64,000 bases of DNA. It comes from Pyramidobacter porci. Lineage in GTDB: Bacteria > Synergistota > Synergistia > Synergistales > Dethiosulfovibrionaceae. Below the pieces are notes generated by a model. It worked only from the letters and a program-made list of their open reading frames with translations. It was not told where the DNA came from and did not search any database. The DNA lies in assembly GCF_009695745.1 (NCBI RefSeq), contig NZ_VUNH01000007.1:1-64000 (forward strand). Direction: 5' to 3'. Below are positions 1-64,000 of this stretch, piece by piece. Positions within the stretch are counted from its first letter, which is position 1, and each line of letters opens with the position of its first letter. The position numbers and the translations under genes were made by a program.

Positions 1-290
1 AAGGCAAGAAAATCTGCGACATGGCCTACGTGTACGACGTCAGCGTTCAATGTCATGTCTGCGCATCGCCTCTGTCTACAGCGGCAGCTCTGCATCTTGA
101 AGCTGTAATACCTAACTTTGTTATCCATGAGCATCATCAGGTAAATCTTGAAGATTATCAAAAGAGACTTTGCACAGTCGATTGGCAGCCTGTCAACGGT
201 AAGTTTAAAGTGCCCGAAGGTCCAGGACTTGGTTGTGAATTTACTGATTACGCACTAACCCATTATAGCCAAAAGGCAGTCATCGAATAA
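1..290 (+). CDS. Enolase-superfamily sugar-acid dehydratase (mandelate racemase/muconate lactonizing type), C-terminal part only
   Basis: This is the last ~95 codons of a gene whose start lies outside the window. The reading frame is open from base 3 and stops with TAA at 288-290. It aligns along its whole length with the C-terminus of the complete paralogue at 2029-3231, including the QCHVCASP segment. In the galactonate/mannonate dehydratase branch of the enolase superfamily, the histidine of this segment is the catalytic base. The first 124 bases are identical to 2945-3068, after which the two genes differ at many positions. The internal ATG at 21 is a methionine codon inside the gene, not its start. 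Activity cannot be judged from this fragment. Confidence 0.85.
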   Translation, partial: GKKICDMAYVYDVSVQCHVCASPLSTAAALHLEAVIPNFVIHEHHQVNLEDYQKRLCTVDWQPVNGKFKVPEGPGLGCEFTDYALTHYSQKAVIE

Positions 291-336
291 AGGAATAATA
301 CTGATTCTTAATAGAATAGTTTAGCGTCGAGTGCTC

Positions 337-415
337 AGCGCCCCGAGGGAGTCAACCCGATCAAACTTACTTAACTGCCGTGCAGCTTTGCTTGGTGAAT
401 CTCCCTCAGGACGCT
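337..415 (+). other. Possible structured leader before the APC permease gene
   Basis: Bases 337-351 and 401-415 can pair in 13 of 15 positions, with cores gagggag/ctccctc and agcg/cgct, around a loop of about 50 bases. No T-run follows, so this is not a plain terminator. It may be an mRNA leader fold upstream of the permease. It matches no riboswitch class I know and may be chance. Confidence 0.25.
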
Positions 416-536
416 CTTATCCTCAGTATTCTAATCATAAACAACATGAAAAGAAATAAAGCTGTTGTAGATGAAAATGACAGCTGCTAGTTGCTATAGC
501 TGTCATAAAAAACTATTTACAAAAGGAGGTATTCTC

Positions 537-1982
537 ATGGCAGTCAAAGTTGTAAAGCAACCAGCTCCTCCAAAAGGAAGGCTAGGAGTTCCTGAACTCT
601 ATGCCCTTGCAGTTGGTCAGGTCATTGGCGCTGGTGTCATTACTCTTGTTGTCCCATCCATAAAAATGACAGGTTATTCTGCGTGGCTTGCATATTTCGC
701 AGCTATTGTGATGGGCTTCATCATGATTTCGCCAGTTATGTTCATTTCTTCTGCCTTACGCCTTGGAAGCGGCGACTATTCAGTTTTAGCCGCCATGAGT
801 GGCCCCAAAGCTGCAGGGATTTTCTCATTTTGCTACTTGACTCAATGTATGTCGTTGTCACTCTTCGGGACCTCTGCAGCTGCCTACCTAGGGGATGTAT
901 TTCCCATCTTGGGAGGAACAATGATGCGCATTATCATCGGCGTATCCTTACTTGTAATCTTCTATATTATTAACCTTTGCGGAATTGATATTATGGCTGG
1001 GGCCCAAAAACTTATGACATGGCTACTGATTGCCGCATTGCTACTGTTTACAATATTTGGATTAATGCAACGATCCCTGCCTATCTTTGATACCAGTAAT
1101 TCTCAATGGTTGACACAGGGATGGGGGATCACATTTAAGAATGGTAAAATTGTTGGCGGATTCTTCGGTGCAACGCTCCTGTTTATCTATTCTACACAAG
1201 GTTACCGGATGACTTCTGCCTATGGCGCAAGTTCTATGAACGCTCGCCGGGATATTCCTCTTGCAATTTTGATGACTGTCCCTACCCTTATTGTTTTATA
1301 TTGCGGTGTTGCAATGGCTGGCAGTGGAGTTATGACTATTGAGGAGTATGGCTCGTCTACAACGCTAACTTTTGCTGCCCAACGTATTTTTCCTGCATGG
1401 CTTTACTATTTCTTTATTGTTGGCGGCCCAATCATGGCTCTGCTGAGCACGCTAAACTCTTCCTTTGCATATAACAGCATTTTAATCGGACACTCCTGCG
1501 ATGATGGTTGGCTACCAGTCTCTTTCGGTAGAAAAAATAGAAACGGTGCGCGGCAGTGGATTCTAACTTATATGTTCTGTATCGCAATCATTCCAATTGT
1601 CATGGGGTTCTCAATCACTGTAATTACTAATATGATTCAATTGATTGGCGCCTTTCTTTCTTTTCTTTACGTTTCTGCCTACATTCGTATGCCAAAAACT
1701 TATCCTGATGCATGGAAAAAAGCTCGTCTACACGTATCAGATGGGATCTATTATGCATGCTGTATCTTGTCCTTCATTGGTTACGGCATTGTCTTCTGGA
1801 AGTCTATTCTTAGTATTAACACACATTTGGCAATCATCAACGTCAGCGCATTACTTATCCTCTCTGCTCTCGGTATTTGGCGTACTAGGACCGGTAACAT
1901 TGTTATTCACACGTGTCTTTGGACAGAAGAAGATGAAATTGAGGCTAATAAAGTACGCGCAACTACAATGAGTACAAACTGA
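537..1982 (+). CDS. APC-superfamily amino acid permease
   Basis: This is a 481-residue, very hydrophobic protein with about 12 predicted membrane segments. The N-terminal LYALAVGQVIGAGVITL segment carries the GxGxG-like unwound-helix signature of APC amino acid/polyamine transporters. I chose the ATG at 537 because a strong AAAGGAGGT lies at 522-530. An in-frame ATG at 471 would add 22 residues with no ribosome binding site. The gene sits between two paralogous dehydratase genes in an AT-rich stretch, so its substrate may be linked to their pathway (sugar-acid or amino-acid derivative). That link is inference. The substrate cannot be named from sequence. Confidence 0.85.
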   Translation: MAVKVVKQPAPPKGRLGVPELYALAVGQVIGAGVITLVVPSIKMTGYSAWLAYFAAIVMGFIMISPVMFISSALRLGSGDYSVLAAMSGPKAAGIFSFCYLTQCMSLSLFGTSAAAYLGDVFPILGGTMMRIIIGVSLLVIFYIINLCGIDIMAGAQKLMTWLLIAALLLFTIFGLMQRSLPIFDTSNSQWLTQGWGITFKNGKIVGGFFGATLLFIYSTQGYRMTSAYGASSMNARRDIPLAILMTVPTLIVLYCGVAMAGSGVMTIEEYGSSTTLTFAAQRIFPAWLYYFFIVGGPIMALLSTLNSSFAYNSILIGHSCDDGWLPVSFGRKNRNGARQWILTYMFCIAIIPIVMGFSITVITNMIQLIGAFLSFLYVSAYIRMPKTYPDAWKKARLHVSDGIYYACCILSFIGYGIVFWKSILSINTHLAIINVSALLILSALGIWRTRTGNIVIHTCLWTEEDEIEANKVRATTMSTN

Positions 1983-2028
1983 TTCCTCAGAAGAAATCAG
2001 TATTTCTAGAAAGAAGGAGTCTATTCTA

Positions 2029-3231
2029 ATGAAGATCACAAAGGTCGAGATATTTGAAGTGAAAACTCGTCGTCCAGTATGGCGTCCTGTCATGTGCCGT
2101 ATTTACACTGACGAAGGGATCTATGGCGATGGCGAGGCAGCGTTAGCTTATGGAATTGCTTCTCCTGCCGCTGCTGGTATGATTCGTGATTTAGCTACAT
2201 TGATTATCGGCATGAATCCTTTGGACAATGAAGTCATTTGGGATAAGCTTTACAAGTGTACGTTCTGGGGGCAGAATGGTGGCCCTGTAGTTTTTGCCGG
2301 CATCTCTGCGTTGGATATTGCCCTATGGGATATTAAAGGCAAATATTATAGTGCTCCTCTTTACCAACTGTTAGGTGGCAAACGCCGTGATAATCTCCGC
2401 ACTTACGCAAGTCAGCTGCAGTTTGGTTGGGGGGACTGTTGTAAAAATAGCGTAACATTAAGTGCTCCTCATGATGCAGTTACTACACAGGATTATATTG
2501 AAAACTCAATGAAAGCAGTAAAAGAAGGTTATGATTGCATCAAAATTGACTTCTTCACGTTTGATCCTATGGACGGTCACCGCTATACCGATGAAGACTG
2601 CTGTCGTTTGTTGAGTCCTCACTACATTGGGATTGTCGAAGAGCGGGTCGCTGCTGTTCGTGAAGCCATTGGTCCAAATGTTGACATTATTATGGAGAAT
2701 CATAGCCGCCCTGATGCACAGAGCGCTATCCAACTGGCAAGAGCAGTGGAAAAGTATAACATTTTCTACTTCGAAGAGCCGAATACTCCAAGCCCAAAAA
2801 CTGCAAAATACATTTCTGACCATGTCAATATGCCTATTTCCCACGGTGAACGCGTGTACAGCCGCTGGCAATATGCACAGTATTTCGAGAATCAATCCGT
2901 GCAGGTCATTCAGCCTGATCTTGGCAATTGTGGCGGCATCACCGAAGGCAAGAAAATCTGCGACATGGCCTACGTGTACGACGTCAGCGTTCAATGTCAT
3001 GTCTGCGCATCGCCTCTGTCTACAGCGGCAGCTCTGCATCTTGAAGCTGTAATACCTAACTTTGTTATTCACGAACATCATGTATTTAACCTGCATGATT
3101 ATAATAAGGAACTATGCTCCATAGATTTCCAGCCTGTTAATGGCAAGTTCAAAGTCCCCGAGGGACCAGGTCTTGGTGCGGAAATTAGCAAATATGCGAT
3201 GGAAAATGCAAATAAATATGTCGTTGAGTAA
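2029..3231 (+). CDS. Enolase-superfamily sugar-acid dehydratase (galactonate/mannonate dehydratase-like)
   Basis: This 400-residue protein has the two-domain enolase-superfamily layout. The N-terminal capping domain starts MKITKVEIFEVKTRRPVW, and the barrel carries acidic metal ligands in DIIMENHS and YFEEPNTP, the HGERVYSR segment, and the histidine of QCHVCASP. The GE-R-xSR and IQPDLGNCGGITE patterns are typical of the galactonate/mannonate dehydratase branch, which abstracts a proton alpha to a carboxylate and eliminates water from a sugar acid. The usual PHCP segment is CHVCAS here, so the substrate may differ. An AAGGAG lies just upstream of the ATG. A paralogue ends at 290, and a permease gene lies between them. 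Confidence 0.85.
   Translation: MKITKVEIFEVKTRRPVWRPVMCRIYTDEGIYGDGEAALAYGIASPAAAGMIRDLATLIIGMNPLDNEVIWDKLYKCTFWGQNGGPVVFAGISALDIALWDIKGKYYSAPLYQLLGGKRRDNLRTYASQLQFGWGDCCKNSVTLSAPHDAVTTQDYIENSMKAVKEGYDCIKIDFFTFDPMDGHRYTDEDCCRLLSPHYIGIVEERVAAVREAIGPNVDIIMENHSRPDAQSAIQLARAVEKYNIFYFEEPNTPSPKTAKYISDHVNMPISHGERVYSRWQYAQYFENQSVQVIQPDLGNCGGITEGKKICDMAYVYDVSVQCHVCASPLSTAAALHLEAVIPNFVIHEHHVFNLHDYNKELCSIDFQPVNGKFKVPEGPGLGAEISKYAMENANKYVVE
2945..3068 (+). repeat. 124-bp perfect copy of bases 1-124
   Basis: This stretch inside the dehydratase gene is identical to bases 1-124 in the same frame, then diverges abruptly from base 3069. The upstream extent of the match is unknown because the window starts there. 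It may be a recent gene-conversion tract. Confidence 0.95.
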
Positions 3232-3247
3232 AATGTACGAGTAACCA

Positions 3248-3280
3248 AGCCCCTCTGCTTTCGCAGAGGGGCTCGCCTTT
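3248..3280 (+). terminator. Hairpin after the dehydratase gene, probable intrinsic terminator
   Basis: An 11-bp perfect stem (agcccctctgc / gcagaggggct) with a TTTC loop lies 17 bases after the stop codon. Only a short T-rich stretch (cgccttt) follows, so termination may be partial and allow read-through into the transporter gene at 3361. Confidence 0.7.
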
Positions 3281-3360
3281 AAAGTAGTACTTGTCAGCTT
3301 TATAGATGCAAAATTATACACGTTAAGTAACACCTTCTAACTTCTTCCAAAGGAGGAACA

Positions 3361-4605
3361 TTGATCTTGGATGCAGTTGTGCTTGATGTAGTTAAACTAC
3401 TAGGTGTCTTTTTTATCATTATTACTGTTATGTGGCTGGGAAAAACTCTTATGTTGGCAATGGTAATCACATCTGTAGGCACTATTCTGTTGTATCAGAT
3501 TCCCGCAGGTGTGGCATGGAAAACCATTTGGAAAGGAGCTACAAGCTGGACAACAATTCAGCCTTTACTAGTGTTTTATACCATCACGTTTCTTCAACGA
3601 ATGATGGAGAAAAGGAAAGATCTTAGCAACTGTCAAATTGCAATGAATGGGCTCTTCAATAATCGGCGTATTAATGTATCGATCGTACCCTTTCTACTTG
3701 GTTGCTTACCAGCGGCAAGTACAGTTTTAATCTGTGGCCCTATCGTACGGGATAGCGTCGGCAATTATCTGGCAGCCGATGAAAAAGCAGCAATTACCTC
3801 TTATTTCCGACATATTTCAGAGAGTTTTTTGCCGACATACACAACCATTTTTATTGCTCTTGAGTTAACGAACGGAGCGGTTTCCGCCAGCAGTTTTATA
3901 CTAACAATGCTGCCTATGGTTATTCTTTTATTTTTTACGGGCTATATTATCTACCTTCGCAAAATTCCTAAAGATACTGGTATGAAATCAGACCTACCAA
4001 AACGTTATTATTGGGAACTCTTAGTAAAAAGTGTATGGTGTATTGCCTTAGCAATTGCGATCATCCTTATTTTTCATTTACCTGTATATATAGCGGTATT
4101 TATCTGCATCACGTTCAACTTTTTCGTGAATAAATTTTCATTCTTAGAAGTGCAACCATTTTTCCGCACGGCTTTTGAGAAACGACTCATGTTGAGTACA
4201 TGGCTTGTGATGATTTTTAAAGAAATTCTAGGAGCTACAGGAGTCATCAATAAGCTGCCTCAATTCTTTTCGCTGCTACCAATCCCCACCTATATGCTCT
4301 TTTCTCTAATCTTCTTCTTAGGGACCGTCGTTGCTGGCAGTCAGGCAATGATTGTTCTGTGTATGCCAATGGTAATGGCATCGCTAAATGGAGGTAACGT
4401 ACTACCAATGTTTATCCTACTCATGTGCATGAATTATATTGCTATGCAGCTCTCCCCTGTACATATTTGCCTGACTATGTGCGCTGAAGATTATAGAATT
4501 TCACTAGGACAACTAATTATAAAAACAATGCCAATGGTAATCGTTTTTTCCGCCTTCTCTTTTATGTATTATTTCTTTTTAACCGGCCTCAGCTTTAAAT
4601 GGTAA
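3361..4605 (+). CDS. DUF401-type integral membrane protein, probable transporter
   Basis: This is a 414-residue protein with about ten membrane segments. The central PFLLGCLPAASTVLICGP and the following EKAAITSYFRHISE segment resemble the DUF401 family, related to GntP-like organic-acid carriers. No substrate has been established for these proteins to my knowledge. The start is a TTG directly behind AAAGGAGG (3349-3356). The first in-frame ATG is 23 codons further in and lacks such a site. Following a sugar-acid-dehydratase-like gene and preceding a GntR regulator, it could import an aldonic or related acid. That role is inferred from position only. Confidence 0.7.
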   Translation: MILDAVVLDVVKLLGVFFIIITVMWLGKTLMLAMVITSVGTILLYQIPAGVAWKTIWKGATSWTTIQPLLVFYTITFLQRMMEKRKDLSNCQIAMNGLFNNRRINVSIVPFLLGCLPAASTVLICGPIVRDSVGNYLAADEKAAITSYFRHISESFLPTYTTIFIALELTNGAVSASSFILTMLPMVILLFFTGYIIYLRKIPKDTGMKSDLPKRYYWELLVKSVWCIALAIAIILIFHLPVYIAVFICITFNFFVNKFSFLEVQPFFRTAFEKRLMLSTWLVMIFKEILGATGVINKLPQFFSLLPIPTYMLFSLIFFLGTVVAGSQAMIVLCMPMVMASLNGGNVLPMFILLMCMNYIAMQLSPVHICLTMCAEDYRISLGQLIIKTMPMVIVFSAFSFMYYFFLTGLSFKW

Positions 4606-4702
4606 AAGATAGAGAAGATAGGGCATCACGTGCTGAAGAATCACTAAAATCATTTTCCTCGCAATTGTAATTGATAAAGATATTTCATGTACAAAGTTTC
4701 AG

Positions 4703-4711
4703 TGTTATAAT
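4703..4711 (+). promoter_or_regulatory. Extended -10 promoter of the GntR gene
   Basis: TGTTATAAT is a perfect extended -10 element 37 bases before the ATG at 4748. No good -35 hexamer is visible, as is usual for extended -10 promoters. The TTGATA further upstream is too distant. Confidence 0.55.
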
Positions 4712-4747
4712 TAAAGTCGAATATATCTGAATTAGGAGAGTTGACTA

Positions 4748-5554
4748 ATGCCCCTCCAGGGATCAGAAGCTAAGTACATGAATGAAAGAGCGTTAAGGCC
4801 TGTGCATAGGGTAAAGATCCAACGCACATCAATGTCCGATCAGATCTGCGCTTCCATCAAAAAGGACATCGTAAAAGGGGTTTACCAAGCTGGAAGCAAA
4901 TTGCCCTCAGAAGCTCAGCTCGCAGAAATTTTCGGAGTGAACCGTCTAAGTGTACGTATGGCATTGCAGAAATTAAATACGCTCGGTTTTGTAGAAACAA
5001 AGGTCGGAGACGGATCTTACGTAATGCCCTATTCTTTGCGCCCTATCTTAAATGAAATCTCTGTTTTATATCAGAGTGACGAAAAATATAGCGAGGTACA
5101 GCAACTGCGCGGTTTATTGGAAAATGAATGCCTAAAGATCGCTATTGAGAATGCAACAGAGGAAGAAATAGCACAGCTAAAACTCAGGCTGGAACATTAT
5201 CGAAAAACGCATCTTATGTATGCAAGAAATGTCGATGATGAACAATGCCTTGAGGATGTGGTGGATGCAGACTTCGCTTTCCACTACCAAGTCGTCAAAA
5301 TGAGTCATAATAGTCTTTACAAAGATATTTATTACATGGTGCAACAATTGATTCGTGAACATATCACTAAATTGATATTTACCCGTGCCCACCGCCGCTT
5401 GGAACGAGGAGAAGATCCGGCGCTTCCAAATTCAGAAAACGATACACACGTCCAGATTTATGAAGGAATTGCCTCCGGGAAACTTGACGAAACTATTAAT
5501 GCAAGCAAGCGGATGTTAGGAATTATTCCTTTAGATATAGACAGAGATTTATAG
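4748..5554 (+). CDS. GntR-family transcriptional regulator (FadR/FCD subfamily)
   Basis: This 268-residue protein has an N-terminal winged helix at about residues 25-95 with the typical GSKLPSEAQLAEIFGVNRLSVRMAL recognition region, read here as GSKLPSEAQLAE followed by IFGVNRLSVR. An all-helical FCD ligand-binding domain follows, with candidate metal-binding histidines around FHYQVV and HVQIYEG. FCD regulators commonly bind organic acids. An AGGAG precedes the ATG, and an extended -10 lies upstream. Placed at the end of the AT-rich dehydratase/transporter block, it is the obvious candidate local regulator, but no operator could be assigned to it with certainty. Confidence 0.85.
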   Translation: MPLQGSEAKYMNERALRPVHRVKIQRTSMSDQICASIKKDIVKGVYQAGSKLPSEAQLAEIFGVNRLSVRMALQKLNTLGFVETKVGDGSYVMPYSLRPILNEISVLYQSDEKYSEVQQLRGLLENECLKIAIENATEEEIAQLKLRLEHYRKTHLMYARNVDDEQCLEDVVDADFAFHYQVVKMSHNSLYKDIYYMVQQLIREHITKLIFTRAHRRLERGEDPALPNSENDTHVQIYEGIASGKLDETINASKRMLGIIPLDIDRDL

Positions 5555-5757
5555 TAACCAGAATTATGCATTATAATAAAGATATAGGGTAGATAGAGGG
5601 GAAATTTTGCTTTTGGCAGGGGAATGTTATGAGAATGCTGTTCTTGATTAAAAAATGGGAACGAAAAAAACAATAATCTGAATGTCACCAGCCTCTAAAC
5701 TGTCTGGAGATATTTCTGTTCAAAGCCCCGACTGTACCAGAGAGGGCTCCGAATAAC

Positions 5758-5812
5758 AAGGGGGAGAAGAATACAGGCCGAACGTCAGCCTGCTTCTTCC
5801 CCCCTTATTTTG
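5758..5812. terminator. Bidirectional terminator between convergent genes
   Basis: An imperfect stem built on aaggggg/ccccctt, extended by gagaag/cttcttc and caggc/gcctg pairing, is followed by attttg on the plus strand and by ttgttatt on the minus strand. It lies between the GntR gene and the convergent NhaC gene. Confidence 0.65.
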
Positions 5813-5843
5813 TCTTGGAACCGTTTTCCTCTTGGCGCCGGGT

Positions 5844-7316
5844 TTAGACCACCTCAGACGCAGCCGCATCCTTCTTCAGACTGACCTCCGGCTCGCGGGG
5901 GATGCTGAACAGCGGGATGAAACGATCCCAGCCGGTGATCGTCAGAACCAGCATCGAGACCACGGCGACCCAGGCGAAATAGTTGTGCGTGATCACGCCC
6001 ATCACCGTCAGCGTGTCGGCCGCCAGCGGATACACCGACGTGGCGATGCCCATGAAGAAGCCCATGTAGGCGTGCCACGGGATCAGCTGCGACCCGAGCA
6101 CGGCCATGGCGTCGGCATACGTGGCGTTGCGCAGCGCCAGACGGTACATGGCCTTCTCGTCACCCTGCACCGATTTTTCCGTGAGATTCTTGATGATCGG
6201 GCTGATCGTGACGATCTGCGCCATCTCGTCGGCCATCGCCGCGTTGCCGATCAGGCATAGCAGCGCGTTGCAGAACATCAGCTGGCGCACCTTGGAGACG
6301 ACCTTCAAGATCATCGCGGCGATCGAATCGAACGCGTTCATTTTGCGCATGACGCCGCCGAACGCGCCGACCCAGAGCATCATGGCGATCGACCAGCCGC
6401 CCGCGGCCGACGCGCCGTCGTAAACCAGCTGCAGGAACTTGTTGATGTCGGTCACCGTACCGGCCGCCCAGCCGAGAAGCCCCGAAAAGAGGATTCCCGC
6501 GCCGAGACAGATCAGCGTGCTGACGTTGCGGACGGCAAGAAGAAGCACGACCAGCAGCGGGATCACCATGTAATAGGGAACGCCCGACTGGACCTGCTTC
6601 AGCAGCGTTACCGCCGCGGGGCGTTTGTCGGCCAGAACCGTCCACACGCCCTCGGGAATCTGCTGGATTGCCACCGCCGCCGAACCTTCCGTATCAGGCA
6701 GCCCCATCGCCACCGCCGCAAAGTAGAAGATCACGGCGCTGACGATCAGGCACAGCCCTGACCACACGCCCTGATAGCGCATGCGGTCAACCAGCTGCAC
6801 GTTCTGCATGCCGCAGCTGACCACCGTCGTGTCGGAGATCAGGCCGATGTTGTCGCCGAAGCATGAGCCGCCGGCAATGGCGGCGAAGGTCAGCACCACG
6901 CTGCCGCCGACGATGTGGTTCAGCCACAGGAAGATCGGCGCGCAGGCCGCGATCGTGCCCCACGACGTGCCCGTGGCGACGGACAGCACGCAGGTGACGA
7001 GGAACCCCACCACGGCCACCAGCTTGGCCGTCAGCCCCAGCGACAGCGCCAGATTGATGATCGCGGCCGCCACGCCCGTAGCCATGAAGCACTCGGCGAC
7101 GGCATACGCAGCTTCCAGAATCAGGAACACGATCAGGAAGTTCTTCAGGTTGTCCAGCGCCGCGTCGAGCAGTTCGTTGAACTTGTAACGCTCCGTGACC
7201 ATCGCCACGAGGCAGGCGCAGATGAAGGAAATCGGCGACGCCAGCAGAATGTCCATGCCGGAAAGCATCAGTCCGGCCATAACGCAAATCGGCAGCAGCT
7301 TTACCAGTGCGATCAT
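5844..7316 (-). CDS. nhaC: NhaC-family Na+/H+ antiporter (first copy)
   Basis: This is a 490-residue membrane protein with about 12 segments. The ATGTSWGTIAACAPIFLWL segment and the GGSCFGDNIGLISDTTVVS segment are signatures of the NhaC/MleN family, which exchanges Na+ for H+, sometimes coupled to an organic acid such as malate/lactate. I chose the ATG at 7316 because GAGGGAGG lies just upstream. The open frame extends 28 codons further without support. It is the last gene of the minus-strand TRAP/aminotransferase block and has its own candidate promoter at 7468-7496. A second NhaC homologue (14674-16140) heads the block. Confidence 0.88.
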   Translation of the reverse strand: MIALVKLLPICVMAGLMLSGMDILLASPISFICACLVAMVTERYKFNELLDAALDNLKNFLIVFLILEAAYAVAECFMATGVAAAIINLALSLGLTAKLVAVVGFLVTCVLSVATGTSWGTIAACAPIFLWLNHIVGGSVVLTFAAIAGGSCFGDNIGLISDTTVVSCGMQNVQLVDRMRYQGVWSGLCLIVSAVIFYFAAVAMGLPDTEGSAAVAIQQIPEGVWTVLADKRPAAVTLLKQVQSGVPYYMVIPLLVVLLLAVRNVSTLICLGAGILFSGLLGWAAGTVTDINKFLQLVYDGASAAGGWSIAMMLWVGAFGGVMRKMNAFDSIAAMILKVVSKVRQLMFCNALLCLIGNAAMADEMAQIVTISPIIKNLTEKSVQGDEKAMYRLALRNATYADAMAVLGSQLIPWHAYMGFFMGIATSVYPLAADTLTVMGVITHNYFAWVAVVSMLVLTITGWDRFIPLFSIPREPEVSLKKDAAASEVV

Positions 7317-7467
7317 ACAAAAAACCTCCCTCTTAAGTCTTCCCGCGGCCCCTGAAAAGGAATTATACCCCCGGCAAAATTCCTCCCGTGCCTCCCTCAA
7401 CTCGCGCCCTCTTTTCTCTCCTTGTTTGGAGACATTTTACGGATATTATTTTATCTACGATTTTAAA

Positions 7468-7496
7468 ATTATACAATATAAAATCTTAACCTTCAA
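7468..7496 (-). promoter_or_regulatory. Candidate sigma-70 promoter of the first nhaC gene
   Basis: Reading the minus strand, TTGAAG (7496-7491) and TATAAT (7473-7468) are separated by 17 bases. The leader to the ATG would be about 145 bases. It lies in the 283-base gap between the amidohydrolase and nhaC, in which no gene is seen. Confidence 0.5.
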
Positions 7497-7599
7497 GAAT
7501 CCCCGGACATCCCGAGGCCCGCCGCGCTCATCGATCTGGCGTTTTCTCTGCTCGAGAGGCCAGCTGCAATGAACGATTCCGCCTTTTTCAATAAACCTC

Positions 7600-9180
7600 T
7601 TAAAACACGCGCCGCCCTTCAAAAAACGTCGCTTGGTTTTTCACCTTGCAGATATTCTCAGGAGCACGATCGAATACGTTACCGTCGGCTACCGCGATGT
7701 CGGCGCGGGCACCGGGGACCAGCATTCCGGCCGTGCCGTCCTTCGCCCCAAGAGCCTTCCACGGGTTCGTCGTGTACAACTCCAGCGCTTCATCAAGCGT
7801 CAGTTTTTGGCCGGCATTTTGTCCTTGCAGCATTGAACCGTCAAGGCCGCAATGCGTCGCCGCGATCCCGATGCCGTACCACGGATTCGGATCGTCGCAC
7901 GGAGCGTCGCTCGATCCCGTCAGCAGCACGCCCGCGTCAGCAAGCCTACGAAGCTGATATGTCCGGCGGTACAGGCGTTCGCCAAGGCGCGAAGGAGCCA
8001 TATTGCGGTCATCCCACATCTGGATGGGTTGAAGATCGACGACGATCCCCGCACGGGCAATGCGTTCGGGCATTCCCTCGGGCAGCACGATCGCATGATT
8101 CAGACGATATGAAAACGTCGGCCTGCCAAGCTCTTTCTGAACGGCCTCCATACAGCGAACCACTTGTTCGTTCGCCGCGTCGCCAATTGCGTGAATCTGC
8201 ACCTGAATGCGCCGCTTCTGCGCGGCGCGAAATTTTTCCATCAACTTTTCATCGGTATACAGCAGACGGCCGTATTCGTCGTCTTTGTCGGAATACGGCT
8301 CATTCAGGGCGGCCGTGCGAGCCCCCAGGGATCCGTCGGCAAAGAGCTTGAGACCGGCGTAGGCAATATGGCCGCCGTTCAGACCGGCTCCGGAACGAAT
8401 CGCAAAATTCGGCAGTTCGTCGTGATAGAGAAACACGCGCATCGGCAGCGCGCCTCTTTCATCAAGATCCTGGAGGATATCGGGCCTCTCGCCCAGGGCG
8501 TAGGACGGCGCGTCGCAGGCGTGCAGCGCCACGATCCCCATCGACGACAGTTTTTTCAGCGCTCTCTCGGAGAAAGACATCAGGGCTTCGTTCGTCTCAT
8601 ACTGAGCCTCAATGGCCTTGATCATCGCGTCGGCGCCGCTGTCGAACAAGCGCCCTGCCGGCAGCCCGTCCGCGCCGCGTTCGATCTCCGGATCACGCGA
8701 ATCCCACAGGCCCGAAAGTTCAAACGCTTTCGTGTTCGCGATGTGAAAATGAGCTCCGTAATGGCTCACGAGCAGCGGCGTCTCCGGCGCAATGCTGTCG
8801 AGCTGAAGGCGGCTTGGAACGGCCGGATGCTTCCAATTCAGCTCAATGAAGTTGATGCAGCGAACCCACTGGCCAGGCGCCGCGTCTTTTACCTGCGCCC
8901 GGAGAAAATCAAGCAGCTCCTCAAGCGAATTCGCGGCGCCGCAATCCGGATACATACCGGCGCGGGCGTAAGCTCCAAAATGAATGTGGGAATCGGTAAA
9001 TCCAGGCGTCACCAGGCAGTCGCCGAAATCGTAAATTTCTTCGCCTTTTGCCGGAACGACATCAGACTTTTCCCCTACCTGAACGATCCTGTCGCCGCCA
9101 ATACGCAGCGCTTCCGCATGAGGATTTTGGGGATCGCCGGTCCATATATTTCCCGTCACGACACATGATTTCGACATCAT
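7600..9180 (-). CDS. YtcJ-like metal-dependent amidohydrolase
   Basis: This 526-residue protein has an amidohydrolase_3 layout: a small beta domain, then the metal-binding HxH at residues 65-67 (DSHIHF), a histidine in VQIHAIGD, the conserved TGSSDAP segment with the catalytic aspartate near the end of the barrel, and a C-terminal beta domain ending in an IAVADGNVF-like strand. Members hydrolyse amide-type or cyclic bonds. Substrates vary, and none can be assigned here. Two consecutive ATG codons (9180 and 9177) follow AAGGAGG, and the second has the better spacing. It lies downstream of the TRAP genes on the same strand, so it may process the imported compound. Confidence 0.85.
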   Translation of the reverse strand: MMSKSCVVTGNIWTGDPQNPHAEALRIGGDRIVQVGEKSDVVPAKGEEIYDFGDCLVTPGFTDSHIHFGAYARAGMYPDCGAANSLEELLDFLRAQVKDAAPGQWVRCINFIELNWKHPAVPSRLQLDSIAPETPLLVSHYGAHFHIANTKAFELSGLWDSRDPEIERGADGLPAGRLFDSGADAMIKAIEAQYETNEALMSFSERALKKLSSMGIVALHACDAPSYALGERPDILQDLDERGALPMRVFLYHDELPNFAIRSGAGLNGGHIAYAGLKLFADGSLGARTAALNEPYSDKDDEYGRLLYTDEKLMEKFRAAQKRRIQVQIHAIGDAANEQVVRCMEAVQKELGRPTFSYRLNHAIVLPEGMPERIARAGIVVDLQPIQMWDDRNMAPSRLGERLYRRTYQLRRLADAGVLLTGSSDAPCDDPNPWYGIGIAATHCGLDGSMLQGQNAGQKLTLDEALELYTTNPWKALGAKDGTAGMLVPGARADIAVADGNVFDRAPENICKVKNQATFFEGRRVF

Positions 9181-9302
9181 ACCGCCTCCTTGCGAGGTCA
9201 AACTTTTTCGGCGCGTCGGCACCACGTAAAAGGGCAGCCGGCATCCGCGACAGCCCCGGCCGCCGGAACTGGGACAGTCAGGATCGCGTCGTGAGCCGCG
9301 CG

Positions 9303-10586
9303 CTATCGGAGCAACAAATTCACAAGCCCCATGCTGACGGACGGAACGTACGTGAACAGCATCAAGCACAGGATCATAACCGCGACGAACGGCATGATGC
9401 TTTTCGACAGCACGCTCATTCTCTCCCCCGAAACGGCTGAAGCGACGAACAGATTCGCGCCGTACGGCGGCGTAATGAAACCGATCGCGAGCGCAACGGT
9501 CATGAACAGGCCGAAATGCACCGGATCGACGCCGATTTGTTTCATGACCGGCAGAAAAATCGGCGTGAGGATAATCATCGATGAAATGTTATCGACAAAA
9601 CACCCGACGACGAGCAGCATCATGTTCACCAGGAGCAGGATCACCCAAGGCTTGCTAGAAATGGTCAGGATCCACTCGCCAACCTTCACGGGGATTTCCG
9701 CCATCGTCAGGTACGCGGCAAAAGCGGCGGACAATCCCAGCATGAAATTCGTCGCGCCGTTCACGACAAGAGCGTCCATGAACGCGGCTCTGATGCTTTT
9801 CGCGTCAAGCTCGTTGTAAACGAATTTGCCGACAAAAAGCGCATACACCACACCGACGACCGCCGCTTCGGTCGGAGTAAAGAAACCGCCGTAAATGCCG
9901 CCAAGAATGATGACCGGCACAAGCAGGGCCCAGAAAGCGCGTTTGAAACTCAGCACAACGTCGCGGAAACCGTAGCTGCGGTCAACCTTCGGATAGTTTT
10001 TCTTCTTCGCCGTAAAATATGAAACGAACATCAACGCGACGCCAATGATGATGCCCGGCACAATGCCCGCGACAAACAGCTCGAGCACCGACTCGTCGGA
10101 AACGACGCAATAGATGACGAACGGGATCGAAGGCGGAATGATGACGCCGATGGAACCGGCGGCAGCCGTCAGAGCCGCGGCAAAATTGCCGTGGTACTTC
10201 TTTTCCCTCATGGCCGGGATCATGAACGAGCCGATAGCTGTCACGGTGGCGGGGCCGGATCCCGAAATTGCCGCGAAGAACATGCAGGCGAGAACCGTGA
10301 CCATCGCCAGTCCGCCCGTCACCCAGCCGATCAGGCTTTCGGCAAAGTCGACAATGCGCTTGGAGATGCCGCCGTAGCTCATCAGCGTACCGGCCAGCAT
10401 AAAAAACGGAATGGCCAGCAGTGGGAACGAGTCAATGCCCGTAAAGGCGCTCTGAGCGATCAGGATGGTCGGGATGGACTCCGTCGTGATCATCGTAATA
10501 AGCGTCGCCAATCCAAGCGAGATGCCAATCGGAAGGCTGACGCTCAGAAAGACGAACAACAGGCCAATCAATATCAGGATATCCAT
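9303..10586 (-). CDS. dctM: TRAP transporter large membrane subunit (DctM-like)
   Basis: This 427-residue protein with about 12 hydrophobic segments shows DctM signatures: SGSGPATVTAIGS near residue 90, IGVIIPPSIPFVIY, and the C-terminal ITPPYGANLFVAS. It is the ion-coupled permease subunit of a periplasmic-binding-protein-dependent secondary transporter. The ATG at 10586 is chosen because GGAGGC precedes it and because the upstream frame overlaps the small subunit gene. It follows dctQ by 14 bases and is clearly co-transcribed with dctQ and dctP. Confidence 0.95.
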   Translation of the reverse strand: MDILILIGLLFVFLSVSLPIGISLGLATLITMITTESIPTILIAQSAFTGIDSFPLLAIPFFMLAGTLMSYGGISKRIVDFAESLIGWVTGGLAMVTVLACMFFAAISGSGPATVTAIGSFMIPAMREKKYHGNFAAALTAAAGSIGVIIPPSIPFVIYCVVSDESVLELFVAGIVPGIIIGVALMFVSYFTAKKKNYPKVDRSYGFRDVVLSFKRAFWALLVPVIILGGIYGGFFTPTEAAVVGVVYALFVGKFVYNELDAKSIRAAFMDALVVNGATNFMLGLSAAFAAYLTMAEIPVKVGEWILTISSKPWVILLLVNMMLLVVGCFVDNISSMIILTPIFLPVMKQIGVDPVHFGLFMTVALAIGFITPPYGANLFVASAVSGERMSVLSKSIMPFVAVMILCLMLFTYVPSVSMGLVNLLLR

Positions 10587-10600
10587 AATATCGGCCTCCG

Positions 10601-11113
10601 TTACGCCTGTTCTTCGACAGGAACAGCCTCGTTTCCATCTTCCGGCCTGCCCTTCAAGACGCCTCTGGCCTGAAAGACCAGACGGACCGTCATCGCAAGC
10701 GCGCCGCACGGGATGGCGGCATAGGGGATGGCGATCGGGATACCCATGGCAGCCGAGACCTGACGACGATGCCAGATCATGCCGACAAGCTGGCTGCCTT
10801 TGAAAAACAGGAACGCGCCGAAAAAGATCCAGAGCCCAAGAACGATGAGTTCAAGCGTTTTTTTCGCGTTGCCGTGAAAATGCTCGGACAGAACTTCGAT
10901 GCGCAGATGACGATGCATTCTTGTCGCGTAGCTGGCGCCGAGCCATGTCTGCCAGATAAACACATAGCGGGCAAGCTCCTCGCTCCACGATAACGAGTTG
11001 GAAAAAACGTACCGCATGACGACCTGGATGAAAATGACCGTCACGGTACAGATCAGGGAGAGATAGAGCAGGTTCTCCTCGATCTTGTTGTAGACCGCAG
11101 CGAGCTTGGACAT
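10601..11113 (-). CDS. dctQ: TRAP transporter small membrane subunit (DctQ-like)
   Basis: This 170-residue protein has four predicted membrane helices. It carries the family motif around YVFSNSLSWSEELARYVFIW, seen here as SWSEELARY followed by WLGA. It pairs with the large subunit in the inner membrane. The ATG at 11113 has GGAGGCGG upstream, and the gene lies between dctP and dctM in the usual order P-Q-M. The charged C-terminal tail (about 20 residues) is not conserved in the family. Confidence 0.93.
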   Translation of the reverse strand: MSKLAAVYNKIEENLLYLSLICTVTVIFIQVVMRYVFSNSLSWSEELARYVFIWQTWLGASYATRMHRHLRIEVLSEHFHGNAKKTLELIVLGLWIFFGAFLFFKGSQLVGMIWHRRQVSAAMGIPIAIPYAAIPCGALAMTVRLVFQARGVLKGRPEDGNEAVPVEEQA

Positions 11114-11146
11114 GATACCGCCTCCGATCAGACGAATTTCGAGGCG

Positions 11147-12142
11147 CTAGTTGTTGAGGCAGGAGCGCGCCACGTCGACGATATCCTTGCCGACGAGCTT
11201 TTCGGCTTCTTCGTAAATCGGGGCGGTCGCCTCGACAAACAGTTTGTGATTTTCGTCATTGATCGAGTTGACTTTCATGCTTGTCTTCTCCAGTTCCGCA
11301 ATGGTTTCGGCTTCAAGATTCTCTGTCGCCGCGCGGACGTCAGCCTCGTACTGTTTGCCGGCGGCCAGCACAACATCCTGATACTCCTTCGGAAGGCGCT
11401 GGAAGAAATTTTCGGACATCACGAGCGGAGCGACGGAGAACACGTGCCGCGTCAGCGAATAGTATTTCTGAACCTCATAGAACTTTGCGGAGAACGTGAG
11501 GATCGGCGGGTTATCCTGACCGTCGACGGTTCCCTGCGAAAGAGCGGTGTACAACTCAGAGAAACTCATCGGCGTCGGATTCGCGCCCAGGGCCTTGAAC
11601 GTCGAAACGTGAAGCTGATTTTCCATGCAGCGAATCTTCAGACCGCCAAGATCGGCCGGAACATCGATCGGCTTTCGACTATTGCTGATACTGCGGAAGC
11701 CGTTGACGCCCCAGGCAAGAATACGCAGCCCCTGATCCAAGCAGGCTTTCTCGAGCATGTCTCCCAGTTCGCCGTCCATGGCTTTGTAGGCCGTCTCGTA
11801 ATCCTTGAACAGAAATGGAAGGTCAAAGACGTTGAACCTCGGATCAAACGTCCCCAGCGTGGAAGTCGTCGTGATGCCGCATTCAATCGTGCCAAGCTGC
11901 ATGCCTTCCGTGGCTTGACGGTCACCGCCAAGCACGCCGTTGAAGTGAATCGTCACTTTGACGTCGCCGTTCGTCTTTTCTTCGACCGTCTTCGCAAACT
12001 GCCTCAAAGGCGGCGTCGACTGGTTCCTCTCGTTGCCGGTCGAATGAATCTTCATCTTGTACGTCTTCGCCGAAACGGCAGAGGCCGACGCAACAAGCAT
12101 CGAAGCACAAAGAGCCAGCGACAGGAAACGTTTCATATTCAT
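11147..12142 (-). CDS. dctP: TRAP transporter periplasmic binding protein (DctP-like)
   Basis: This 331-residue protein starts MNMKRFLSLALCASM with a signal peptide cleaved near VSA-K. The mature part has the DctP fold, including the conserved arginine region LKIRCMENQLH, which contacts the carboxylate of the ligand, and the FSELYTALSQGTVDGQDNP segment. It captures an organic acid in the periplasm and hands it to DctQM. The ATG at 12142 follows an AAGGGTGG. The longer open frame upstream lacks a signal peptide at its start. Neighbouring aminotransferase and hydroxyacid dehydrogenase suggest a 2-oxo, 2-hydroxy or amino acid ligand (inference). Confidence 0.93.
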   Translation of the reverse strand: MNMKRFLSLALCASMLVASASAVSAKTYKMKIHSTGNERNQSTPPLRQFAKTVEEKTNGDVKVTIHFNGVLGGDRQATEGMQLGTIECGITTTSTLGTFDPRFNVFDLPFLFKDYETAYKAMDGELGDMLEKACLDQGLRILAWGVNGFRSISNSRKPIDVPADLGGLKIRCMENQLHVSTFKALGANPTPMSFSELYTALSQGTVDGQDNPPILTFSAKFYEVQKYYSLTRHVFSVAPLVMSENFFQRLPKEYQDVVLAAGKQYEADVRAATENLEAETIAELEKTSMKVNSINDENHKLFVEATAPIYEEAEKLVGKDIVDVARSCLNN

Positions 12143-12290
12143 TTGAAGACCACCCTTCTTGAGTCTGAGCCCGAATCGTTCCGGGCCGTCTGAGTGATGA
12201 ACCAGCCGTTTACCAGCGGCACAAGCGTCGTCAGGCATCGCGTGACTCGCCCAGCGAAAGTGGTTGAAAACTGTTCGATTCAGAATTTTA

Positions 12291-13478
12291 CTATTTCCGT
12301 GCAGCCTCAAGACACTCATTGTAGTACTTGACGAAGTACTCCATGCCGGAACGGATCGTGTCGATGCCGACCGTATAGGCGATTCTCACGTGATTTTTGA
12401 TGCCGAACGAATCGCTCGGAACCACGGCGACTCCGTACTTGTTCATCAACCCCATCGCGAAATCAAGCGGTTTCATGTTCAGTTTTTCGATGGACGGCAG
12501 AACGTAGAACGCGCCTTCCGGCGAGGGGAAATCCGCCCCGGGGCATTTTTTCAACGCTTCAATGACAACGTTGCGACGTTCCTTGAATCGTGCCACTTTC
12601 TCCCGCGTAAAAGTTTTGCAGTCTCTAAACGCGGCAGCCGCACCGATCTGACCGAACGCGCACGCGCAGCTTGTAGTCATCAGATGAGCCTTGGCGAGCA
12701 TCGCAACCACATCATGCGGAACGTAGGCATAGCCAATGCGCCAGCCCGTCATGGCGAACGTCTTGGACGAAGAACTGACGATGATTGTCTGGTCGGCGAT
12801 CTCCGGATAATCGAGCGGCGAAACGTGTTTTTTGGCGTAGATGATCTCGGAATAACACTCGTCGGCAACCAGCCAGATGTTCTTTCCTTTGACGAACTCG
12901 ACGAGCTTGTCCATGTCTTCGCGGCTCACAACGCAACCCGACGGGTTATTCGGCGTGTTGAGGAGGATCATGCGGGTCTTATCGGTCACCGCGGCTTTCA
13001 GTTTATCCATGTCGATGCCGTAGTGCTCGCCGAGTTTCGCCGGCACTTCAACCGGCACTGCGCCGGCAAACAGAGCCTCTTCGCGATAAGCAAGGTAGCA
13101 CGGCGTGAAGAGAACAATCTCGTCGCCGATATCGAGCAAAGCAAGCATCAGAGTCATCAGAGCCTCTTCCGCGCCGCAGGTCACAACAAGATTGTTCGGA
13201 TCCAGCGTGTAGCCTTTGCGAGCTTCATGTTCGGAAATCGCAGAGCGGAGCTCCTCAATGCCGTACGTCGAAGTGTAGTGCGTTTTGTTCTCGTCGAGAG
13301 CGCGCTTGCAAGCCTCCTTTGCCGCTTCGGGGGAGTCGAAGTCGGGCTCGCCGATTTCAAAGTGAAATGTCTTCATGCCTTTCTTCTCAAGTTTATTGCA
13401 GGCATCGGCAATGTCGCGAATGCCTCCGCCAAACGAACACTGAGAAATACGGCGCGTCTTTTCGTGCAGAGCGATCAT
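12291..13478 (-). CDS. Class I/II pyridoxal-phosphate aminotransferase
   Basis: This is a 395-residue fold-type I aminotransferase. The PLP Schiff-base lysine is K239 in SSSSKTFAMTGWRIGY. Other family marks are NTPNNPSG and the aspartate of VADECYSEI, plus a C-terminal VRIAYTVG with the substrate-carboxylate-binding arginine. The family includes aspartate, alanine and aromatic aminotransferases, so the substrate cannot be fixed. The gene lies 32 bases after a D-2-hydroxyacid dehydrogenase gene and just before dctP, suggesting the pair interconverts amino acid, 2-oxo acid and 2-hydroxy acid. A GGGAGGAG precedes the ATG. Confidence 0.92.
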   Translation of the reverse strand: MIALHEKTRRISQCSFGGGIRDIADACNKLEKKGMKTFHFEIGEPDFDSPEAAKEACKRALDENKTHYTSTYGIEELRSAISEHEARKGYTLDPNNLVVTCGAEEALMTLMLALLDIGDEIVLFTPCYLAYREEALFAGAVPVEVPAKLGEHYGIDMDKLKAAVTDKTRMILLNTPNNPSGCVVSREDMDKLVEFVKGKNIWLVADECYSEIIYAKKHVSPLDYPEIADQTIIVSSSSKTFAMTGWRIGYAYVPHDVVAMLAKAHLMTTSCACAFGQIGAAAAFRDCKTFTREKVARFKERRNVVIEALKKCPGADFPSPEGAFYVLPSIEKLNMKPLDFAMGLMNKYGVAVVPSDSFGIKNHVRIAYTVGIDTIRSGMEYFVKYYNECLEAARK

Positions 13479-13510
13479 GGGAATCTCCTCCCTTTCCTTT
13501 CGGTGTCATT

Positions 13511-14476
13511 CTAAAATTCGTTCAGTTGCCCGACTGGGCGTTTCCCGAGGTACGCATCTCGAACTTCCTCCGCAGCCGTAACGCGAAGCTTGTGCAGAGA
13601 CTGGCTGGAATACCACGCCACATGCGGCGTCAGAATGATGCCGGGCTCCCTGAAAATCGGGTGGTTCATGTCCGGCATCGGCTCGCCTTCAAGGACGTCG
13701 AGGGCGGCGCCTGCGATCCGTTTGCTGTGAAGTGCCGCCGAAAGAGCGTCAATATCGACGAGCTCGCCGCGCGACGTGTTCATCAAGAAAGCGGTCTTCT
13801 TCATGAGCTTCAGACGGTCAGCGTTGACAAGGCTGCGGGTTGCCGGCGTCAGCGGCACATGCACGCTGACAATGTCGGCCTGACGGAACACGTCATCGAT
13901 ATCGTCAATGACCTCAACGCCGAGAGCGGCCGCCCGCTCGCGATTCATGAACGGATCATAGGAGATGATCTTCTTGAACAGAGGTTTTGCCTTTTGAGCG
14001 AACAGAGTGCCGATTTGTCCCAAACCGAGAATGCCAAGCGTCATCTCCTGAACTTCCGTTTTTGGCTCCAGGTCCTGAAGGAGCCACGATCTGTCGTGCA
14101 TAACCTTCCAAGTATACTGCGGCAGATGATTGGCCAGCGAAAGGGCAGCGGCGAGAGCGTAGTCCGAAACCTCCTCAAGGTTAAATCTCGGCACGTTACA
14201 GGCGATCACGCGATGTTTCGTCGCCGCCGGGATGTCGATGTTGTCGGCTCCCATGCCGTGACGGACAACGATTTTCAGATTCTTCATCTTCGACATCATT
14301 TCGTCGGTAACCGGAGTGATGTCAACGATCAGACCGTCAATTTCCGGAAAAGCGGCTTCAAACTCGTCGCGACTCGTGAAGCGGTAAACGTCTGAAACAT
14401 CCTTAAGAACCTCGGTCTCAATCTTGTCTTCCGTGACGACAACACTATAGATGCCTGTTTTGAAACGCTTCGTCAC
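13511..14476 (-). CDS. NAD-dependent D-2-hydroxyacid dehydrogenase
   Basis: This 321-residue protein has the D-isomer-specific 2-hydroxyacid dehydrogenase architecture. The NAD-binding Rossmann motif GLGQIG lies near residue 150. The catalytic arginine is in NTSRGELVD, the glutamate in DVLEGEP and the histidine in TPHVAWYS. It interconverts a 2-oxo acid and a D-2-hydroxy acid with NAD(H). The WYS after the histidine is reminiscent of the CtBP-like group, but the substrate is open. It directly precedes the aminotransferase gene in the operon. Such pairs let fermenters dispose of reducing equivalents as hydroxy acids. Confidence 0.9.
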   Translation of the reverse strand: MTKRFKTGIYSVVVTEDKIETEVLKDVSDVYRFTSRDEFEAAFPEIDGLIVDITPVTDEMMSKMKNLKIVVRHGMGADNIDIPAATKHRVIACNVPRFNLEEVSDYALAAALSLANHLPQYTWKVMHDRSWLLQDLEPKTEVQEMTLGILGLGQIGTLFAQKAKPLFKKIISYDPFMNRERAAALGVEVIDDIDDVFRQADIVSVHVPLTPATRSLVNADRLKLMKKTAFLMNTSRGELVDIDALSAALHSKRIAGAALDVLEGEPMPDMNHPIFREPGIILTPHVAWYSSQSLHKLRVTAAEEVRDAYLGKRPVGQLNEF

Positions 14477-14533
14477 AAAGCTCCCCCCTTAACAGCATTT
14501 TAAATCGCGATCACGCAAGACACTTTAACCGCA

Positions 14534-14554
14534 CGTTGTCCAAAGCAGACAACG
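14534..14554. promoter_or_regulatory. Small inverted repeat upstream of the hydroxyacid dehydrogenase gene
   Basis: CGTTGTC and GACAACG flank a 7-base spacer, 58 bases before the start codon of the dehydrogenase. The size and place suit an operator, but a chance match is possible and no second copy was found. Confidence 0.3.
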
Positions 14555-14673
14555 CTCGAAATACAGAAATTCCGCCTTGCCTCACATTTCAGCCACTGTC
14601 GATAATAGATCAGACATTTTTGGAAACTCATCAGAAACGACGTATGCCGTCGCATGGAAGCGAAAATAAAACT

Positions 14674-16140
14674 TTACTTCGCATCGATAATGGAATCTTC
14701 GCGACGATATGTCCTTTTGCTGGAGATAGCCCCCGTTTTCCACTGGAACAGCCCCGCGAAACCCCATATCACGGCGATTAGTGGGCACAGCCAGTTGAAC
14801 AAAGCATAAGGGAGGTAGGAGAAGCTGTTCACGCCAATGGCCGCGGTCGCAAACGCTCCACACAGATTCCAAGGGATCAGCAACGACGTGACCGTGCCGG
14901 AATCTTCCAAGGTACGCGACAGGCACTGCGGAAGCAAATCGTGCTTTCTGTAGGCCGGCATCATCAATTTGCCGCCAAGAATGATCGTCATGTACTGGCT
15001 CGCCGTGATCAGGTTCAGAAAAATTTCAAGACAGACCGTTGTGGCAACCAGGCGACCGACCGTTTTCGTAAAAGAATGCATCTTTTCAAGAAGCACGTCA
15101 AGAACCCCGCACTTTTCAAGGATACCGCCGTAAACCATGACAAGCGTGCTCAGTCCGCAGTTGTAGTTCATCGAGAAAATGCCGCCGCGCGTCAACAGCT
15201 TGTCGATCTGCCCCACTCCGGTGTTCGAAACAAATCCCTGCTCCATGATCGTCAGGATCGACGGGATGCTCTGGCCTTGCATCACAACGGCGAGCAACGC
15301 CGCCGCAAGCGTCGAAATCAACAGCGTAGGGAACGCAGGGAAGCGTTTCAACGCGAGGAGCAGAACGATAAGGGCAGGAATCAACGTCAAAACGTTCATC
15401 CTGAAAAGCCCATGGAGCGACGTCATGATGTTCAGCACGGTTGCCTCATCCGTCGTTCCGCCGGCCTGAAAGCCCAAAATAGCAAAACCTGCCAGAGCCA
15501 AAACTATTGCCGGGCCGCCGGTATATAACATAGCACGAATATGATCAAATAGATCTGCTTCGGCAACAGCCGGTGCGACATTCGTCGTGTCGGACAACGG
15601 CGACATTTTATCGCCAAAAGCCGCTCCCGAGACGACGGCTCCCGCCGTCATTGCCGGGTTCACGTTCAGGCCTACGCCGACCCCCATCAGCGCAACGCCC
15701 ACGGTGCCGATCGTGGACCACGAACTGCCGGAAGCCATCGATACCACCATACAAGCCAAGCAGGCTGTCACCAGAAAGTATTTCGGGTCAATCAGCCGCA
15801 ATCCCCAGTAAATGATCATCGGCACCGTGCCGCCGGCGATCCATGCCCCGATTAACGCGCCGATGCAATACAGCAGGACCAGTGTCGGAATCAGAAGCTT
15901 GCCGCCATATATGATGGCTGCTTCAAGTTTTTTGTAGGAACACCCGTCAAAGGCAAGAAGCAGCATGCTGAATCCCATGCTGATCATCATTGTGATATGC
16001 AGCTGCACTCCGGTGACAAAGATCGCGCTGCACATGGAACAAATCAGAAACGCGACAATGACGAAAGACACCCACGTTTTGGGCCTGAAATAAGTTGAAG
16101 CTTCCTCGTGAAAGACGCTTTCTGAGTTCCGTTCCACCAT
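14674..16140 (-). CDS. nhaC: NhaC-family Na+/H+ antiporter (second copy)
   Basis: This is a 488-residue membrane protein with about 12 segments. The SMASGSSWSTIGTVGVALMG segment and the SGAAFGDKMSPLSDTTNVAP segment match the NhaC/MleN group, whose best-known member couples malate uptake to lactate export with proton and sodium movement. The ATG at 16140 follows AAGGGGG. It is the first gene of the minus-strand block leading into hydroxyacid dehydrogenase, aminotransferase and TRAP genes, so an acid:H+/Na+ exchange role is plausible. The two NhaC copies in the block are clearly diverged. Confidence 0.9.
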   Translation of the reverse strand: MVERNSESVFHEEASTYFRPKTWVSFVIVAFLICSMCSAIFVTGVQLHITMMISMGFSMLLLAFDGCSYKKLEAAIIYGGKLLIPTLVLLYCIGALIGAWIAGGTVPMIIYWGLRLIDPKYFLVTACLACMVVSMASGSSWSTIGTVGVALMGVGVGLNVNPAMTAGAVVSGAAFGDKMSPLSDTTNVAPAVAEADLFDHIRAMLYTGGPAIVLALAGFAILGFQAGGTTDEATVLNIMTSLHGLFRMNVLTLIPALIVLLLALKRFPAFPTLLISTLAAALLAVVMQGQSIPSILTIMEQGFVSNTGVGQIDKLLTRGGIFSMNYNCGLSTLVMVYGGILEKCGVLDVLLEKMHSFTKTVGRLVATTVCLEIFLNLITASQYMTIILGGKLMMPAYRKHDLLPQCLSRTLEDSGTVTSLLIPWNLCGAFATAAIGVNSFSYLPYALFNWLCPLIAVIWGFAGLFQWKTGAISSKRTYRREDSIIDAK

Positions 16141-16178
16141 CAGAATTACCCCCTTATGCAGTGTGCATTTCCGTTTTA

Positions 16179-16243
16179 CAAAAAATCCCTTAGACCGGTC
16201 TAGGAACGCACCGGCCACGGTCGGGGTTCATGATCTAAGGGAT
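16179..16243 (-). terminator. Intrinsic terminator of the SDR/GcvP operon
   Basis: Perfect 10-base arms (16185-16194 and 16234-16243, atcccttaga/tctaagggat) are followed on the minus strand by a run of T (plus-strand A-run 16179-16184). It lies after the SDR gene at 16272 and before nhaC, separating two minus-strand operons. The loop contains the 12-base palindrome tagaccggtcta. Confidence 0.8.
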
Positions 16244-16271
16244 CTTTATACATTGTCGCGCGAATATTATC

Positions 16272-17027
16272 TTACGAGTACAGCCCCGCCGTCTCGCCGC
16301 CGTCGATGCGAATATCGGCGCCGGTGATGTAGCGGGCGTCGTCGCTGGCCAAGAAAGCGTAGAGCGCGCCAATCTCCTCGGGCGCGGCGTGGCGCTTCAT
16401 GGGAATGCCTTCGTTGACCTTGGCCAGCATCTCGTCGGTGTACTCGGCGCGCTGCATGGGCGTGAGCACGTAACCGGGGCACACGCAGTTGACGCGCACG
16501 ACGGGGGCCAGTTCGAGCGCCAGCGTCTTGGTGAGCAGGATCACGCCCGCCTTGGAAGCGTTGTAATCGGCGTACCAGCGATGGCCTTCGGTGCCGTTGC
16601 TGGAGGCGGTCATGAGAATCACGCCGCCGCCCTGCGCCTTCATGCGCCTGCCGGCCTCTTTGGCGCAGAGGAACATGCCGCCCAGGTTGATGTCCATGAC
16701 CTTTTTCCACTGCGCGTAGGGGATGTTCAGCGCGTCGCTGCGGATGGAGATGCCGGCGTTGGAGATCAGCACGTCGATGCCGCCCAGCAGGCGATCCATC
16801 TCCGCAAAAGCCGCTTTGACGTTCTCTTCGTCGGAGACGTCGGCCGCGGAAAATCCGGCGAACTCGGGATGCTCCTTCTGCGTCGCCTCGAGGGCTTTTT
16901 TGTTGTAATCGACGATGAAAACCTTCGCGCCTTCCGCGGCGAAACGGCGGGCCGTCGCCAGTCCGATGCCGCTGGCCGCGCCGGTGATCATCACGCGCTT
17001 GCCTTTCAGCTCTTCATAACGTGCCAT
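16272..17027 (-). CDS. Short-chain dehydrogenase/reductase (SDR)
   Basis: This is a 251-residue classical SDR. The cofactor motif TGAASGIG lies near residue 15, the structural NAG in SNAGIS, and the catalytic Tyr-x-x-x-Lys in YNASKAG, with a serine in TASSNG. A conserved proline-glycine follows in VCPGYVLTP. It oxidises or reduces an alcohol or ketone with NAD(P)(H). It is the last gene of the five-gene operon containing GcvPA/GcvPB-like and AcoX-like proteins. A strong GAGGAGGT precedes the ATG. It is a different SDR subgroup from the operon's first gene. Confidence 0.9.
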   Translation of the reverse strand: MARYEELKGKRVMITGAASGIGLATARRFAAEGAKVFIVDYNKKALEATQKEHPEFAGFSAADVSDEENVKAAFAEMDRLLGGIDVLISNAGISIRSDALNIPYAQWKKVMDINLGGMFLCAKEAGRRMKAQGGGVILMTASSNGTEGHRWYADYNASKAGVILLTKTLALELAPVVRVNCVCPGYVLTPMQRAEYTDEMLAKVNEGIPMKRHAAPEEIGALYAFLASDDARYITGADIRIDGGETAGLYS

Positions 17028-17054
17028 AAAAAGACCTCCTCAAAGAATGATCTC

Positions 17055-17081
17055 GTTCGGGCGCTTCGCCCGAACTTTTTT
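17055..17081 (+). terminator. Strong hairpin with T-run on the plus strand, between AcoX-like and SDR genes
   Basis: gttcgggcg and cgcccgaac pair perfectly around a CTT loop and are followed by six T on the plus strand. Both neighbouring genes are on the minus strand, where no T-run follows. It may block antisense transcription or act as an mRNA-stabilising hairpin in the operon. Confidence 0.5.
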
Positions 17082-17111
17082 ATTCTACGGCAAAACGTCG
17101 GGAATGCTTCT

Positions 17112-18221
17112 TCATTCCACGCGGTGCATCTGGCGGCGGTCGTAGCCGGTCACCACGGCGGCGTAGCCGCGGAACCGGCGGTCGAGTTCGGGGTCGCCGG
17201 TGTCCACGAGCAGGGGCTTGGGGAACAGGCCGATCAGCTTGGCCGGCGTGGCGACGACCGTCACGTTTTCCACGCCGACGCGGCGCAGCACGGCGGGGCT
17301 GAGCTGCTGGTTGCCGCGGCCGAAGATGTGCCCCTGGCCGCCGATGACGGTGACGATCAGCGTGGTGTTGCCCGGCTCGACCAGGTCGAGGAGCTGGCGC
17401 TCCGTCAGGTCGGCGGCGACGAGGCGGCGGTCTTTGACGGCGTCGACGCCCAGCAGCGTGCCGGGCAGTTCCAGCTCGTCCATGATCGCCTGAGTGGTGG
17501 TGCCCGAACCGATCAGATACAGGCGGCCGGGAGCCATGTGCTCTGCGACCCACACGGCGATGGCGGAGCGGTCGCAGGCGTCGGAGTTCGCGCCGCCCGA
17601 TTTGCGGTCCTGAAGGCAGCCGCGGTCGAGCGGCACTTTCAAATAGCCGTAGAGGCGGGCGTTGACCGTGCCGCGGCGAAAAGCTTCTTCGTCGATGTCC
17701 ATCACTTCGGCGTCGCCCAGTTCCTTCACGCCGCCGGAGGCGAACTTGCTCAGCAGCCGACCGGCGCGCACAGGCGTGACGCCGTAGACCGCCGAGTGGA
17801 TCTTGACGCCGGCCGGCACGCCGATCACGGGAGTCGCCGCGCCTTCCAGCGCGGCGCAGACGTCGCGGGCCGTGCCGTCGCCGCCGGCGAAGAAGATCAG
17901 TTCCGCTCCGGCGGCGGCCATGGCCCCGACGGCCGCGCGCGTGTCGGCGGCGCGGCTTTCGCCCGCCGGACGCCATACGATTTCGTAGGGAAGCCGCCGC
18001 TCTTTCAAAAGCGTTTCGCCCATCTCGCCGCCGCAGGCGAGAAAACCAACGCCGTCAGGCAGCGGCAGCGCGGCGTCGAGCGCCTGCGCCATGCGCCCCG
18101 CGGCGCGGGGCACGGCGCCGAGGGCACGGGCCCGGCGGAGCGTTTCCGCCCCGTCGGTGCCCTTCAGCGCCACGGAACCGCCCATTCCTGCCACGGGATT
18201 GACGAGAAAGCCGATTCTCAT
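17112..18221 (-). CDS. ATP-NAD kinase-like / AcoX-like protein
   Basis: This 369-residue protein has the NAD-kinase/diacylglycerol-kinase fold mark FFAGGDGTARD (GGDGT near residue 115), an N-terminal GFLVNPVAGMGG strand-loop, and a C-terminal Gly-rich region (IGGQGHIFGRGNQQL). This matches the AcoX/COG3199 family, whose founding member lies in an acetoin operon and whose reaction is unproven to my knowledge. The start codon directly abuts the GcvPB-like stop codon, so the two are translationally linked. Fixed linkage to P-protein-like genes suggests it phosphorylates a pathway intermediate or supplies NADP to the operon's dehydrogenases (inference). Confidence 0.8.
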   Translation of the reverse strand: MRIGFLVNPVAGMGGSVALKGTDGAETLRRARALGAVPRAAGRMAQALDAALPLPDGVGFLACGGEMGETLLKERRLPYEIVWRPAGESRAADTRAAVGAMAAAGAELIFFAGGDGTARDVCAALEGAATPVIGVPAGVKIHSAVYGVTPVRAGRLLSKFASGGVKELGDAEVMDIDEEAFRRGTVNARLYGYLKVPLDRGCLQDRKSGGANSDACDRSAIAVWVAEHMAPGRLYLIGSGTTTQAIMDELELPGTLLGVDAVKDRRLVAADLTERQLLDLVEPGNTTLIVTVIGGQGHIFGRGNQQLSPAVLRRVGVENVTVVATPAKLIGLFPKPLLVDTGDPELDRRFRGYAAVVTGYDRRQMHRVE

Positions 18222-19811
18222 CTATTTCTTTTTCGGCTGGAAATAGCCCGTGTACTTCTGTTTGTAGTTCCGCCACGACAGCGCCCACTTGTCGGGGTCG
18301 TCGAAATAGTCGTGGCTGATGTGGTGCACGGTGCTGTTCAGCGGCGCGGCGCGGATGACCTCGGGCTGCTCGTAGCACTCGCGCGCGATGGCGGCGAGGA
18401 TCTCGCAGTAGGTGTCGAGGTCGCGCTTGCTGTACGACTCGCTGGGCTCGATCGTGAACGGCTCGGGGATCACCCACGGTTCGTGGCTGCTCCAGTAATG
18501 CGTGCCATAATCGGGAATGCGCCGCGAGAAGTCGGCGGTGCCGAAGCCCGTGTCCTTTTTGAGCTGTTCCCAGCTGTAACGGACCTGCTCGATGCGCGGT
18601 TTGTGATTGGGGAAACTGATCGACGCGCCCTTGATGGCGAGGATTTTTTTCATGCAGTAGTTGTTATTGAGGATCGCCACCCGGCTCACCTCGCGCAGCC
18701 CTTCCGCCCCCAGGCTCATGATCCAGGCGTAGGCGCGCACCGCCACGGGCGCGACGCCCCAGAAGGACTTGACCTTGCCGCAGCTGCGGGGCAGGTCGAA
18801 ATCGAGGTAATAGCCTTTCTCCTCGCTGCGTTCGACCAGAGGCGCGGGCAGATAATCGCGCAGCTCTTTGCGGCAGGTCACCATGCCGACGGCGGGGCCG
18901 CCGCAGCCGTGCGGCGACGAGAAAGTCTTGTGCAGGTTGAAGAACGACATGTCGAAGTCGGCCTCGACGGTGCGGGTGATGCCCAGCAGGCCGTTGGCGT
19001 TGGCCTGGTCGTAGCAGCAGATCGCGCCGGCTTCGTGAGCCAGCCGCGTGAACTCGCGGATGCGGCGGTTGAAGATGCCGGTGTCTTCGGGGTTGGTCAT
19101 GAAGATGGCGGCGACTTTGTTGTTTTTCAGCGTCGCCTTGAAAGCTTCGATATCGGGCAGCCCCTCGGCGTCGGGCGGCAGCACGACGGCCTTGTACCCC
19201 TTGACGATCGGGCAGGCCGCGTCGGCAGGGTGCGAGAAGAACGTGGTGACGACGGTGTCGCGGTCGTTTTCCCCCTTCGCTTCCCAGTAAGCGCGCACGA
19301 CCGACGCCATGGCGAGGATGCCGTGCGCGCCGCCGCCGGGCTGGATGCTGAAGCAATCGAGGCCGGAAATTTCCTTGAACAGCTCGCCCAGACGCCAGAC
19401 GACTTCGAGAATGCCCTGCGCCGTGCCGTCCGGCTGCAGCGGGTGCATGTCGGCCAGCTTGGGGCAGCCGGCGAGGCGGTCGTTCACCTTGGGGCTGTAC
19501 TTCATCGTGCAGGTGCCCTGGCCGATGTCGATGTTGCTGTCGACGCCGAGGTTCTCCTGCGCCAGATGGTTGTAGTGGCGCGCCAGCTGCGGCTGCCCGA
19601 TCTCCGGCAGGTCGGGCGCGTTTTTGCGCCTCATGCACTCGGGCAGGCTGGAAACGCCGTCGCCCGCTTCGGCCGCGACGGCCGCCGAAACTTCCGGAAC
19701 CAGCACGCCACGCTCGCCTTTCACGCTCAACTCGTAAATAATCGGCTCGTTCCAGCTCGCCTGATGGAAACGGTCCAGTCGGGCGTCTCTTTTGTCCGCA
19801 ATTTTATCCAT
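18222..19811 (-). CDS. gcvPB: Divergent glycine-decarboxylase P-protein subunit 2 (GcvPB-like)
   Basis: This 529-residue protein belongs to the PLP-dependent P-protein family. The Schiff-base lysine is in FNLHKTFSSPHG at about residue 295. In glycine cleavage, GcvPA and GcvPB together decarboxylate glycine and load aminomethyl onto GcvH. The usual glycine-rich stretch after the lysine (HGGGGPGAG in canonical proteins) reads HGCGGPAVG here, and the SIQPGGGAHG region also differs. No gcvT or gcvH is near. A related but different amino-acid substrate is therefore possible. The ATG at 19811 has AAGGAAGG upstream. The C-terminal ~100 residues include NSTVHHISHDYFDD and are not typical. Confidence 0.8.
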   Translation of the reverse strand: MDKIADKRDARLDRFHQASWNEPIIYELSVKGERGVLVPEVSAAVAAEAGDGVSSLPECMRRKNAPDLPEIGQPQLARHYNHLAQENLGVDSNIDIGQGTCTMKYSPKVNDRLAGCPKLADMHPLQPDGTAQGILEVVWRLGELFKEISGLDCFSIQPGGGAHGILAMASVVRAYWEAKGENDRDTVVTTFFSHPADAACPIVKGYKAVVLPPDAEGLPDIEAFKATLKNNKVAAIFMTNPEDTGIFNRRIREFTRLAHEAGAICCYDQANANGLLGITRTVEADFDMSFFNLHKTFSSPHGCGGPAVGMVTCRKELRDYLPAPLVERSEEKGYYLDFDLPRSCGKVKSFWGVAPVAVRAYAWIMSLGAEGLREVSRVAILNNNYCMKKILAIKGASISFPNHKPRIEQVRYSWEQLKKDTGFGTADFSRRIPDYGTHYWSSHEPWVIPEPFTIEPSESYSKRDLDTYCEILAAIARECYEQPEVIRAAPLNSTVHHISHDYFDDPDKWALSWRNYKQKYTGYFQPKKK

Positions 19812-19833
19812 GACGATCCTTCCTTTCCGTCCT

Positions 19834-21216
19834 TCAGGCAAGAATTTCGGCAAGCGCCTTGACCAGCGCGGCGACGTCGTCTTCGCCCGTGCGCTCGGTG
19901 ACGCACAGCAGCGCGCACTGCCCCAGTTCGGGAAAGTCCCTGCTCAAATCGAAGCCGCCGAGAATATTCTTCTTCAAAAGCGCCGCGTTGACCTCGGCGA
20001 CCGTTTTGTTCTCGAAGCGCACGACAAACTCCTGGAACGTCGCGCCGCTCAGCGGGCAGACCGTCAGCCCCTTCACGGAAGCCAGGCGCTTGCGCAGCAG
20101 CAGGCCGCGCTGCAGGATGGTTTTGCCCAGCTCCTGCATCCCCTTCGGCCCGAGACTGGCCAGGTACACCGCCGCGCCGATGCTCCACAGCGCCGCGTGC
20201 GTGCCGACGAATTCCTTGGCGCGGTCGCGGACGGCGAACGAAGTGCGCTCCCACATCACGTCGCCGAAGCCCCATTCGCCGTGGCTCGTCGGCGCAAGCC
20301 CGAACAGGCGCGAAGGATACTCGCGCACGATCTCGGGCCGGTCCCTGGCGGCCATGTAGCCGCCCACGCCGCCGCCGTAGTTCATGTGGATGCCCAGCGC
20401 CTGAATGTCGCCGCAGGCAAGGTCGGCTCCGTACTGGAATGGAGGCTTCATCACGCCCAGCGTCGAAGGCTCGGCATAGACGACGAACAGCGCCCCGGCC
20501 GCATGCGCCAGATCGGCGACCTGCTGCGCCTCCTCCTCGACGATGCCGAAAAAGTTGGGATTCATCGCCATTACCGCCGCGATCTTGTCGCTCAGCTTCG
20601 CCTTGAGATCGTTCAGATCGAGACGGCCGGTCGTGCGATCGTAGGCGACGGTCGTTACCTTCACGTCGGGATGCAAATACGTCTTTACGGCGCGCGCCAC
20701 GTCGGGATTCAGCGTCGCCGGGATCAGCACTTCGTCGCGCTTCGTCACGCGCGTCGCCATGCGCAGCGCCGTGCCCGCGGCCTGCGAACCGTCGTAGTTG
20801 GGAACGTTGACCACGTCGCAGTCCAACAGCTCGGCCATCATGCTCTCGTACTCGAAGCAGGCCTGGAAGCGGCCATGATCCTCGTACGGCTCGCCGGCGT
20901 AGGCCGAAAGGAACTCGGAACGGTTGATCACCTCGTCCACCAGCGCCGGAACGTAGCGGTTATAGCAGCCCGCGCCGAGAAAGCAGGCCATTTCATTGGC
21001 CGTCTTGTCCTTGTTCAGAATGCCCGAAACGTGGCGGACAAGATCGCACTCCGCCGCGTAAGGCTGCGGAAGTTTGAGCGGCGCCTTCATGAGCAGCTCC
21101 CGGGGAATGTTCTGCTCGATCAGCTCGTCGATGGATTTCGCCCCGATGAACTTGAGCATCTCGGCCTGGACGGCCGGATCGGAGTTGGGAATGTAGGGAT
21201 AATTCCGTTTCGACAT
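19834..21216 (-). CDS. gcvPA: Glycine-decarboxylase P-protein subunit 1 (GcvPA-like)
   Basis: This 460-residue protein starts MSKRNYPYIPNSDPAVQAEML, the typical GcvPA opening. It keeps the family segments FLGAGCYNRYVPALVD and RSEFLSAYAGEPYEDHGR, although canonical proteins read YTPYQ(A/P)E there. It forms the PLP enzyme together with the downstream GcvPB-like subunit, 22 bases away. The GIHMNYGGGVGGYMAARD segment corresponds to the canonical GxPxxxGGPxxG loop and is clearly altered. Both subunits diverge in substrate-facing loops, which supports a modified role. It precedes gcvPB in the usual order. Confidence 0.82.
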   Translation of the reverse strand: MSKRNYPYIPNSDPAVQAEMLKFIGAKSIDELIEQNIPRELLMKAPLKLPQPYAAECDLVRHVSGILNKDKTANEMACFLGAGCYNRYVPALVDEVINRSEFLSAYAGEPYEDHGRFQACFEYESMMAELLDCDVVNVPNYDGSQAAGTALRMATRVTKRDEVLIPATLNPDVARAVKTYLHPDVKVTTVAYDRTTGRLDLNDLKAKLSDKIAAVMAMNPNFFGIVEEEAQQVADLAHAAGALFVVYAEPSTLGVMKPPFQYGADLACGDIQALGIHMNYGGGVGGYMAARDRPEIVREYPSRLFGLAPTSHGEWGFGDVMWERTSFAVRDRAKEFVGTHAALWSIGAAVYLASLGPKGMQELGKTILQRGLLLRKRLASVKGLTVCPLSGATFQEFVVRFENKTVAEVNAALLKKNILGGFDLSRDFPELGQCALLCVTERTGEDDVAALVKALAEILA

Positions 21217-21246
21217 CGTAAGACCTCCTTGAAAATCCGCCGCACG

Positions 21247-22029
21247 CTAGGCGATGCCGCCGCCGTCGACGACCAGAGCCGAACCGGTCACCCACGGCGA
21301 CATTTCGCTGCACAGGAAGAACACGCACATCGCCACGTCTTTCGGCGTGCCCAGCCGGGCGATCGGACGCACCGCGCACGACGATTTGAACGCCGAGTCG
21401 TACGTGCCGCCCAGCTGCTCGCACTCGCTTTTGAGCATCGGCGTGTCGCTGTCGCCGGGGCAAACGCAGTTGACGTTGATATTATGAGGGCCGCAGTCGA
21501 TCGCCAGAGCGCGGGTCATGTTCCACACGCCGCCCTTGGACGCGCAGTACGCCACGGCCTGATCGCCGCCCTTCAAAGCCCAGCCGGAACCGATGTTGAC
21601 GATCTTGCCGTGTCCCTGCTTCTTCATGTAGGGCACCACGTTGTGGCACATCAGGTAAACGCTTTTCAGCGTCACGTTCAGCACCAGATCCCAATCCTTT
21701 TCTTCGAGATCTTCCACCGTGCGGCGGCGAGTCGCTCCCGCGCAGTTCACGAGACAGTCGATGCCGCCCCAGCGCCGGAACGCCGCTTCGGCCGCGGCGG
21801 CGCAGTCGGCCTGACTGGTGACATCGCAGCGCATGAAGACGGCGTTGCCGCCGCTGCCCCTGATTTCCGCGGTTACTTCTTCGCCGCCCTTCTCGTTGAT
21901 GTCCAGCAGCAGCACCTTCATGCCGGCGTCAGCGAAGAAGCGGGCGATCCCCGCCCCCAGCCCCGACGCGGCTCCCGTGATGACGGCGTTTTTGTCCCTC
22001 ATGCCGCACAGTTCGTTCAAATCCAACAT
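21247..22029 (-). CDS. Short-chain dehydrogenase/reductase (SDR), first gene of operon
   Basis: This is a 260-residue classical SDR with cofactor motif TGAASGLG near residue 18, NCAGA, and catalytic tyrosine/lysine in YCASKGG, preceded by serine in IGSGWA. It ends WVTGSALVVDGGG, the standard C-terminal strand. It is NAD(P)-dependent, with unknown substrate. GGGAGGCG precedes the ATG. It heads the operon SDR-GcvPA-GcvPB-AcoX-SDR, and palindromic GTATAC-centred sites lie upstream. Two SDRs of different subgroups in one operon suggest successive oxidation/reduction of a hydroxy compound. Confidence 0.9.
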   Translation of the reverse strand: MLDLNELCGMRDKNAVITGAASGLGAGIARFFADAGMKVLLLDINEKGGEEVTAEIRGSGGNAVFMRCDVTSQADCAAAAEAAFRRWGGIDCLVNCAGATRRRTVEDLEEKDWDLVLNVTLKSVYLMCHNVVPYMKKQGHGKIVNIGSGWALKGGDQAVAYCASKGGVWNMTRALAIDCGPHNINVNCVCPGDSDTPMLKSECEQLGGTYDSAFKSSCAVRPIARLGTPKDVAMCVFFLCSEMSPWVTGSALVVDGGGIA

Positions 22030-22056
22030 GACGACGCCTCCCTGTCATAAAATTCC

Positions 22057-22066
22057 GTATACAAAA
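22057..22066. promoter_or_regulatory. GTATAC-centred operator half-match near the SDR start codon
   Basis: cGTATACAAA sits 28 bases upstream of the SDR ATG at 22029. It shares the centre and right half of the full palindrome at 22198-22207. Confidence 0.4.
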
Positions 22067-22197
22067 AAAGCGCCCGACGCGCGAGCACAAAAAAGTCCCT
22101 TTTGCCCGCCAAGCATCGTTCGCCGTCTGCCGCGTTTTTCAAGAGCACAAAACGAAAAACGCCCATCAGAATTGCGAGGCGATGCTCTCACGCTTAT

Positions 22198-22207
22198 TTG
22201 TATACAA
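22198..22207. promoter_or_regulatory. TTGTATACAA palindromic operator
   Basis: A perfect 10-base palindrome, about 170 bases upstream of the SDR/GcvP operon. The same palindrome occurs at 30124-30133. Sequences of this type are bound by FCD-type GntR regulators, so a shared regulator is plausible. The GntR protein encoded at 62445-63119 is one candidate. Confidence 0.55.
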
Positions 22208-22370
22208 TCTATTTGAAAAGAATATTACGACAAGGGCGCTTATTTGTCAAGGAAATTTTGCCGCTGAAATTGAACCAACGCTGCCCGCTCGCCCAAATTT
22301 ATCCGACACGACATTGTCAAAAGCCGCCGTTCTCGTTATCGAGAAACGCGCATCGAAAATTCAGTATACA

Positions 22371-22411
22371 AAAATTCCGCGGCGTTTCTCTTACACGCCG
22401 CGGAATTTTTT
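22371..22411 (-). terminator. Bidirectional intrinsic terminator with 14-bp perfect stem
   Basis: Arms 22371-22384 and 22396-22409 (aaaattccgcggcg and its complement) flank an 11-base loop, with T-runs on both strands. It would end transcription of the parA/winged-helix operon, which runs on the minus strand from the right. A partial GTATACAA operator (22364-22371) abuts it. Confidence 0.85.
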
Positions 22412-22620
22412 ACGCGCCAGACGGGCACTTATCAAAGCCGTTCAATCACTTCTATCCACAACATATTAATTAAGAGGGGTCGATTCCTCAGCCATGATGC
22501 GACGAGCGCACAGAAGTCAGCGTGTCTGAATCGGAGCGTTGTAGACGAGCGCTACGAAGGTTGGCTCCTCATTTTACCGCTACAATAAACGGCGAATGAT
22601 CAGGCTTCGCCGCGCCGCGC
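22412..22620. other. Intergenic stretch without recognised gene
   Basis: No convincing gene or RNA is seen. The segment around 22475-22570 is GC-rich and has the look of decayed sequence: short open pieces occur on the minus strand but are broken by stops, and no ribosome binding site fits. Confidence 0.4.
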
Positions 22621-23100
22621 TTACTTTGCGGGCGTTTTGTTCACGCGAATCGTCTTGCTGATGGTGCGGCCGCGGCCGCCGCGCTTGGTATGGAGCACGG
22701 TGATCCATCCGGCCAGCGCCAGTTCGTTCAGCGCGCGCGCCAGCTTGTCGGCGCGCACTCTCATTTTTCCGGCCAGCTCGTCGATGACGATGACGCCGCC
22801 GCTGCGGGCGGCCTGACAGCTCAGCATGACGAGCCAGTCGAACTTGTTCATCACGCCGGGCTTCATGGCCTGGTACCACTCCCACACGGCATCCTGTCCC
22901 GAAAGCGCCTCGACCGTCGGCGCTCCGGCGGCTGGAACGAATTTGGCCGTTTCCGCGGCGACGGGCGAGGGATTTTCTTCGAGCGATGAGCTCTCAGCCG
23001 CCGCGGGAGGTGTTTCCGGTTCCTGATTGAAGGCTGCGAAGCTCTGCAGCGCTTCCGCGACGTTTTTGTCCAGTTTGAAGGAATCTTTTTCCATAATCAC
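22621..23100 (-). CDS. Winged-helix-like protein partnered with ParA
   Basis: This 159-residue protein is in two parts. Residues 1-70 are acidic and Ala/Pro/Glu-rich, probably disordered. Residues 75-155 look like a winged helix: WEWYQAMKPGVMNKFDWLVML, read as helices around FDWLVML, then ELAGKMRVRADKLARALNELALAG (recognition region) and a GGRGRTISKTIRV wing. Family assignment is open. The start may be GTG at 23100, with AAAGGCGG well placed, or the ATG two codons later. It follows the ParA-like gene by 18 bases, so it may be the DNA-binding partner in place of ParB. Confidence 0.65.
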   Translation of the reverse strand: MIMEKDSFKLDKNVAEALQSFAAFNQEPETPPAAAESSSLEENPSPVAAETAKFVPAAGAPTVEALSGQDAVWEWYQAMKPGVMNKFDWLVMLSCQAARSGGVIVIDELAGKMRVRADKLARALNELALAGWITVLHTKRGGRGRTISKTIRVNKTPAK

Positions 23101-23118
23101 GGCACCGCCTTTCCGTTG

Positions 23119-24267
23119 TCAGCCCCGCAGTGAAAGCGTTTGCCGGGCCAGATCGCCGAAGACTGTCAGCGCTTCTTTTTCCCTTGCCTCGAGGCCCTCG
23201 ACGCCGAGGAAGCGGTTATAGCAGTCGGCGATGGCCGCGCGGCGCGGCACTTCGTACAGCGGGATGCCGCTTTTGGCCAGCTGCTCGGTGACTGCCGCGA
23301 GGATTTCGCGGTCAAGGCGCTGGCGCCGGTCGCAGCGCGAGAAGACGACGCCGCAGATGCGCAGGCCCAGGTTGCGGTGCTTGTACTCCATCAACGTCGC
23401 GGAAAAATGCGGCAGAGTCTTGAGGCACTGGCGGCTCGGGTCGATCGGCAGCAGTACGTCATCGGCGGCCAGCAGCGCGTTTTTCAGCGCCAGGGTCGCC
23501 GCGGGCGGCGTGTCGATCAGCACCAGCTGGTATTCCCGTGCGGCGCGGTCGAGAAAACGCGCCAGACGGTCTTCCAGCGCCCCCTCCGCCGCCGGCAGGA
23601 CGTCGGCGGCGGAGGGATGGGCCGGCAGGACGTCGATGCGGGCATAACGGGTAGAGCGGATCAGCAGTTCGGGATTGCCGGCATAGGGCTGGGGGTCCAG
23701 CAGGGCGCGCAGGCTGAGGTCGGCGGGAACGTCCTCGGCGCGCAGGAAAAAATCGGTCGCCGAGCCCTGCGGATCGGTGTCGACGACCAGCAGGCGCTCG
23801 TCGCGGTTTTCTTCGTCCCAAATTTTCTGGATCGCCGTGGCGATGAAACAGGTGATCGTCGTCTTGCCGACGCCGCCCTTGAGCATGGAAACCGCCACGC
23901 GCTTCTGCGCGGCGCGAGCGGCGCTTCGAGTCCCGCCGTCCGCCGCGTTTTTTTCGTCCGCAGCCGCTCCCGCCTGGACGGGAACGTCTTCCGCCGCCGC
24001 AGGCTCTCCCGCTTCCGCCGCTTTGTCCGCGGCGGGAACGGACGGCTCGTAATCGAATGCGACCACTTCCAGCCGCTGCGGGACGATGTCGCCCATCTGC
24101 GCGGCCCAGCCCGCCCACTGCTCCACTTCCTCGCGCTCTTCATCGCTGAGGGGAATCTCCTCTTCGGCTTTGGAAAGCGGCTGAGGCGGCAGCGGCGCGG
24201 GAGGCGGCGGGAGATTTCTGATCCGCATCAGCCCCATGGATTTCAAGATGCTGTCCAGAATGGTCAT
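23119..24267 (-). CDS. ParA/MinD-family ATPase with long N-terminal extension
   Basis: This 382-residue protein has a deviant Walker A motif KGGVGKTT at 130-137, DTDPQGSATDFF (Walker A' aspartate) and LIDTPPA (Walker B), which identify the ParA/Soj family of DNA-bound positioning ATPases. The first ~120 residues are a proline run followed by an acidic, Ala/Glu-rich linker. I chose the ATG at 24267 since a -10 element at 24309-24304 puts transcription start just upstream. The gene forms a pair with a winged-helix protein, and no ParB is visible. It could partition a plasmid-like element, or position another cell component. Confidence 0.85.
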   Translation of the reverse strand: MTILDSILKSMGLMRIRNLPPPPAPLPPQPLSKAEEEIPLSDEEREEVEQWAGWAAQMGDIVPQRLEVVAFDYEPSVPAADKAAEAGEPAAAEDVPVQAGAAADEKNAADGGTRSAARAAQKRVAVSMLKGGVGKTTITCFIATAIQKIWDEENRDERLLVVDTDPQGSATDFFLRAEDVPADLSLRALLDPQPYAGNPELLIRSTRYARIDVLPAHPSAADVLPAAEGALEDRLARFLDRAAREYQLVLIDTPPAATLALKNALLAADDVLLPIDPSRQCLKTLPHFSATLMEYKHRNLGLRICGVVFSRCDRRQRLDREILAAVTEQLAKSGIPLYEVPRRAAIADCYNRFLGVEGLEAREKEALTVFGDLARQTLSLRG

Positions 24268-24303
24268 GTTCTCACCGTCCAATCGATGGATGCTTATGTT
24301 TAC

Positions 24304-24332
24304 ATTATAATGCATGGGCGCAAAAATAAAAA
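24304..24332 (-). promoter_or_regulatory. Candidate promoter of the parA pair
   Basis: A perfect TATAAT on the minus strand (24309-24304) has a weak TTTTTA 17 bases upstream. The leader would be about 30 bases. Confidence 0.5.
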
Positions 24333-24454
24333 AGGTCCGCCGCAAAGTTCCTTCGCAAAAAGGATTTCGTACGGAAAGCAGCGCCGCCGCTTCACCGCTT
24401 CCGCCGGCCATACTCCATACCGGCGGAGCCGTCAAAAGGCGCGCGGGGGCACGT

Positions 24455-24492
24455 TGTCAAGCTCGCTTCAGCTTGACAGCTTCCCCTATAAT
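24455..24492 (+). promoter_or_regulatory. Promoter with overlapping operator for the flavin reductase gene
   Basis: A perfect TATAAT (24487-24492) lies 41 bases before the ATG at 24533. Just upstream is a perfect 9-base inverted repeat, TGTCAAGCT (24455-24463) and AGCTTGACA (24470-24478), with a 6-base spacer covering the -35 position. The TTGACA inside it is only 8 bases from the -10, too close to be the -35. Confidence 0.55.
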
Positions 24493-24532
24493 AGATTCGG
24501 AAAGGCGTCACATCATGAAAGGGAGGATTTTC

Positions 24533-25165
24533 ATGCGCAAGGATTTCGGCAAGCAAACGATCGTCACGCCGCTGCCCGTGCTTATCGTCGCGACCTACGG
24601 CGACGACGGACGTCCCGACGCCATGAACGCCGCCTGGGGCGGACAGGTCGACAACAACATGATCCACGTCGAGCTGGACAGCTCACATCTGACCACCGAC
24701 AACATCAAACGGAGAAAAGCCTTCACGGTCAGTTTCGCCGACCGCAAAAATCTCGTCATGGCCGATTATTTCGGCCTCGTCTCCGGCCGTAAGGAAGACA
24801 AGATCGCTCGATCGGGAGCGCATGTGGAAAAAAGCGCTCACGTGGACGCCCCCGTCATCACCGACTTTCCGCTGACGCTGGAATGCCGGCTCGTCAGCGC
24901 CAGCGAGGAGTTCGGCGGCACCCGCGTGGTCGGGGAGGTGGTCAACATGAGCGCCGACGAGTCGATCCTCGACGAAAAAGGTCACGTCGATCTGGGCAAG
25001 GGTGAGTTCCTCTGCTACGACCCCGCCGCTTTCGCGTACCGCGTCATCGGCGAGCGCCTCGGCGCCGCCTTCAAAGACGGTCACGAGATCGGCGGCTCGT
25101 TTCTCCCAGGCGTGCACGGAGCGTCTGAACTTCTTCAGGCGGGGCTTTCTTCCCGGGGCCTCTGA
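24533..25165 (+). CDS. Flavin reductase-like, FMN-binding split-barrel protein
   Basis: This 210-residue protein has the flavin-reductase-like split-barrel (DIM6/NTAB) pattern: an N-terminal PLPVLIVATYGDDGRPDAMNAAWGGQ, read as PLPVLIVAT then NAAWGG, followed by FTVSFADRKNLVMADYFG-type and FPLTLECRL strands. Members bind FMN and reduce flavin or act as flavoproteins in anaerobes. The start at 24533 follows GGGAGG. An ATG six codons upstream is also possible. The longer open frame upstream crosses the promoter and is not coding. A strong terminator follows, so it is a single-gene transcript under the operator at 24455-24478. Confidence 0.85.
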   Translation: MRKDFGKQTIVTPLPVLIVATYGDDGRPDAMNAAWGGQVDNNMIHVELDSSHLTTDNIKRRKAFTVSFADRKNLVMADYFGLVSGRKEDKIARSGAHVEKSAHVDAPVITDFPLTLECRLVSASEEFGGTRVVGEVVNMSADESILDEKGHVDLGKGEFLCYDPAAFAYRVIGERLGAAFKDGHEIGGSFLPGVHGASELLQAGLSSRGL

Positions 25166-25175
25166 GCAGATGCGG

Positions 25176-25217
25176 ACAGCGGCCGGGATCCCGCAACGGG
25201 ATTCCGGCCGCTGTTTC
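25176..25217 (+). terminator. Intrinsic terminator after the flavin reductase gene
   Basis: acagcggccgg pairs with ccggccgctgt, extended inward by a gggatcccg/cgggatt-type stem, then TTTC. Confidence 0.75.
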
Positions 25218-25255
25218 GTTCCGGAAATTTTTTTGATAATTCCGAAGAAAATATC

Positions 25256-25284
25256 TTGACAGAATAAAAGCTTTTTGGTTTAAT
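25256..25284 (+). promoter_or_regulatory. Strong sigma-70 promoter of the attenuated transporter operon
   Basis: TTGACA (25256-25261), 17-base spacer, TTTAAT (25279-25284). Transcription would start near 25291 and run through a leader peptide and two terminators before the first structural gene at 25580. Confidence 0.85.
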
Positions 25285-25333
25285 GCATGCCATACGTCGG
25301 ACACGACAAAACTTTTGGAGAGGAGTTCACGCC

Positions 25334-25429
25334 ATGTCGCTGCTTCATCGAAACAATGCGCTCGTGCTAAGCCTGACGACTGCGGATCTCTGCCGGAGTC
25401 GTCGTGGAGGCGTGGCTTTTGCCGGATAA
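25334..25429 (+). CDS. Leucine-rich leader peptide (attenuation control)
   Basis: This is a 31-codon open frame with a GAGAGGAG ribosome binding site, starting ATG TCG CTG CTT and ending TAA. The product begins MSLLHRNNALVLSLTTADLC and ends in RSRRGG-VAFAG. Five of the first 17 residues are leucine, with valine also present. It lies between a strong promoter and two intrinsic terminators, the classical layout for ribosome-mediated attenuation in branched-chain amino acid operons. Low charged leucyl-tRNA would stall the ribosome and favour read-through into the transporter genes. The mechanism is inferred from layout. Expression of the peptide is not shown. Confidence 0.65.
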   Translation: MSLLHRNNALVLSLTTADLCRSRRGGVAFAG

Positions 25430-25465
25430 TCCGCCGGCAGCCGCCTGTTGCTGACCGCACTTTGC

Positions 25466-25497
25466 GCCGGGATCCCGTGACGGAGGTCCCGGCTTTT
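25466..25497 (+). terminator. First attenuator terminator
   Basis: gccggga (25466-25472) and tcccggc (25487-25493), with an inner ccg/cgg pairing, followed by TTTT. It lies 37 bases after the leader-peptide stop. Confidence 0.7.
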
Positions 25498-25508
25498 GCG
25501 TCTCCCCT

Positions 25509-25546
25509 GCGCCGGGACCTCCTTTATGGAGCCCCCGGCGCTTTTT
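25509..25546 (+). terminator. Second attenuator terminator
   Basis: gcgccggg (25509-25516) and cccggcgc (25534-25541), with an inner ctcc/ggag pairing, followed by TTTTT. Its left arm shares the gccggg core with the first hairpin, so the two can compete by alternative pairing. Confidence 0.75.
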
Positions 25547-25579
25547 GCGGCATTATTTATCCATCGGGGAGGAAACAAC

Positions 25580-25735
25580 ATGAAGAGAGTGGAAAAACGC
25601 GTTCGTCCGGATTGCCGGCACAAGTTCCCGCGCTGTTTTGTCGTCGGTCAGAAGATCTACATGACCGAGAGCGGCCGTTTCGTGATGTACTCGTCAAACG
25701 AGATGAACTTGAAGGAGGCGGGTCGCCGTGGATAA
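25580..25735 (+). CDS. Small basic protein of unknown function (51 aa)
   Basis: This is a 51-codon gene with GGGAGGAAAC upstream of its ATG, located between the attenuator and the transporter gene, whose GTG start lies inside its last codons (8-base overlap). The product is basic and begins MKRVEKRVRPDCRHKFPRCF, with two cysteines, then VVGQKIYMTESG. No membrane segment or known domain is seen. The overlap implies translational coupling to the transporter, so it may be a small accessory or regulatory protein, or mainly a coupling frame. Confidence 0.6.
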   Translation: MKRVEKRVRPDCRHKFPRCFVVGQKIYMTESGRFVMYSSNEMNLKEAGRRG

Positions 25736-26945
25736 GAGGAGCGGCGTTTCCGGAACCGTGCCTTTCTCCGTATGTTTCTCGGTCGGCGCCGTGCTTTTCA
25801 GCTCGCATGCCGGCGGCGGTTTCGCCTCGGGCAACCAGGCGTTCCAGAATTTTGTCACTTCCGGCTGGCTCGGCCCGTTCTCCGCCGTCTTCTGCATGCT
25901 GATTTTCACGCTGACGATCAAAGAGGCCATGTTCATGTACAACAGCCGCCGGCTGACCAGCTACAAACAGCTCTTCGAAACGCTCTACCACCCTTTCGGC
26001 CGGATCGAGATCTTCTTCGAGGTCTTCTTCTACATCATGGTGCTCATGGCGGTCGGCGCCGCGGTGGCAACCGCAGCAGCCACGCTGAACGCGTATTTTC
26101 CCTTCGGCGGCGCCAGCTATTACTGGTATGTCGTCGCGGTCGGGACCGCGGTCATGTTCTGCACGATCTTCGGCGCCGGTCTGGTGCGCAAGGCCTCGAC
26201 GATCATGGGCCTGGGCATTCTCATCAGCGCCGTTGCCATCTTTGTCGCCGGCATTTTCAAAGCGCCTCACCTGGCCCGGGAATTCGCCGTCAGCTACGCC
26301 TCCGACGGATTCTCCAAGCTGCCTCGCGCCGTCTGGATCGCCTTCAACTACGCCGGTTTCCAGTGCGTCGTCATTCCCACCATGATCGTCTGCGGCACGC
26401 CGCTGACCAGCCGCCGCGCCTGCGCCAGATCCATGCGGATCTCCTTCGCGCTGAACGCCGTGGCGCTGGCGCTCTCGGTGATCATGCTCACCGGCTGGGC
26501 GCCCGTGTTCACCGCCCTTCCCAAAGGCGCGACGATCCCCACGCTGACCAGCTGCCGCGCGATGGACATCCCCTGGCTCTCCGGCACTTACACGGTCTGC
26601 CTGCTGCTCTGTCTGATCTCCACCGGCGTGACCACCGTTTTCGGATTCACGGCCCGCTTCGAGAAGATGAAAATCTTTTCCGGCATCGAGAGCGCTCCCG
26701 TGCGCTGCGCTTTCGTTTCCGGAGCGATCATCGCCGCGGCTATGACCGTCTCCATGGCCGGGTTGACCAACATCATCAAGTACGGTTACGGCTACTGCGG
26801 CTACCTGGCCATCGCCATCGTCGTCGTGCCGTTCCTCACCGTGGGGGCGTACAAGAATCGCCGTTTCGTCAGGGAGCATCCCGAATACGACGGGCGCGAG
26901 GGCAGCTCTGTCGAAACGGCCGTGACGGCCGCGGCGGGGGACTGA
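25728..26945 (+). CDS. YkvI-like membrane protein, probable amino acid transporter
   Basis: This 405-residue protein has about 10-11 membrane segments. The N-terminal FSSHAGGGFASGNQAF resembles the glycine-rich first helix of YkvI-type (COG3949) proteins, which share the LeuT-like fold of sodium-coupled amino acid transporters. The start is GTG at 25728 with AAGGAGG at 25712-25718. The upstream leader peptide rich in leucine suggests control by a branched-chain amino acid, which in turn suggests such a substrate (inference). It overlaps the 51-residue gene upstream. Confidence 0.75.
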   Translation: MDKRSGVSGTVPFSVCFSVGAVLFSSHAGGGFASGNQAFQNFVTSGWLGPFSAVFCMLIFTLTIKEAMFMYNSRRLTSYKQLFETLYHPFGRIEIFFEVFFYIMVLMAVGAAVATAAATLNAYFPFGGASYYWYVVAVGTAVMFCTIFGAGLVRKASTIMGLGILISAVAIFVAGIFKAPHLAREFAVSYASDGFSKLPRAVWIAFNYAGFQCVVIPTMIVCGTPLTSRRACARSMRISFALNAVALALSVIMLTGWAPVFTALPKGATIPTLTSCRAMDIPWLSGTYTVCLLLCLISTGVTTVFGFTARFEKMKIFSGIESAPVRCAFVSGAIIAAAMTVSMAGLTNIIKYGYGYCGYLAIAIVVVPFLTVGAYKNRRFVREHPEYDGREGSSVETAVTAAAGD

Positions 26946-27149
26946 CGCGGGATCTTCGCAAGAATATCTGGCTGTTTTTAAAAAGCCGGACGCAAGGGAG
27001 CTCCGAGGGAGCGCCACAAAGCGAACCGCGCGGGCGCGGCAGCCGGGGGAGTCCCGAGCGACTGAACTCTCTCGCATCTCCCGGCAAACGGTGTTGATTA
27101 CGTCCGATCGAGAATCAGCACGAAACGAAATCAAAGGAGCGCGTATTCA

Positions 27150-28229
27150 ATGAAAAGAACTTTATTTCCCGGCTACACCATTGGCACTGACGCCTACAGA
27201 GACATCGTTGCCATCTGTTCCGCCTGCGGGCGCAGAGCCGTGATCATCGGCGGCAAGCGGGCCCTCGCGGCCGCGGAGGCAAAAATCCGCGCCGCCGTCG
27301 AAGCTTCCGCGATCTTCATCACCGACGTACAATGGTACGGCGGCGAAGCATCGCTGGAAAACATCGAACGGCTGGCGGCCATCCCCTCTGTGCAGGCGGC
27401 CGACATGATTTTCGCCGTCGGCGGCGGCAAAGCCATCGACACCTGCAAGGTGCTGGCGCACCGCACCAACCGCCCGTTCTTCACGTTCCCGACGATCGCT
27501 TCGACCTGCGCTTCCTGCACCAGCCTCGGTATCCTGTATCATCCCGACGGCTCGCTGCGCGAGTATTCGTTCTCCAAAGTCCCCTGCCGTCATATCTTCA
27601 TCGATCCGCAGATCATTGCCGACGCCCCCGCTCAATACCTCTGGGCCGGCATCGGCGACACGATGGCCAAGTATTACGAAAGCACCACGTCGTCGCGCGG
27701 GTGCAGTCCCGAACATTCCGACGCCATGGGCATCTGCATGAGCGCCATGTGCGCCGAGCCCATGCTGAAATGGGGCGCTCAGGCCCTGAAAGACTGCCGC
27801 GCCCATGCCGTCACCGCCGCACTGACCGAGGTCATTCTCGGCATCATCGTCTCCACCGGCCTGGTCTCCAACTTCGTACAGGTCGATTTCACCACCGGCG
27901 CCGCCCATGCGATGTACAACGGCTTCACCGTTTTGCCCGAAGTCGAAGAGAACGGCCATCTTCACGGCGAGATCGTGGCCTACGGCATCCTCATCCTGCT
28001 GCTGATGGACAAACGTCTGGACGAGTTCGAGAAAGTCTATCGATTCAACCGCACGATGGGTCTGCCTACGTGCCTGAAAGATATCAACACCGCCGAGGAC
28101 AGAGTTCCCCAGGCGGCCGACAAGGCGCTGAAAGGCATCGACGTACGCGTCTACCCCTACGAGGTCACCAAGGACATGATCATCGCCGCCGTCCGCCAGC
28201 TCGAAGAGTACAGCGCCGCGAACAGATAA
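27150..28229 (+). CDS. Glycerol-dehydrogenase-like (GldA/HcxA family) metal-dependent dehydrogenase
   Basis: This 359-residue protein has the iron-containing-alcohol-dehydrogenase fold of the GldA branch. The NAD-binding stretch is FAVGGGKAIDTCK. Metal ligands are the aspartate of GIGDTMAKYYE and the histidines of GAAHAMYNGF and HLHGEIVAYG. The FPTIASTCASCTSLGI segment matches glycerol dehydrogenase and the HcxA/YbdH 2-oxo-acid reductase group. The substrate could be glycerol, another diol, or a 2-hydroxy acid. It has AAAGGAG upstream, lies 204 bases downstream of the YkvI-like gene with no clear terminator between, and ends in a strong terminator. Confidence 0.85.
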   Translation: MKRTLFPGYTIGTDAYRDIVAICSACGRRAVIIGGKRALAAAEAKIRAAVEASAIFITDVQWYGGEASLENIERLAAIPSVQAADMIFAVGGGKAIDTCKVLAHRTNRPFFTFPTIASTCASCTSLGILYHPDGSLREYSFSKVPCRHIFIDPQIIADAPAQYLWAGIGDTMAKYYESTTSSRGCSPEHSDAMGICMSAMCAEPMLKWGAQALKDCRAHAVTAALTEVILGIIVSTGLVSNFVQVDFTTGAAHAMYNGFTVLPEVEENGHLHGEIVAYGILILLLMDKRLDEFEKVYRFNRTMGLPTCLKDINTAEDRVPQAADKALKGIDVRVYPYEVTKDMIIAAVRQLEEYSAANR

Positions 28230-28272
28230 CGTTCGAGGAACCGCGGAGCAAACCGTGCACGAGCTGCCGCAC

Positions 28273-28329
28273 AGAGCCCGGAGTGATTGCGCTCGCCTGT
28301 CGCGGGCGTTCAATCACTCTGGGCTCTTT
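28273..28329 (+). terminator. Intrinsic terminator after the GldA-like gene
   Basis: 17-base arms (agagcccggagtgattg at 28273-28289 and its near-complement at 28311-28327, one mismatch) followed by TTT. Confidence 0.8.
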
Positions 28330-28449
28330 GTGCTTTCATGGAAGGATATCTCGCGATGCGCCGATGATTATTTTTTCAAAAGCAGCGCGAAAAAGTACGA
28401 AGATTCCCGTCTTAATCAGATCGATCGCAGGCTTACCGGCAAAAATTTT

Positions 28450-30060
28450 CTATTCACATTCGGGCGTCCGGTAACGCAAAACCCGTCCCGCGCGCTCGCC
28501 GGTCGTTTTGCCGCGGCAGGCGCTGAGGCGGCCGCCGACCCATACGGCTTCGACGCCCACGGGCGGGGCCATGGGTCGTTCGTAGGTGCCGCCGTCGAGA
28601 ACCGTTTCCGGGTCGAAGAGCACCAGGTCCGCGTCCATGCCGGGGCGAAGGACGCCTTTGCCGCTCAGGCCGAGGCGCGCCGCGGGCAGCGACGTCATTT
28701 TGCGCACGGCCTCTTCCATGGAAAAAAGTTTCAGCTCGCGCGCGTAGCGTCCGAGAACGCGCGGGAACGTGCCGCTGTAACGCGGATGCACGAATTCTTC
28801 CGGCGCGGCGACCGCGCCGTCCGAGCCGATCATCACCAGCGGATCGACGATGACGTTGCGGACGTCCTGCTCCGTCATCGTGAAGTAAACGCCGTGATCG
28901 GCCCCCCGATTGCGGAGGATCACTTCGAGCAGCGCCTCGAGCGGATCGGTCCCCATTTTCCGGGCAGCGTCCTCGAGGTTCATGCCGCGGTATTCGGGCG
29001 TGAGCGGAAGCTCGCCGAGCACGATCCCCTTTGCGCCGCCGCCGTGCTCCATCGTCTTGCGCCAGCGTTCCGAGTCCGCCATTTCGTCGTGCAGCGCCCG
29101 CCGCGCCTCGGGATCGGACAGAAGCTTCACGATGCCGGCAACGCCGCCCGAATGCACCCGCTTGGGCATCAGCGAGCGCAGATTGGAGCTGGCCGCCGTG
29201 TAAGGATACTGATCCACGGTGATGTCCAGCCCCTCGGCGCGGGCGGCGCGGATGATGGAAAAAAGATATCGGGCCATGCTGGGACGGTCGCTCTCGCGCG
29301 CCTTGAGATGCGCGATCTGGGCCGGGATACGGTTGACGCGCGCCACGTTGATCGTCGCGCGCACGCTCTCGGGCGACTTGTCGGCCTGATTCCTCATGTG
29401 CGATACGTACAGGCCGCGGCGCTTCGTCAGGCCACCGGCGACGAACTCGAGCTCTTCGTCGGAAGAGTAAATTCCAGGAGGGTACGCCAGACCGCTGCTC
29501 AGGCCGAACGCGCCTTCTTCCATGCTCTGTTCGACGAGCGCTCTCATGCGCTCCAGCTCTTCGCGCGACGGCTCGCGGCTGTCGAAGCCCATCACGCAGA
29601 GGCGCACCGTCCCCTGACCGACAAACGAACCGGCGTTGACGCCGAGCGGTTGGCGTTCGAGGCGCGCCAGCCATTCGCCGAAGCTGTTCCAGTCCCAGCC
29701 CACGTCGTGCCCGCTCTTGGTCACGCCGGCGTACTCGTCCAGCTCCGCTTTGCGCTCGGGGCAAATCGGCGCGGGACTGATGCCGCACTGTCCCATGATC
29801 ACCGAGGTGACGCCCTGCAGCATGACGTTGGCAGCCTCGGCGTTGTAGATCATGCCGAAATCCGCGTGGCTGTGAATGTCGATGAAACCGGGAGCGAGCA
29901 TCAGCCCTTCGGCTTCGATCGTCTCGTCGTTGCGCCCGGCGTTGATGCCGCGGCCGACGGCGGCAATCTTTCCGTCTTCCGTCCGCAGGCTGCCCCGAAA
30001 CCACACCGCTCCGGTTCCGTCGCAGATTTTCGCGTTATGGATGAAATAATTTCGCGCCAC
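28450..30060 (-). CDS. N-acyl-D-amino-acid deacylase family amidohydrolase
   Basis: This 536-residue protein matches D-aminoacylases. The metal-binding HxH is at 63-65 (DIHSHADF), the metal-ligand cysteine at residue 92 in GQCGISPAP, the SSGLAYPPGIYSS segment follows, and further histidines lie in SHMRNQ and IAHLKA, with the late aspartate in MIGSDGAVA. The enzyme hydrolyses N-acyl-D-amino acids or D-dipeptides with zinc. The start is GTG at 30060 with GGGAG nine bases upstream. It is divergent from the peptide ABC importer, which may feed it with peptides. A TTGTATACAA palindrome lies 64 bases upstream. Confidence 0.85.
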   Translation of the reverse strand: MARNYFIHNAKICDGTGAVWFRGSLRTEDGKIAAVGRGINAGRNDETIEAEGLMLAPGFIDIHSHADFGMIYNAEAANVMLQGVTSVIMGQCGISPAPICPERKAELDEYAGVTKSGHDVGWDWNSFGEWLARLERQPLGVNAGSFVGQGTVRLCVMGFDSREPSREELERMRALVEQSMEEGAFGLSSGLAYPPGIYSSDEELEFVAGGLTKRRGLYVSHMRNQADKSPESVRATINVARVNRIPAQIAHLKARESDRPSMARYLFSIIRAARAEGLDITVDQYPYTAASSNLRSLMPKRVHSGGVAGIVKLLSDPEARRALHDEMADSERWRKTMEHGGGAKGIVLGELPLTPEYRGMNLEDAARKMGTDPLEALLEVILRNRGADHGVYFTMTEQDVRNVIVDPLVMIGSDGAVAAPEEFVHPRYSGTFPRVLGRYARELKLFSMEEAVRKMTSLPAARLGLSGKGVLRPGMDADLVLFDPETVLDGGTYERPMAPPVGVEAVWVGGRLSACRGKTTGERAGRVLRYRTPECE

Positions 30061-30123
30061 ATTCTTCAGCTCCCTATCCGCAAGATAAAGTTTTCCGCTT
30101 TTCGTCGCGCTGACGCCGTGTAT

Positions 30124-30133
30124 TTGTATACAA
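30124..30133. promoter_or_regulatory. TTGTATACAA palindromic operator (second copy)
   Basis: A perfect copy of the palindrome at 22198-22207, in the divergent region between the D-aminoacylase-like gene and the peptide importer operon. Confidence 0.55.
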
Positions 30134-30471
30134 CATATTCTTTTCGCTCGCTGATTTCAGACCGTCTCAAACATTGGCCGGCAAACTACTTTATTAGATT
30201 TCCAAGGCTTTTATGCGCTGTCAAGGCACCTTCGGGACCGTAATGCATTTTTTATAGCTTTATGATATACTGTGCACAAACATGGCAAAGTAAAATTTTA
30301 CGTTAAGAATCTAATTTCGATAACATCGCGTGCCTTTCATGAACTCCAGACGGCGCTCCGCTTTCGCTCGTTTTTCGAAAACAGGAGCGGCCGTTTCGTT
30401 TGACGGGAAAAACACAAACGCCGCCGTTTGTGTGGAAATAATTTTCTGAAATAAAGGGAAGGGAGAACCGC
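30134..30471. other. Divergent intergenic region before the peptide importer operon
   Basis: No gene is seen. A TATACT (30266-30271) could be a -10 for the importer, without a clear -35. A 9-base perfect hairpin (30412-30420 / 30425-30433) with a 4-base loop lies 39 bases before the first start codon and has no T-run. It may affect mRNA stability or initiation. Confidence 0.35.
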
Positions 30472-31401
30472 ATGCTCAAGTACACGATCCGAAGGCTTAT
30501 TTTGCTTGTCCCCGTTCTCGCGGGCGTAGCGCTGCTGGTTTTCACGCTGCTGTACATCACGCCCGGCGATCCGGCGCGCATGGCTCTGGGGGAGGACGCG
30601 CCGCAGGAGGCGGTCGAGCAGTTCCGCAAAAACTACGGGCTCGACGATCCGTTCTTCGTGCAGTTCGGGCGATACTGTTACAAGGCCCTGATCCACGGCG
30701 ACATCGGCAACTCGTACGTCACGAAGTCGTCGGTGAGCGAGGAGATCCTCACCCGTTTCCCCACTACGCTGAAACTCGCTTTCTGGGCGGTCGTGCTCGG
30801 CGTGGCGCTGGGGCTGCCTTTCGGCATCATCTGCGCAATCCGGCAGTATTCGATCTTCGACTCGGTGTCGATGGTGCTGGCGTTGATCGGCGTGGCCATG
30901 CCCAACTTCTGGCTGGGCGTCCTGCTGATCCTGCTCTTCTCGGTCAAGCTGAACTGGCTGCCGCCTTCCGGCTTCACGACGTTCGCCGAAATGGCGATGC
31001 CCGTCTTCACGCTGTCCGGCGGCACGCTGGCCGTGATCACTCGCATGACCCGTTCCAGCATGCTGGAGGTCATCAAGTCGGATTACGTGCGCACGGCGCG
31101 CGCCAAGGGGCAGCGCGAGTCGCTGATCATCTGGCGGCACGCTTTGCCGAACGCGCTGATCCCAATTTTGACGATCGTCGGCATGCAGTTCGGCGGCCTT
31201 CTGAGCGGCGCGATCCTGACGGAGACGGTATTCTCCATCCCCGGCGTCGGCCGTCTGATGGTGGAGTCGATCAAGATGCGCGATTTCCCCGTGGTTCAGG
31301 GCGGCGTGCTGTACATCGCGCTGGTTTTCTGCTTCATCAATCTGGCCGTGGATCTGCTGTACGCCTGGGTCGATCCGCGCATCAAGGCAAAGTACCGCTA
31401 G
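30472..31401 (+). CDS. dppB: Peptide/nickel-type ABC transporter permease (DppB-like)
   Basis: This 309-residue membrane protein has the DppB architecture: N-terminal RRLILLVPVLAGVALLVF helix, the ITPGDPA-like segment, and the EAA loop with RTARAKGQ near residue 205, followed by ALPNALIPILTIVG. It forms half of the import channel. The gene starts a compact operon of permease, permease, ATPase, ATPase, small membrane protein and binding protein. AAGGGAGAA precedes the ATG. Confidence 0.95.
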   Translation: MLKYTIRRLILLVPVLAGVALLVFTLLYITPGDPARMALGEDAPQEAVEQFRKNYGLDDPFFVQFGRYCYKALIHGDIGNSYVTKSSVSEEILTRFPTTLKLAFWAVVLGVALGLPFGIICAIRQYSIFDSVSMVLALIGVAMPNFWLGVLLILLFSVKLNWLPPSGFTTFAEMAMPVFTLSGGTLAVITRMTRSSMLEVIKSDYVRTARAKGQRESLIIWRHALPNALIPILTIVGMQFGGLLSGAILTETVFSIPGVGRLMVESIKMRDFPVVQGGVLYIALVFCFINLAVDLLYAWVDPRIKAKYR

Positions 31402-31413
31402 GAGGCCTTTTCG

Positions 31414-32268
31414 ATGCTTCTCAAGAAAAACAGCATGCTGCGTCTGACGCTGGTGCGTCTCAGAAGAAACCATCTGGCCATGATCGGCCTGGCGATCGTG
31501 CTGACGCTGATCTTCGTGGCCGTTTTCGCCGATTACATCGCGCCGTTCAAATATTCGCGCCAGCATCTGCGCGAAACGCTGCAGGCGCCGAACGCCAAGT
31601 ATCTGCTGGGCACCGACGAGTTCGGGCGCGACGTCTTGAGCCGTTTGATCTATGGCGCCCGCGTCTCGCTGCAGGTCGGACTGGTGGCCGTTTCCATTTC
31701 GCTGCTCGTGGGCGGATCGCTGGGCGCGATCGCCGGCTTTTACGGAGGCAAACTCGACAACCTGATCATGCGCCTGATGGACGTGCAGCTAGCCGTGCCT
31801 TCCACGCTGCTGGCCATCGCGATCGCGGCGGCGCTGGGGCCGGGGCTGTTCAATCTGATGATCGCCGTCGGCATTTCCTCGGTGCCGCGGTTCGCGCGCC
31901 TGCTGCGCGCCTCGGTGCTCTCGGTCAAGGAAATGGAGTTCGTCGAAGCGGCGCGAGCCATGGGCGCCAGCGATTTCCGCATCATCGTGCTGCATATCCT
32001 GCCGAACTGCTGCGCGCCGCTGATCGTCCAGGCGACGCTGAGCGTCGCCAACGCGATCCTGTCGTCGGCGTCGCTGAGCTTCATCGGCCTTGGCATCCAG
32101 CCTCCCTATCCCGAGTGGGGCGGCATGCTGTCGAGCGCCCGCGATTACCTGCGCAGCAGCCCGTATCTCAGCATGTTCCCCGGCATCGCCATCGTCGTCA
32201 CGATCATTGCCCTGAACTTCATCGGCGACGGTCTCCGCGACGCGCTGGATCCCAAGCAGAAACGATAA
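31414..32268 (+). CDS. dppC: Peptide/nickel-type ABC transporter permease (DppC-like)
   Basis: This 284-residue protein with the DppC N-terminal helix, the YLLGTDEFGRDVLSRLIYGAR signature in the first third (LGTDEFGRDVLSR), and the EAA loop EAARAMGASDFRI, which docks on the ATPases. It is the second channel subunit. It follows dppB by 12 bases, with AGGAGG in the gap. Confidence 0.95.
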   Translation: MLLKKNSMLRLTLVRLRRNHLAMIGLAIVLTLIFVAVFADYIAPFKYSRQHLRETLQAPNAKYLLGTDEFGRDVLSRLIYGARVSLQVGLVAVSISLLVGGSLGAIAGFYGGKLDNLIMRLMDVQLAVPSTLLAIAIAAALGPGLFNLMIAVGISSVPRFARLLRASVLSVKEMEFVEAARAMGASDFRIIVLHILPNCCAPLIVQATLSVANAILSSASLSFIGLGIQPPYPEWGGMLSSARDYLRSSPYLSMFPGIAIVVTIIALNFIGDGLRDALDPKQKR

Positions 32269-32282
32269 ACGGAGAGAAAACC

Positions 32283-33281
32283 ATGGCAGACTTTCAGAAA
32301 AAACTCCTCGATATCCGCGATCTGACCGTTCAGTTCGACACCGACTCCGGCGTCGTTCACGCCGTCAACCATCTCAACATGCAGCTGGAAGAGGGCAAGG
32401 CGCTGGGGTTCGTCGGCGAGACCGGGGCCGGCAAGACGACGACCGCTCTGGCGATCCTGCAGCTGATCCAGTCGCCTCCCGGCGAGATCACCAGCGGCGA
32501 GATCTGGTTCAAGGGGCAGAACGTGCGCGAGATGACGGAAGCGGAGCTGCGCAACATGCGCGGCCGCGAAATCGCCATGATCTTCCAGGATCCGATGACG
32601 TCTTTGAACCCGATCATGACGGTGGAGGAGCAGATCATGGAGATGATCTCGCTCCACTCCGACCTGAAGGGCGGCGAGGTCCGCGAGCGGGCGCTGGAGA
32701 TGATGCGCCTCGTCGGCATCCGCCCCGAACGGGGCAAAGACTATCCGCACCAGTTCTCCGGCGGCATGCGCCAGCGCGTCGGCATCGCCATCGCTCTGGC
32801 CTGCAAGCCCAGCCTGCTGATCGCCGACGAGCCGACGACGGCGCTCGACGTGACGATCCAGGCGCAGGTGCTGGAGCTGATCAAGGAGCTGCAGAAGCAG
32901 GTCAGGACTTCCATGCTGCTGATCACTCACGACCTCGGCATCGTCGCGGAAACGTGCGACAGCGTCGCTATCATGTACGCTGGGCATCTTGTGGAATACG
33001 CGGACATCCGGCATCTGTACGGCAATCCGCTGCACCCTTACACGCAGGGGCTGTTCGACGCGGTTCCCGACCTCGAAAGCCCGATTAGCGAAAAACTCGC
33101 CGTCATTCAGGGGCTTCCGCCCGATCCCACCAATCTGCCGCGCGGCTGCAGCTTTTCGCCCCGTTGTCCCTACGCTCGGGAGGAATGTCTCGAAAAACCC
33201 TGCGGCATGAGGGAAATCGAGCCCGGCCATTTCATCGACTGTTACTTCCCGCAGGCATATAAGGGAGGCTCGCGCGCATGA
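32283..33281 (+). CDS. dppD: Peptide ABC transporter ATP-binding protein (DppD-like)
   Basis: This is a 332-residue ATPase with Walker [10 protein letters not shown] near residue 43, signature [10 protein letters not shown], Walker [13 protein letters not shown] and the switch histidine in LITHDLG. The C-terminal oligopeptide domain contains [11 protein letters not shown] with the cysteines typical of the Dpp/Opp ATPases, some of which bind an iron-sulfur cluster. The ATG at 32283 follows GGAGAG. The frame upstream overlaps dppC and is not coding. It drives import with DppF. Confidence 0.95.
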
Positions 33282-34264
33282 TCGGCACAATCGAAAAAAC
33301 AGATTCCATCGTCGAGGTCCGGCGCCTGAAGAAGTACTTTCAGGTCGCGGGCGGCCTGCTTCACGCCGTGGACGACGTGACCGTTTCCATTCCCCGCGGC
33401 AAAACGCTGGGGCTGGTCGGCGAGTCGGGCTGCGGCAAGTCGACGCTCGGGCGCGTGGTGATCGGCCTGATCGGCGCCACCGGCGGCGAGATCTTCTTCA
33501 ACGGCAAGGACTCGCTCAAGTACAGCCCCGCCGAGCGCGTCCAGTTCCGCAAGCACGCGCAGATCGTCTTTCAGGATCCCTTTTCGTCGCTGAACCCGCG
33601 CATGACCGTCTCGCAACTGATCGCCGAGCCGATGGTGATCAACAAGGCGTACGCCCAGCGCTCCGAACTGGACCGCAAGGTCAAGAAGCTCATGGACACG
33701 GTGGGGCTGGCGGAACGCCTGATCAACTCGTTCCCGCACGAGCTGGACGGCGGACGCCGCCAGCGCATCGGCATCGCCCGCGCTCTGGCGCTGGAACCCG
33801 AGTTCATCGTGCTGGACGAGCCCGTTTCGGCGCTGGACGTGTGCATTCAGGCCCAGATCCTCAACCTGCTGGGCGAGCTGAAAAAGGAACGCGGTTACAC
33901 GTATCTGTTCATCTCCCACAATCTCAGCGTCGTGCGCTACGTCTCCGACGAGATCGCCGTCATGTATCTCGGCCAGGTCGTGGAAAAAGCCGATAATCTT
34001 CGCCTCTTCCAAGATCCCGTACACCCCTACACGCAGGCGCTTCTCTCGGCCATTCCCGTGGCGCGGCTGAACCGCAAGAAAAACCGCATCCTCCTCGAAG
34101 GCGACGTGCCCAGCCCTGTCAATCCGCCGCCAGGCTGCCGTTTTGCCGGACGCTGCGCTTACCGGCAGGACATCTGCACGAAACAGACGCCGGAGCTTCA
34201 GGAGATCGAACCGTCTCACTTCGTCGCCTGCCACTTCGCGCGGAATTTGAGAGTCCACGCCTGA
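33278..34264 (+). CDS. dppF: Peptide ABC transporter ATP-binding protein (DppF-like)
   Basis: This is a 328-residue ATPase with Walker A GESGCGKST near residue 48 and Walker B FIVLDEPVSALD. The signature region reads ELDGGRRQRIG, where the canonical form is SGGxxQR. The serine is replaced by aspartate, a mild variation. The C-terminal GCRFAGRCAYRQDIC resembles the cysteine motif of partner ATPases. Its ATG overlaps the dppD stop (ATGA), indicating translational coupling. Confidence 0.95.
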   Translation: MIGTIEKTDSIVEVRRLKKYFQVAGGLLHAVDDVTVSIPRGKTLGLVGESGCGKSTLGRVVIGLIGATGGEIFFNGKDSLKYSPAERVQFRKHAQIVFQDPFSSLNPRMTVSQLIAEPMVINKAYAQRSELDRKVKKLMDTVGLAERLINSFPHELDGGRRQRIGIARALALEPEFIVLDEPVSALDVCIQAQILNLLGELKKERGYTYLFISHNLSVVRYVSDEIAVMYLGQVVEKADNLRLFQDPVHPYTQALLSAIPVARLNRKKNRILLEGDVPSPVNPPPGCRFAGRCAYRQDICTKQTPELQEIEPSHFVACHFARNLRVHA

Positions 34265-34268
34265 CGAC

Positions 34269-34859
34269 ATGAGCACGCTGCCGCACGGTCAGGATGCCGG
34301 CGACGCCGCGCTGCGCTGGTTCACCGGCGTGCCGCTGGGGACGAATCCGCTGATTCTGCTCGATTTCGTCACGCTGCTGGCGATCGCCTGGGTTGTTTCC
34401 TGGGGCGCGCTGATCGCGACGCAGTTTGTCCTCGGCAGGTACGTGGACGTTTCGCATTACAAAGGCGCTGCCGTCGTCGCATCCTATCTCTCACTGGTCT
34501 TCATCGGCTTTTACTGCGTGATCTGTTTCGTCATCACGCGCAATCGCTACGCGGCGCTGTACCGCTGCGACCGCGCCGCGATCCTGTGCGAAAACATGCG
34601 CTGCAATCCGCGGGCTTTGGAACGGCGGCTGCTCCGTTTTACGGCGTATCCCATCGAACCCGTGCGCGCCCCTATCCGCAGCGTGGAGCGCCGGGTTTTA
34701 TGGAAAGACGTGACGAAGGCGCGGAAGATCGACGACCTGCGCGTGGTCGTCCTCAAGGGAAAACGCGGCACATTGATGCGGGTGTACTGTCCCGACGAGG
34801 AGATTTACGCCCGGGCGCTCGCGTTCATCGCGGAGCGGACGGGCGTCGCCGCCGCGTAA
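34269..34859 (+). CDS. Membrane protein of unknown function inside the dpp operon
   Basis: This 196-residue protein has two membrane helices at about residues 28-50 and 68-90, then a cytosolic part of ~100 residues. The end, from SVERRVLWKDVTKARKID to the C-terminal IYARALAFIAERT helix, has the strand-rich then helix pattern of bacterial PH-like (bPH) domains. This is a weak assignment. It starts 4 bases after dppF and precedes the binding protein gene, so it is part of the operon. Dpp operons usually lack such a gene. It might anchor or regulate the importer. Confidence 0.65.
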   Translation: MSTLPHGQDAGDAALRWFTGVPLGTNPLILLDFVTLLAIAWVVSWGALIATQFVLGRYVDVSHYKGAAVVASYLSLVFIGFYCVICFVITRNRYAALYRCDRAAILCENMRCNPRALERRLLRFTAYPIEPVRAPIRSVERRVLWKDVTKARKIDDLRVVVLKGKRGTLMRVYCPDEEIYARALAFIAERTGVAAA

Positions 34860-34953
34860 GCGAGCGGATTTTTCCCAAAAGGTTTTTACCTTGCCGGCAT
34901 GGGCCGGCGAGGCGGGCTCCATCAGCTTGATCATTTCGAAAGGAAGTGTGTTT

Positions 34954-36474
34954 ATGAAGTTGAAGAGGTATTCCGTTTTGTGCGCCGTACTTGCGTTGGG
35001 ACTGATGTTCTGCGGCGCGGCCGCGGCCGTTCCCGAGGACACGATCACGGTGGGCATGGCGGCGGACGCCAAGTCGCTGGATCCGCAGATGACCAACGAC
35101 ACCACGTCGAGCACCTACATGATCCAGATGTACGAGCCGCTGATCGAGATCAACAGCGACAGGGAGCTGGTCCCCTGCCTGGCCGAGAGCTGGAAGCAGC
35201 TCGACGATCTGACTTACGAGATCACGCTGCGCAAAGGCGTCAAGTTCCACAACGGCGCTGAAGTGACCGCCGACGACGCCGTCTTCACCCTGAACCGCAT
35301 GACTACGCCCGCGGCGGCGGCCGTCAAGTCTTACGGCGCGAACATCGACGCTTCCGGTCTGAAGGTCATTGACCGCTACACCTTCCAGGTGAAGGCGAGT
35401 TCCCCGATGGCGGGCTTTCTGTCCTATCTGACCCACTCTTCGTCCTATATCCTCTGCAAGGCCGCAGTCGAAGCCGCCGGCGAAGATTATGCCAAGCACC
35501 CGATCGGCACCGGCCCCTTCAAGTTCGTGGAAAAGCTCAAGGGCGACCACGTATCCTACGAGCGTTTCGAGGACTATTGGGGAAACAAGCCCCGCTACAA
35601 GAAGCTGCTGATGCGCACGATCCCCGAAGCCACCAGCCGCGTCATCGAGCTTGAGACCGGCAACATCGACATCGCCTACGGCATTCCCAACAACGACTTC
35701 AAACGCCTGCAGGACGAGGGCAAAGTCGCCGTGTACAACAAGCCCGGCCTTTCCATCACCTACATGGGCTTCAACACGCAGATCCCTCCGTTCGACAACC
35801 CCAAGGTCCGCAAGGCCATCACCATCGCCATCGACCGCGAAGGCGCCCTCGACGTCGTCTACAAGGGACTGGGACGCGTGCCCACCAGCCCGCTGATTCC
35901 CGTGAACAATTATTTCCCCGACCCCGTGCCGGTGGAGTACGATCCCGACAAAGCCGAAAAAATGCTTGAAGAAGCCGGCGTCAAGGATCTCGAGTTCACC
36001 ATCTACACCAACGAGAACAAACAGCGCAAGGATTACGCCGAAGTCATCCAGGCCATGCTGGGCGACTTGGGCATCACCGTCAAGATCCAGGTGCTCGAGT
36101 GGGGCACCTTCCTCGAACAGCTCAAGGCCGGCAAGCTGCCCGTCTTCATGATCGGCTGGGCCGCCGACAACATCAACCCCGATCCCGACGCCTACATCAA
36201 GGCCGCCATGCATTCGAGATTCGCCGGTCCCTCCAACCGCGTCTGGCTGAAGGACGCGCTGGTCGACGAGCTGCTTGACAAGGGCACCGTTACGCCCGAC
36301 GGCCCGGAGCGCGCGGAAATCTACAAGAAATTCTGCGACCGCGTCAACGAGCTGAATCCCTGGTGCTATTTGGCCATCGCCGACACGCTGTACGGCGCGA
36401 ACAAGAACCTGAAGGGCGCGGAGAAATTCTACCGCGGTTCGATCAACCGCCTGGACCGCATCTATTACGAATAA
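34954..36474 (+). CDS. dppA: Peptide ABC transporter periplasmic binding protein (DppA/OppA family)
   Basis: This 506-residue protein starts MKLKRYSVLCAVLALGLMF with a signal peptide cleaved near AAA-V. The mature protein shows the SBP_bac_5 signature (LRKGVKFHNGAEVTADDAVF, here quoted only as KGVKFHNGAEVTADD) and typical GTGPFKF and VRKAITIAIDR segments. It captures short peptides in the periplasm for DppBCDF. The ATG at 34954 follows AAAGGAAG. The gene is last in the operon, followed by a strong terminator. Closely matching C-terminal sequence remains as a broken copy at 36560-36719. Confidence 0.95.
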   Translation: MKLKRYSVLCAVLALGLMFCGAAAAVPEDTITVGMAADAKSLDPQMTNDTTSSTYMIQMYEPLIEINSDRELVPCLAESWKQLDDLTYEITLRKGVKFHNGAEVTADDAVFTLNRMTTPAAAAVKSYGANIDASGLKVIDRYTFQVKASSPMAGFLSYLTHSSSYILCKAAVEAAGEDYAKHPIGTGPFKFVEKLKGDHVSYERFEDYWGNKPRYKKLLMRTIPEATSRVIELETGNIDIAYGIPNNDFKRLQDEGKVAVYNKPGLSITYMGFNTQIPPFDNPKVRKAITIAIDREGALDVVYKGLGRVPTSPLIPVNNYFPDPVPVEYDPDKAEKMLEEAGVKDLEFTIYTNENKQRKDYAEVIQAMLGDLGITVKIQVLEWGTFLEQLKAGKLPVFMIGWAADNINPDPDAYIKAAMHSRFAGPSNRVWLKDALVDELLDKGTVTPDGPERAEIYKKFCDRVNELNPWCYLAIADTLYGANKNLKGAEKFYRGSINRLDRIYYE

Positions 36475-36491
36475 GAATTTCCTGTAACGTC

Positions 36492-36529
36492 GCAGGCGCC
36501 GAGCCCTTCCGGTTTCGGCGCCTGCTTTT
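36492..36529 (+). terminator. Intrinsic terminator of the dpp operon
   Basis: gcaggcgccga (36492-36502) pairs perfectly with tcggcgcctgc (36515-36525), followed by TTTT. Confidence 0.88.
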
Positions 36530-36559
36530 GTACCTCGGGAACTTGCCGCCGTCCGCCGC

Positions 36560-36719
36560 TCGAAACCTACGCTCACCTCCGCAAGTGCATCGACGAACCG
36601 AATCCGTGGTGCTGTCTGGGCGCCGCCGACACGCTCTACGGGACCAACAAGGATCTCTAGGGCGTGACGGATTCTATCACGGCACGCTGAACCCGCTGAA
36701 CGGCGTTTTTTACGAATGA
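36560..36719 (+). pseudogene. Decayed C-terminus of a second DppA-like binding protein
   Basis: One frame reads KCIDEPNPWCCLGAADTLYG then TNKDL and a stop, matching the intact DppA end (NELNPWCYLAIADTLYG ANKNL). After a frame change the next frame reads GFYHGTLNPLNGVFYE and a stop, matching KFYRGSINRLDRIYYE. Only the last ~50 codons survive, with at least one frameshift and an in-frame stop. It is the tail of a lost paralogue, presumably a former duplicate binding protein. It is not expected to be functional. Confidence 0.8.
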
Positions 36720-36783
36720 CCGCGGTCTCCGCAACCGCACGCGAAGCGAAATTCGGCTGTTTCACCGACAGAGGCGCACCGCG

Positions 36784-36822
36784 AAAAAACTCCGCTGGTC
36801 ACTTTGATCAGCGGAGTTTTTT
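36784..36822. terminator. Bidirectional intrinsic terminator
   Basis: aaaaaactccgctg pairs with cagcggagtttttt around a short loop that can pair further (gtca/tgat with mismatch). T-runs on both strands. It probably served the decayed binding-protein gene. Confidence 0.75.
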
Positions 36823-36957
36823 CATGTAGAATGTTCTGCAGAAAGATATAAACGACCGTCGATATCATGCGGCAAGACAAGCGGTGCCAAGAATGTTCAC
36901 GCTGTCTGGGACATAAAACGGCGCCCGCGTCATGGAAAATTTTGCGGGAGGAAAAAA

Positions 36958-38292
36958 ATGGATCTGGGCAAAGACAATATCGTCAGGCTGATATTTCATC
37001 ATTCCGTGCCGGCGACGGTCGGCATGCTCGTCAATGCCGTCTATAACCTGGCGGACAGAATATCCATCAGCTACGCCGTCGGCCCGGAGGCCTTTTCGAG
37101 CATGAGCGTCGCCAGCGCGGTTTTTCTGGTTCTTCAGGCTTTCGGAATGTGGATCGGCATCGGCGCGGCTTCCTTGATTGCGATCAAAATGGGAGAGAGA
37201 CGGCGGCAGCGGGTCGAAGAGCTGATTGGCGGCACATTGGTCACTCTGGCGGCGACTTCGGCCATCGTCTTCCTGGGCGTATCCGCATTTCTTGACGACG
37301 TGCTGTATTTTTTCGGCGCCAGCGGCAGCACCATTCCTTACGGCAGAGAGTATCTGACGGTGATCGCGCGCGGACTGCCGTTCATGATAACAGGCACGGG
37401 GCTGTATCACATAAACAGGGTGATCGGCTATCCGGCTGAGGCGATGCTGTTCACGGCCGTCAGCGCGCTGCTCAACGTTCTCCTCGATTTCGTCTTTCTC
37501 TTTCCTTTCGGCATGGGGATCGGCGGCGCGGCGCTGGCCACGGTGATCTCGCAGTTCGTCCTGCTGCTGTGTATGCTGCGGCTCTTGTCGAAAAAGGCAA
37601 GGGAATACGGCGTCAGTCTGAAAAATTTAAGGTTGCGGCGCCGCGACGCGCTGGACATTTACATGGCGGGGCTTTCCACGTTTTTCACCCAGGTCGTTTC
37701 TTCGCTGATCGCCGCGGCGGCGAACAATCAACTGCTGCGCTACGAAAACTACTTTGCCGTCGGCGCTTACGGCGCCATAAACATCACCTATTCCGTCGTT
37801 TTGATGCCGGTCTTCGGAATCGGACAGGGCAGCCAGCCGATCATCGGCTACAACTACGGCGCGAAGCTCTACGCGAGGGCAAGGGAAACGCTTTATAAAT
37901 CCATGTTTCTCGCCTTCATCATCGGCATAGGCGGCTGGCTGCTCTTTCATCTTCGGGCCACGGAAGTGATGTCGGTCATCACCAACGGGGACGGACGTAT
38001 CGTGCCTTACGCCGCGGACGGTCTGGAAAAATTGACGTTGCTGTTCCCTCTCGCCGCCGTCCAAGCCGTCGGACAAGTGTATTTTCAGTCGATCGGAAAG
38101 CCGAAGAAGACGCTGCTGCTCAGCGTGCTTCGCCAAACCGTCTTCTTGATCCCGATGCTTTACGTCCTGCCGAAGTTCTGGGGGACAGACGGCGTCTGGT
38201 ACGCCATTCCCGTCGCGGAATTCCTTTCTTTGCTCTGTACGGGCTCCTTTATCGCTGTGGAAAACTATCGGATGAAGAAAAATTTGGGCTAG
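36958..38292 (+). CDS. MATE-family multidrug/organic cation exporter
   Basis: This is a 444-residue protein with 12 membrane segments in two homologous halves. The N-terminal VPATVGMLVNAVYNLADRIS, quoted as PATVGMLVNAVYNLADR, and the GQGSQPIIGYNYGA segment in the second half are typical of MepA/DinF-like MATE exporters, which use Na+ or H+ gradients to expel cationic compounds. GGGAGG precedes the ATG. The stop overlaps the 3' end of the convergent serine-hydrolase gene by 4 bases. Confidence 0.92.
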   Translation: MDLGKDNIVRLIFHHSVPATVGMLVNAVYNLADRISISYAVGPEAFSSMSVASAVFLVLQAFGMWIGIGAASLIAIKMGERRRQRVEELIGGTLVTLAATSAIVFLGVSAFLDDVLYFFGASGSTIPYGREYLTVIARGLPFMITGTGLYHINRVIGYPAEAMLFTAVSALLNVLLDFVFLFPFGMGIGGAALATVISQFVLLLCMLRLLSKKAREYGVSLKNLRLRRRDALDIYMAGLSTFFTQVVSSLIAAAANNQLLRYENYFAVGAYGAINITYSVVLMPVFGIGQGSQPIIGYNYGAKLYARARETLYKSMFLAFIIGIGGWLLFHLRATEVMSVITNGDGRIVPYAADGLEKLTLLFPLAAVQAVGQVYFQSIGKPKKTLLLSVLRQTVFLIPMLYVLPKFWGTDGVWYAIPVAEFLSLLCTGSFIAVENYRMKKNLG

Positions 38293-39689
38293 AGATCTGC
38301 TTCGCCGACTTTCGGCACGATGCGGTCGTTGAGGCGCGCGCCCCAGACCGAACCGTCGGTGTTGAAGAAGGGGCGCAGTTCCGACACGGCGAAGCCGCTG
38401 CGCAGCAGGGCCATATGGCCGCGCACCATGCGTACGCTCATCGGCTTGCCGTCGTTGAGGACGGAAAGGCCGCGGCCGTCCTTTTCGATGACGACTTCCG
38501 CGCCTTCGCCGGAACGGTAGCGTCCGCAGGCCGCTTCGATGACTTCCGGCTCCCAGGGGCAGTCGGTCCAGAGGTCTTCCGGCTGCGGCTCCCATCCGGC
38601 GGCGACGCGGAGCAGCGCGTCGGCGATCAGGGAGACGGGGACGTTCTGTGTGTTGCACAGCACGATTGCGCCGCGGTCGAGTTCCGGCGACCAGGCGATG
38701 TGCGAGGAAACGCCCGGCAGGCTGCCGCCGTGGCGGTACACTGTCAGGTCGCGCATGAAGCCGACGCTTAGCCCGTAGCCGTAGAACTGATGATGTTTTG
38801 CGGGCACGCGGGGGCGGACCATGTCACGGACGCTCCGTTCCGAGACGATCGCGCCGGCTTCGCCGCGGCCGCCGTTGAGGTACATGCGCAGATATTTTTT
38901 CAGGTCGGCCAGCGTGGATTTCATCGCGCCGCCGCCGTTGAGGACGAAGGCGCTGCGGTAAAAGTCGCGGTCGCCTTCGCTCACGCCGAGGTCGTCGCTG
39001 TACAGCAGCGACGTGTCGGCGTCTTCGGAGGGACGCAGAAATTCGCAGGTGCTCCGGCTCATGCCGAGCGGTCCGAGGATGCGGCGCTCCACGTAGCGGG
39101 CGTACGATCCTTCGCCGCCGCGGCGGCGGACGATGTCGCTGAGGATGCCGTAGCCGTCGTTGCAGTAGCTCATGTATTCGCCGGGGCGTCCCAGCCGCGG
39201 CGCCGGCGCGTCCAGACCGCGCGCGACCTGTTCGACCGCCGCCTGGGCGACGCGGTCGTCGTAAGCCGTTTCCCGCAAGCGGGGATCAATGCCCAGCTTC
39301 TTCAGAAGGTCGGGCAGCAGCGCGCGCGGCATGGGGAAATAGCCGCCGCTGTGGCTGAGGAAGTGCGCCGCGCTCACGGGAACCTGCCCGGCGTTTTTGA
39401 ATTCCGGGCAGTACGCCGAAACCGGCGCCCGCAGATCGACGAGCCCTTGCTCCGCCAGCTGCATCAGCGCCAGCGCGGTGAAAGACTTGGTCACCGAGGC
39501 CAGGCCGAAGATCGTGTTCTCGCCGACGGGCAGGCGGCGCGCCGCGTCGCGGAAACCGAAAAATTTCTGATAGTCCGTACCGCGCCGATCGACGACGGCG
39601 ACGGCAACGCCGCGGGCACGGTGAGCCGCCATGATTTGCTCCGCATAGTCGCAGAAAGCTGGTTCTTTTGTCCGAAAAAGATCTGTCAT
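38289..39689 (-). CDS. Beta-lactamase class C-like serine hydrolase
   Basis: This is a 466-residue protein of the serine beta-lactamase-like/penicillin-binding family. The catalytic SxxK is SVTK at about residues 65-68, the second motif is YCN in MSYCNDGYGIL, and the third is HGG in YRHGGSLPG. Such enzymes are esterases, D-aminopeptidases or DD-peptidases, and true beta-lactamase activity cannot be assumed. No signal peptide is seen with the start at 39689 (GGGGAG upstream), so it is probably cytosolic. The C-terminal ~110 residues form an extra domain. A cytosolic D-peptidase role would fit the D-aminoacylase nearby (inference). Confidence 0.85.
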   Translation of the reverse strand: MTDLFRTKEPAFCDYAEQIMAAHRARGVAVAVVDRRGTDYQKFFGFRDAARRLPVGENTIFGLASVTKSFTALALMQLAEQGLVDLRAPVSAYCPEFKNAGQVPVSAAHFLSHSGGYFPMPRALLPDLLKKLGIDPRLRETAYDDRVAQAAVEQVARGLDAPAPRLGRPGEYMSYCNDGYGILSDIVRRRGGEGSYARYVERRILGPLGMSRSTCEFLRPSEDADTSLLYSDDLGVSEGDRDFYRSAFVLNGGGAMKSTLADLKKYLRMYLNGGRGEAGAIVSERSVRDMVRPRVPAKHHQFYGYGLSVGFMRDLTVYRHGGSLPGVSSHIAWSPELDRGAIVLCNTQNVPVSLIADALLRVAAGWEPQPEDLWTDCPWEPEVIEAACGRYRSGEGAEVVIEKDGRGLSVLNDGKPMSVRMVRGHMALLRSGFAVSELRPFFNTDGSVWGARLNDRIVPKVGEADL

Positions 39690-39821
39690 CGATGATTCTC
39701 CCCGAGAACGTAAATTTCGAAGTATAAGAACGGTCTTAATTATAAACGAAGCGGAACATGGCGGACGGACGATCCGCAAAGACCACCGCTTCGACCGCCC
39801 AGGGCAGCTCGCGCCCCGGAT

Positions 39822-39872
39822 AAAAAACACGCTGCGGAAGGAGGCAAAGCGCCCCTTTCGCAGCGTATTTTT
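39822..39872. terminator. Bidirectional terminator downstream of the small secreted protein
   Basis: acgctgcg (39829-39836) and cgcagcgt (39859-39866) with A-run on the left and T-run on the right, so T-runs follow on both strands. Confidence 0.7.
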
Positions 39873-39885
39873 ATCGCCGCACGGG

Positions 39886-40335
39886 TCAATGGCCGGCGGC
39901 GCTTTTCTCGCCGATGGAGGCGGCGATTTTGTTGGCTTCGGCGTCTTTGCCGAAGACATAGACCATGAGGATGCGCCCGCGGCTTTCCAGCACGCGGACG
40001 TTGACCGGTTCGCCGTTCTGGACGAAATCCAGGCGCAGCGAGCCTTTTTTGTCGCGGCGGATGTCGTTCTTTTTCACGCCCACCGCGTCGGCCAGATTTT
40101 CGGCCACGCTCTTGACGGTGCCGCTCTGGGTCGTGGCGGCCTGGTCGACGATGACGGCGGCGCTCTCGTTCTGGTTGTAGATCAGGATCTGTTCGCCCTG
40201 TCTGAAGGACCAGCCGTCGGGGATCTCGACCGACAGGTCGTAGAAATTGACGCTCACTGCCGGCAGAGGACGCGCGGCCGACAAAAAGAACAGCATCGTC
40301 ATCAGGGCAACGCATGACGCAGATTTTTTTTTCAT
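39886..40335 (-). CDS. Small secreted protein of unknown function (149 aa)
   Basis: This 149-residue protein has a clear signal peptide: KKK, then a hydrophobic core VALMTMLFFLSAA, with likely cleavage after the PLPA region. The mature part begins VNFYDLSVEIPDGWSFRQGEQ. The pattern of an amphipathic strand, PxGW and a later LRLDFVQNGEPVNVRVLE segment resembles small periplasmic lipoprotein-like folds seen in many unknown proteins. It has no cysteine in the mature part. AAAGGAGG precedes the ATG. It has no operon partners and no assigned function. Confidence 0.7.
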   Translation of the reverse strand: MKKKSASCVALMTMLFFLSAARPLPAVSVNFYDLSVEIPDGWSFRQGEQILIYNQNESAAVIVDQAATTQSGTVKSVAENLADAVGVKKNDIRRDKKGSLRLDFVQNGEPVNVRVLESRGRILMVYVFGKDAEANKIAASIGEKSAAGH

Positions 40336-40607
40336 GAAGACGAACCTCCTTTGCCGCCGGAGGACTTACGAACGCCTCCGGAAGTTACGCCCTGATTCTA
40401 GCAGATGGAAAATGCCCGCACATGAGAGAAAACAACAATTCTTTGGACGGCTGGGGGCCGCCGCCGTTCGTCTTCTCTCCCGCGTCTTTTCGGCAGCGCG
40501 AAATACAACACTGAAACTTGAACCGACTTTTTCCTTCCGAACGTTTCTTTTTGCCCTCTTGAGGTGGATTCGAGAGAATTTTTATTGTAGAATGAGAAGC
40601 CATGATA

Positions 40608-40702
40608 TGCAGTTTCAGCCCGGGGAATTTGGTGAAAGACCAAAGCGGCCCCGCCACTGTGAGCGCGTTGCGCGCGAGTCAGGATACCGGCCTGAAACGG
40701 GG
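40608..40702 (+). ncRNA. Cobalamin riboswitch aptamer (compact form) upstream of mutA
   Basis: The B12-box AGTCAGGATACCGGCC and the core blocks GGGGAATTTGGTGAAAGACC and GCGGCCCCGCCACTGTGAG fit the cobalamin riboswitch consensus. A closing stem pairs gtttcag (40612-40618) with ctgaaac (40692-40698). The distal arms between the CACTG block and the B12 box are very short (gcgcg/cgcgc), so it is a compact variant. A TAGAAT -10 lies at 40588-40593. It precedes the adenosylcobalamin-dependent mutase genes by about 120 bases. Confidence 0.88.
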
Positions 40703-40711
40703 GGAACAGAG

Positions 40712-40771
40712 AGCGAATCTTGCGCGGGCGGGATTTCGCCGCGCGAGCGCGTTCTCTTCGCTGAATTTTTT
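40712..40771 (+). terminator. Riboswitch expression-platform terminator
   Basis: agcgaa (40712-40717) pairs with ttcgct (40757-40762), enclosing gcgcgg-gcg/cgc-cgcgc. AATTTTTT follows. A terminator directly after the aptamer suggests ligand-dependent termination (an OFF switch). Confidence 0.72.
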
Positions 40772-40825
40772 CCGCCGGCGGGGAAACGGGCAAATTTTTC
40801 AGCGTCAGGGAGGATTTGATTCACC

Positions 40826-42973
40826 ATGGAAAAAGACCAGCAGAAATCCGCGCCGATCACTCCTGTCACCTTTGACGAGTTCAAAGTCCCCACGTACGAG
40901 GAGTGGAAGCAGGCCGCCGAAGTGGCCCTGAAGGGGGCGCCCTTCGACAAAAAAATGTTCACGCCGACGTTCGAGGGCATCACGCTTCAGCCCATTTACA
41001 CGGCCGAGAACGTCGCGGAGCTGAAAGACTGCCATGCCTTTCCCGGAGCGCAGGACTTTTTGAGAGGCGTCAAGAGCGCGCCGCAACACGGCCATCTCTG
41101 GGAGATCGCCCAGGGCGTCGACGCGCGCTGCCCGCGCCGGGCCGGCGAACTGGCCGCCGAGGAACTGAAAAGGGGCGCCACGGCCATCCACCCGGTGCTC
41201 GATTACTCCAGCACGCACGGCATGGACGTCCCCGCCTGCGAGCGCCGCGGCGTCAGCATCTGCTCGCTGGAACATCTGGAAAAGTTTTTCGCCGCCGCCG
41301 ATCCGGGCGCGCACGAGCTGCACGTCGCCGCCGGCGCGTCGGCCCTGCCGATGCTGGGCATGATCGCCGCATGGTGCGAAAAGCGCGGCGTCGCGCTTTC
41401 CAGCCTGAAAGGCTGCGTCGGCGCCGACCCCGTCGGCTCGCTGGCCCGCGACGGCTCGCTGAGCCGCTCGCTCGACAGTCTGTACGATGAAATGGCGCAG
41501 ACGCTGCTCTGGGCCGAAAACCATCAGTGCGCTCTGCGCACGATCCTGATTCGCGGCAGCGTCTACGCCAACGCCGGCGCGTCCGCCGTCCAGGAGACGG
41601 CCTGCGCGCTCGCCGACGCCGTCGCCGTCGTCCGCGCCATGGCGGAGCGCGGCATCGCCCCCGACGTGACCGCCCGCCATCTTCGCTTCGAAGTCGGCCT
41701 CGGCGCCAACTTCTTCATGGAGATCGCCCGCCTGCGCGCCCTGCGCGTGCTCTGGGCGCACGTGGCGCGCGCCTTCGGCTGCGAGGGCGAGAGCGCAAAG
41801 GTCAACGTCATCGCCGAGACCTCTCCGTTCACCGTGACGGTCTACGATCCCTACGTCAACATCCTGCGCACGTCCACGCAGGCCTTTTCGGCCGCCGTGG
41901 CCGGCGTCGATTCCATGAACGTCAACTGTTTCGACTGGGCCGTCCGCCCCGCCACCGAACAGGCGCGCCGCATCGCCCGCAACCAGCAGATCATGATGCA
42001 GACCGAGTTCAACTTCGACGCCGCCGTCGATCCCGCCGGCGGTTCCTGGTACGTGGAGACGCTGACCCGCCAGGTCGAAGACCGCGTCTGGGAACTGTTC
42101 CAGAAGGTCGAAGCCGAAGGCGGTCTCGTCAAGGCGCTGCAGTCCGGCCTGATCCAGAACGAGATCGGCGCCGTGCTCGCCGACCGCTTCAAGAAGCTCG
42201 CCACCCGCGCCGAACGCGCCGTCGGCAACAACATGTACGCCAACATGGCGGAAACGCCGCTTGACGTGCCCGCAAGCGACCTGGCCGAGTTCAAGGCCGC
42301 CCGCGAGGCCAAAGTGGCCGAGATCAAAAAACGCCGCTGCCCCGACTGCCTCGCCAAAGCGCTGAAAGACGTGGCCGAAAGCGCCAAATGCGGCAAAGGC
42401 GGCCAGGTCGTCCATGCCGCCGAGGCGTTCGCGGCCGAGGCGCTGCTGTCCGATCTGTGGAAAACCCTCGACGCCGCCGGCGCCTGCGACCTCAAAGTCG
42501 CGCCGCTTCAGCCGCACCGCTGGACCGAACAGTACGAAGCGCTGAGAAAACGCACCGAAGACTACACCGCCCGGACCGGCGGCAATCTCAAAGTATTCCT
42601 CGCCAACATGGGCCCCATCCCTCAGCACAAGCCGCGCGCCGATTTCAGCACGGGCTTCTTCGAAGTGGCTCACTTCGAGGTACTGAAGAACGACGGTTTC
42701 GAGACTGTGGAGCTGGCCGCCGAAGCCGCCGCGAAAAGCGGCGCCGACGCCGCCGTGATCTGCTCCACCGACGACACCTATCCCGAGCTCGTGCCGCCGC
42801 TGGCCAAGCTGATCAAGGAGAAGCGCCCCGGCATGACCGTGTTCCTCGCCGGCGCGCCCGCGCCCGAGTTCAAACAGAGCTATCTCGACGCCGGCGTCGA
42901 CGATTTCATCCACGTGAAAGCCAACTGCCTCCAGGTCCTCACCGCCATGCAGAAGAAAAAGGGGATGTGCTAG
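40826..42973 (+). CDS. mutA: Methylmalonyl-CoA mutase, small (beta) subunit
   Basis: This is a 715-residue protein homologous to the MutB barrel and B12-like domains but non-catalytic. The C-terminal domain (about 590-715) has the flavodoxin-like B12-domain fold yet lacks the cobalt-binding DxHxxG motif, reading IPQHKPRADF at the equivalent place. It pairs with MutB to interconvert succinyl-CoA and methylmalonyl-CoA. The ATG at 40826 follows GGGAGG at a slightly long spacing. It is the first gene behind a cobalamin riboswitch and terminator, and mutB starts 4 bases after its stop codon. Confidence 0.95.
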   Translation: MEKDQQKSAPITPVTFDEFKVPTYEEWKQAAEVALKGAPFDKKMFTPTFEGITLQPIYTAENVAELKDCHAFPGAQDFLRGVKSAPQHGHLWEIAQGVDARCPRRAGELAAEELKRGATAIHPVLDYSSTHGMDVPACERRGVSICSLEHLEKFFAAADPGAHELHVAAGASALPMLGMIAAWCEKRGVALSSLKGCVGADPVGSLARDGSLSRSLDSLYDEMAQTLLWAENHQCALRTILIRGSVYANAGASAVQETACALADAVAVVRAMAERGIAPDVTARHLRFEVGLGANFFMEIARLRALRVLWAHVARAFGCEGESAKVNVIAETSPFTVTVYDPYVNILRTSTQAFSAAVAGVDSMNVNCFDWAVRPATEQARRIARNQQIMMQTEFNFDAAVDPAGGSWYVETLTRQVEDRVWELFQKVEAEGGLVKALQSGLIQNEIGAVLADRFKKLATRAERAVGNNMYANMAETPLDVPASDLAEFKAAREAKVAEIKKRRCPDCLAKALKDVAESAKCGKGGQVVHAAEAFAAEALLSDLWKTLDAAGACDLKVAPLQPHRWTEQYEALRKRTEDYTARTGGNLKVFLANMGPIPQHKPRADFSTGFFEVAHFEVLKNDGFETVELAAEAAAKSGADAAVICSTDDTYPELVPPLAKLIKEKRPGMTVFLAGAPAPEFKQSYLDAGVDDFIHVKANCLQVLTAMQKKKGMC

Positions 42974-42976
42974 ACC

Positions 42977-45175
<2,199 letters not shown>

Positions 45176-45207
45176 AAAACCCCTCCCCCGAAAAGGAGAA
45201 AAACCCG

Positions 45208-46338
45208 ATGAGCATCGAAAACAACACGTACCAGCCCGACTGGCAGCCGCAAAACGCCGGCAGCGAATTCGCCTGTTTCGTGACGAAGGGCGTGGACGGC
45301 ACCGGCGGCCCCACGGCCGCCAACGTCCAGCCCGTGAGGCGCAACCTCTCCGTCGACGAATACGCGCGGGGCATCCTTAACGGCGAACGCGCGATCCTGT
45401 CGCGGGCCATCACGCTGATCGAAAGCAACGCCCCGAAACACTTCGCCACGGCGCAGGAACTGATCCAAAAGCTGCTGCCCCACACGGGCAGATCCATGCG
45501 CGTCGGCATCACCGGCGTGCCCGGTGCCGGCAAGAGCACCTTCATCGAAGCGCTCGGCTCGTGGCTGTGCGACCGCGGGCACCGCGTCGCCGTTCTCGCC
45601 GTCGATCCCAGCAGCACCGTCACCAAGGGCAGCGTCCTCGGCGACAAGACGCGCATGGAAAAACTGTCGCGCCACCCCAACGCCTTCGTGCGCCCGTCCC
45701 CTTCGGGCGGCACGCTCGGCGGCGTCACGCGCAAAAGTCGCGAGACACTGCTGCTCGTGGAAGCGGCGGGCTACGACGTGGTCCTCGTCGAGACCGTCGG
45801 CGTCGGCCAGAGCGAGACGACCGTGCGCAACATGGTGGATTATTTTCTCATGGTGGCGCTCACCGGCGCGGGCGACGACCTGCAGGGCATCAAGAAGGGC
45901 ATCATGGAGATCGCCGACTCGATCCTCGTCAACAAGGCCGACGGCGACAACAAAACCAAAGCGCTGTCGGCGCGCGCCGACTTCGACATGATGCTCCACT
46001 ACCTGCGTCCCGCCACGGAGGGCTGGGCCAGCCGAGCCTACACCTGTTCGTCGCTGACGGGCGAGGGCATTCCCGAGATGTGGGGCGTCGTCGAGGAGTT
46101 TTTCAAGACCGTGCGCGGCAACGGCGTTTTCGAGAAACGGCGCAAAGAACAGGTGCTCAAATGGGTCAACGACATGGCGCGGGAACATCTGGAAAACCTC
46201 ATCGGCGCCAACCGGGCCATCGCCGCCGCCAAGGCGCGCATCGAGGAGGAGGTCACCGCGGGCAAAGTCTCGCCCACGCAGGCCGCCCAAGAGATCATCG
46301 ACGTGATGGAGCGCGAGCTGTTCCACGCGGGACGGTAG
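45208..46338 (+). CDS. meaB: MeaB-type GTPase, chaperone of methylmalonyl-CoA mutase
   Basis: This 376-residue P-loop GTPase of the MeaB/ArgK group has Walker A GVPGAGKST near residue 103, ETVGVGQSE in the switch region, and the guanine-specificity motif NKADGD. MeaB protects the mutase and gates loading of adenosylcobalamin. An N-terminal extension of about 50 residues (NTYQPDWQPQN...) is longer than usual. It follows mutB by 32 bases, with AAAAGGAG in the gap. A strong terminator closes the operon. Methylmalonyl-CoA epimerase and decarboxylase genes are not in the window. Confidence 0.95.
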   Translation: MSIENNTYQPDWQPQNAGSEFACFVTKGVDGTGGPTAANVQPVRRNLSVDEYARGILNGERAILSRAITLIESNAPKHFATAQELIQKLLPHTGRSMRVGITGVPGAGKSTFIEALGSWLCDRGHRVAVLAVDPSSTVTKGSVLGDKTRMEKLSRHPNAFVRPSPSGGTLGGVTRKSRETLLLVEAAGYDVVLVETVGVGQSETTVRNMVDYFLMVALTGAGDDLQGIKKGIMEIADSILVNKADGDNKTKALSARADFDMMLHYLRPATEGWASRAYTCSSLTGEGIPEMWGVVEEFFKTVRGNGVFEKRRKEQVLKWVNDMAREHLENLIGANRAIAAAKARIEEEVTAGKVSPTQAAQEIIDVMERELFHAGR

Positions 46339-46399
46339 ATCGTTTTCCGCCGCCGCGCCGGCGACGGGTCTGGAAAACAAGCAAGCTTTTTCGCAGAAT

Positions 46400-46443
46400 A
46401 ACGAAAGTCTCCGGGAGCAAGTGCCCCGGAGACTTTCGTTTTA
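46400..46443. terminator. Bidirectional terminator between meaB and the ligase-like gene
   Basis: A 16-bp perfect stem (46400-46415 with 46425-46440; aacgaaagtctccggg) and a 9-base loop, with TTTT after it on the plus strand. The stop codon of the convergent gene abuts it. Confidence 0.88.
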
Positions 46444-47763
46444 TGACCGGTTCGCCCGCGCTGTGCAGCGCAGATAACCGCAGAGCAGCGCAAAGAGAAC
46501 GTTGAGAGAAAGCATGCTGCTGCCCGGCAGAAAAAGCTCCGGCTCCAGCAGATTGACGCACCAGATGGAAAAGGGAACGACGGCAAGCAGCTGATCGGTC
46601 GCGGAGATTCCGCTTTCCGGTTTGGCCCGGACCAGGGTAAAAAAATCGCGAAAGAAGAGAACGGTGTACGCCGAGGCAAGCGCGCCTCCCGGAACGCCCA
46701 TGCCGCACAGCGTATGCACATAGCCGCTGTGCATGTGGGCAATATCACCTTCAAGCGGGATATATCCATTGAGAACAGACATCAATTTGACGTAGGGAAG
46801 TCCCCAAAGAAGCGCCTCCGGGCGGTCGCGCAGCATTTTCGGCACGGCTCCCCAGATTTCGATCCGACTTGTCAGCGTGGTAAGACCGTACCAGATTGTG
46901 CGAATGGAATGCGTCACGTTTCGATAGATAAAGTTCATCGAAAAAGCGCCAAAAAACAACAGCAATACGCAGACGGCGGCGAAGACAAATCTTTTCGTCC
47001 ACGGAGGCAGCGAAGAACGCCTGATCCCAATCGCCGCGATGCAGGCGAAACCCGCCATCAGCGCCAACATCGCGTTGCGGGAGGCTCCCAGCGCCACCGC
47101 GGCCAAAAAGATCAGTTCGAGAACGGCGGCGGGAACATAGAAGCACCGTCGGGGACGGCTGGCGAGCAGGTAGGGAACCAACAGGCAGCAGGCCATGGCC
47201 AGAAACGCCGTGCAATACTGGTGCCACAGCAAAACCCTGAGTTCCAGGCGGCCGGTCGCGCTGTATGTCGCGCCGAAACGCAGCCTGCCATGCCAGAGCG
47301 AAAAGCAAGCGCCCCTGAAAACGCCGTAAAAGGCGATCAGAAGCATGAGAGCGAAGACGATCAGTCCCGCCAGCAGAACGGCGTCCAGTATTTTCCGCCG
47401 CCGGCCGTCCCCCGTCAGTTCGGCAAAAGGGAACGCGATCAGAGCGACGGACGTCAGATGCACGAGAGCCGCCTGGGCTTCTCCCGCGACGGTCAGAGAT
47501 ACCCCATGATAAAGACAGCACAGCGCGAACCAGAGGGGAAAGAGAGCGAAAGCGAAAACGCCCGATCCGCGCAAGTCCTTTTTTCCCAGAAAAACGGCCG
47601 CCGGAACAAAAAACTCGATCCATAACAGGCAATAACGGGAGAACAGATGGTAGGCATTGCCGTGAAAGCCCCGCATGACCGTCGCCCCCAGGGCGGCAAG
47701 CAGGGCGGCAACGAGAAAAGAGTCCGCCGCCGCGGCTCTCAAAGGGGTCAAAGGCCGCTCCAT
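46441..47763 (-). CDS. O-antigen-ligase/polymerase-like membrane protein
   Basis: This is a 440-residue protein with about 11 membrane segments. The large periplasmic loop toward the C-terminus carries AHMHSGYVHTLCGMGVPGG, quoted as HMHSGYVHTLCGMGVPG. It matches the H-N/S-x-Y/F pattern of Wzy_C ligases (WaaL-like), which transfer glycans to a lipid or protein acceptor. The start at 47763, with AGAAGG upstream, lies 11 bases after the stop codon of the preceding NlpC/P60 gene, so the two are co-transcribed. The open frame extends far upstream over that gene and is not coding there. No glycosyltransferase genes lie near. Confidence 0.8.
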   Translation of the reverse strand: MERPLTPLRAAAADSFLVAALLAALGATVMRGFHGNAYHLFSRYCLLWIEFFVPAAVFLGKKDLRGSGVFAFALFPLWFALCCLYHGVSLTVAGEAQAALVHLTSVALIAFPFAELTGDGRRRKILDAVLLAGLIVFALMLLIAFYGVFRGACFSLWHGRLRFGATYSATGRLELRVLLWHQYCTAFLAMACCLLVPYLLASRPRRCFYVPAAVLELIFLAAVALGASRNAMLALMAGFACIAAIGIRRSSLPPWTKRFVFAAVCVLLLFFGAFSMNFIYRNVTHSIRTIWYGLTTLTSRIEIWGAVPKMLRDRPEALLWGLPYVKLMSVLNGYIPLEGDIAHMHSGYVHTLCGMGVPGGALASAYTVLFFRDFFTLVRAKPESGISATDQLLAVVPFSIWCVNLLEPELFLPGSSMLSLNVLFALLCGYLRCTARANRS

Positions 47764-47774
47764 ACCAACGCCTT

Positions 47775-49223
47775 CTAATCGAAGCGGATGAGGGTTGTCA
47801 GATGAGACAGCCATGATTCCCCATCCTTTCGGTACGTTTCCGTCAGACTGTTGACGACAACGGTATTGACGGAAAGCACGGTTATTCGGTCTTCGCTGAA
47901 AGAGGAGACTGCGCTTATGACGTAAGGTTTTTCTTTGACAGTTCCCAAATACAGCATGGCGTGGCCGGGAAAGAAGAGCAGGGAACCGGCGCGGGTCTTT
48001 TTCAGCATGTCGAGCTTGGCGCCGTCGGTCAGACCGGAAAGATCGACGGCTGCCGCTCCGCTCGCTTCGGCCTGCCGGGCGGAAGTTCGCGGCAGAACGA
48101 CGCCGAAGCAGGAAAAGACGTCCCGCAGAACGCCGGAGCAGTCGTTGGCGTGCCCGTCTCCGCCCCAGCCATAACGGCGCCCCAGCAGTTTGAACATCTG
48201 CCGCAGCACGTTTGCCGCCGTGAATTCGAGCCGCCCCACGCAAACGTCCGCAGAAACGGGGACCAGGGCGTATTCGTCCCTGATCCATCCGTCGCCGCCG
48301 CGCAGAGGGATTTTGACCGCGTAACACCCGAATCCGATCCGGCTGCGAACGGATTCCGGAGCTTCGTCAGGGCTTACGAGCGGCAGCGCCGTCCCCATGG
48401 GGAATCTGGCGCCGCTGAGCTCTTCGCAGTAAGGATCGTCGTCCAGGCACAGTTCGCTTCCCGTCACGACGAGGCAATGCTCCGGTTCCATGCGCCGGAG
48501 CCATTCTTCGCGGCTTTTGCAGAGGGCGACGTGCCTCTTTTCGATCCAGCCGCCGTAACTGTCCGTAAAAACGTAATACCAGCCGCCGTCCGCGCTTTCG
48601 TGAACGACTGCCAGAGGTTGGCAGGGGCGGCAGTTGGAACGCACCATTTTGTCAAAGAGAAGATCGTCCTTTTCGCCGACGACGTCGCGCACGGGGTACG
48701 CCTGCAGCGTGGTCCAGAAGACCGCATAGCCGAAACGGACGGAAACGGTCTTCGGGATAGCGTTCAAATGAAGCCGCCGGTCCAGATCGGCCCAGTACTT
48801 CTCCGTCACCGGCGCACCGTTCAGATAAACGGTTTCCGACGGTTTAGGTTTATAAACGGCTCCGGCCATCTCTCTTACAAAAGCGCCGCTGATCGCGTCT
48901 CCGATGTCGGTCAGCGCCGTCGTGTTCCCTGATTCCGTCGTCAGAGCGTTTTTATTTGCCGCGTTGAATGCCCTTATTCTTTCCGGACTCATCAGCACGG
49001 AATCCAGCAGCTGGCTGTTGCCGACCCAGTAGCCGGGCAGAAACATTTCCGCGGCGACCCCGCCGGCGGTTTTCATATATTTCGCGTATGCCGGCGATGG
49101 CTCAGCCGCCTGGGGCGCATCGCAAAGCGCCGCTTTCCACGCCCCGCAGACGCCCAAAAGCAGCATGAGCGCCACGATCCCTGCCGGCGTCCGCGAATTC
49201 TTGTTCATGATCTTGATCTTCAT
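47775..49223 (-). CDS. Secreted SH3-domain NlpC/P60 cell-wall hydrolase
   Basis: This 482-residue protein has an N-terminal hydrophobic segment at about 14-30 (AGIVALMLLLGVCGAWK) as signal or anchor. A middle region contains SH3-like segments (GWYYVFTDSYGGWIEK). The C-terminal NlpC/P60 domain has the catalytic cysteine in NDCSGVLRDVF (about residue 361) and histidine in FFPGHAMLYLG (about 420). Such enzymes cleave peptidoglycan stem peptides. The total layout matches the SH3_6/NlpC hydrolases of anaerobes. Its partner gene is an O-antigen-ligase-like protein, suggesting an envelope function. Confidence 0.85.
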   Translation of the reverse strand: MKIKIMNKNSRTPAGIVALMLLLGVCGAWKAALCDAPQAAEPSPAYAKYMKTAGGVAAEMFLPGYWVGNSQLLDSVLMSPERIRAFNAANKNALTTESGNTTALTDIGDAISGAFVREMAGAVYKPKPSETVYLNGAPVTEKYWADLDRRLHLNAIPKTVSVRFGYAVFWTTLQAYPVRDVVGEKDDLLFDKMVRSNCRPCQPLAVVHESADGGWYYVFTDSYGGWIEKRHVALCKSREEWLRRMEPEHCLVVTGSELCLDDDPYCEELSGARFPMGTALPLVSPDEAPESVRSRIGFGCYAVKIPLRGGDGWIRDEYALVPVSADVCVGRLEFTAANVLRQMFKLLGRRYGWGGDGHANDCSGVLRDVFSCFGVVLPRTSARQAEASGAAAVDLSGLTDGAKLDMLKKTRAGSLLFFPGHAMLYLGTVKEKPYVISAVSSFSEDRITVLSVNTVVVNSLTETYRKDGESWLSHLTTLIRFD

Positions 49224-49470
49224 TTTTCAGCTCCCATTTCACGTCGGAGATTGTGTCACGCAAGAGACGGAATGCTCGAACCATACCACATGGCGGCGCA
49301 ATTGAAGGACGAGTGCCGCCTGAGTTTACGATAAATTATTATAAACGATTCTTTTGAGCTGCGCTTGCAGACCGATCACGACTGCAGCGGAAAGAGCCGT
49401 TTGTTTTTCTTGCCGACCGGTGGGGCGAAGAGAGATTTATGCTATAATCTGTGCCGGAACCCAATTGAAT

Positions 49471-49648
49471 AATCAGCACGGTTCGAGACTTTTCCAGTTT
49501 CGATCAAAAAGGAATCGGGTGAGAATCCCGAGCGGTCCCGCCGCTGTAAAAGCCCCGCTTCTCCATGCGCCACTGTGAGCCCCGCGCTCATGGGAAGGCG
49601 GAGAAGGCTCCATGGGCTTGAGCCAGAAGACTTGCCGCGCTGAGCACA
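49471..49648 (+). ncRNA. Cobalamin riboswitch aptamer (full-size) upstream of the CoA-transferase gene
   Basis: The core blocks GGAATCGGGTGAGAATCCCG and GCGGTCCCGCCGCTGTAA (49511-49549), the GCCACTGTGAG block (49567-49577), GGGAAGGCGG (49592-49601) and the B12 box GAGCCAGAAGACTTGCC are all present in consensus order. A closing stem pairs tcagcacgg (49473-49481) with ccgcgctga (49636-49644). A TATAAT lies at 49443-49448. This is the long, canonical architecture, unlike the compact aptamer at 40608. Confidence 0.93.
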
Positions 49649-49723
49649 AAAAAGTTTTCGCGAGCGACGGAACGTGTGTGCTGCTTTCAGACCTTTCTTT
49701 CTGATTGAGGCCCCGGCAGCGGA

Positions 49724-49760
49724 CGTTCTTTCGGCATGGGATGCCGGAAGAATTTTTTTT
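49724..49760 (+). terminator. Riboswitch expression-platform terminator
   Basis: ttctttcggcat (49726-49737) pairs with atgccggaagaa (49741-49752), one G-U pair, followed by eight T. It lies between the aptamer and the GTG start at 49799, as for a ligand-induced OFF switch. Confidence 0.85.
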
Positions 49761-49798
49761 CACATGGGACGGCGCCGCGCCGAAAGGAAGGAAAAAAC

Positions 49799-51304
49799 GT
49801 GTACAACCGCATCAGCAATCGCGAGACAGAGGCCAAGACCATGTCGGCGGCGCAGGCCGCCGATCTGATCAGGGACGGCATGACCGTCGGCACCAGCGGC
49901 TTCACCATGGCCGGATATCCCAAGGCCGTGCCCATGGCGCTGGCCCGCCGCGCCGAACGCGGCGAGAAGATCCGCATCAAACTGATCACCGGCGCGTCCG
50001 TCGGCGACGAACTCGACGGGCGTCTGGCGCGCGCCGGCGTGATCGAACGGCGTTATCCCTACCAGACCAACCAGAGCGTGCGCGACCTGGCCAACGACGA
50101 CCGCCTCGCCTACGTGGACATGCACCTCAGCCAGGTGCCCTTCTGGATCAAAAACGGCTACTTCGGCAAGATCGACATCGCCATCATCGAAGCGATCGGC
50201 ATCGACGACGAGGGCAACATCATTCCCAGCACGTCGGTGGGCTGTTCCAACGTGCTGGCTGAGTACGCCGAAAAAGTGATCGTCGAGGTCAACACGACCC
50301 AGCCCGTCAAGCTGGAGGGCATGCACGACGTGTACAGCCCCCGCCGCATGAAGGAGACCGAGCCGATCCCGATCGTGCGCCCCAACAACCGTGTCGGCAT
50401 GCCCTACATCCGCTGCCGCCCCGACAAGATCGCCGCCGTGGTCGTCACCGACATCCCCGATTCGACGCGCCATCTGGCGCAGACCGATGCGAGGTCCCAG
50501 ATCATGGCCGACTATCTGGTCGCTTTCCTCGAGAACGAAGTGGCCTGCGGGCGGCTGCCGCGCAAGCTGCCGCCGATCCAGTCGGGCGTCGGCAACATGG
50601 CCAACGCCGTGCTGGGCGGACTGCAGAAGTCCAAATTCCGCAATCTTTCCATCTATTCGGAGGTGCTACAGGACTCCGTGCTCGACCTGATCGAAACGGA
50701 GCGCGTCTCGTTCGCCTCGGGGACGGCCCTGACTATCTCGCCCGAACGCATCGACGCCTTTTACAAGAGTCTGGAGATGTACAAGTACAAGATCATCCTG
50801 CGCCCCGTGGAGATCAGCAACTCGCCGGAAGTGATCCGCCGCCTCGGCGTCATCGCCGTCAACACGGCGCTGGAAGTCGACCTCGAGGGCAACGTCAACT
50901 CCACACACATCGGCGGCTGCCAGATCGTCAACGGCCTCGGCGGCTCGGGAGACTTCGCGCGCAACGCCGCGCTCTCGGTGTTCACCACGCCGTCGACGGC
51001 GAAGGGCGGAACGATCTCCTGCATCGTCCCGCACGTGGCGCACGTCGACCACACGGAACACGACCCTCACGTGATCATCACCGAACAGGGCTGCGCCGAC
51101 CTGCGCGGCCTCACGGCCTACGAGCGCGCCCGCGCGCTGATCGAAAACTGCGCGCATCCCAAGTACCGCCCGGCGCTGCGCGCCTTCGTGGAGCGCAGCG
51201 CCGCGCGCCCCGGCTTCCGTCACGGCTTCGCGCCGGAGGATCCGCAGCGCTGGATGCAGGATTATCGCCCCGAAGAAAACGAATCAGAGAAAAGGAATGA
51301 CTGA
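49799..51304 (+). CDS. Acetyl-/propionyl-CoA:succinate CoA-transferase family protein
   Basis: This 501-residue class I CoA-transferase of the acetyl-CoA hydrolase/transferase group carries GVGNMANAVLGGL and the catalytic glutamate in YSEVLQDS, then NGLGGSGDFARNA and ITEQGCADLRG near the C-terminus. Members move CoA between acetyl-, propionyl-, butyryl-CoA and succinate or acetate. Since mutAB lies 4 kb upstream, propionyl-CoA:succinate exchange is the likely role (inference). The start is GTG with AAGGAAGG at 49785-49792. An ATG at 49736 sits inside the terminator hairpin and is rejected. A full cobalamin riboswitch precedes it. Confidence 0.9.
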   Translation: MYNRISNRETEAKTMSAAQAADLIRDGMTVGTSGFTMAGYPKAVPMALARRAERGEKIRIKLITGASVGDELDGRLARAGVIERRYPYQTNQSVRDLANDDRLAYVDMHLSQVPFWIKNGYFGKIDIAIIEAIGIDDEGNIIPSTSVGCSNVLAEYAEKVIVEVNTTQPVKLEGMHDVYSPRRMKETEPIPIVRPNNRVGMPYIRCRPDKIAAVVVTDIPDSTRHLAQTDARSQIMADYLVAFLENEVACGRLPRKLPPIQSGVGNMANAVLGGLQKSKFRNLSIYSEVLQDSVLDLIETERVSFASGTALTISPERIDAFYKSLEMYKYKIILRPVEISNSPEVIRRLGVIAVNTALEVDLEGNVNSTHIGGCQIVNGLGGSGDFARNAALSVFTTPSTAKGGTISCIVPHVAHVDHTEHDPHVIITEQGCADLRGLTAYERARALIENCAHPKYRPALRAFVERSAARPGFRHGFAPEDPQRWMQDYRPEENESEKRND

Positions 51305-51596
51305 AATCATGTTTTTGAAATCGCTTCTCGAGATCACCATGCTGATCTGCTTCGGCGCCGCCTGGCCCATCTCCATCTACAAATCGTGGACCTCGCGCAG
51401 CAGCAGGGGCAAGAGCGCGCTTTTTCTCGTCGTCATCATCGTCGGTTATCTGGCGGGAATCGGCAAATGCCTGCTGGACTCCACGCACTGGAGCGTGGTC
51501 GCGCTCTACGTCGTGAACGTGACGATGGTTTCGATCGACATGCTGCTCTACTTTCGCAACGAGGCGCTGGAGAAAAAGACGGCGGAGAGTTGTTAG
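51297..51596 (+). CDS. Small PQ-loop-like membrane protein (99 aa)
   Basis: This 99-residue protein has three membrane helices at about 8-25, 38-55 and 66-86. The CFGAAWPISIYKSWTSRSSRG segment, quoted as FGAAWPISIYKSW, resembles the proline-containing turn of SemiSWEET/PQ-loop proteins, though PQ is replaced by PI. It overlaps the CoA-transferase stop by 8 bases, so the two are translationally coupled and share the riboswitch leader. AAAAGGA lies upstream of the ATG. The role is unknown, but export or import of a small metabolite of the pathway is conceivable. Confidence 0.65.
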   Translation: MTEIMFLKSLLEITMLICFGAAWPISIYKSWTSRSSRGKSALFLVVIIVGYLAGIGKCLLDSTHWSVVALYVVNVTMVSIDMLLYFRNEALEKKTAESC

Positions 51597-51629
51597 CCGC
51601 CTGTTTCGCACGCCGGGGCCTGCCATTTA

Positions 51630-51677
51630 TAGCCATATCTAGCGTCTAAATGTCAAAATTAACAATGTATATAGTGT
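51630..51677. promoter_or_regulatory. Tandem NrdR boxes upstream of nrdD
   Basis: ACAATGTATATAGTGT (51662-51677) matches the NrdR consensus ACACTATATATAGTGT at 14 of 16 positions. TAGCCATATCTAGCGT (51630-51645) matches at 10 of 16. Their starts are 32 bases apart, three helical turns, the spacing typical of NrdR pairs. NrdR represses ribonucleotide reductase genes when dATP is high. Confidence 0.75.
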
Positions 51678-51811
51678 TTTCGTCTTTACGAGATCGTTTT
51701 TATGGTGTATGATGGCAGCGAAAAATCCCGGGCAAGCGGTCCGCTTCGTCCCGTTTTTCGCGCGCCCGCTGCGGGCGCCGCATTTCGCTCTTGGAAAGAG
51801 AGGCCTTTCAA

Positions 51812-54196
51812 GTGATCGAGACCATCAAGAAGAGGGACGGCCGTCTGGCGCCCTTCAACGAAGACCGCATCACCCGCGCCATTTTCCTCGCCGCGTCCGC
51901 CGTGGCAGAGAAGGAAGGCACGTCCGCCGACTACCGCATCGCCGAGGGGCTGACGTCGCAGGTCGTGCGCCGTCTCAACGAAAAGTACGCTTCCGGTTCG
52001 CCCAGCGTCGAGGACGTGCAGGACATGGTGGTGAAGGTGCTGATCGAGAACGGCCACGCCCGCACCAGCGAAGCCTACATCACCTACCGCAACGAGCGCA
52101 CGCGCGTGCGCGACTCCCACACCCGCCTGATGAAGGCCATCGAGGAAATCACCTTCGCCGACGCCAAGACCGCCGACGTGAAGCGCGAAAACGCCAACAT
52201 CAACGGCAACACGGCCATGGGCACGATGCTGGAATACGGCAGCGCCGTGTCGCGCGAGTTCTGCAAGACGCACGTGATCCACCCCGCTCACGCCAGGGCG
52301 CACGACGAAGGCGACATCCACATCCACGACATGGACTTCCTCAACATGGGCACGCTGACCTGCTGCCAGATCGACATCCGCAAGCTGTTCAAGGGCGGCT
52401 TCTCGACAGGGCACGGTTTCCTGCGCGAACCGCAGGACGTGATGAGTTACGCGGCGCTGGCGGCCATCGCCATCCAGAGCAACCAAAACGACCAGCACGG
52501 CGGCCAGAGCATCCCGTACTTCGATTACGGCATCGCCGACGGCGTGCGCAAGACGTTCCGCAAGCTGTACGTGAGCAATCTCGCCAAGGCGCTGGAACTG
52601 CTTCGCGACCTCGACGCGAAAGCCTCCGTCAAAGAGGCGGAAGCCCGCGCCGAAGCCGAAACGGGGCGCGCCATCGGCCTGACGGACGACGCCGCGCGTG
52701 ACGAGGCCGAGCGGAATTTCCTCGCCGCGTCGCTGAAAGTCGACGGCGCGGAGCTGGGCAAACTTCAGACGTTCGCCCGCAAGGAGGCCCTCGCCGAAAC
52801 GGACCACCGTACCTACCAGGCCATGGAAGCCTTCATCCACAACCTTAACACCATGCATTCGCGCGCCGGCGCGCAGGTGCCCTTCTCGAGCATCAACTTC
52901 GGCACCGACACGTCTCCCGAAGGGCGCATGGTCACGCGCAACCTGCTGCTGGCGACCGAAAAGGGGCTGGGCAACGGCGAGACGCCGATCTTCCCCATCC
53001 TCATCTTCAAAATCAAAGAGGGCGTCAACTACAACCCGGGCGATCCCAACTACGACCTGCTGCAGCTCTCATGCCGCGTCACTTCCAAGCGGCTTTTCCC
53101 CAATTTCAGCTTCCTCGACGCCCCCTTTAACGCCGAATACTACAAACCCGGCGACCCCGACACGGAGGCCACCTACATGGGCTGCCGCACGCGCGTGGTC
53201 GGCAACCGCTGCGGCGAATCGACGGTGAGCGGCCGCGGCAACCTCTCCTTCACCACCATCAATCTGCCCCGCCTGGGTATCGTCCACGGCCGGGCGCTGG
53301 GCGGCACGACCGATCTCGACGCCTTCTTCGAAGACCTCGACGGCAAGATCGACCTGGTCGTCGACCAGCTGCTGGAGCGCTTGGAAATCCAGGGGCGCCG
53401 CCGCGTCAAGAACTTCCCGTTTCTGATGGGACAGGGCGTGTGGAAAGGCTCCGACGGCATGAACGACGAGGACGAACTGCGCGAGGTGATCCGCCAGGGC
53501 ACACTGACTGTCGGTTTCATCGGCCTGGCTGAGTGCCTGGTGGCCCTGACGGGCAAGCATCACGGCGAGAGCTCCGAGTCTCAGGAACTGGGGCTGAAGA
53601 TCATCCGCCACATGAGAGAGCGCATGGATCAGGCTTCGGAACAGTACGACCTGAACTTCTCCCTCATCGCCACGCCCGCGGAAGGGCTGTCGGGGCGCTT
53701 CACCCGCCTCGACGCGAAAAAGTTCGGCGCGATCCCCGGCGTCACCGACCGCGAATACTACACCAACTCCTTCCACGTTCCCGTGTATTACAAGATCGGC
53801 GTCTTCGACAAGATCGCCCGCGAAGCGCCCTATCACGCGCTGACCAACGGCGGGCACATCAGCTACGTCGAGCTGGACGGGCTGGGAGCCAACAATCCCG
53901 AAGCCTTCGAAAGCATCGTTCGCGCCATGAAGGAAGCGGGAATCGGCTACGGCAGCATCAACCATCCCGTCGACCGCGACCCCGTCTGCGGCTACACGGG
54001 CATCATCCCCGGCGACGTGTGCCCCCACTGCGGGCGCCGCGAGCACGACGGCCCCGTGGGGTTCGAGCGCATCCGCCGCATCACCGGCTACCTCGTCGGC
54101 ACGCTGGACCGCTTCAACGACGCCAAACGCGCCGAGGTCCGCGACCGCGTCAAGCACAATCAGTGCGGCACGGAGGAAGAGGCGAGCGTCAAATGA
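51812..54196 (+). CDS. nrdD: Anaerobic (class III) ribonucleoside-triphosphate reductase
   Basis: This 794-residue protein has an N-terminal ATP-cone (VIETIKKRDGRLAPFNEDRI, residues 1-90), a catalytic ten-stranded barrel, a zinc site near the C-terminus (CGYTGI...CPHCG, about 727-742), and the glycyl-radical loop ITGYLVGTLDRF near residue 760. It reduces ribonucleoside triphosphates using a glycyl radical made by NrdG, and is destroyed by oxygen. The start is GTG at 51812 with AGAGAGG upstream. A TTG seven codons earlier is less likely. Tandem NrdR boxes precede it. Confidence 0.97.
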   Translation: MIETIKKRDGRLAPFNEDRITRAIFLAASAVAEKEGTSADYRIAEGLTSQVVRRLNEKYASGSPSVEDVQDMVVKVLIENGHARTSEAYITYRNERTRVRDSHTRLMKAIEEITFADAKTADVKRENANINGNTAMGTMLEYGSAVSREFCKTHVIHPAHARAHDEGDIHIHDMDFLNMGTLTCCQIDIRKLFKGGFSTGHGFLREPQDVMSYAALAAIAIQSNQNDQHGGQSIPYFDYGIADGVRKTFRKLYVSNLAKALELLRDLDAKASVKEAEARAEAETGRAIGLTDDAARDEAERNFLAASLKVDGAELGKLQTFARKEALAETDHRTYQAMEAFIHNLNTMHSRAGAQVPFSSINFGTDTSPEGRMVTRNLLLATEKGLGNGETPIFPILIFKIKEGVNYNPGDPNYDLLQLSCRVTSKRLFPNFSFLDAPFNAEYYKPGDPDTEATYMGCRTRVVGNRCGESTVSGRGNLSFTTINLPRLGIVHGRALGGTTDLDAFFEDLDGKIDLVVDQLLERLEIQGRRRVKNFPFLMGQGVWKGSDGMNDEDELREVIRQGTLTVGFIGLAECLVALTGKHHGESSESQELGLKIIRHMRERMDQASEQYDLNFSLIATPAEGLSGRFTRLDAKKFGAIPGVTDREYYTNSFHVPVYYKIGVFDKIAREAPYHALTNGGHISYVELDGLGANNPEAFESIVRAMKEAGIGYGSINHPVDRDPVCGYTGIIPGDVCPHCGRREHDGPVGFERIRRITGYLVGTLDRFNDAKRAEVRDRVKHNQCGTEEEASVK

Positions 54197-54720
54197 AGAT
54201 CCGCCTCGCCAGTCCGATGACCCGCGACAGCATCGTCGACGGGCCGGGACTGCGGGCGGTGATCTGGGCGCAGGGATGCTTCCACAACTGCCCGGGCTGC
54301 CACAATCCCTGCACGCACAACCCGTTCGGCGGTTTCGAAATGGACGTAGACGACCTGATCGCCCAGCTGGACTCGCTCCATCTGCAGCAGGGGCTGACAC
54401 TATCGGGCGGCGAACCGTTCCTGCAGGCCCGCGCCCTGGCCGCAGTGGCCCGCGCGGCGCGCCGGCGCGGACTGAACGTGTGGGCGTTCACGGGTTTTAC
54501 CTTCGAGCAGCTGACCGACCGCAAAAATCCGGGCTGGGCGGACCGTACGGCCCTGCTCGAACAGATCGACGTGCTCGTCGACGGACGCTTCGAGCGCGAC
54601 AAGCGCGATTTGTCGCTGCGCTTTCGCGGCTCGTCCAACCAGCGCATCCTCGACGTGAAAAAAAGCTTGGCCCTGCAGGCCCCCTGCGTCATCGAAGAGT
54701 ACATGCGCCAGGCCATGTAG
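54193..54720 (+). CDS. nrdG: Anaerobic ribonucleotide reductase-activating radical-SAM protein
   Basis: This 175-residue radical-SAM enzyme has the cluster cysteines in CFHNCPGCHNP near residue 29 and the SGGEPF motif near 72. In the NrdG family, the motif is CxxxCxxC-like and is spaced here as C-x3-C-x2-C, as expected. It generates the glycyl radical on NrdD. The ATG overlaps the nrdD stop (ATGA), so the pair is translationally coupled. A long terminator follows. Confidence 0.96.
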   Translation: MKIRLASPMTRDSIVDGPGLRAVIWAQGCFHNCPGCHNPCTHNPFGGFEMDVDDLIAQLDSLHLQQGLTLSGGEPFLQARALAAVARAARRRGLNVWAFTGFTFEQLTDRKNPGWADRTALLEQIDVLVDGRFERDKRDLSLRFRGSSNQRILDVKKSLALQAPCVIEEYMRQAM

Positions 54721-54753
54721 CGGCTCTCCGCCGCGATGCGGGCGCACACCGAA

Positions 54754-54813
54754 AAGGCCGTTCCGAAAAGCGACAAAGATTTCTTCATCGCTTTTCGGAA
54801 CGGCCTTTCGTTT
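54754..54813 (+). terminator. Intrinsic terminator of nrdDG
   Basis: A 20-bp perfect stem (54754-54773 with 54788-54807, containing gttccgaaaag) and a 14-base loop, followed by TTCGTTT. Confidence 0.88.
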
Positions 54814-54861
54814 ACCCCTCTCCCGCCGCCGGGGCCGTAAAGCTTTTTTTCGTCGCAAAAA

Positions 54862-54877
54862 TGTTCCACGTGAAACA
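54862..54877. other. parS chromosome-partitioning site
   Basis: TGTTCCACGTGAAACA is an exact match to the chromosomal parS consensus bound by ParB/Spo0J. It is intergenic, between nrdG and the methyltransferase gene. parS sites usually cluster near the replication origin, so the window probably lies in the origin-proximal part of the chromosome (inference). Confidence 0.85.
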
Positions 54878-54967
54878 CTTTACGTCGAGCCTTATAAAAG
54901 CCGGATCGAAATTACATATTAAAAATTCGATACCACTCCCCGCCTCCGAGCCGGGGCAGGAGGAGCT

Positions 54968-55759
54968 CTACTTTACGCCGTAGAGCAGCCCCACGCCCGA
55001 CGTCATCATGGGGCGTGCGAGCGCGGGAACAAAGGCCGCGCCGGCGCGGGGGATATAATTCACTTCCCGCAGGCCGCTGTCTTTCATCCGCTGCACGAAC
55101 TCCTCCATGTCGCCGTAAAGAGCGGAGCGGCCAAACAGATCGATGAAGGCAAAACTTCCCCCTTTTTTCAGCACACGCAACGCTTCCTCGACGACAGGGC
55201 GCTTCGACCGTCCGGAGATCGTCTTCACCTCGTGAAAGACAAAACAGCTGACGGCGGCGTCGAAACTTTCATCGGCGAACTCCAGACGAGCCGCATCGCC
55301 GTGCCGAAAACCGATTCGGGCGTCGCAGCCTTCGAGTCGGGCGTTCTCCTCGCATTGCTTTTGCGAGTAATCCCATACGCCGCTCCAGTAATCGACGCCG
55401 ATAATCTGTGCCGCAGGAAAACGCTGCGCGCAGCGGATCGACAGCGCTCCCGAGCCGCAGCCGATATCCAGCAGCCGTCCCTGTCCCTGCCAGGCAAGGT
55501 GATCCAGCAGCTCGTCGTAAAACTTCCCGGAAAGACCGCCGCCGCGCAGGTCTACCGTCCTCCGGCAGTACTGCATGTATGCGGCGGCAGCCAGCGACAG
55601 AGCGCTGAACGCGCCCAGCAGCAGCGCCGCAGCTGAATTGCGCCAGAGCAGCGCGTTCAGGACCGCAAGGAACAGCAGCCCCAGGAAAACTCCCCACAAG
55701 GCATTCATCAGCTTCCGTGGAACCCAGTTGCCGTAGTCCGCTTTTTTTGAAGAGTTCAT
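54968..55759 (-). CDS. Membrane-anchored class I SAM-dependent methyltransferase
   Basis: This 263-residue protein has two hydrophobic segments at about residues 15-58, then a class I methyltransferase domain with the SAM-binding motif LLDIGCGSGALS (about 95-106), the acidic residue in IIGVDYW, and motif IV AAVSCFVFHEV. The UbiE/Erg6-like core suggests a small-molecule or lipid substrate. Membrane anchoring favours a lipid. I chose the ATG at 55759 because AAGGGAAGG is well spaced for it. The ATG at 55768 is too close. A weak TATAAC -10 candidate lies upstream. Confidence 0.8.
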   Translation of the reverse strand: MNSSKKADYGNWVPRKLMNALWGVFLGLLFLAVLNALLWRNSAAALLLGAFSALSLAAAAYMQYCRRTVDLRGGGLSGKFYDELLDHLAWQGQGRLLDIGCGSGALSIRCAQRFPAAQIIGVDYWSGVWDYSQKQCEENARLEGCDARIGFRHGDAARLEFADESFDAAVSCFVFHEVKTISGRSKRPVVEEALRVLKKGGSFAFIDLFGRSALYGDMEEFVQRMKDSGLREVNYIPRAGAAFVPALARPMMTSGVGLLYGVK

Positions 55760-55987
55760 TGAAGTCATCCTTCCCTTAGTTAGTTATAATTAACCATGAA
55801 AATTCTACCACAGGAACGCACCAAGTGAAAGAGAACTCTTCTTTTCCGCTCGCTTCACGCGAACGATTTCATTTTCATACGGAGAATCGCTTCCCTCTCC
55901 CGCGTTTTCAGGCTTGAATTTTTCTGAAATTAATTGTAGACTTTTCATGTCTAACGTTATCTTTATTTCCGAAGGAGGAGTTTTTTC

Positions 55988-56863
55988 ATGAAGAAGTATC
56001 TTGCCGAAATCTGCCTCGCAGCCGCGCTGCTGGGCGCCGGAGCGGCCTTCGCCACCGTGGAACTGAAGCCGCAGAAGCACGGCCAGTGCTACACGGCCGA
56101 ACAGCTCTTCGTCCTCGACAAGGAAGGAGCCGGCGGCGGCATGGGCACGCTGCACGGCGAGTTCGCCTTCCGCCGCGAGCAGGCGCTCGAAGACGACGCG
56201 ATCAAGGAGATCGGCTGGATGACGCTGAAGGCCGGCGCCTACATCGGCCTGCACGCCCACAAGGACAACGAGGACGCCTACCTGATCATCTCCGGCAAGG
56301 GCGTTTTCACCGACGGCAACGGCAACGCCTGGGTCGTCGGCCCCGGCGACATGACGCTGGCCCGCCCCGGCCAGTCGCACGGCCTCGCCAACCTCTTCAA
56401 AGAAAATCTCGTCTTTCTTGACATCATCGCCAAGAACAACGCCGCCGACCTCGAAGCGATCGCGAAGAATCCGACGGGCCAGTGCTTCCAGCTGAAAGAC
56501 CTCTTCGACAAGAACGTCGAGAAGGCCGGCGCGGGCAAGGGCACGGGCGTGCTTTACGGCAAGTTCGCTTTCCGCCGCGAGCAGGCCACCGACGATCAGG
56601 CCATCAAGGAGATCGGCCTGATGACCCTGAAAAAGGGCGCTTCCATCGGCATGCATCCGCACCTGGACAACGACGACGCCTACATCATCATCGCCGGCAC
56701 GGGCGTTTTTACCGGCAGCGACGGCAAGGAGATCGAAGTCGGCCCCAAATCCGTCACCATCGCCGGCCCCGGCGAAAGCCACGCGCTGCGCAACGACAAC
56801 GACCAGGACCTGGTCTTCATCGACCTGATCGCCAAGAACCACGCGCTGAAAATCGCCAAGTAG
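55988..56863 (+). CDS. Secreted double-cupin protein
   Basis: This 291-residue protein has a signal peptide (KKYLAEICLAAALLGAGAAFA) and two consecutive cupin domains at about 45-150 and 175-285. They are clearly related by internal duplication, both containing AFRREQA and AIKEIG. Each cupin keeps the metal-binding histidines: GLHAHKDNEDAY in the first, GMHPHLDNDDAY in the second, and a late histidine in GQSHGL / GESHAL. Function is unknown. Cupins bind metal and can be isomerases, dioxygenases or storage-like proteins. AAGGAGG lies upstream, and a strong terminator follows. Confidence 0.82.
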   Translation: MKKYLAEICLAAALLGAGAAFATVELKPQKHGQCYTAEQLFVLDKEGAGGGMGTLHGEFAFRREQALEDDAIKEIGWMTLKAGAYIGLHAHKDNEDAYLIISGKGVFTDGNGNAWVVGPGDMTLARPGQSHGLANLFKENLVFLDIIAKNNAADLEAIAKNPTGQCFQLKDLFDKNVEKAGAGKGTGVLYGKFAFRREQATDDQAIKEIGLMTLKKGASIGMHPHLDNDDAYIIIAGTGVFTGSDGKEIEVGPKSVTIAGPGESHALRNDNDQDLVFIDLIAKNHALKIAK

Positions 56864-56881
56864 ACGGACGGTTCACGAAAC

Positions 56882-56928
56882 AAAAAGGCAGGAAAAGGAG
56901 AAACGTCTCCTTTTTCTGCCTTTTTTCA
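56882..56928 (+). terminator. Intrinsic terminator after the bicupin gene
   Basis: aaaaaggcaggaaaaggag pairs with ctcctttttctgccttttt (one mismatch region) around a short loop, followed by further T. A-rich left arm gives T-runs on both strands. Confidence 0.85.
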
Positions 56929-56934
56929 TTGTTT

Positions 56935-58062
56935 TTACCCCAGCGCCAGCTTCGCCACGCCGTCGGGCGAGAGCGCGCAGGCTTCGCGCAGCACGATGGG
57001 CGCGTTCCGGGCGAAGTTGCCGTGTTCGATGAAGCGGAAGGCAGCGGCGCAGACGTCGATCAGCGCTTCCGCGCCCCGGTGCTCCCGCGTCCAGCCGACG
57101 GCCATGAAGCGCGTCAGCGCATAGGCGGCGCAGAAAGCGGCGAGCTCTTTTTTCATCGCTTCCGCCGCGTCGGAGCCGGGAAAGCCGGTGAAAAAGACGT
57201 GATTCACCAGCAGGTGTTCAGCGAAGGTCGGCCAGACGGGAAAATCCGCCGCGAATTCTTCCGAGAGTCGGACGTACCGCTCCACGGCGGGCGCGAACTC
57301 CACGGCTGAGGCCGCTTTGAACGAATCCGCCGCGAAGGGAACGCCGTACAGCGCGAAAACTTCGCCGGCATAGCCGCTCAGGCTCTGGCTGCCGCCGGCC
57401 AGCTCGCTCAACAGCAGGGCGCAGAGGCGAAACGCTTCCGCGCGGTCGGGTTCCGGGGGCGCGGGGGCGACGCCGGCCAGCTCGCCCAAATCCATCAGGC
57501 GCCGCGGCACGGAGCGGCGGCGGTCCTGCAAGATCGCCAGACAGCGGTCGCGCCGTTCCCGCTCGCGGCGGGCCGCTTCGGGATTCTCTCCGATCCGGAA
57601 GTCGGGCAGCGACGCGGGCTTTTCGATGAGCAAAAAGCGCAGCGGCTCCCGCTGCTCCAGAAGCAGTTCCAACGTGCGCTCGCAGCTGTTGGCGCAGGCG
57701 CATTCTCCCCCGGAGACGACGCGCATGCCGCGCGGATAAAGCCGGCATACGTCGGGGATCGCCGCTTCGCCGCATTCCCGCTGCAGCGCGCAGTACCCGT
57801 CTTCGCGCTGCAGGTAGCAGCGCCCCCGCCAGTCGTGGTTCAGCCCCGCATAACGCTCGGGCGTCGCGTCGGACAGCACGGAAAAAGCCCGGTCCAGACG
57901 CTTGCGCAGCGAGGCCGTGCAGTTCATCCCCACGAGACGGAAGTAATCCGTCCGCGACACGCTGACGCCCCAGCCTTTGCAGCAGCACGACCGGCACGTG
58001 CCGCACTTGCACTGGAACTTGGGAAAATATTCCGGCACAAGAATTTGCTGAGTTCCAATCAT
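56935..58062 (-). CDS. fliB: FliB-family flagellin lysine-N-methylase-like protein
   Basis: This 375-residue cysteine-rich protein has an N-terminal CGTCRSCCCKGWGVS block, then C-rich segments (GRCYLQREDGYCALQRECG, read in part as GYCALQREC) and CRLYPRG, followed by CACANSCERT. The arrangement matches the FliB family, which methylates lysines of flagellin in enterobacteria and has iron-sulfur-type cysteine sets. No flagellar gene is in the window, so the target may be another protein. The rest, from residue 150, is alpha-helical. The ATG is at 58062, with AGAGG upstream. Confidence 0.75.
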   Translation of the reverse strand: MIGTQQILVPEYFPKFQCKCGTCRSCCCKGWGVSVSRTDYFRLVGMNCTASLRKRLDRAFSVLSDATPERYAGLNHDWRGRCYLQREDGYCALQRECGEAAIPDVCRLYPRGMRVVSGGECACANSCERTLELLLEQREPLRFLLIEKPASLPDFRIGENPEAARRERERRDRCLAILQDRRRSVPRRLMDLGELAGVAPAPPEPDRAEAFRLCALLLSELAGGSQSLSGYAGEVFALYGVPFAADSFKAASAVEFAPAVERYVRLSEEFAADFPVWPTFAEHLLVNHVFFTGFPGSDAAEAMKKELAAFCAAYALTRFMAVGWTREHRGAEALIDVCAAAFRFIEHGNFARNAPIVLREACALSPDGVAKLALG

Positions 58063-58113
58063 TTACGAAGACCTCTTCGGACAGGTTGGAAAAGCGCAGA
58101 GCTTTTCGAACGA

Positions 58114-58142
58114 ATTATAGTTCTGCGTGCCGCTGCCGATAA
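58114..58142 (-). promoter_or_regulatory. Candidate promoter of the FliB-like gene
   Basis: Minus-strand TATAAT (58119-58114) with TTATCG (58142-58137), 17-base spacer. The start codon lies about 50 bases downstream. Confidence 0.4.
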
Positions 58143-58492
58143 GGTTTTCTATAAATACATAACTCAAATTATAATTTATATTTTTGTCCCAAAGCGTTTC
58201 AGCCGTTTCGAGCCATTACGGCATGGCAGAAGGACAAAACCCCTTTTGAGACGGCCTCTGTCTCTTCGTCGTAACATTCCGCAACGCTTACCGCGCGCCA
58301 TATTTCTGCATCAGGGAGTTCCTGCCGCCTTCGGAAACACGATACATGTCACACTGATTTTTGACAAAAAGCATTGCCATAGTTTGTTGGAGGCTGCGAA
58401 CGACTGGGTTCCTTCGGGGCTATCGGTTCGCTGTTAAGCCATTCTATTTAAGAATAAGCATCAGCCTCTGAGTCACAACAAGGAATGCCCCT
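58143..58492. other. Intergenic stretch without recognised gene
   Basis: The left part (58150-58190) is strongly AT-rich. The rest is of ordinary composition. No open frame with a ribosome binding site, RNA gene or clear terminator was found. Confidence 0.5.
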
Positions 58493-59077
58493 TCACAGTC
58501 CCAGCTTCGCAAGCCACTCGGTCACGGCCTGCTGGGCCTGCGCGCGTTCGTTCTGGGCGACGGCGCCGCGCACGGCGAGACCGCTGAGGATTGTGGCGTC
58601 GGGCAGAGTTTTTCGCAGCGACTCCTGCGTGCGCCCCATGCCGCTGCCCTCGTGGGTAGCGAACGGGATCACGGTTTTGCCCTTCCAGTCGTGGGATTCG
58701 AGAAAGGTGAACACCGCCATGGGCATTTCGCCCCACCAGATCGGATAGCCGAGAAAGACGGTGTCGTAAGCGCCGATGTCTTTGTCCTCCGCCAGTTCGG
58801 GGCGCGCGCCCGCGCGCAGTTCCTTTTTGGCGACGTCGGTGGTCTCGTCATAGCTTTCGGGATACGCTTTGGCGGGCCTGATCTCGAACAGGTCGGCGCC
58901 GATGGCGGCGGCGATCATCTTGGCGACGATCATGGTGTTGCCTTCTTGAATGACGCCGACATTGTACTGCTCGCCGGTCTTGGAGAACACGGCGACGAGC
59001 GCTGTGTCCCGCGGCGCGGCCAGGGCGCAGCCGGCGGCCAGCGTCAGGACGGTCAGCGCGAGAATGAACTTTTCCAT
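58493..59077 (-). CDS. Exported flavodoxin
   Basis: This 194-residue protein has an N-terminal export signal (MEKFILALTVLTLAAG), cleaved near ALA-A, and a flavodoxin fold: the FMN phosphate loop region VAVFSKTGEQYNVG, then YDTVFLGYPIWWGEMP (the W and G-rich FMN loop) and FATHEGSGMG. It is of the flavodoxin_4 type, commonly found as exported redox proteins in anaerobes. It would carry electrons outside the cytoplasm to an unknown partner. AAGGAG precedes the ATG at 59077. The open frame upstream is longer but lacks an export signal. Confidence 0.85.
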   Translation of the reverse strand: MEKFILALTVLTLAAGCALAAPRDTALVAVFSKTGEQYNVGVIQEGNTMIVAKMIAAAIGADLFEIRPAKAYPESYDETTDVAKKELRAGARPELAEDKDIGAYDTVFLGYPIWWGEMPMAVFTFLESHDWKGKTVIPFATHEGSGMGRTQESLRKTLPDATILSGLAVRGAVAQNERAQAQQAVTEWLAKLGL

Positions 59078-59285
59078 GTGGAACCACTCCTTCTGTGTGA
59101 AAACTCTTCGAATCGGGACGGAACTCCGCCGCCCGGCGTCAGTATAACATTGAAGCCGGCTCCAATGGCAAGCTCCCGGCGCGCGCCTTACGCTTCGGCG
59201 AGCCGAAAAGCGCGTCTGCATTTTTCCTTTCTTTGTGTTAGACTTGGGCCGTACCACAAAAAATCAACGATTCGGGAGGATGCAC

Positions 59286-59867
59286 ATGAAAAAGTTTGCG
59301 GCTCTGGTTCTGGCGGCGTGGATGACAGCGGGCGCGGCGGGCGCGGCGGAAAAACCCAAAGTGACGATCTACACCTCGATGTACGAGGACATCATCGAGG
59401 CGATGACCGACGTACTCGCGGAGAAGTTCCCCGACTACGACGTCGAGTTCTTCTACGGCGGCACCGGCACGCTGCAGGCCAAGATCGCGGCGGAGATGGA
59501 CACGAAAAAGCTGGGCTGCGACATCCTCATGGTGGCCGATCCGTCCTACGCGCTCGAACTCAAGGCCAAAGGCATCCTCCATCCCTACGCCTCCAAGGAA
59601 GCGGCGCATCTGGCCTTCGAATACGACGCGGAAGGCTGCTGGTATCCCGTGCGCGTCAGCAACATGATCCTGGCCTACAACCCCGAGAAGTACGGGAAAG
59701 AAGACGTGCCCCGCACGTTCGCCGATTTCGCCGGCGAATCCATGAAGGGCGTCGGTTCCATGTCGAACCCGCTCACGTCGGGCACGGCGCTCGTCGCCAT
59801 CTCGGCGCTGAAGGACAAATACGGCTACGGATACTACGACAAACTGGGCGCTTGGCGCCCAGCTTGA
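59286..59867 (+). pseudogene. Truncated Fe(III)-type ABC transporter periplasmic binding protein
   Basis: The first ~190 codons of an AfuA/FbpA-like binding protein are intact: signal peptide MKKFAALVLAAWMTAGAAG, then KVTIYTSMYEDIIEAMTDVL and FFYGGTGTLQAKIA. Family members have about 330 residues. Here homology stops at DKLGA near 59851, where the sequence becomes the reverse complement of a citrate-type carrier gene, and the frame ends after a few more codons at 59867. No permease or ATPase genes follow. It is therefore probably non-functional. GGAGG precedes the ATG. Confidence 0.8.
59844..59862. other. Rearrangement junction at an inverted repeat
   Basis: ctgggcgc (59844-59851), TTG, gcgcccag (59855-59862). 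Left of it is binding-protein sequence on the plus strand, right of it carrier-gene sequence on the minus strand. Each arm encodes Lys-Leu-Gly-Ala in its own gene, so the two genes shared this 8-mer before joining. Confidence 0.75.
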
Positions 59868-60814
59868 CTTCCTGAGGAATCACGTTGGCAATATTCAGCA
59901 CCGCCGAGAAGACGACCATGTAGGCATACATATGGATCGAGACCTTGCCGATGGAAGGCAAAATGCTCTTGGAGAAAATACGCCCCGCAGCGAAGATACA
60001 GCAGGTCAACAGCAGTCCGCCGCCCATGTGGTATTGGGAGATCTCAGGTTTTGCGGCTTTATCTTTGGGTAATTCGTATTTACTTGCGTTGCGCAGGAGC
60101 TCGCCGTTGCCCGACAAGGAAGGGAAACGCTCTCCGAGAGAGTTTAACGCCACCGCGCCGAGGATGGCGAAGTTATTGGCGATGTTGAGAATCGCAAAGG
60201 CCACTGAATAATAGGCCCCTTTGCTGCCACCCGTGGTCGTTTCCCACATCTGACTTAGGGGAATGGCTCCCGCGCCGTTGCCGCCACCCATAATCGGCAA
60301 CACGTAATAGTTCATGACATCCTTCATGTCGATACCGCACAGCAATGCACCGCAGACACCGAAAATCGCCGCCATGGCAATGCCGCCGAAGATCGCCGGA
60401 ATTATAGCCGGCAAAGGCCTTGATCAGCTGCTTTCTATTGACTGTCAGTACGGCCGAGACGATCAGCAGGGAGATGAATACCGTCTGAAAGCCGTATTCA
60501 TCATAGAAAAAAGCGATGCCTTTGGCATACTTCTCGGGAAGGATCTTAAAATAGACCAAAACTGCCGAACCGAAGAAGGCCATGACCGCGCCGCCACCGA
60601 CGTAGTCCTTCCATAGAGGAAGACGTTCGCCGATCTCGAAAAGCACAAGACCGATGGAGAACATGATCGCGATGATCGACAGCATGTCATCGCTGGGCAT
60701 CCTGCCCGTAAATGTTACGACATAAATGATCGCGATGAGAACGCTGACCATCCATAAGGGCATGCCGTAAATCTTCGCGCCGAGAAATCCGCAGTTCCTT
60801 TCGCTTTCAGACAT
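59855..60814 (-). pseudogene. Frameshifted and truncated 2-hydroxycarboxylate (citrate/malate) transporter
   Basis: From the ATG at 60814 (GGAGG upstream) the frame encodes MSESERNCGFLGAKIYGMP and several membrane helices, as in the CitS/2HCT family of Na+-coupled citrate, malate or citrate/lactate carriers. Near 60401-60405 the frame must shift by one base: AFAGY continues as IPAIFGGIAM in another frame, explained by one extra A in tataatt. The second part runs through MGGGNGAGAIPLSQ, a 2HCT signature, to KLGAK, then meets foreign sequence at 59854. About the last quarter of the protein is missing. Two independent defects make it inactive, unless the frameshift is a sequencing error. Confidence 0.85.
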
Positions 60815-60987
60815 TATCAACACCTCCGATGATAAGAATTAAGGTACATGCTGTTTGAGATCTTGATCTTTTTTCGAGGCATCTTTATTTTAAAAACGAA
60901 CGAACTATTTGTAAAATACGCATATTTATATGATTTCCATGAAAGGAACTGCATACCTAATTTTTGTGATCGGAGTTAGTTCTCCAT

Positions 60988-61917
60988 TTATTCGAATTTC
61001 ACGTTCCGTACGGAAACTCCGGCAAAAGCCTGACGGGCGGTCTCGAAAAACGCCCGTTCGACCGCACCGACATAGGCATCTTTTCGGGAGTAAAGGGCGA
61101 CGGTCCAAGTCAGTGCTGGCACGCCGATCTCGTGCACTTCCGGCGGCGCCGTTGTCTGCGCCAGCTTCAGTGTCATAGCCGGTACGATGGTCACGCCAAG
61201 TCCGGCCGCTGCCAGCCGTAACGATGTGATGTTGCTTGACGACTCAAAGACAACCTGCGGAGAAAGATTGTACGTGCTCCAGAGTTCGCTGACGCGACGG
61301 AACAAAGCATGCCCGTGCCGTGAAATGATGAACGGCAGGTCCTCGAGCTTCGCTGGATTCAGAGCGCGATTGCCTTTTTTCAGCAAATGCCGGGAACGGA
61401 CCATACCGGGAGCAACAACCAATAAGAGTCGTTCGCGATAGATCTCCATGGATTGGAACTCATTCAGCTGCGGAAAGATGCCGATGCCGAAATTGATGCG
61501 TCCGCGCGCGAGCGCATCAATGATTTTCGCCGTGTTGCTAATCGCAAGGTCTACTTCGATGCCGGGATGGCGGCGTCTGAAATCCGGTAAAATCAACGGC
61601 AACATGTAAGCTGCGCGCTCATGCAGGATTCCCACCACCAGACGCCCTTTCAGGCTGCCGGCAATATCTCGGAATTCCCGCATCATGCGATCGTGTACGC
61701 GCATGATCTCGACCGCGTTCTTCAAGTACTGCTCGCCGGCATAGGTCAGTTTCAACGGCATCATCGTGCGGTCAAACAACTTCACGCCCAGTTCTTCTTC
61801 CGTACGGGCAATGAAATGACTGAGTGACGGCTGGGAGATATGGAGCGCCGCGGCGGCTTTTGTAATGTTGCGATGTTCCGCCACCGCCAGAATGTACTGA
61901 ATCTGTCGAAAATCCAC
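60988..61917 (-). CDS. LysR-family transcriptional regulator
   Basis: This is a 309-residue LysR regulator. The N-terminal winged helix carries ITKAAAALHISQPSLSHFI around residues 15-35, with EEELGVKLFDR following. A periplasmic-binding-like effector domain covers ~90-300. The start is taken as the GTG at 61917, placing MDFRQIQYILAV at the N-terminus as in typical family members. An ATG 11 codons upstream is possible. It lies upstream of the broken citrate-carrier gene on the same strand, so it probably once regulated citrate or malate uptake. Its present target is unknown. Confidence 0.85.
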   Translation of the reverse strand: MDFRQIQYILAVAEHRNITKAAAALHISQPSLSHFIARTEEELGVKLFDRTMMPLKLTYAGEQYLKNAVEIMRVHDRMMREFRDIAGSLKGRLVVGILHERAAYMLPLILPDFRRRHPGIEVDLAISNTAKIIDALARGRINFGIGIFPQLNEFQSMEIYRERLLLVVAPGMVRSRHLLKKGNRALNPAKLEDLPFIISRHGHALFRRVSELWSTYNLSPQVVFESSSNITSLRLAAAGLGVTIVPAMTLKLAQTTAPPEVHEIGVPALTWTVALYSRKDAYVGAVERAFFETARQAFAGVSVRNVKFE

Positions 61918-62017
61918 ATGAGCGTCCCCTTTTCTTTTCGTTCTGTTCATAACTGATACTACTTCTTGATAGAAAGCGTTGACATCGTTTGCTGGGCGCT
62001 GCAAGGGAGTTCATACT

Positions 62018-62095
62018 GGTTTTCGTTAAAAAGAGCACAGGTTCTTCGCCCTTTTCAGAACGTCGAAGGCACGTCAAAAACCGCATGAAATCGCG
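62018..62095 (+). repeat. Intergenic repeat, copy A
   Basis: About 78 bases, with the cores gcacaggttcttcgccc and catgaaatcgcg, align to the reverse complement of 63458-63535 at roughly four of five positions. They flank the GntR gene as an inverted pair. Members of this length and spread-out conservation resemble a small dispersed intergenic element. Confidence 0.75.
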
Positions 62096-62242
62096 CCCTG
62101 CCGGTTTACAAAAACGCTCCCTGCCGAAACAGACGGAAAAGAGAACGCCTTTCGTTTTCTTTCCCGTCTGTTTGGCAGGGAGCATCGCCAGTTCACTTTC
62201 TCGCATAATCTTTCGCGAAGCCGGAGGCGGAGCCTCATCCGC

Positions 62243-62448
62243 TTATTCAGCGCTTGCGCGGAAGGCGGGACGTTCCGTTTTGTCTTCGAGGCGTTCGATC
62301 GTGAAGACGTTGGTCGCGTCGACATCGGAGCGGGGCAGAACACGCTCGCCCCCTTGGGCTGGCCGGAGATTTCGCCGCAGCAGCGGAGGCCGTCGAGGTA
62401 CAGAAAGGCCATGCGCATGGCCGCCGGTTCACGACGTTTGACGCTCAT
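62243..62448 (-). pseudogene. Small frameshifted gene coupled to the GntR gene
   Basis: The ATG at 62448 overlaps the GntR stop (ATGA). The frame encodes MSVKRREPAAMRMAFLYLDG to GEISGQPKG, then a C5 run on the plus strand (G5 in the gene, 62349-62353) appears to lack one base. In the next frame it continues as ERVLPRSDVDATNVFTIERL to a TAA at 62245-62243, about 68 residues in all. The second part is rich in ordinary coding pattern. The homopolymer could also be a sequencing error or a phase-variable switch. No domain is recognised. Confidence 0.4.
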
Positions 62449-63119
62449 TCTCCGCCGACGCGCAGGCCTTCGTTGCTTTTCAGCGACGTAGCCGACAGCA
62501 TCAAATGGACTTTCATGAGCTGCTCCGCCTTGTCGGGGTCATGCGCCAACAGCGCCTTGAGCAGGGCGCGGTGCTCGTCGAGGCTGGGATTGGTGTTCAT
62601 GTCGAAGAACGAATCGTAAAAGATCATGTACACGCATGTACGCGCCAGCAGATTGTTGACGAATTCCGCCAGCACGGCGTTGCCGGAGCACTCCGCCAGC
62701 GTGCGGTGAAAGCGGTTGTTTACGTCGAGGTAGGCCTCGAAATTGCGCGCGGCGAAAATCTGCTCTTCCTCGTCGATCGTCTGCTGAAGTGTGTTCGCCT
62801 GCGCGCCCGTGATGTTGAGGGCCGCCTTGCGCGCCGCCAGGCACTCCAGATATTCGCGCAGTTCGTAAGTATCCATGATTTCTTTCTTGGTCGGCTTGGC
62901 CAAACGGGCGCCGGCGTTGGGGATCAGCGTCGCCAGCCCCTCGGCGGTAAGGCGGCGGATCGCCTCGCGCACGGGCGTGCGGCTGACGTCAAGTTCCTGA
63001 GCGATCGCCTCTTCGGTGAGCCGGTCGCCGGGCTGGCGCTTTTTGGCGAAGATCTGGCCGCGCAGATGTCGGTAGACGAAATCCGCGGCAGTCGGGGCGT
63101 AAGCTTCCGGTTCTTTCAT
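62445..63119 (-). CDS. GntR-family transcriptional regulator (FadR/FCD subfamily)
   Basis: This 224-residue protein has an N-terminal winged helix (PGDRLTEEAIAQELDVSRTPVREAIRRL region at about residues 33-62, quoted as AIAQELDVSRTPVREAI) and an FCD ligand-binding domain with metal-type histidines in NNRFHRTLAE and LDEHRALL. FCD regulators of the VanR/FCD type often bind NTGTATACAN-like palindromes, so the TTGTATACAA sites at 22198 and 30124 could be its targets (inference). The ATG at 63119 has AGGAGG well placed. It is flanked by an inverted pair of repeats. Confidence 0.88.
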   Translation of the reverse strand: MKEPEAYAPTAADFVYRHLRGQIFAKKRQPGDRLTEEAIAQELDVSRTPVREAIRRLTAEGLATLIPNAGARLAKPTKKEIMDTYELREYLECLAARKAALNITGAQANTLQQTIDEEEQIFAARNFEAYLDVNNRFHRTLAECSGNAVLAEFVNNLLARTCVYMIFYDSFFDMNTNPSLDEHRALLKALLAHDPDKAEQLMKVHLMLSATSLKSNEGLRVGGE

Positions 63120-63457
63120 TTTCAAAGCCTCCTGCGAGCTGGGCTGAACGGCGGTCGGCCGTTGACTCCGGTCGACGTCGGAATGATTTTCATAATTATA
63201 CACCACATCGCCGCAAGCCGCCTTTTTGCGGATTTTCCGAGATCAATCTTCGCCCAGTTTTTGCAAAAAATGCAATTCTTACATTTTATTGCCGTGGCTT
63301 TGTTTTACCGGATTGTCCCGGCGCTCGCACCCGAACTGGGCAAAGAAAGGGGAAATTTGCGGAGAGCGGGCTTGCGACCGCATGTCGTCTCGTACGCTGA
63401 TCAACGCCGTGGAAATGCCGGGCTGGCGCGCGATCGTGCCGCAAAAAGCGTGCGGCA
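63120..63457. other. Intergenic stretch upstream of the GntR gene
   Basis: No gene is seen. This stretch holds the GntR promoter region (no convincing -10/-35 pair) and leads into repeat copy B. Confidence 0.4.
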
Positions 63458-63535
63458 CGCGATTTCATACAATTCTCGACGCCTCTTCGGCGCTCTGAAA
63501 AGGGCGAAGAACCTGTGCCCCTTTTAACGAAAACG
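63458..63535 (-). repeat. Intergenic repeat, copy B (inverted relative to copy A)
   Basis: The reverse complement of this stretch aligns with 62018-62095, sharing the gcacaggttcttcgccc and atgaaatcgcg cores. It lies upstream of the GntR gene, 1.4 kb from copy A. Confidence 0.75.
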
Positions 63536-63550
63536 AGGATAACTCCCGAT

Positions 63551-63600
63551 AAAAAAACGACAAACGAGTTGGCGGACAAGGCAGCTCGTTCGTCGTTTGA
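63551..63600 (-). terminator. Intrinsic terminator of the PhoU-domain gene
   Basis: aaacgac and aacgag arms pair with ctcgtt and gtcgttt, with one mismatch between them. Read on the minus strand a run of seven T follows. It lies about 95 bases after the stop codon at 63694. Confidence 0.8.
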
Positions 63601-63693
63601 GTCAAGAATCGGCATCATAGGGCGACGCGATGATCTTCTCCGGTCGTTTTTTTCAGCGTCCTGGCGGCGATGGATACGTCTCTCCGTTTTTCA

Positions 63694-64000
63694 TCACAGT
63701 TCGAACTTTTTGCCCGTTTCCCGGCGTGCCTGAAGACCGGATGTTTCCAGAACGATTTCCGCCACGTTGGTAGCGTGGTCGCCGATGCGCTCCATGTTGC
63801 TGATCAGGTCGATGAAGATCACGCCGGATGAGGGCGTACAGGTCCCGTCGTTGAGGCGCTGCATGTGCATGTGCCGCAGTTGTCTCTCCATGGCGTCGAC
63901 CTCGTCTTCCATCGTCACTGACACCTCGCGGGCCAGTTCGACGTTCTCCGTGCGCAGGGCTTCGAGAGCCTTCTGCACCATCTCACGGACCAGCGCAAGC
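63694..64000 (-). CDS. PhoU-domain protein, C-terminal part (possible Na/Pi cotransporter)
   Basis: The last ~100 codons of a gene that continues past the window end; the frame is open to base 64000 (LALVREM precedes the internal ATG at 63981). The helical sequence with EDEVDAMERQLRHMHMQRL and DLISNMERIGDHATNVAE, where the E(D)xxxD and DxxxNxERIGDHxxNIAE patterns are PhoU marks, identifies a PhoU domain. It could be a stand-alone PhoU regulator of phosphate uptake or the C-terminal domain of a Na/Pi cotransporter (NptA type). The remaining part is needed to decide. Confidence 0.85.
   Translation of the reverse strand, partial: LALVREMVQKALEALRTENVELAREVSVTMEDEVDAMERQLRHMHMQRLNDGTCTPSSGVIFIDLISNMERIGDHATNVAEIVLETSGLQARRETGKKFEL

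Follow-up and report, generated by a model that had tools for sequence, protein, structure and literature searches.

A predicted leucine-responsive transcription attenuator ahead of a 51-residue protein and a membrane carrier in Pyramidobacter porci, and its relatives in the Synergistota

Genes and features of the locus

Within the 64,000-nt stretch of Pyramidobacter porci DNA that was analyzed as a whole, hereafter the window, positions 25256-25546 hold an attenuator region made up of a promoter, a 31-codon leader ORF, a hairpin, and 2 tandem intrinsic terminators. Behind the terminators is the gene for a 51-aa protein (25580..25735), the first gene under the attenuator, and then the gene for a 405-aa polytopic membrane carrier (25728..26945), which starts with GTG, overlaps the 51-aa gene by 8 nt, and has its Shine-Dalgarno (SD) sequence inside that gene. 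An Fe-type alcohol dehydrogenase gene of the glycerol-dehydrogenase-like kind lies further downstream (27150..28229). These features and all parts of the leader described below are on the forward (+) strand.

The promoter claimed in an earlier note on this DNA, TTGACA-17-TTTAAT, is present at 25256..25284 and is kept in 2 other Pyramidobacter genomes, G001 and G003. When both strands of the window were scanned for TTGACA with a -10 hexamer matching at 5 or more of 6 positions at a distance of 16-18 nt, this was the single site found; our generic promoter scan skips it because an A is demanded at position 2 of the -10 hexamer. The leader ORF and its good ribosome binding site were likewise described correctly: the ORF occupies 25334..25429 and encodes MSLLHRNNALVLSLTTADLCRSRRGGVAFAG, and its ribosome binding site, GGAGAGGAG, is at 25317..25325. 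Sixteen SD-preceded ORFs of 15-40 codons occur in the window, and only the leader ORF contains a CTA codon. The RNA from 25295 to 25590 is more stable than its dinucleotide shuffles (z -3.96).

Alternative pairings in the leader RNA

Hairpin 1:2 (ACGACT-g-CGG ... CCG-g-AGTCGT; 25376..25402) lies inside the leader ORF. Its covariation score across the related leaders is 0.378, against 0.204 for shuffles and no more than 0.152 for slid positions, and 84.8% of cells are paired; these figures flatter the hairpin, the covariance-model alignment having been fitted to this structure and being made up of related rows. Segment 2, the antiterminator strand (GGATCTCTGCCGGAGT; 25384..25399), can also pair with segment 3 (ACTTTGCGCCGGGATCC; 25459..25475), which doubles as the 5' arm of terminator 1. 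The 2:3 pairing in the window joins GGAUCUC-U-GC-CGGAGU with ACUUUG-C-GC-C-GGGAUCC at -19.5 kcal/mol, with 1.2% of shuffles as good. In folds made with a stalled ribosome and with the 3' arm of the terminator not yet transcribed, segments 2 and 3 pair in the window, in G001, and in G003. Since segment 3 was chosen only after this fold had been seen, the independent support for 2:3 comes from the leuA leaders of other Synergistota, where core and terminator arm change together (GGATCTCCGGA/TCGGGGATCT, GATTCTCCG/CGGGGAATC, and GAATCTCCGG/CCGGGATTC). A duplex test of the window core against a shorter terminator arm was not significant. The computed antiterminator 2:3 shares bases with hairpin 1:2 and with terminator 3:4, so that folding of alternative structures finds it in competition with both; the mutually exclusive helices 1:2, 2:3, and 3:4 are those of a classical attenuator.

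Terminator 1 (3:4; 25464..25497) has a hairpin at 25464-25493 of -21.1 kcal/mol followed by TTTT, and terminator 2 (5:6; 25509..25546) has a hairpin at 25509-25541 of -24.8 kcal/mol followed by TTTTT. As the earlier note had it, both hairpins contain GCCGGG and can pair in an alternative way, and the computed cross-pairing 4:5 (25481..25522) joins 25481-25493, the 3' arm of terminator 1, to 25509-25522, the 5' arm of terminator 2, in 12 continuous base pairs. At -27.9 kcal/mol it is stronger than either terminator alone and is equaled by 0 of 1000 shuffles. The same pairing is weaker in G001 (-22.5 kcal/mol) and G003 (-18.7 kcal/mol), where 4-5% of shuffles are as good, and the leuB and leuA leaders apparently have a single terminator. 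Terminator 1 of the window has only 4 Ts and is weaker than in the relatives. Formation of 2:3 would favor 4:5, and both terminators would then be lost together; we infer a cascade of this kind, 2:3 and then 4:5, as the coupling between the 2 terminators.

Related leaders across the Synergistota

The leader of the window was found again by DNA search of relatives in G001 and G003, which keep the promoter, the ORF, the hairpin, and 2 additional hairpins, and in which the 51-aa protein has a 53-aa homologue. Covariance-model searches, with a first model of 5 leaders and a second to which 3 further members were added, and with all matches read in context, recovered 29 related leaders from 27 of 188 Synergistota genomes. 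These precede leuA (18), leuB (2), the 51-53-aa protein (3), or a different protein of 53-56 aa (6). The leuA-type leaders come from 2 genera of family f3, and where contigs stop soon after the leuA start, leuA was recognized from its first residues only. The leuB leaders are second leaders, one in G003, first seen as a near match to the core, and one in G001, and both LeuB proteins pass TIGR00169 (487-488 bits, cut-off 353). An SD-preceded start is present in 29/29 leaders; in L108 the likely start gives 30 codons. By this comparison, the element is one of a lineage of predicted branched-chain amino acid (BCAA) attenuators in the Synergistota that have leuA and leuB as their usual targets. 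The lineage is thereby documented together with a covariance model that finds its members.

Rfam leaders and riboswitches, T-boxes included, gave no match to the element, the best scores being below the gathering score and on other stretches, and the leader core was not found in viral contigs. Nine candidates (L063, L066, L069, L070, L072, L073, L080, L084, and L113) were dropped for want of the leader-terminator-gene layout. Near matches to the core in G056, G156, and G158 were taken as chance, L027 adjoining a ribosomal-protein-like gene, as was L038 in the genome of the window itself.

Leucine codons and the signal

The putative regulatory codons CTC GTG CTA AGC CTG (25361..25375) stand directly before hairpin 1:2, and CTA (25367-25369 in the window) is in frame just before the covarying hairpin in all 29 leaders. 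Conservation of Leu codons among relatives, which the earlier note offered as a check, is thus borne out. CTA is otherwise rare, accounting for 1 of 509 Leu codons in 12 window genes and, among sampled leuA genes, for 6 of 458. The Salmonella leu leader likewise uses CUA, and exchanging CUA for CUG lowers its sensitivity (PMC1183508). Some leaders have few Leu codons, with 2 before the hairpin in the G001 leuB leader, and the 6 leaders of the sister genus g2 carry Ile, Val, and Leu codons. The presence of leuA or leuB downstream of 20 leaders is a link to leucine that does not depend on the codons, so that in these sequences codon content and gene context agree on leucine. Comparison therefore lends strong support to the earlier proposal of ribosome-mediated attenuation by leucine, with CUA in 29/29 leaders, a covarying hairpin and antiterminator, and leuA or leuB behind 20.

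The RSRRGG end of the leader peptide, for which the earlier note suggested the same check, is not conserved: relatives have RSRFCR, and others read the same RNA core in another frame. The leuB leaders differ in frame from the window, yet have Leu codons in frame right before the hairpin. Judged from these alignments, the core is conserved as RNA and not as peptide. This bears on the idea of an arrest peptide whose R-S-R, resembling the '+x+' motif, would make the ribosome stall when it meets a drug or metabolite, as macrolide-inducible leaders do, and in which the Leu codons would be incidental. CRSR is indeed kept in the 3 small-protein leaders of Pyramidobacter. We regard this as extremely improbable, since the other 26 leaders lack R-S-R or have it in a different frame, whereas CTA is in frame in all 29, and since most targets are leuA or leuB. 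Conservation as RNA would in turn be expected if the core served to bind a protein or ligand, with translation of the leader irrelevant, and there is the precedent of a Streptomyces ilvB leader that resembled an attenuator but in which codon changes were without effect (PMC1262725). Such a binding role is also very improbable here, given a rare in-frame Leu codon and an SD-preceded start in every leader, 2 pairings of the core that account for its conservation, and no Rfam riboswitch or leader match. Attenuation governed by translation of leucine codons remains the reading that we follow below.

Small proteins behind the leaders

Homologues of the 51-aa protein occur in exactly 3 of the 188 Synergistota genomes (the window genome, G001, and G003), always behind the same leader. 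The ORF is under purifying selection, with dN/dS of 0.16-0.37 among the 3 species, and very probably encodes a real protein. No relative was found in viral contigs, and the AlphaFold model is weak (pLDDT 60). The 53-56-aa family is found in exactly the 6 g2 genomes that have the Ile/Val/Leu leader and nowhere else among the 188 genomes; its members (L106:1639-1809, L120-L125) share the pattern AEEF.GPFVGYTLCDP.PQERRFAA.FEVNSVRYRGPFEG.R. Homology between the 51-aa and 56-aa proteins found no support by hhalign. What stands out most is that a single bacterial family has 2 different small-protein families, each seen only behind leaders of this kind. A tentative explanation, which we hold to be possible but somewhat less than probable, is that in Pyramidobacter and its sister genus BCAA attenuators have been freed from biosynthesis and drive stand-alone, starvation-induced regulators of 51-56 aa, that of the window acting with or on the adjoining amino acid carrier.

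The 51-aa unit of G001 and G003 lies beside a methylmalonyl-CoA mutase-like locus with a cobalamin riboswitch, which is not so in the window. The window has cobalamin riboswitches at 40548-40709 and 49462-49653, the first preceding a methylmalonyl-CoA mutase-like gene.

The carrier and the dehydrogenase

The carrier had no match in Pfam, NCBIfam, or PDB, and the label YkvI-like given in the earlier note found no confirmation in these libraries; its AlphaFold model is weak (pLDDT 42). Its nearest relatives, in G080 and G074, are 58 and 60% identical over the match, and in both genomes the carrier has a homologue of the Fe-type alcohol dehydrogenase as its partner and no leader. In G001 and G003 (82-83% complete) the carrier was not found behind the leader nor elsewhere. 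As these 2 genomes have only the small protein behind the leader, the carrier would be a later addition, and we conclude from gene order among relatives that the carrier/dehydrogenase pair came to stand behind the leader/small-protein unit in P. porci. The gap between carrier and dehydrogenase is wider than those of G080 (30 nt) and G074 (65 nt), a difference explained by a dispersed repeat at 26978-27118. This repeat has 28 similar places in the same genome, and its copies are mostly 110-140 bp with 70-80% identity. On Paraclostridium plasmids, a Glu/Leu/Phe/Val dehydrogenase is found near a carrier of 35% identity, a weak hint.

The earlier note had the leader govern the carrier and give a direct clue to its substrate. 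The first part holds in so far as the carrier gene overlaps the 51-aa gene behind the leader, and is weakened by the occurrence of the leader without the carrier in G001 and G003. The second part does not stand: since the carrier is absent behind the leader in relatives, its substrate is not directly readable from the leader, and with the closest carriers in a leaderless dehydrogenase pair the clue is an indirect one.

Neither a LeuB match nor a LeuA match was found in the window genome (98.4% complete), the latter with a 150-aa query that found LeuA in 5 of 8 g2 genomes. One copy of the leader was detected in this genome. The organism may thus lack leucine synthesis by the usual route, in which case uptake would have to meet a leucine shortage. 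A carrier under a leucine switch fits leucine uptake, a fit by which the substrate is not yet proven. The regulatory leader thus appears to have been put to use with new genes in a genome that gave no match for its usual targets.

The missing LeuA and LeuB matches, the weaker terminator 1, and the leaderless carrier/dehydrogenase pairs of G080 and G074 could also be expected if the link between attenuator and 51-aa gene were only evolutionary, with carrier and dehydrogenase owing most of their expression to other sites, or if the unit as a whole were a remnant, in decay, of a leu operon that has been lost. We consider this unlikely. The carrier gene begins within the end of the 51-aa gene, which also contains its SD, the generic scan (A required at -10 position 2) found no promoter-like site at the carrier start, and the leader promoter, core, and pairings are intact.

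Proposed mechanism

We propose with high confidence, from the observed parts of the leader, their conservation and covariation, and the gene context, that 25256-25546 works as a transcription attenuator of the ribosome-mediated type, senses charged leucyl-tRNA, and steers the 51-aa and carrier genes. Sensing would take place mainly via the isoacceptor for the rare CUA codon. When leucine is ample, the ribosome would pass CUC-GUG-CUA-AGC-CUG, hairpin 1:2 could form, terminators 1 (3:4) and 2 (5:6) would form, and transcription would stop. When leucine is scarce, the ribosome would stall at CUA/CUG and cover the 5' arm of hairpin 1:2, leaving segment 2 (GGAUCUCUGCCGGAGU) to pair with segment 3 (ACUUUGCGCCGGGAUCC), which would block terminator 1. 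Once freed, the 3' arm of terminator 1 would form a helix with the 5' arm of terminator 2 and so disarm terminator 2 too, letting RNA polymerase continue into the 51-aa gene and the carrier gene that overlaps it. The position of the leader before both genes hints that both belong to a leucine-shortage response, and we infer that small protein and carrier would act in uptake or its control.

Comparison with known leucine attenuators

The leu attenuator leuL of Salmonella and E. coli resembles the leader described here in having rare CUA codons for Leu ahead of the helices 1:2, 2:3, and 3:4, which compete with each other, and its target, leuA, is also a target of the leaders in Synergistota relatives. 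Unlike leuL, the window leader precedes a 51-aa protein and a carrier and has 2 cross-pairing terminators, and no sequence relation between the two is shown (no Rfam match). The Staphylococcus aureus ilv-leu operon is reported to have a leader peptide rich in Leu codons and transcription attenuation of BCAA genes (PMC5794164), and differs in being a biosynthetic operon of a Firmicute. The LEU element of Actinobacteria, upstream of leuA, has a run of Leu codons and a pseudoknot pairing with the leuA SD (PMC1262725). The leaders of our relatives likewise place Leu codons upstream of leuA, but the window leader is a switch of hairpin, antiterminator, and intrinsic terminator.

For histidine genes in Synergistetes, HisR DNA sites have been reported. 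No BCAA attenuator with a leader peptide was found for Synergistetes in the full-text literature, a coverage outside which most subscription journals fall. The mechanism is of the well-known leucine attenuator kind, and its lineage and targets appear to be the new part, a literature search of this scope being no proof of novelty. With 2 unstudied small-protein families and a carrier linked to leucine supply, their function becomes directly testable.

In G001 (L056:2718-5069, minus strand), leuB stands under its own attenuator and is followed by a predicted 410-aa multi-pass transporter, and G003 shows the start of this transporter too. With this leuB-transporter arrangement, a carrier is seen for a second time downstream of a leucine attenuator.
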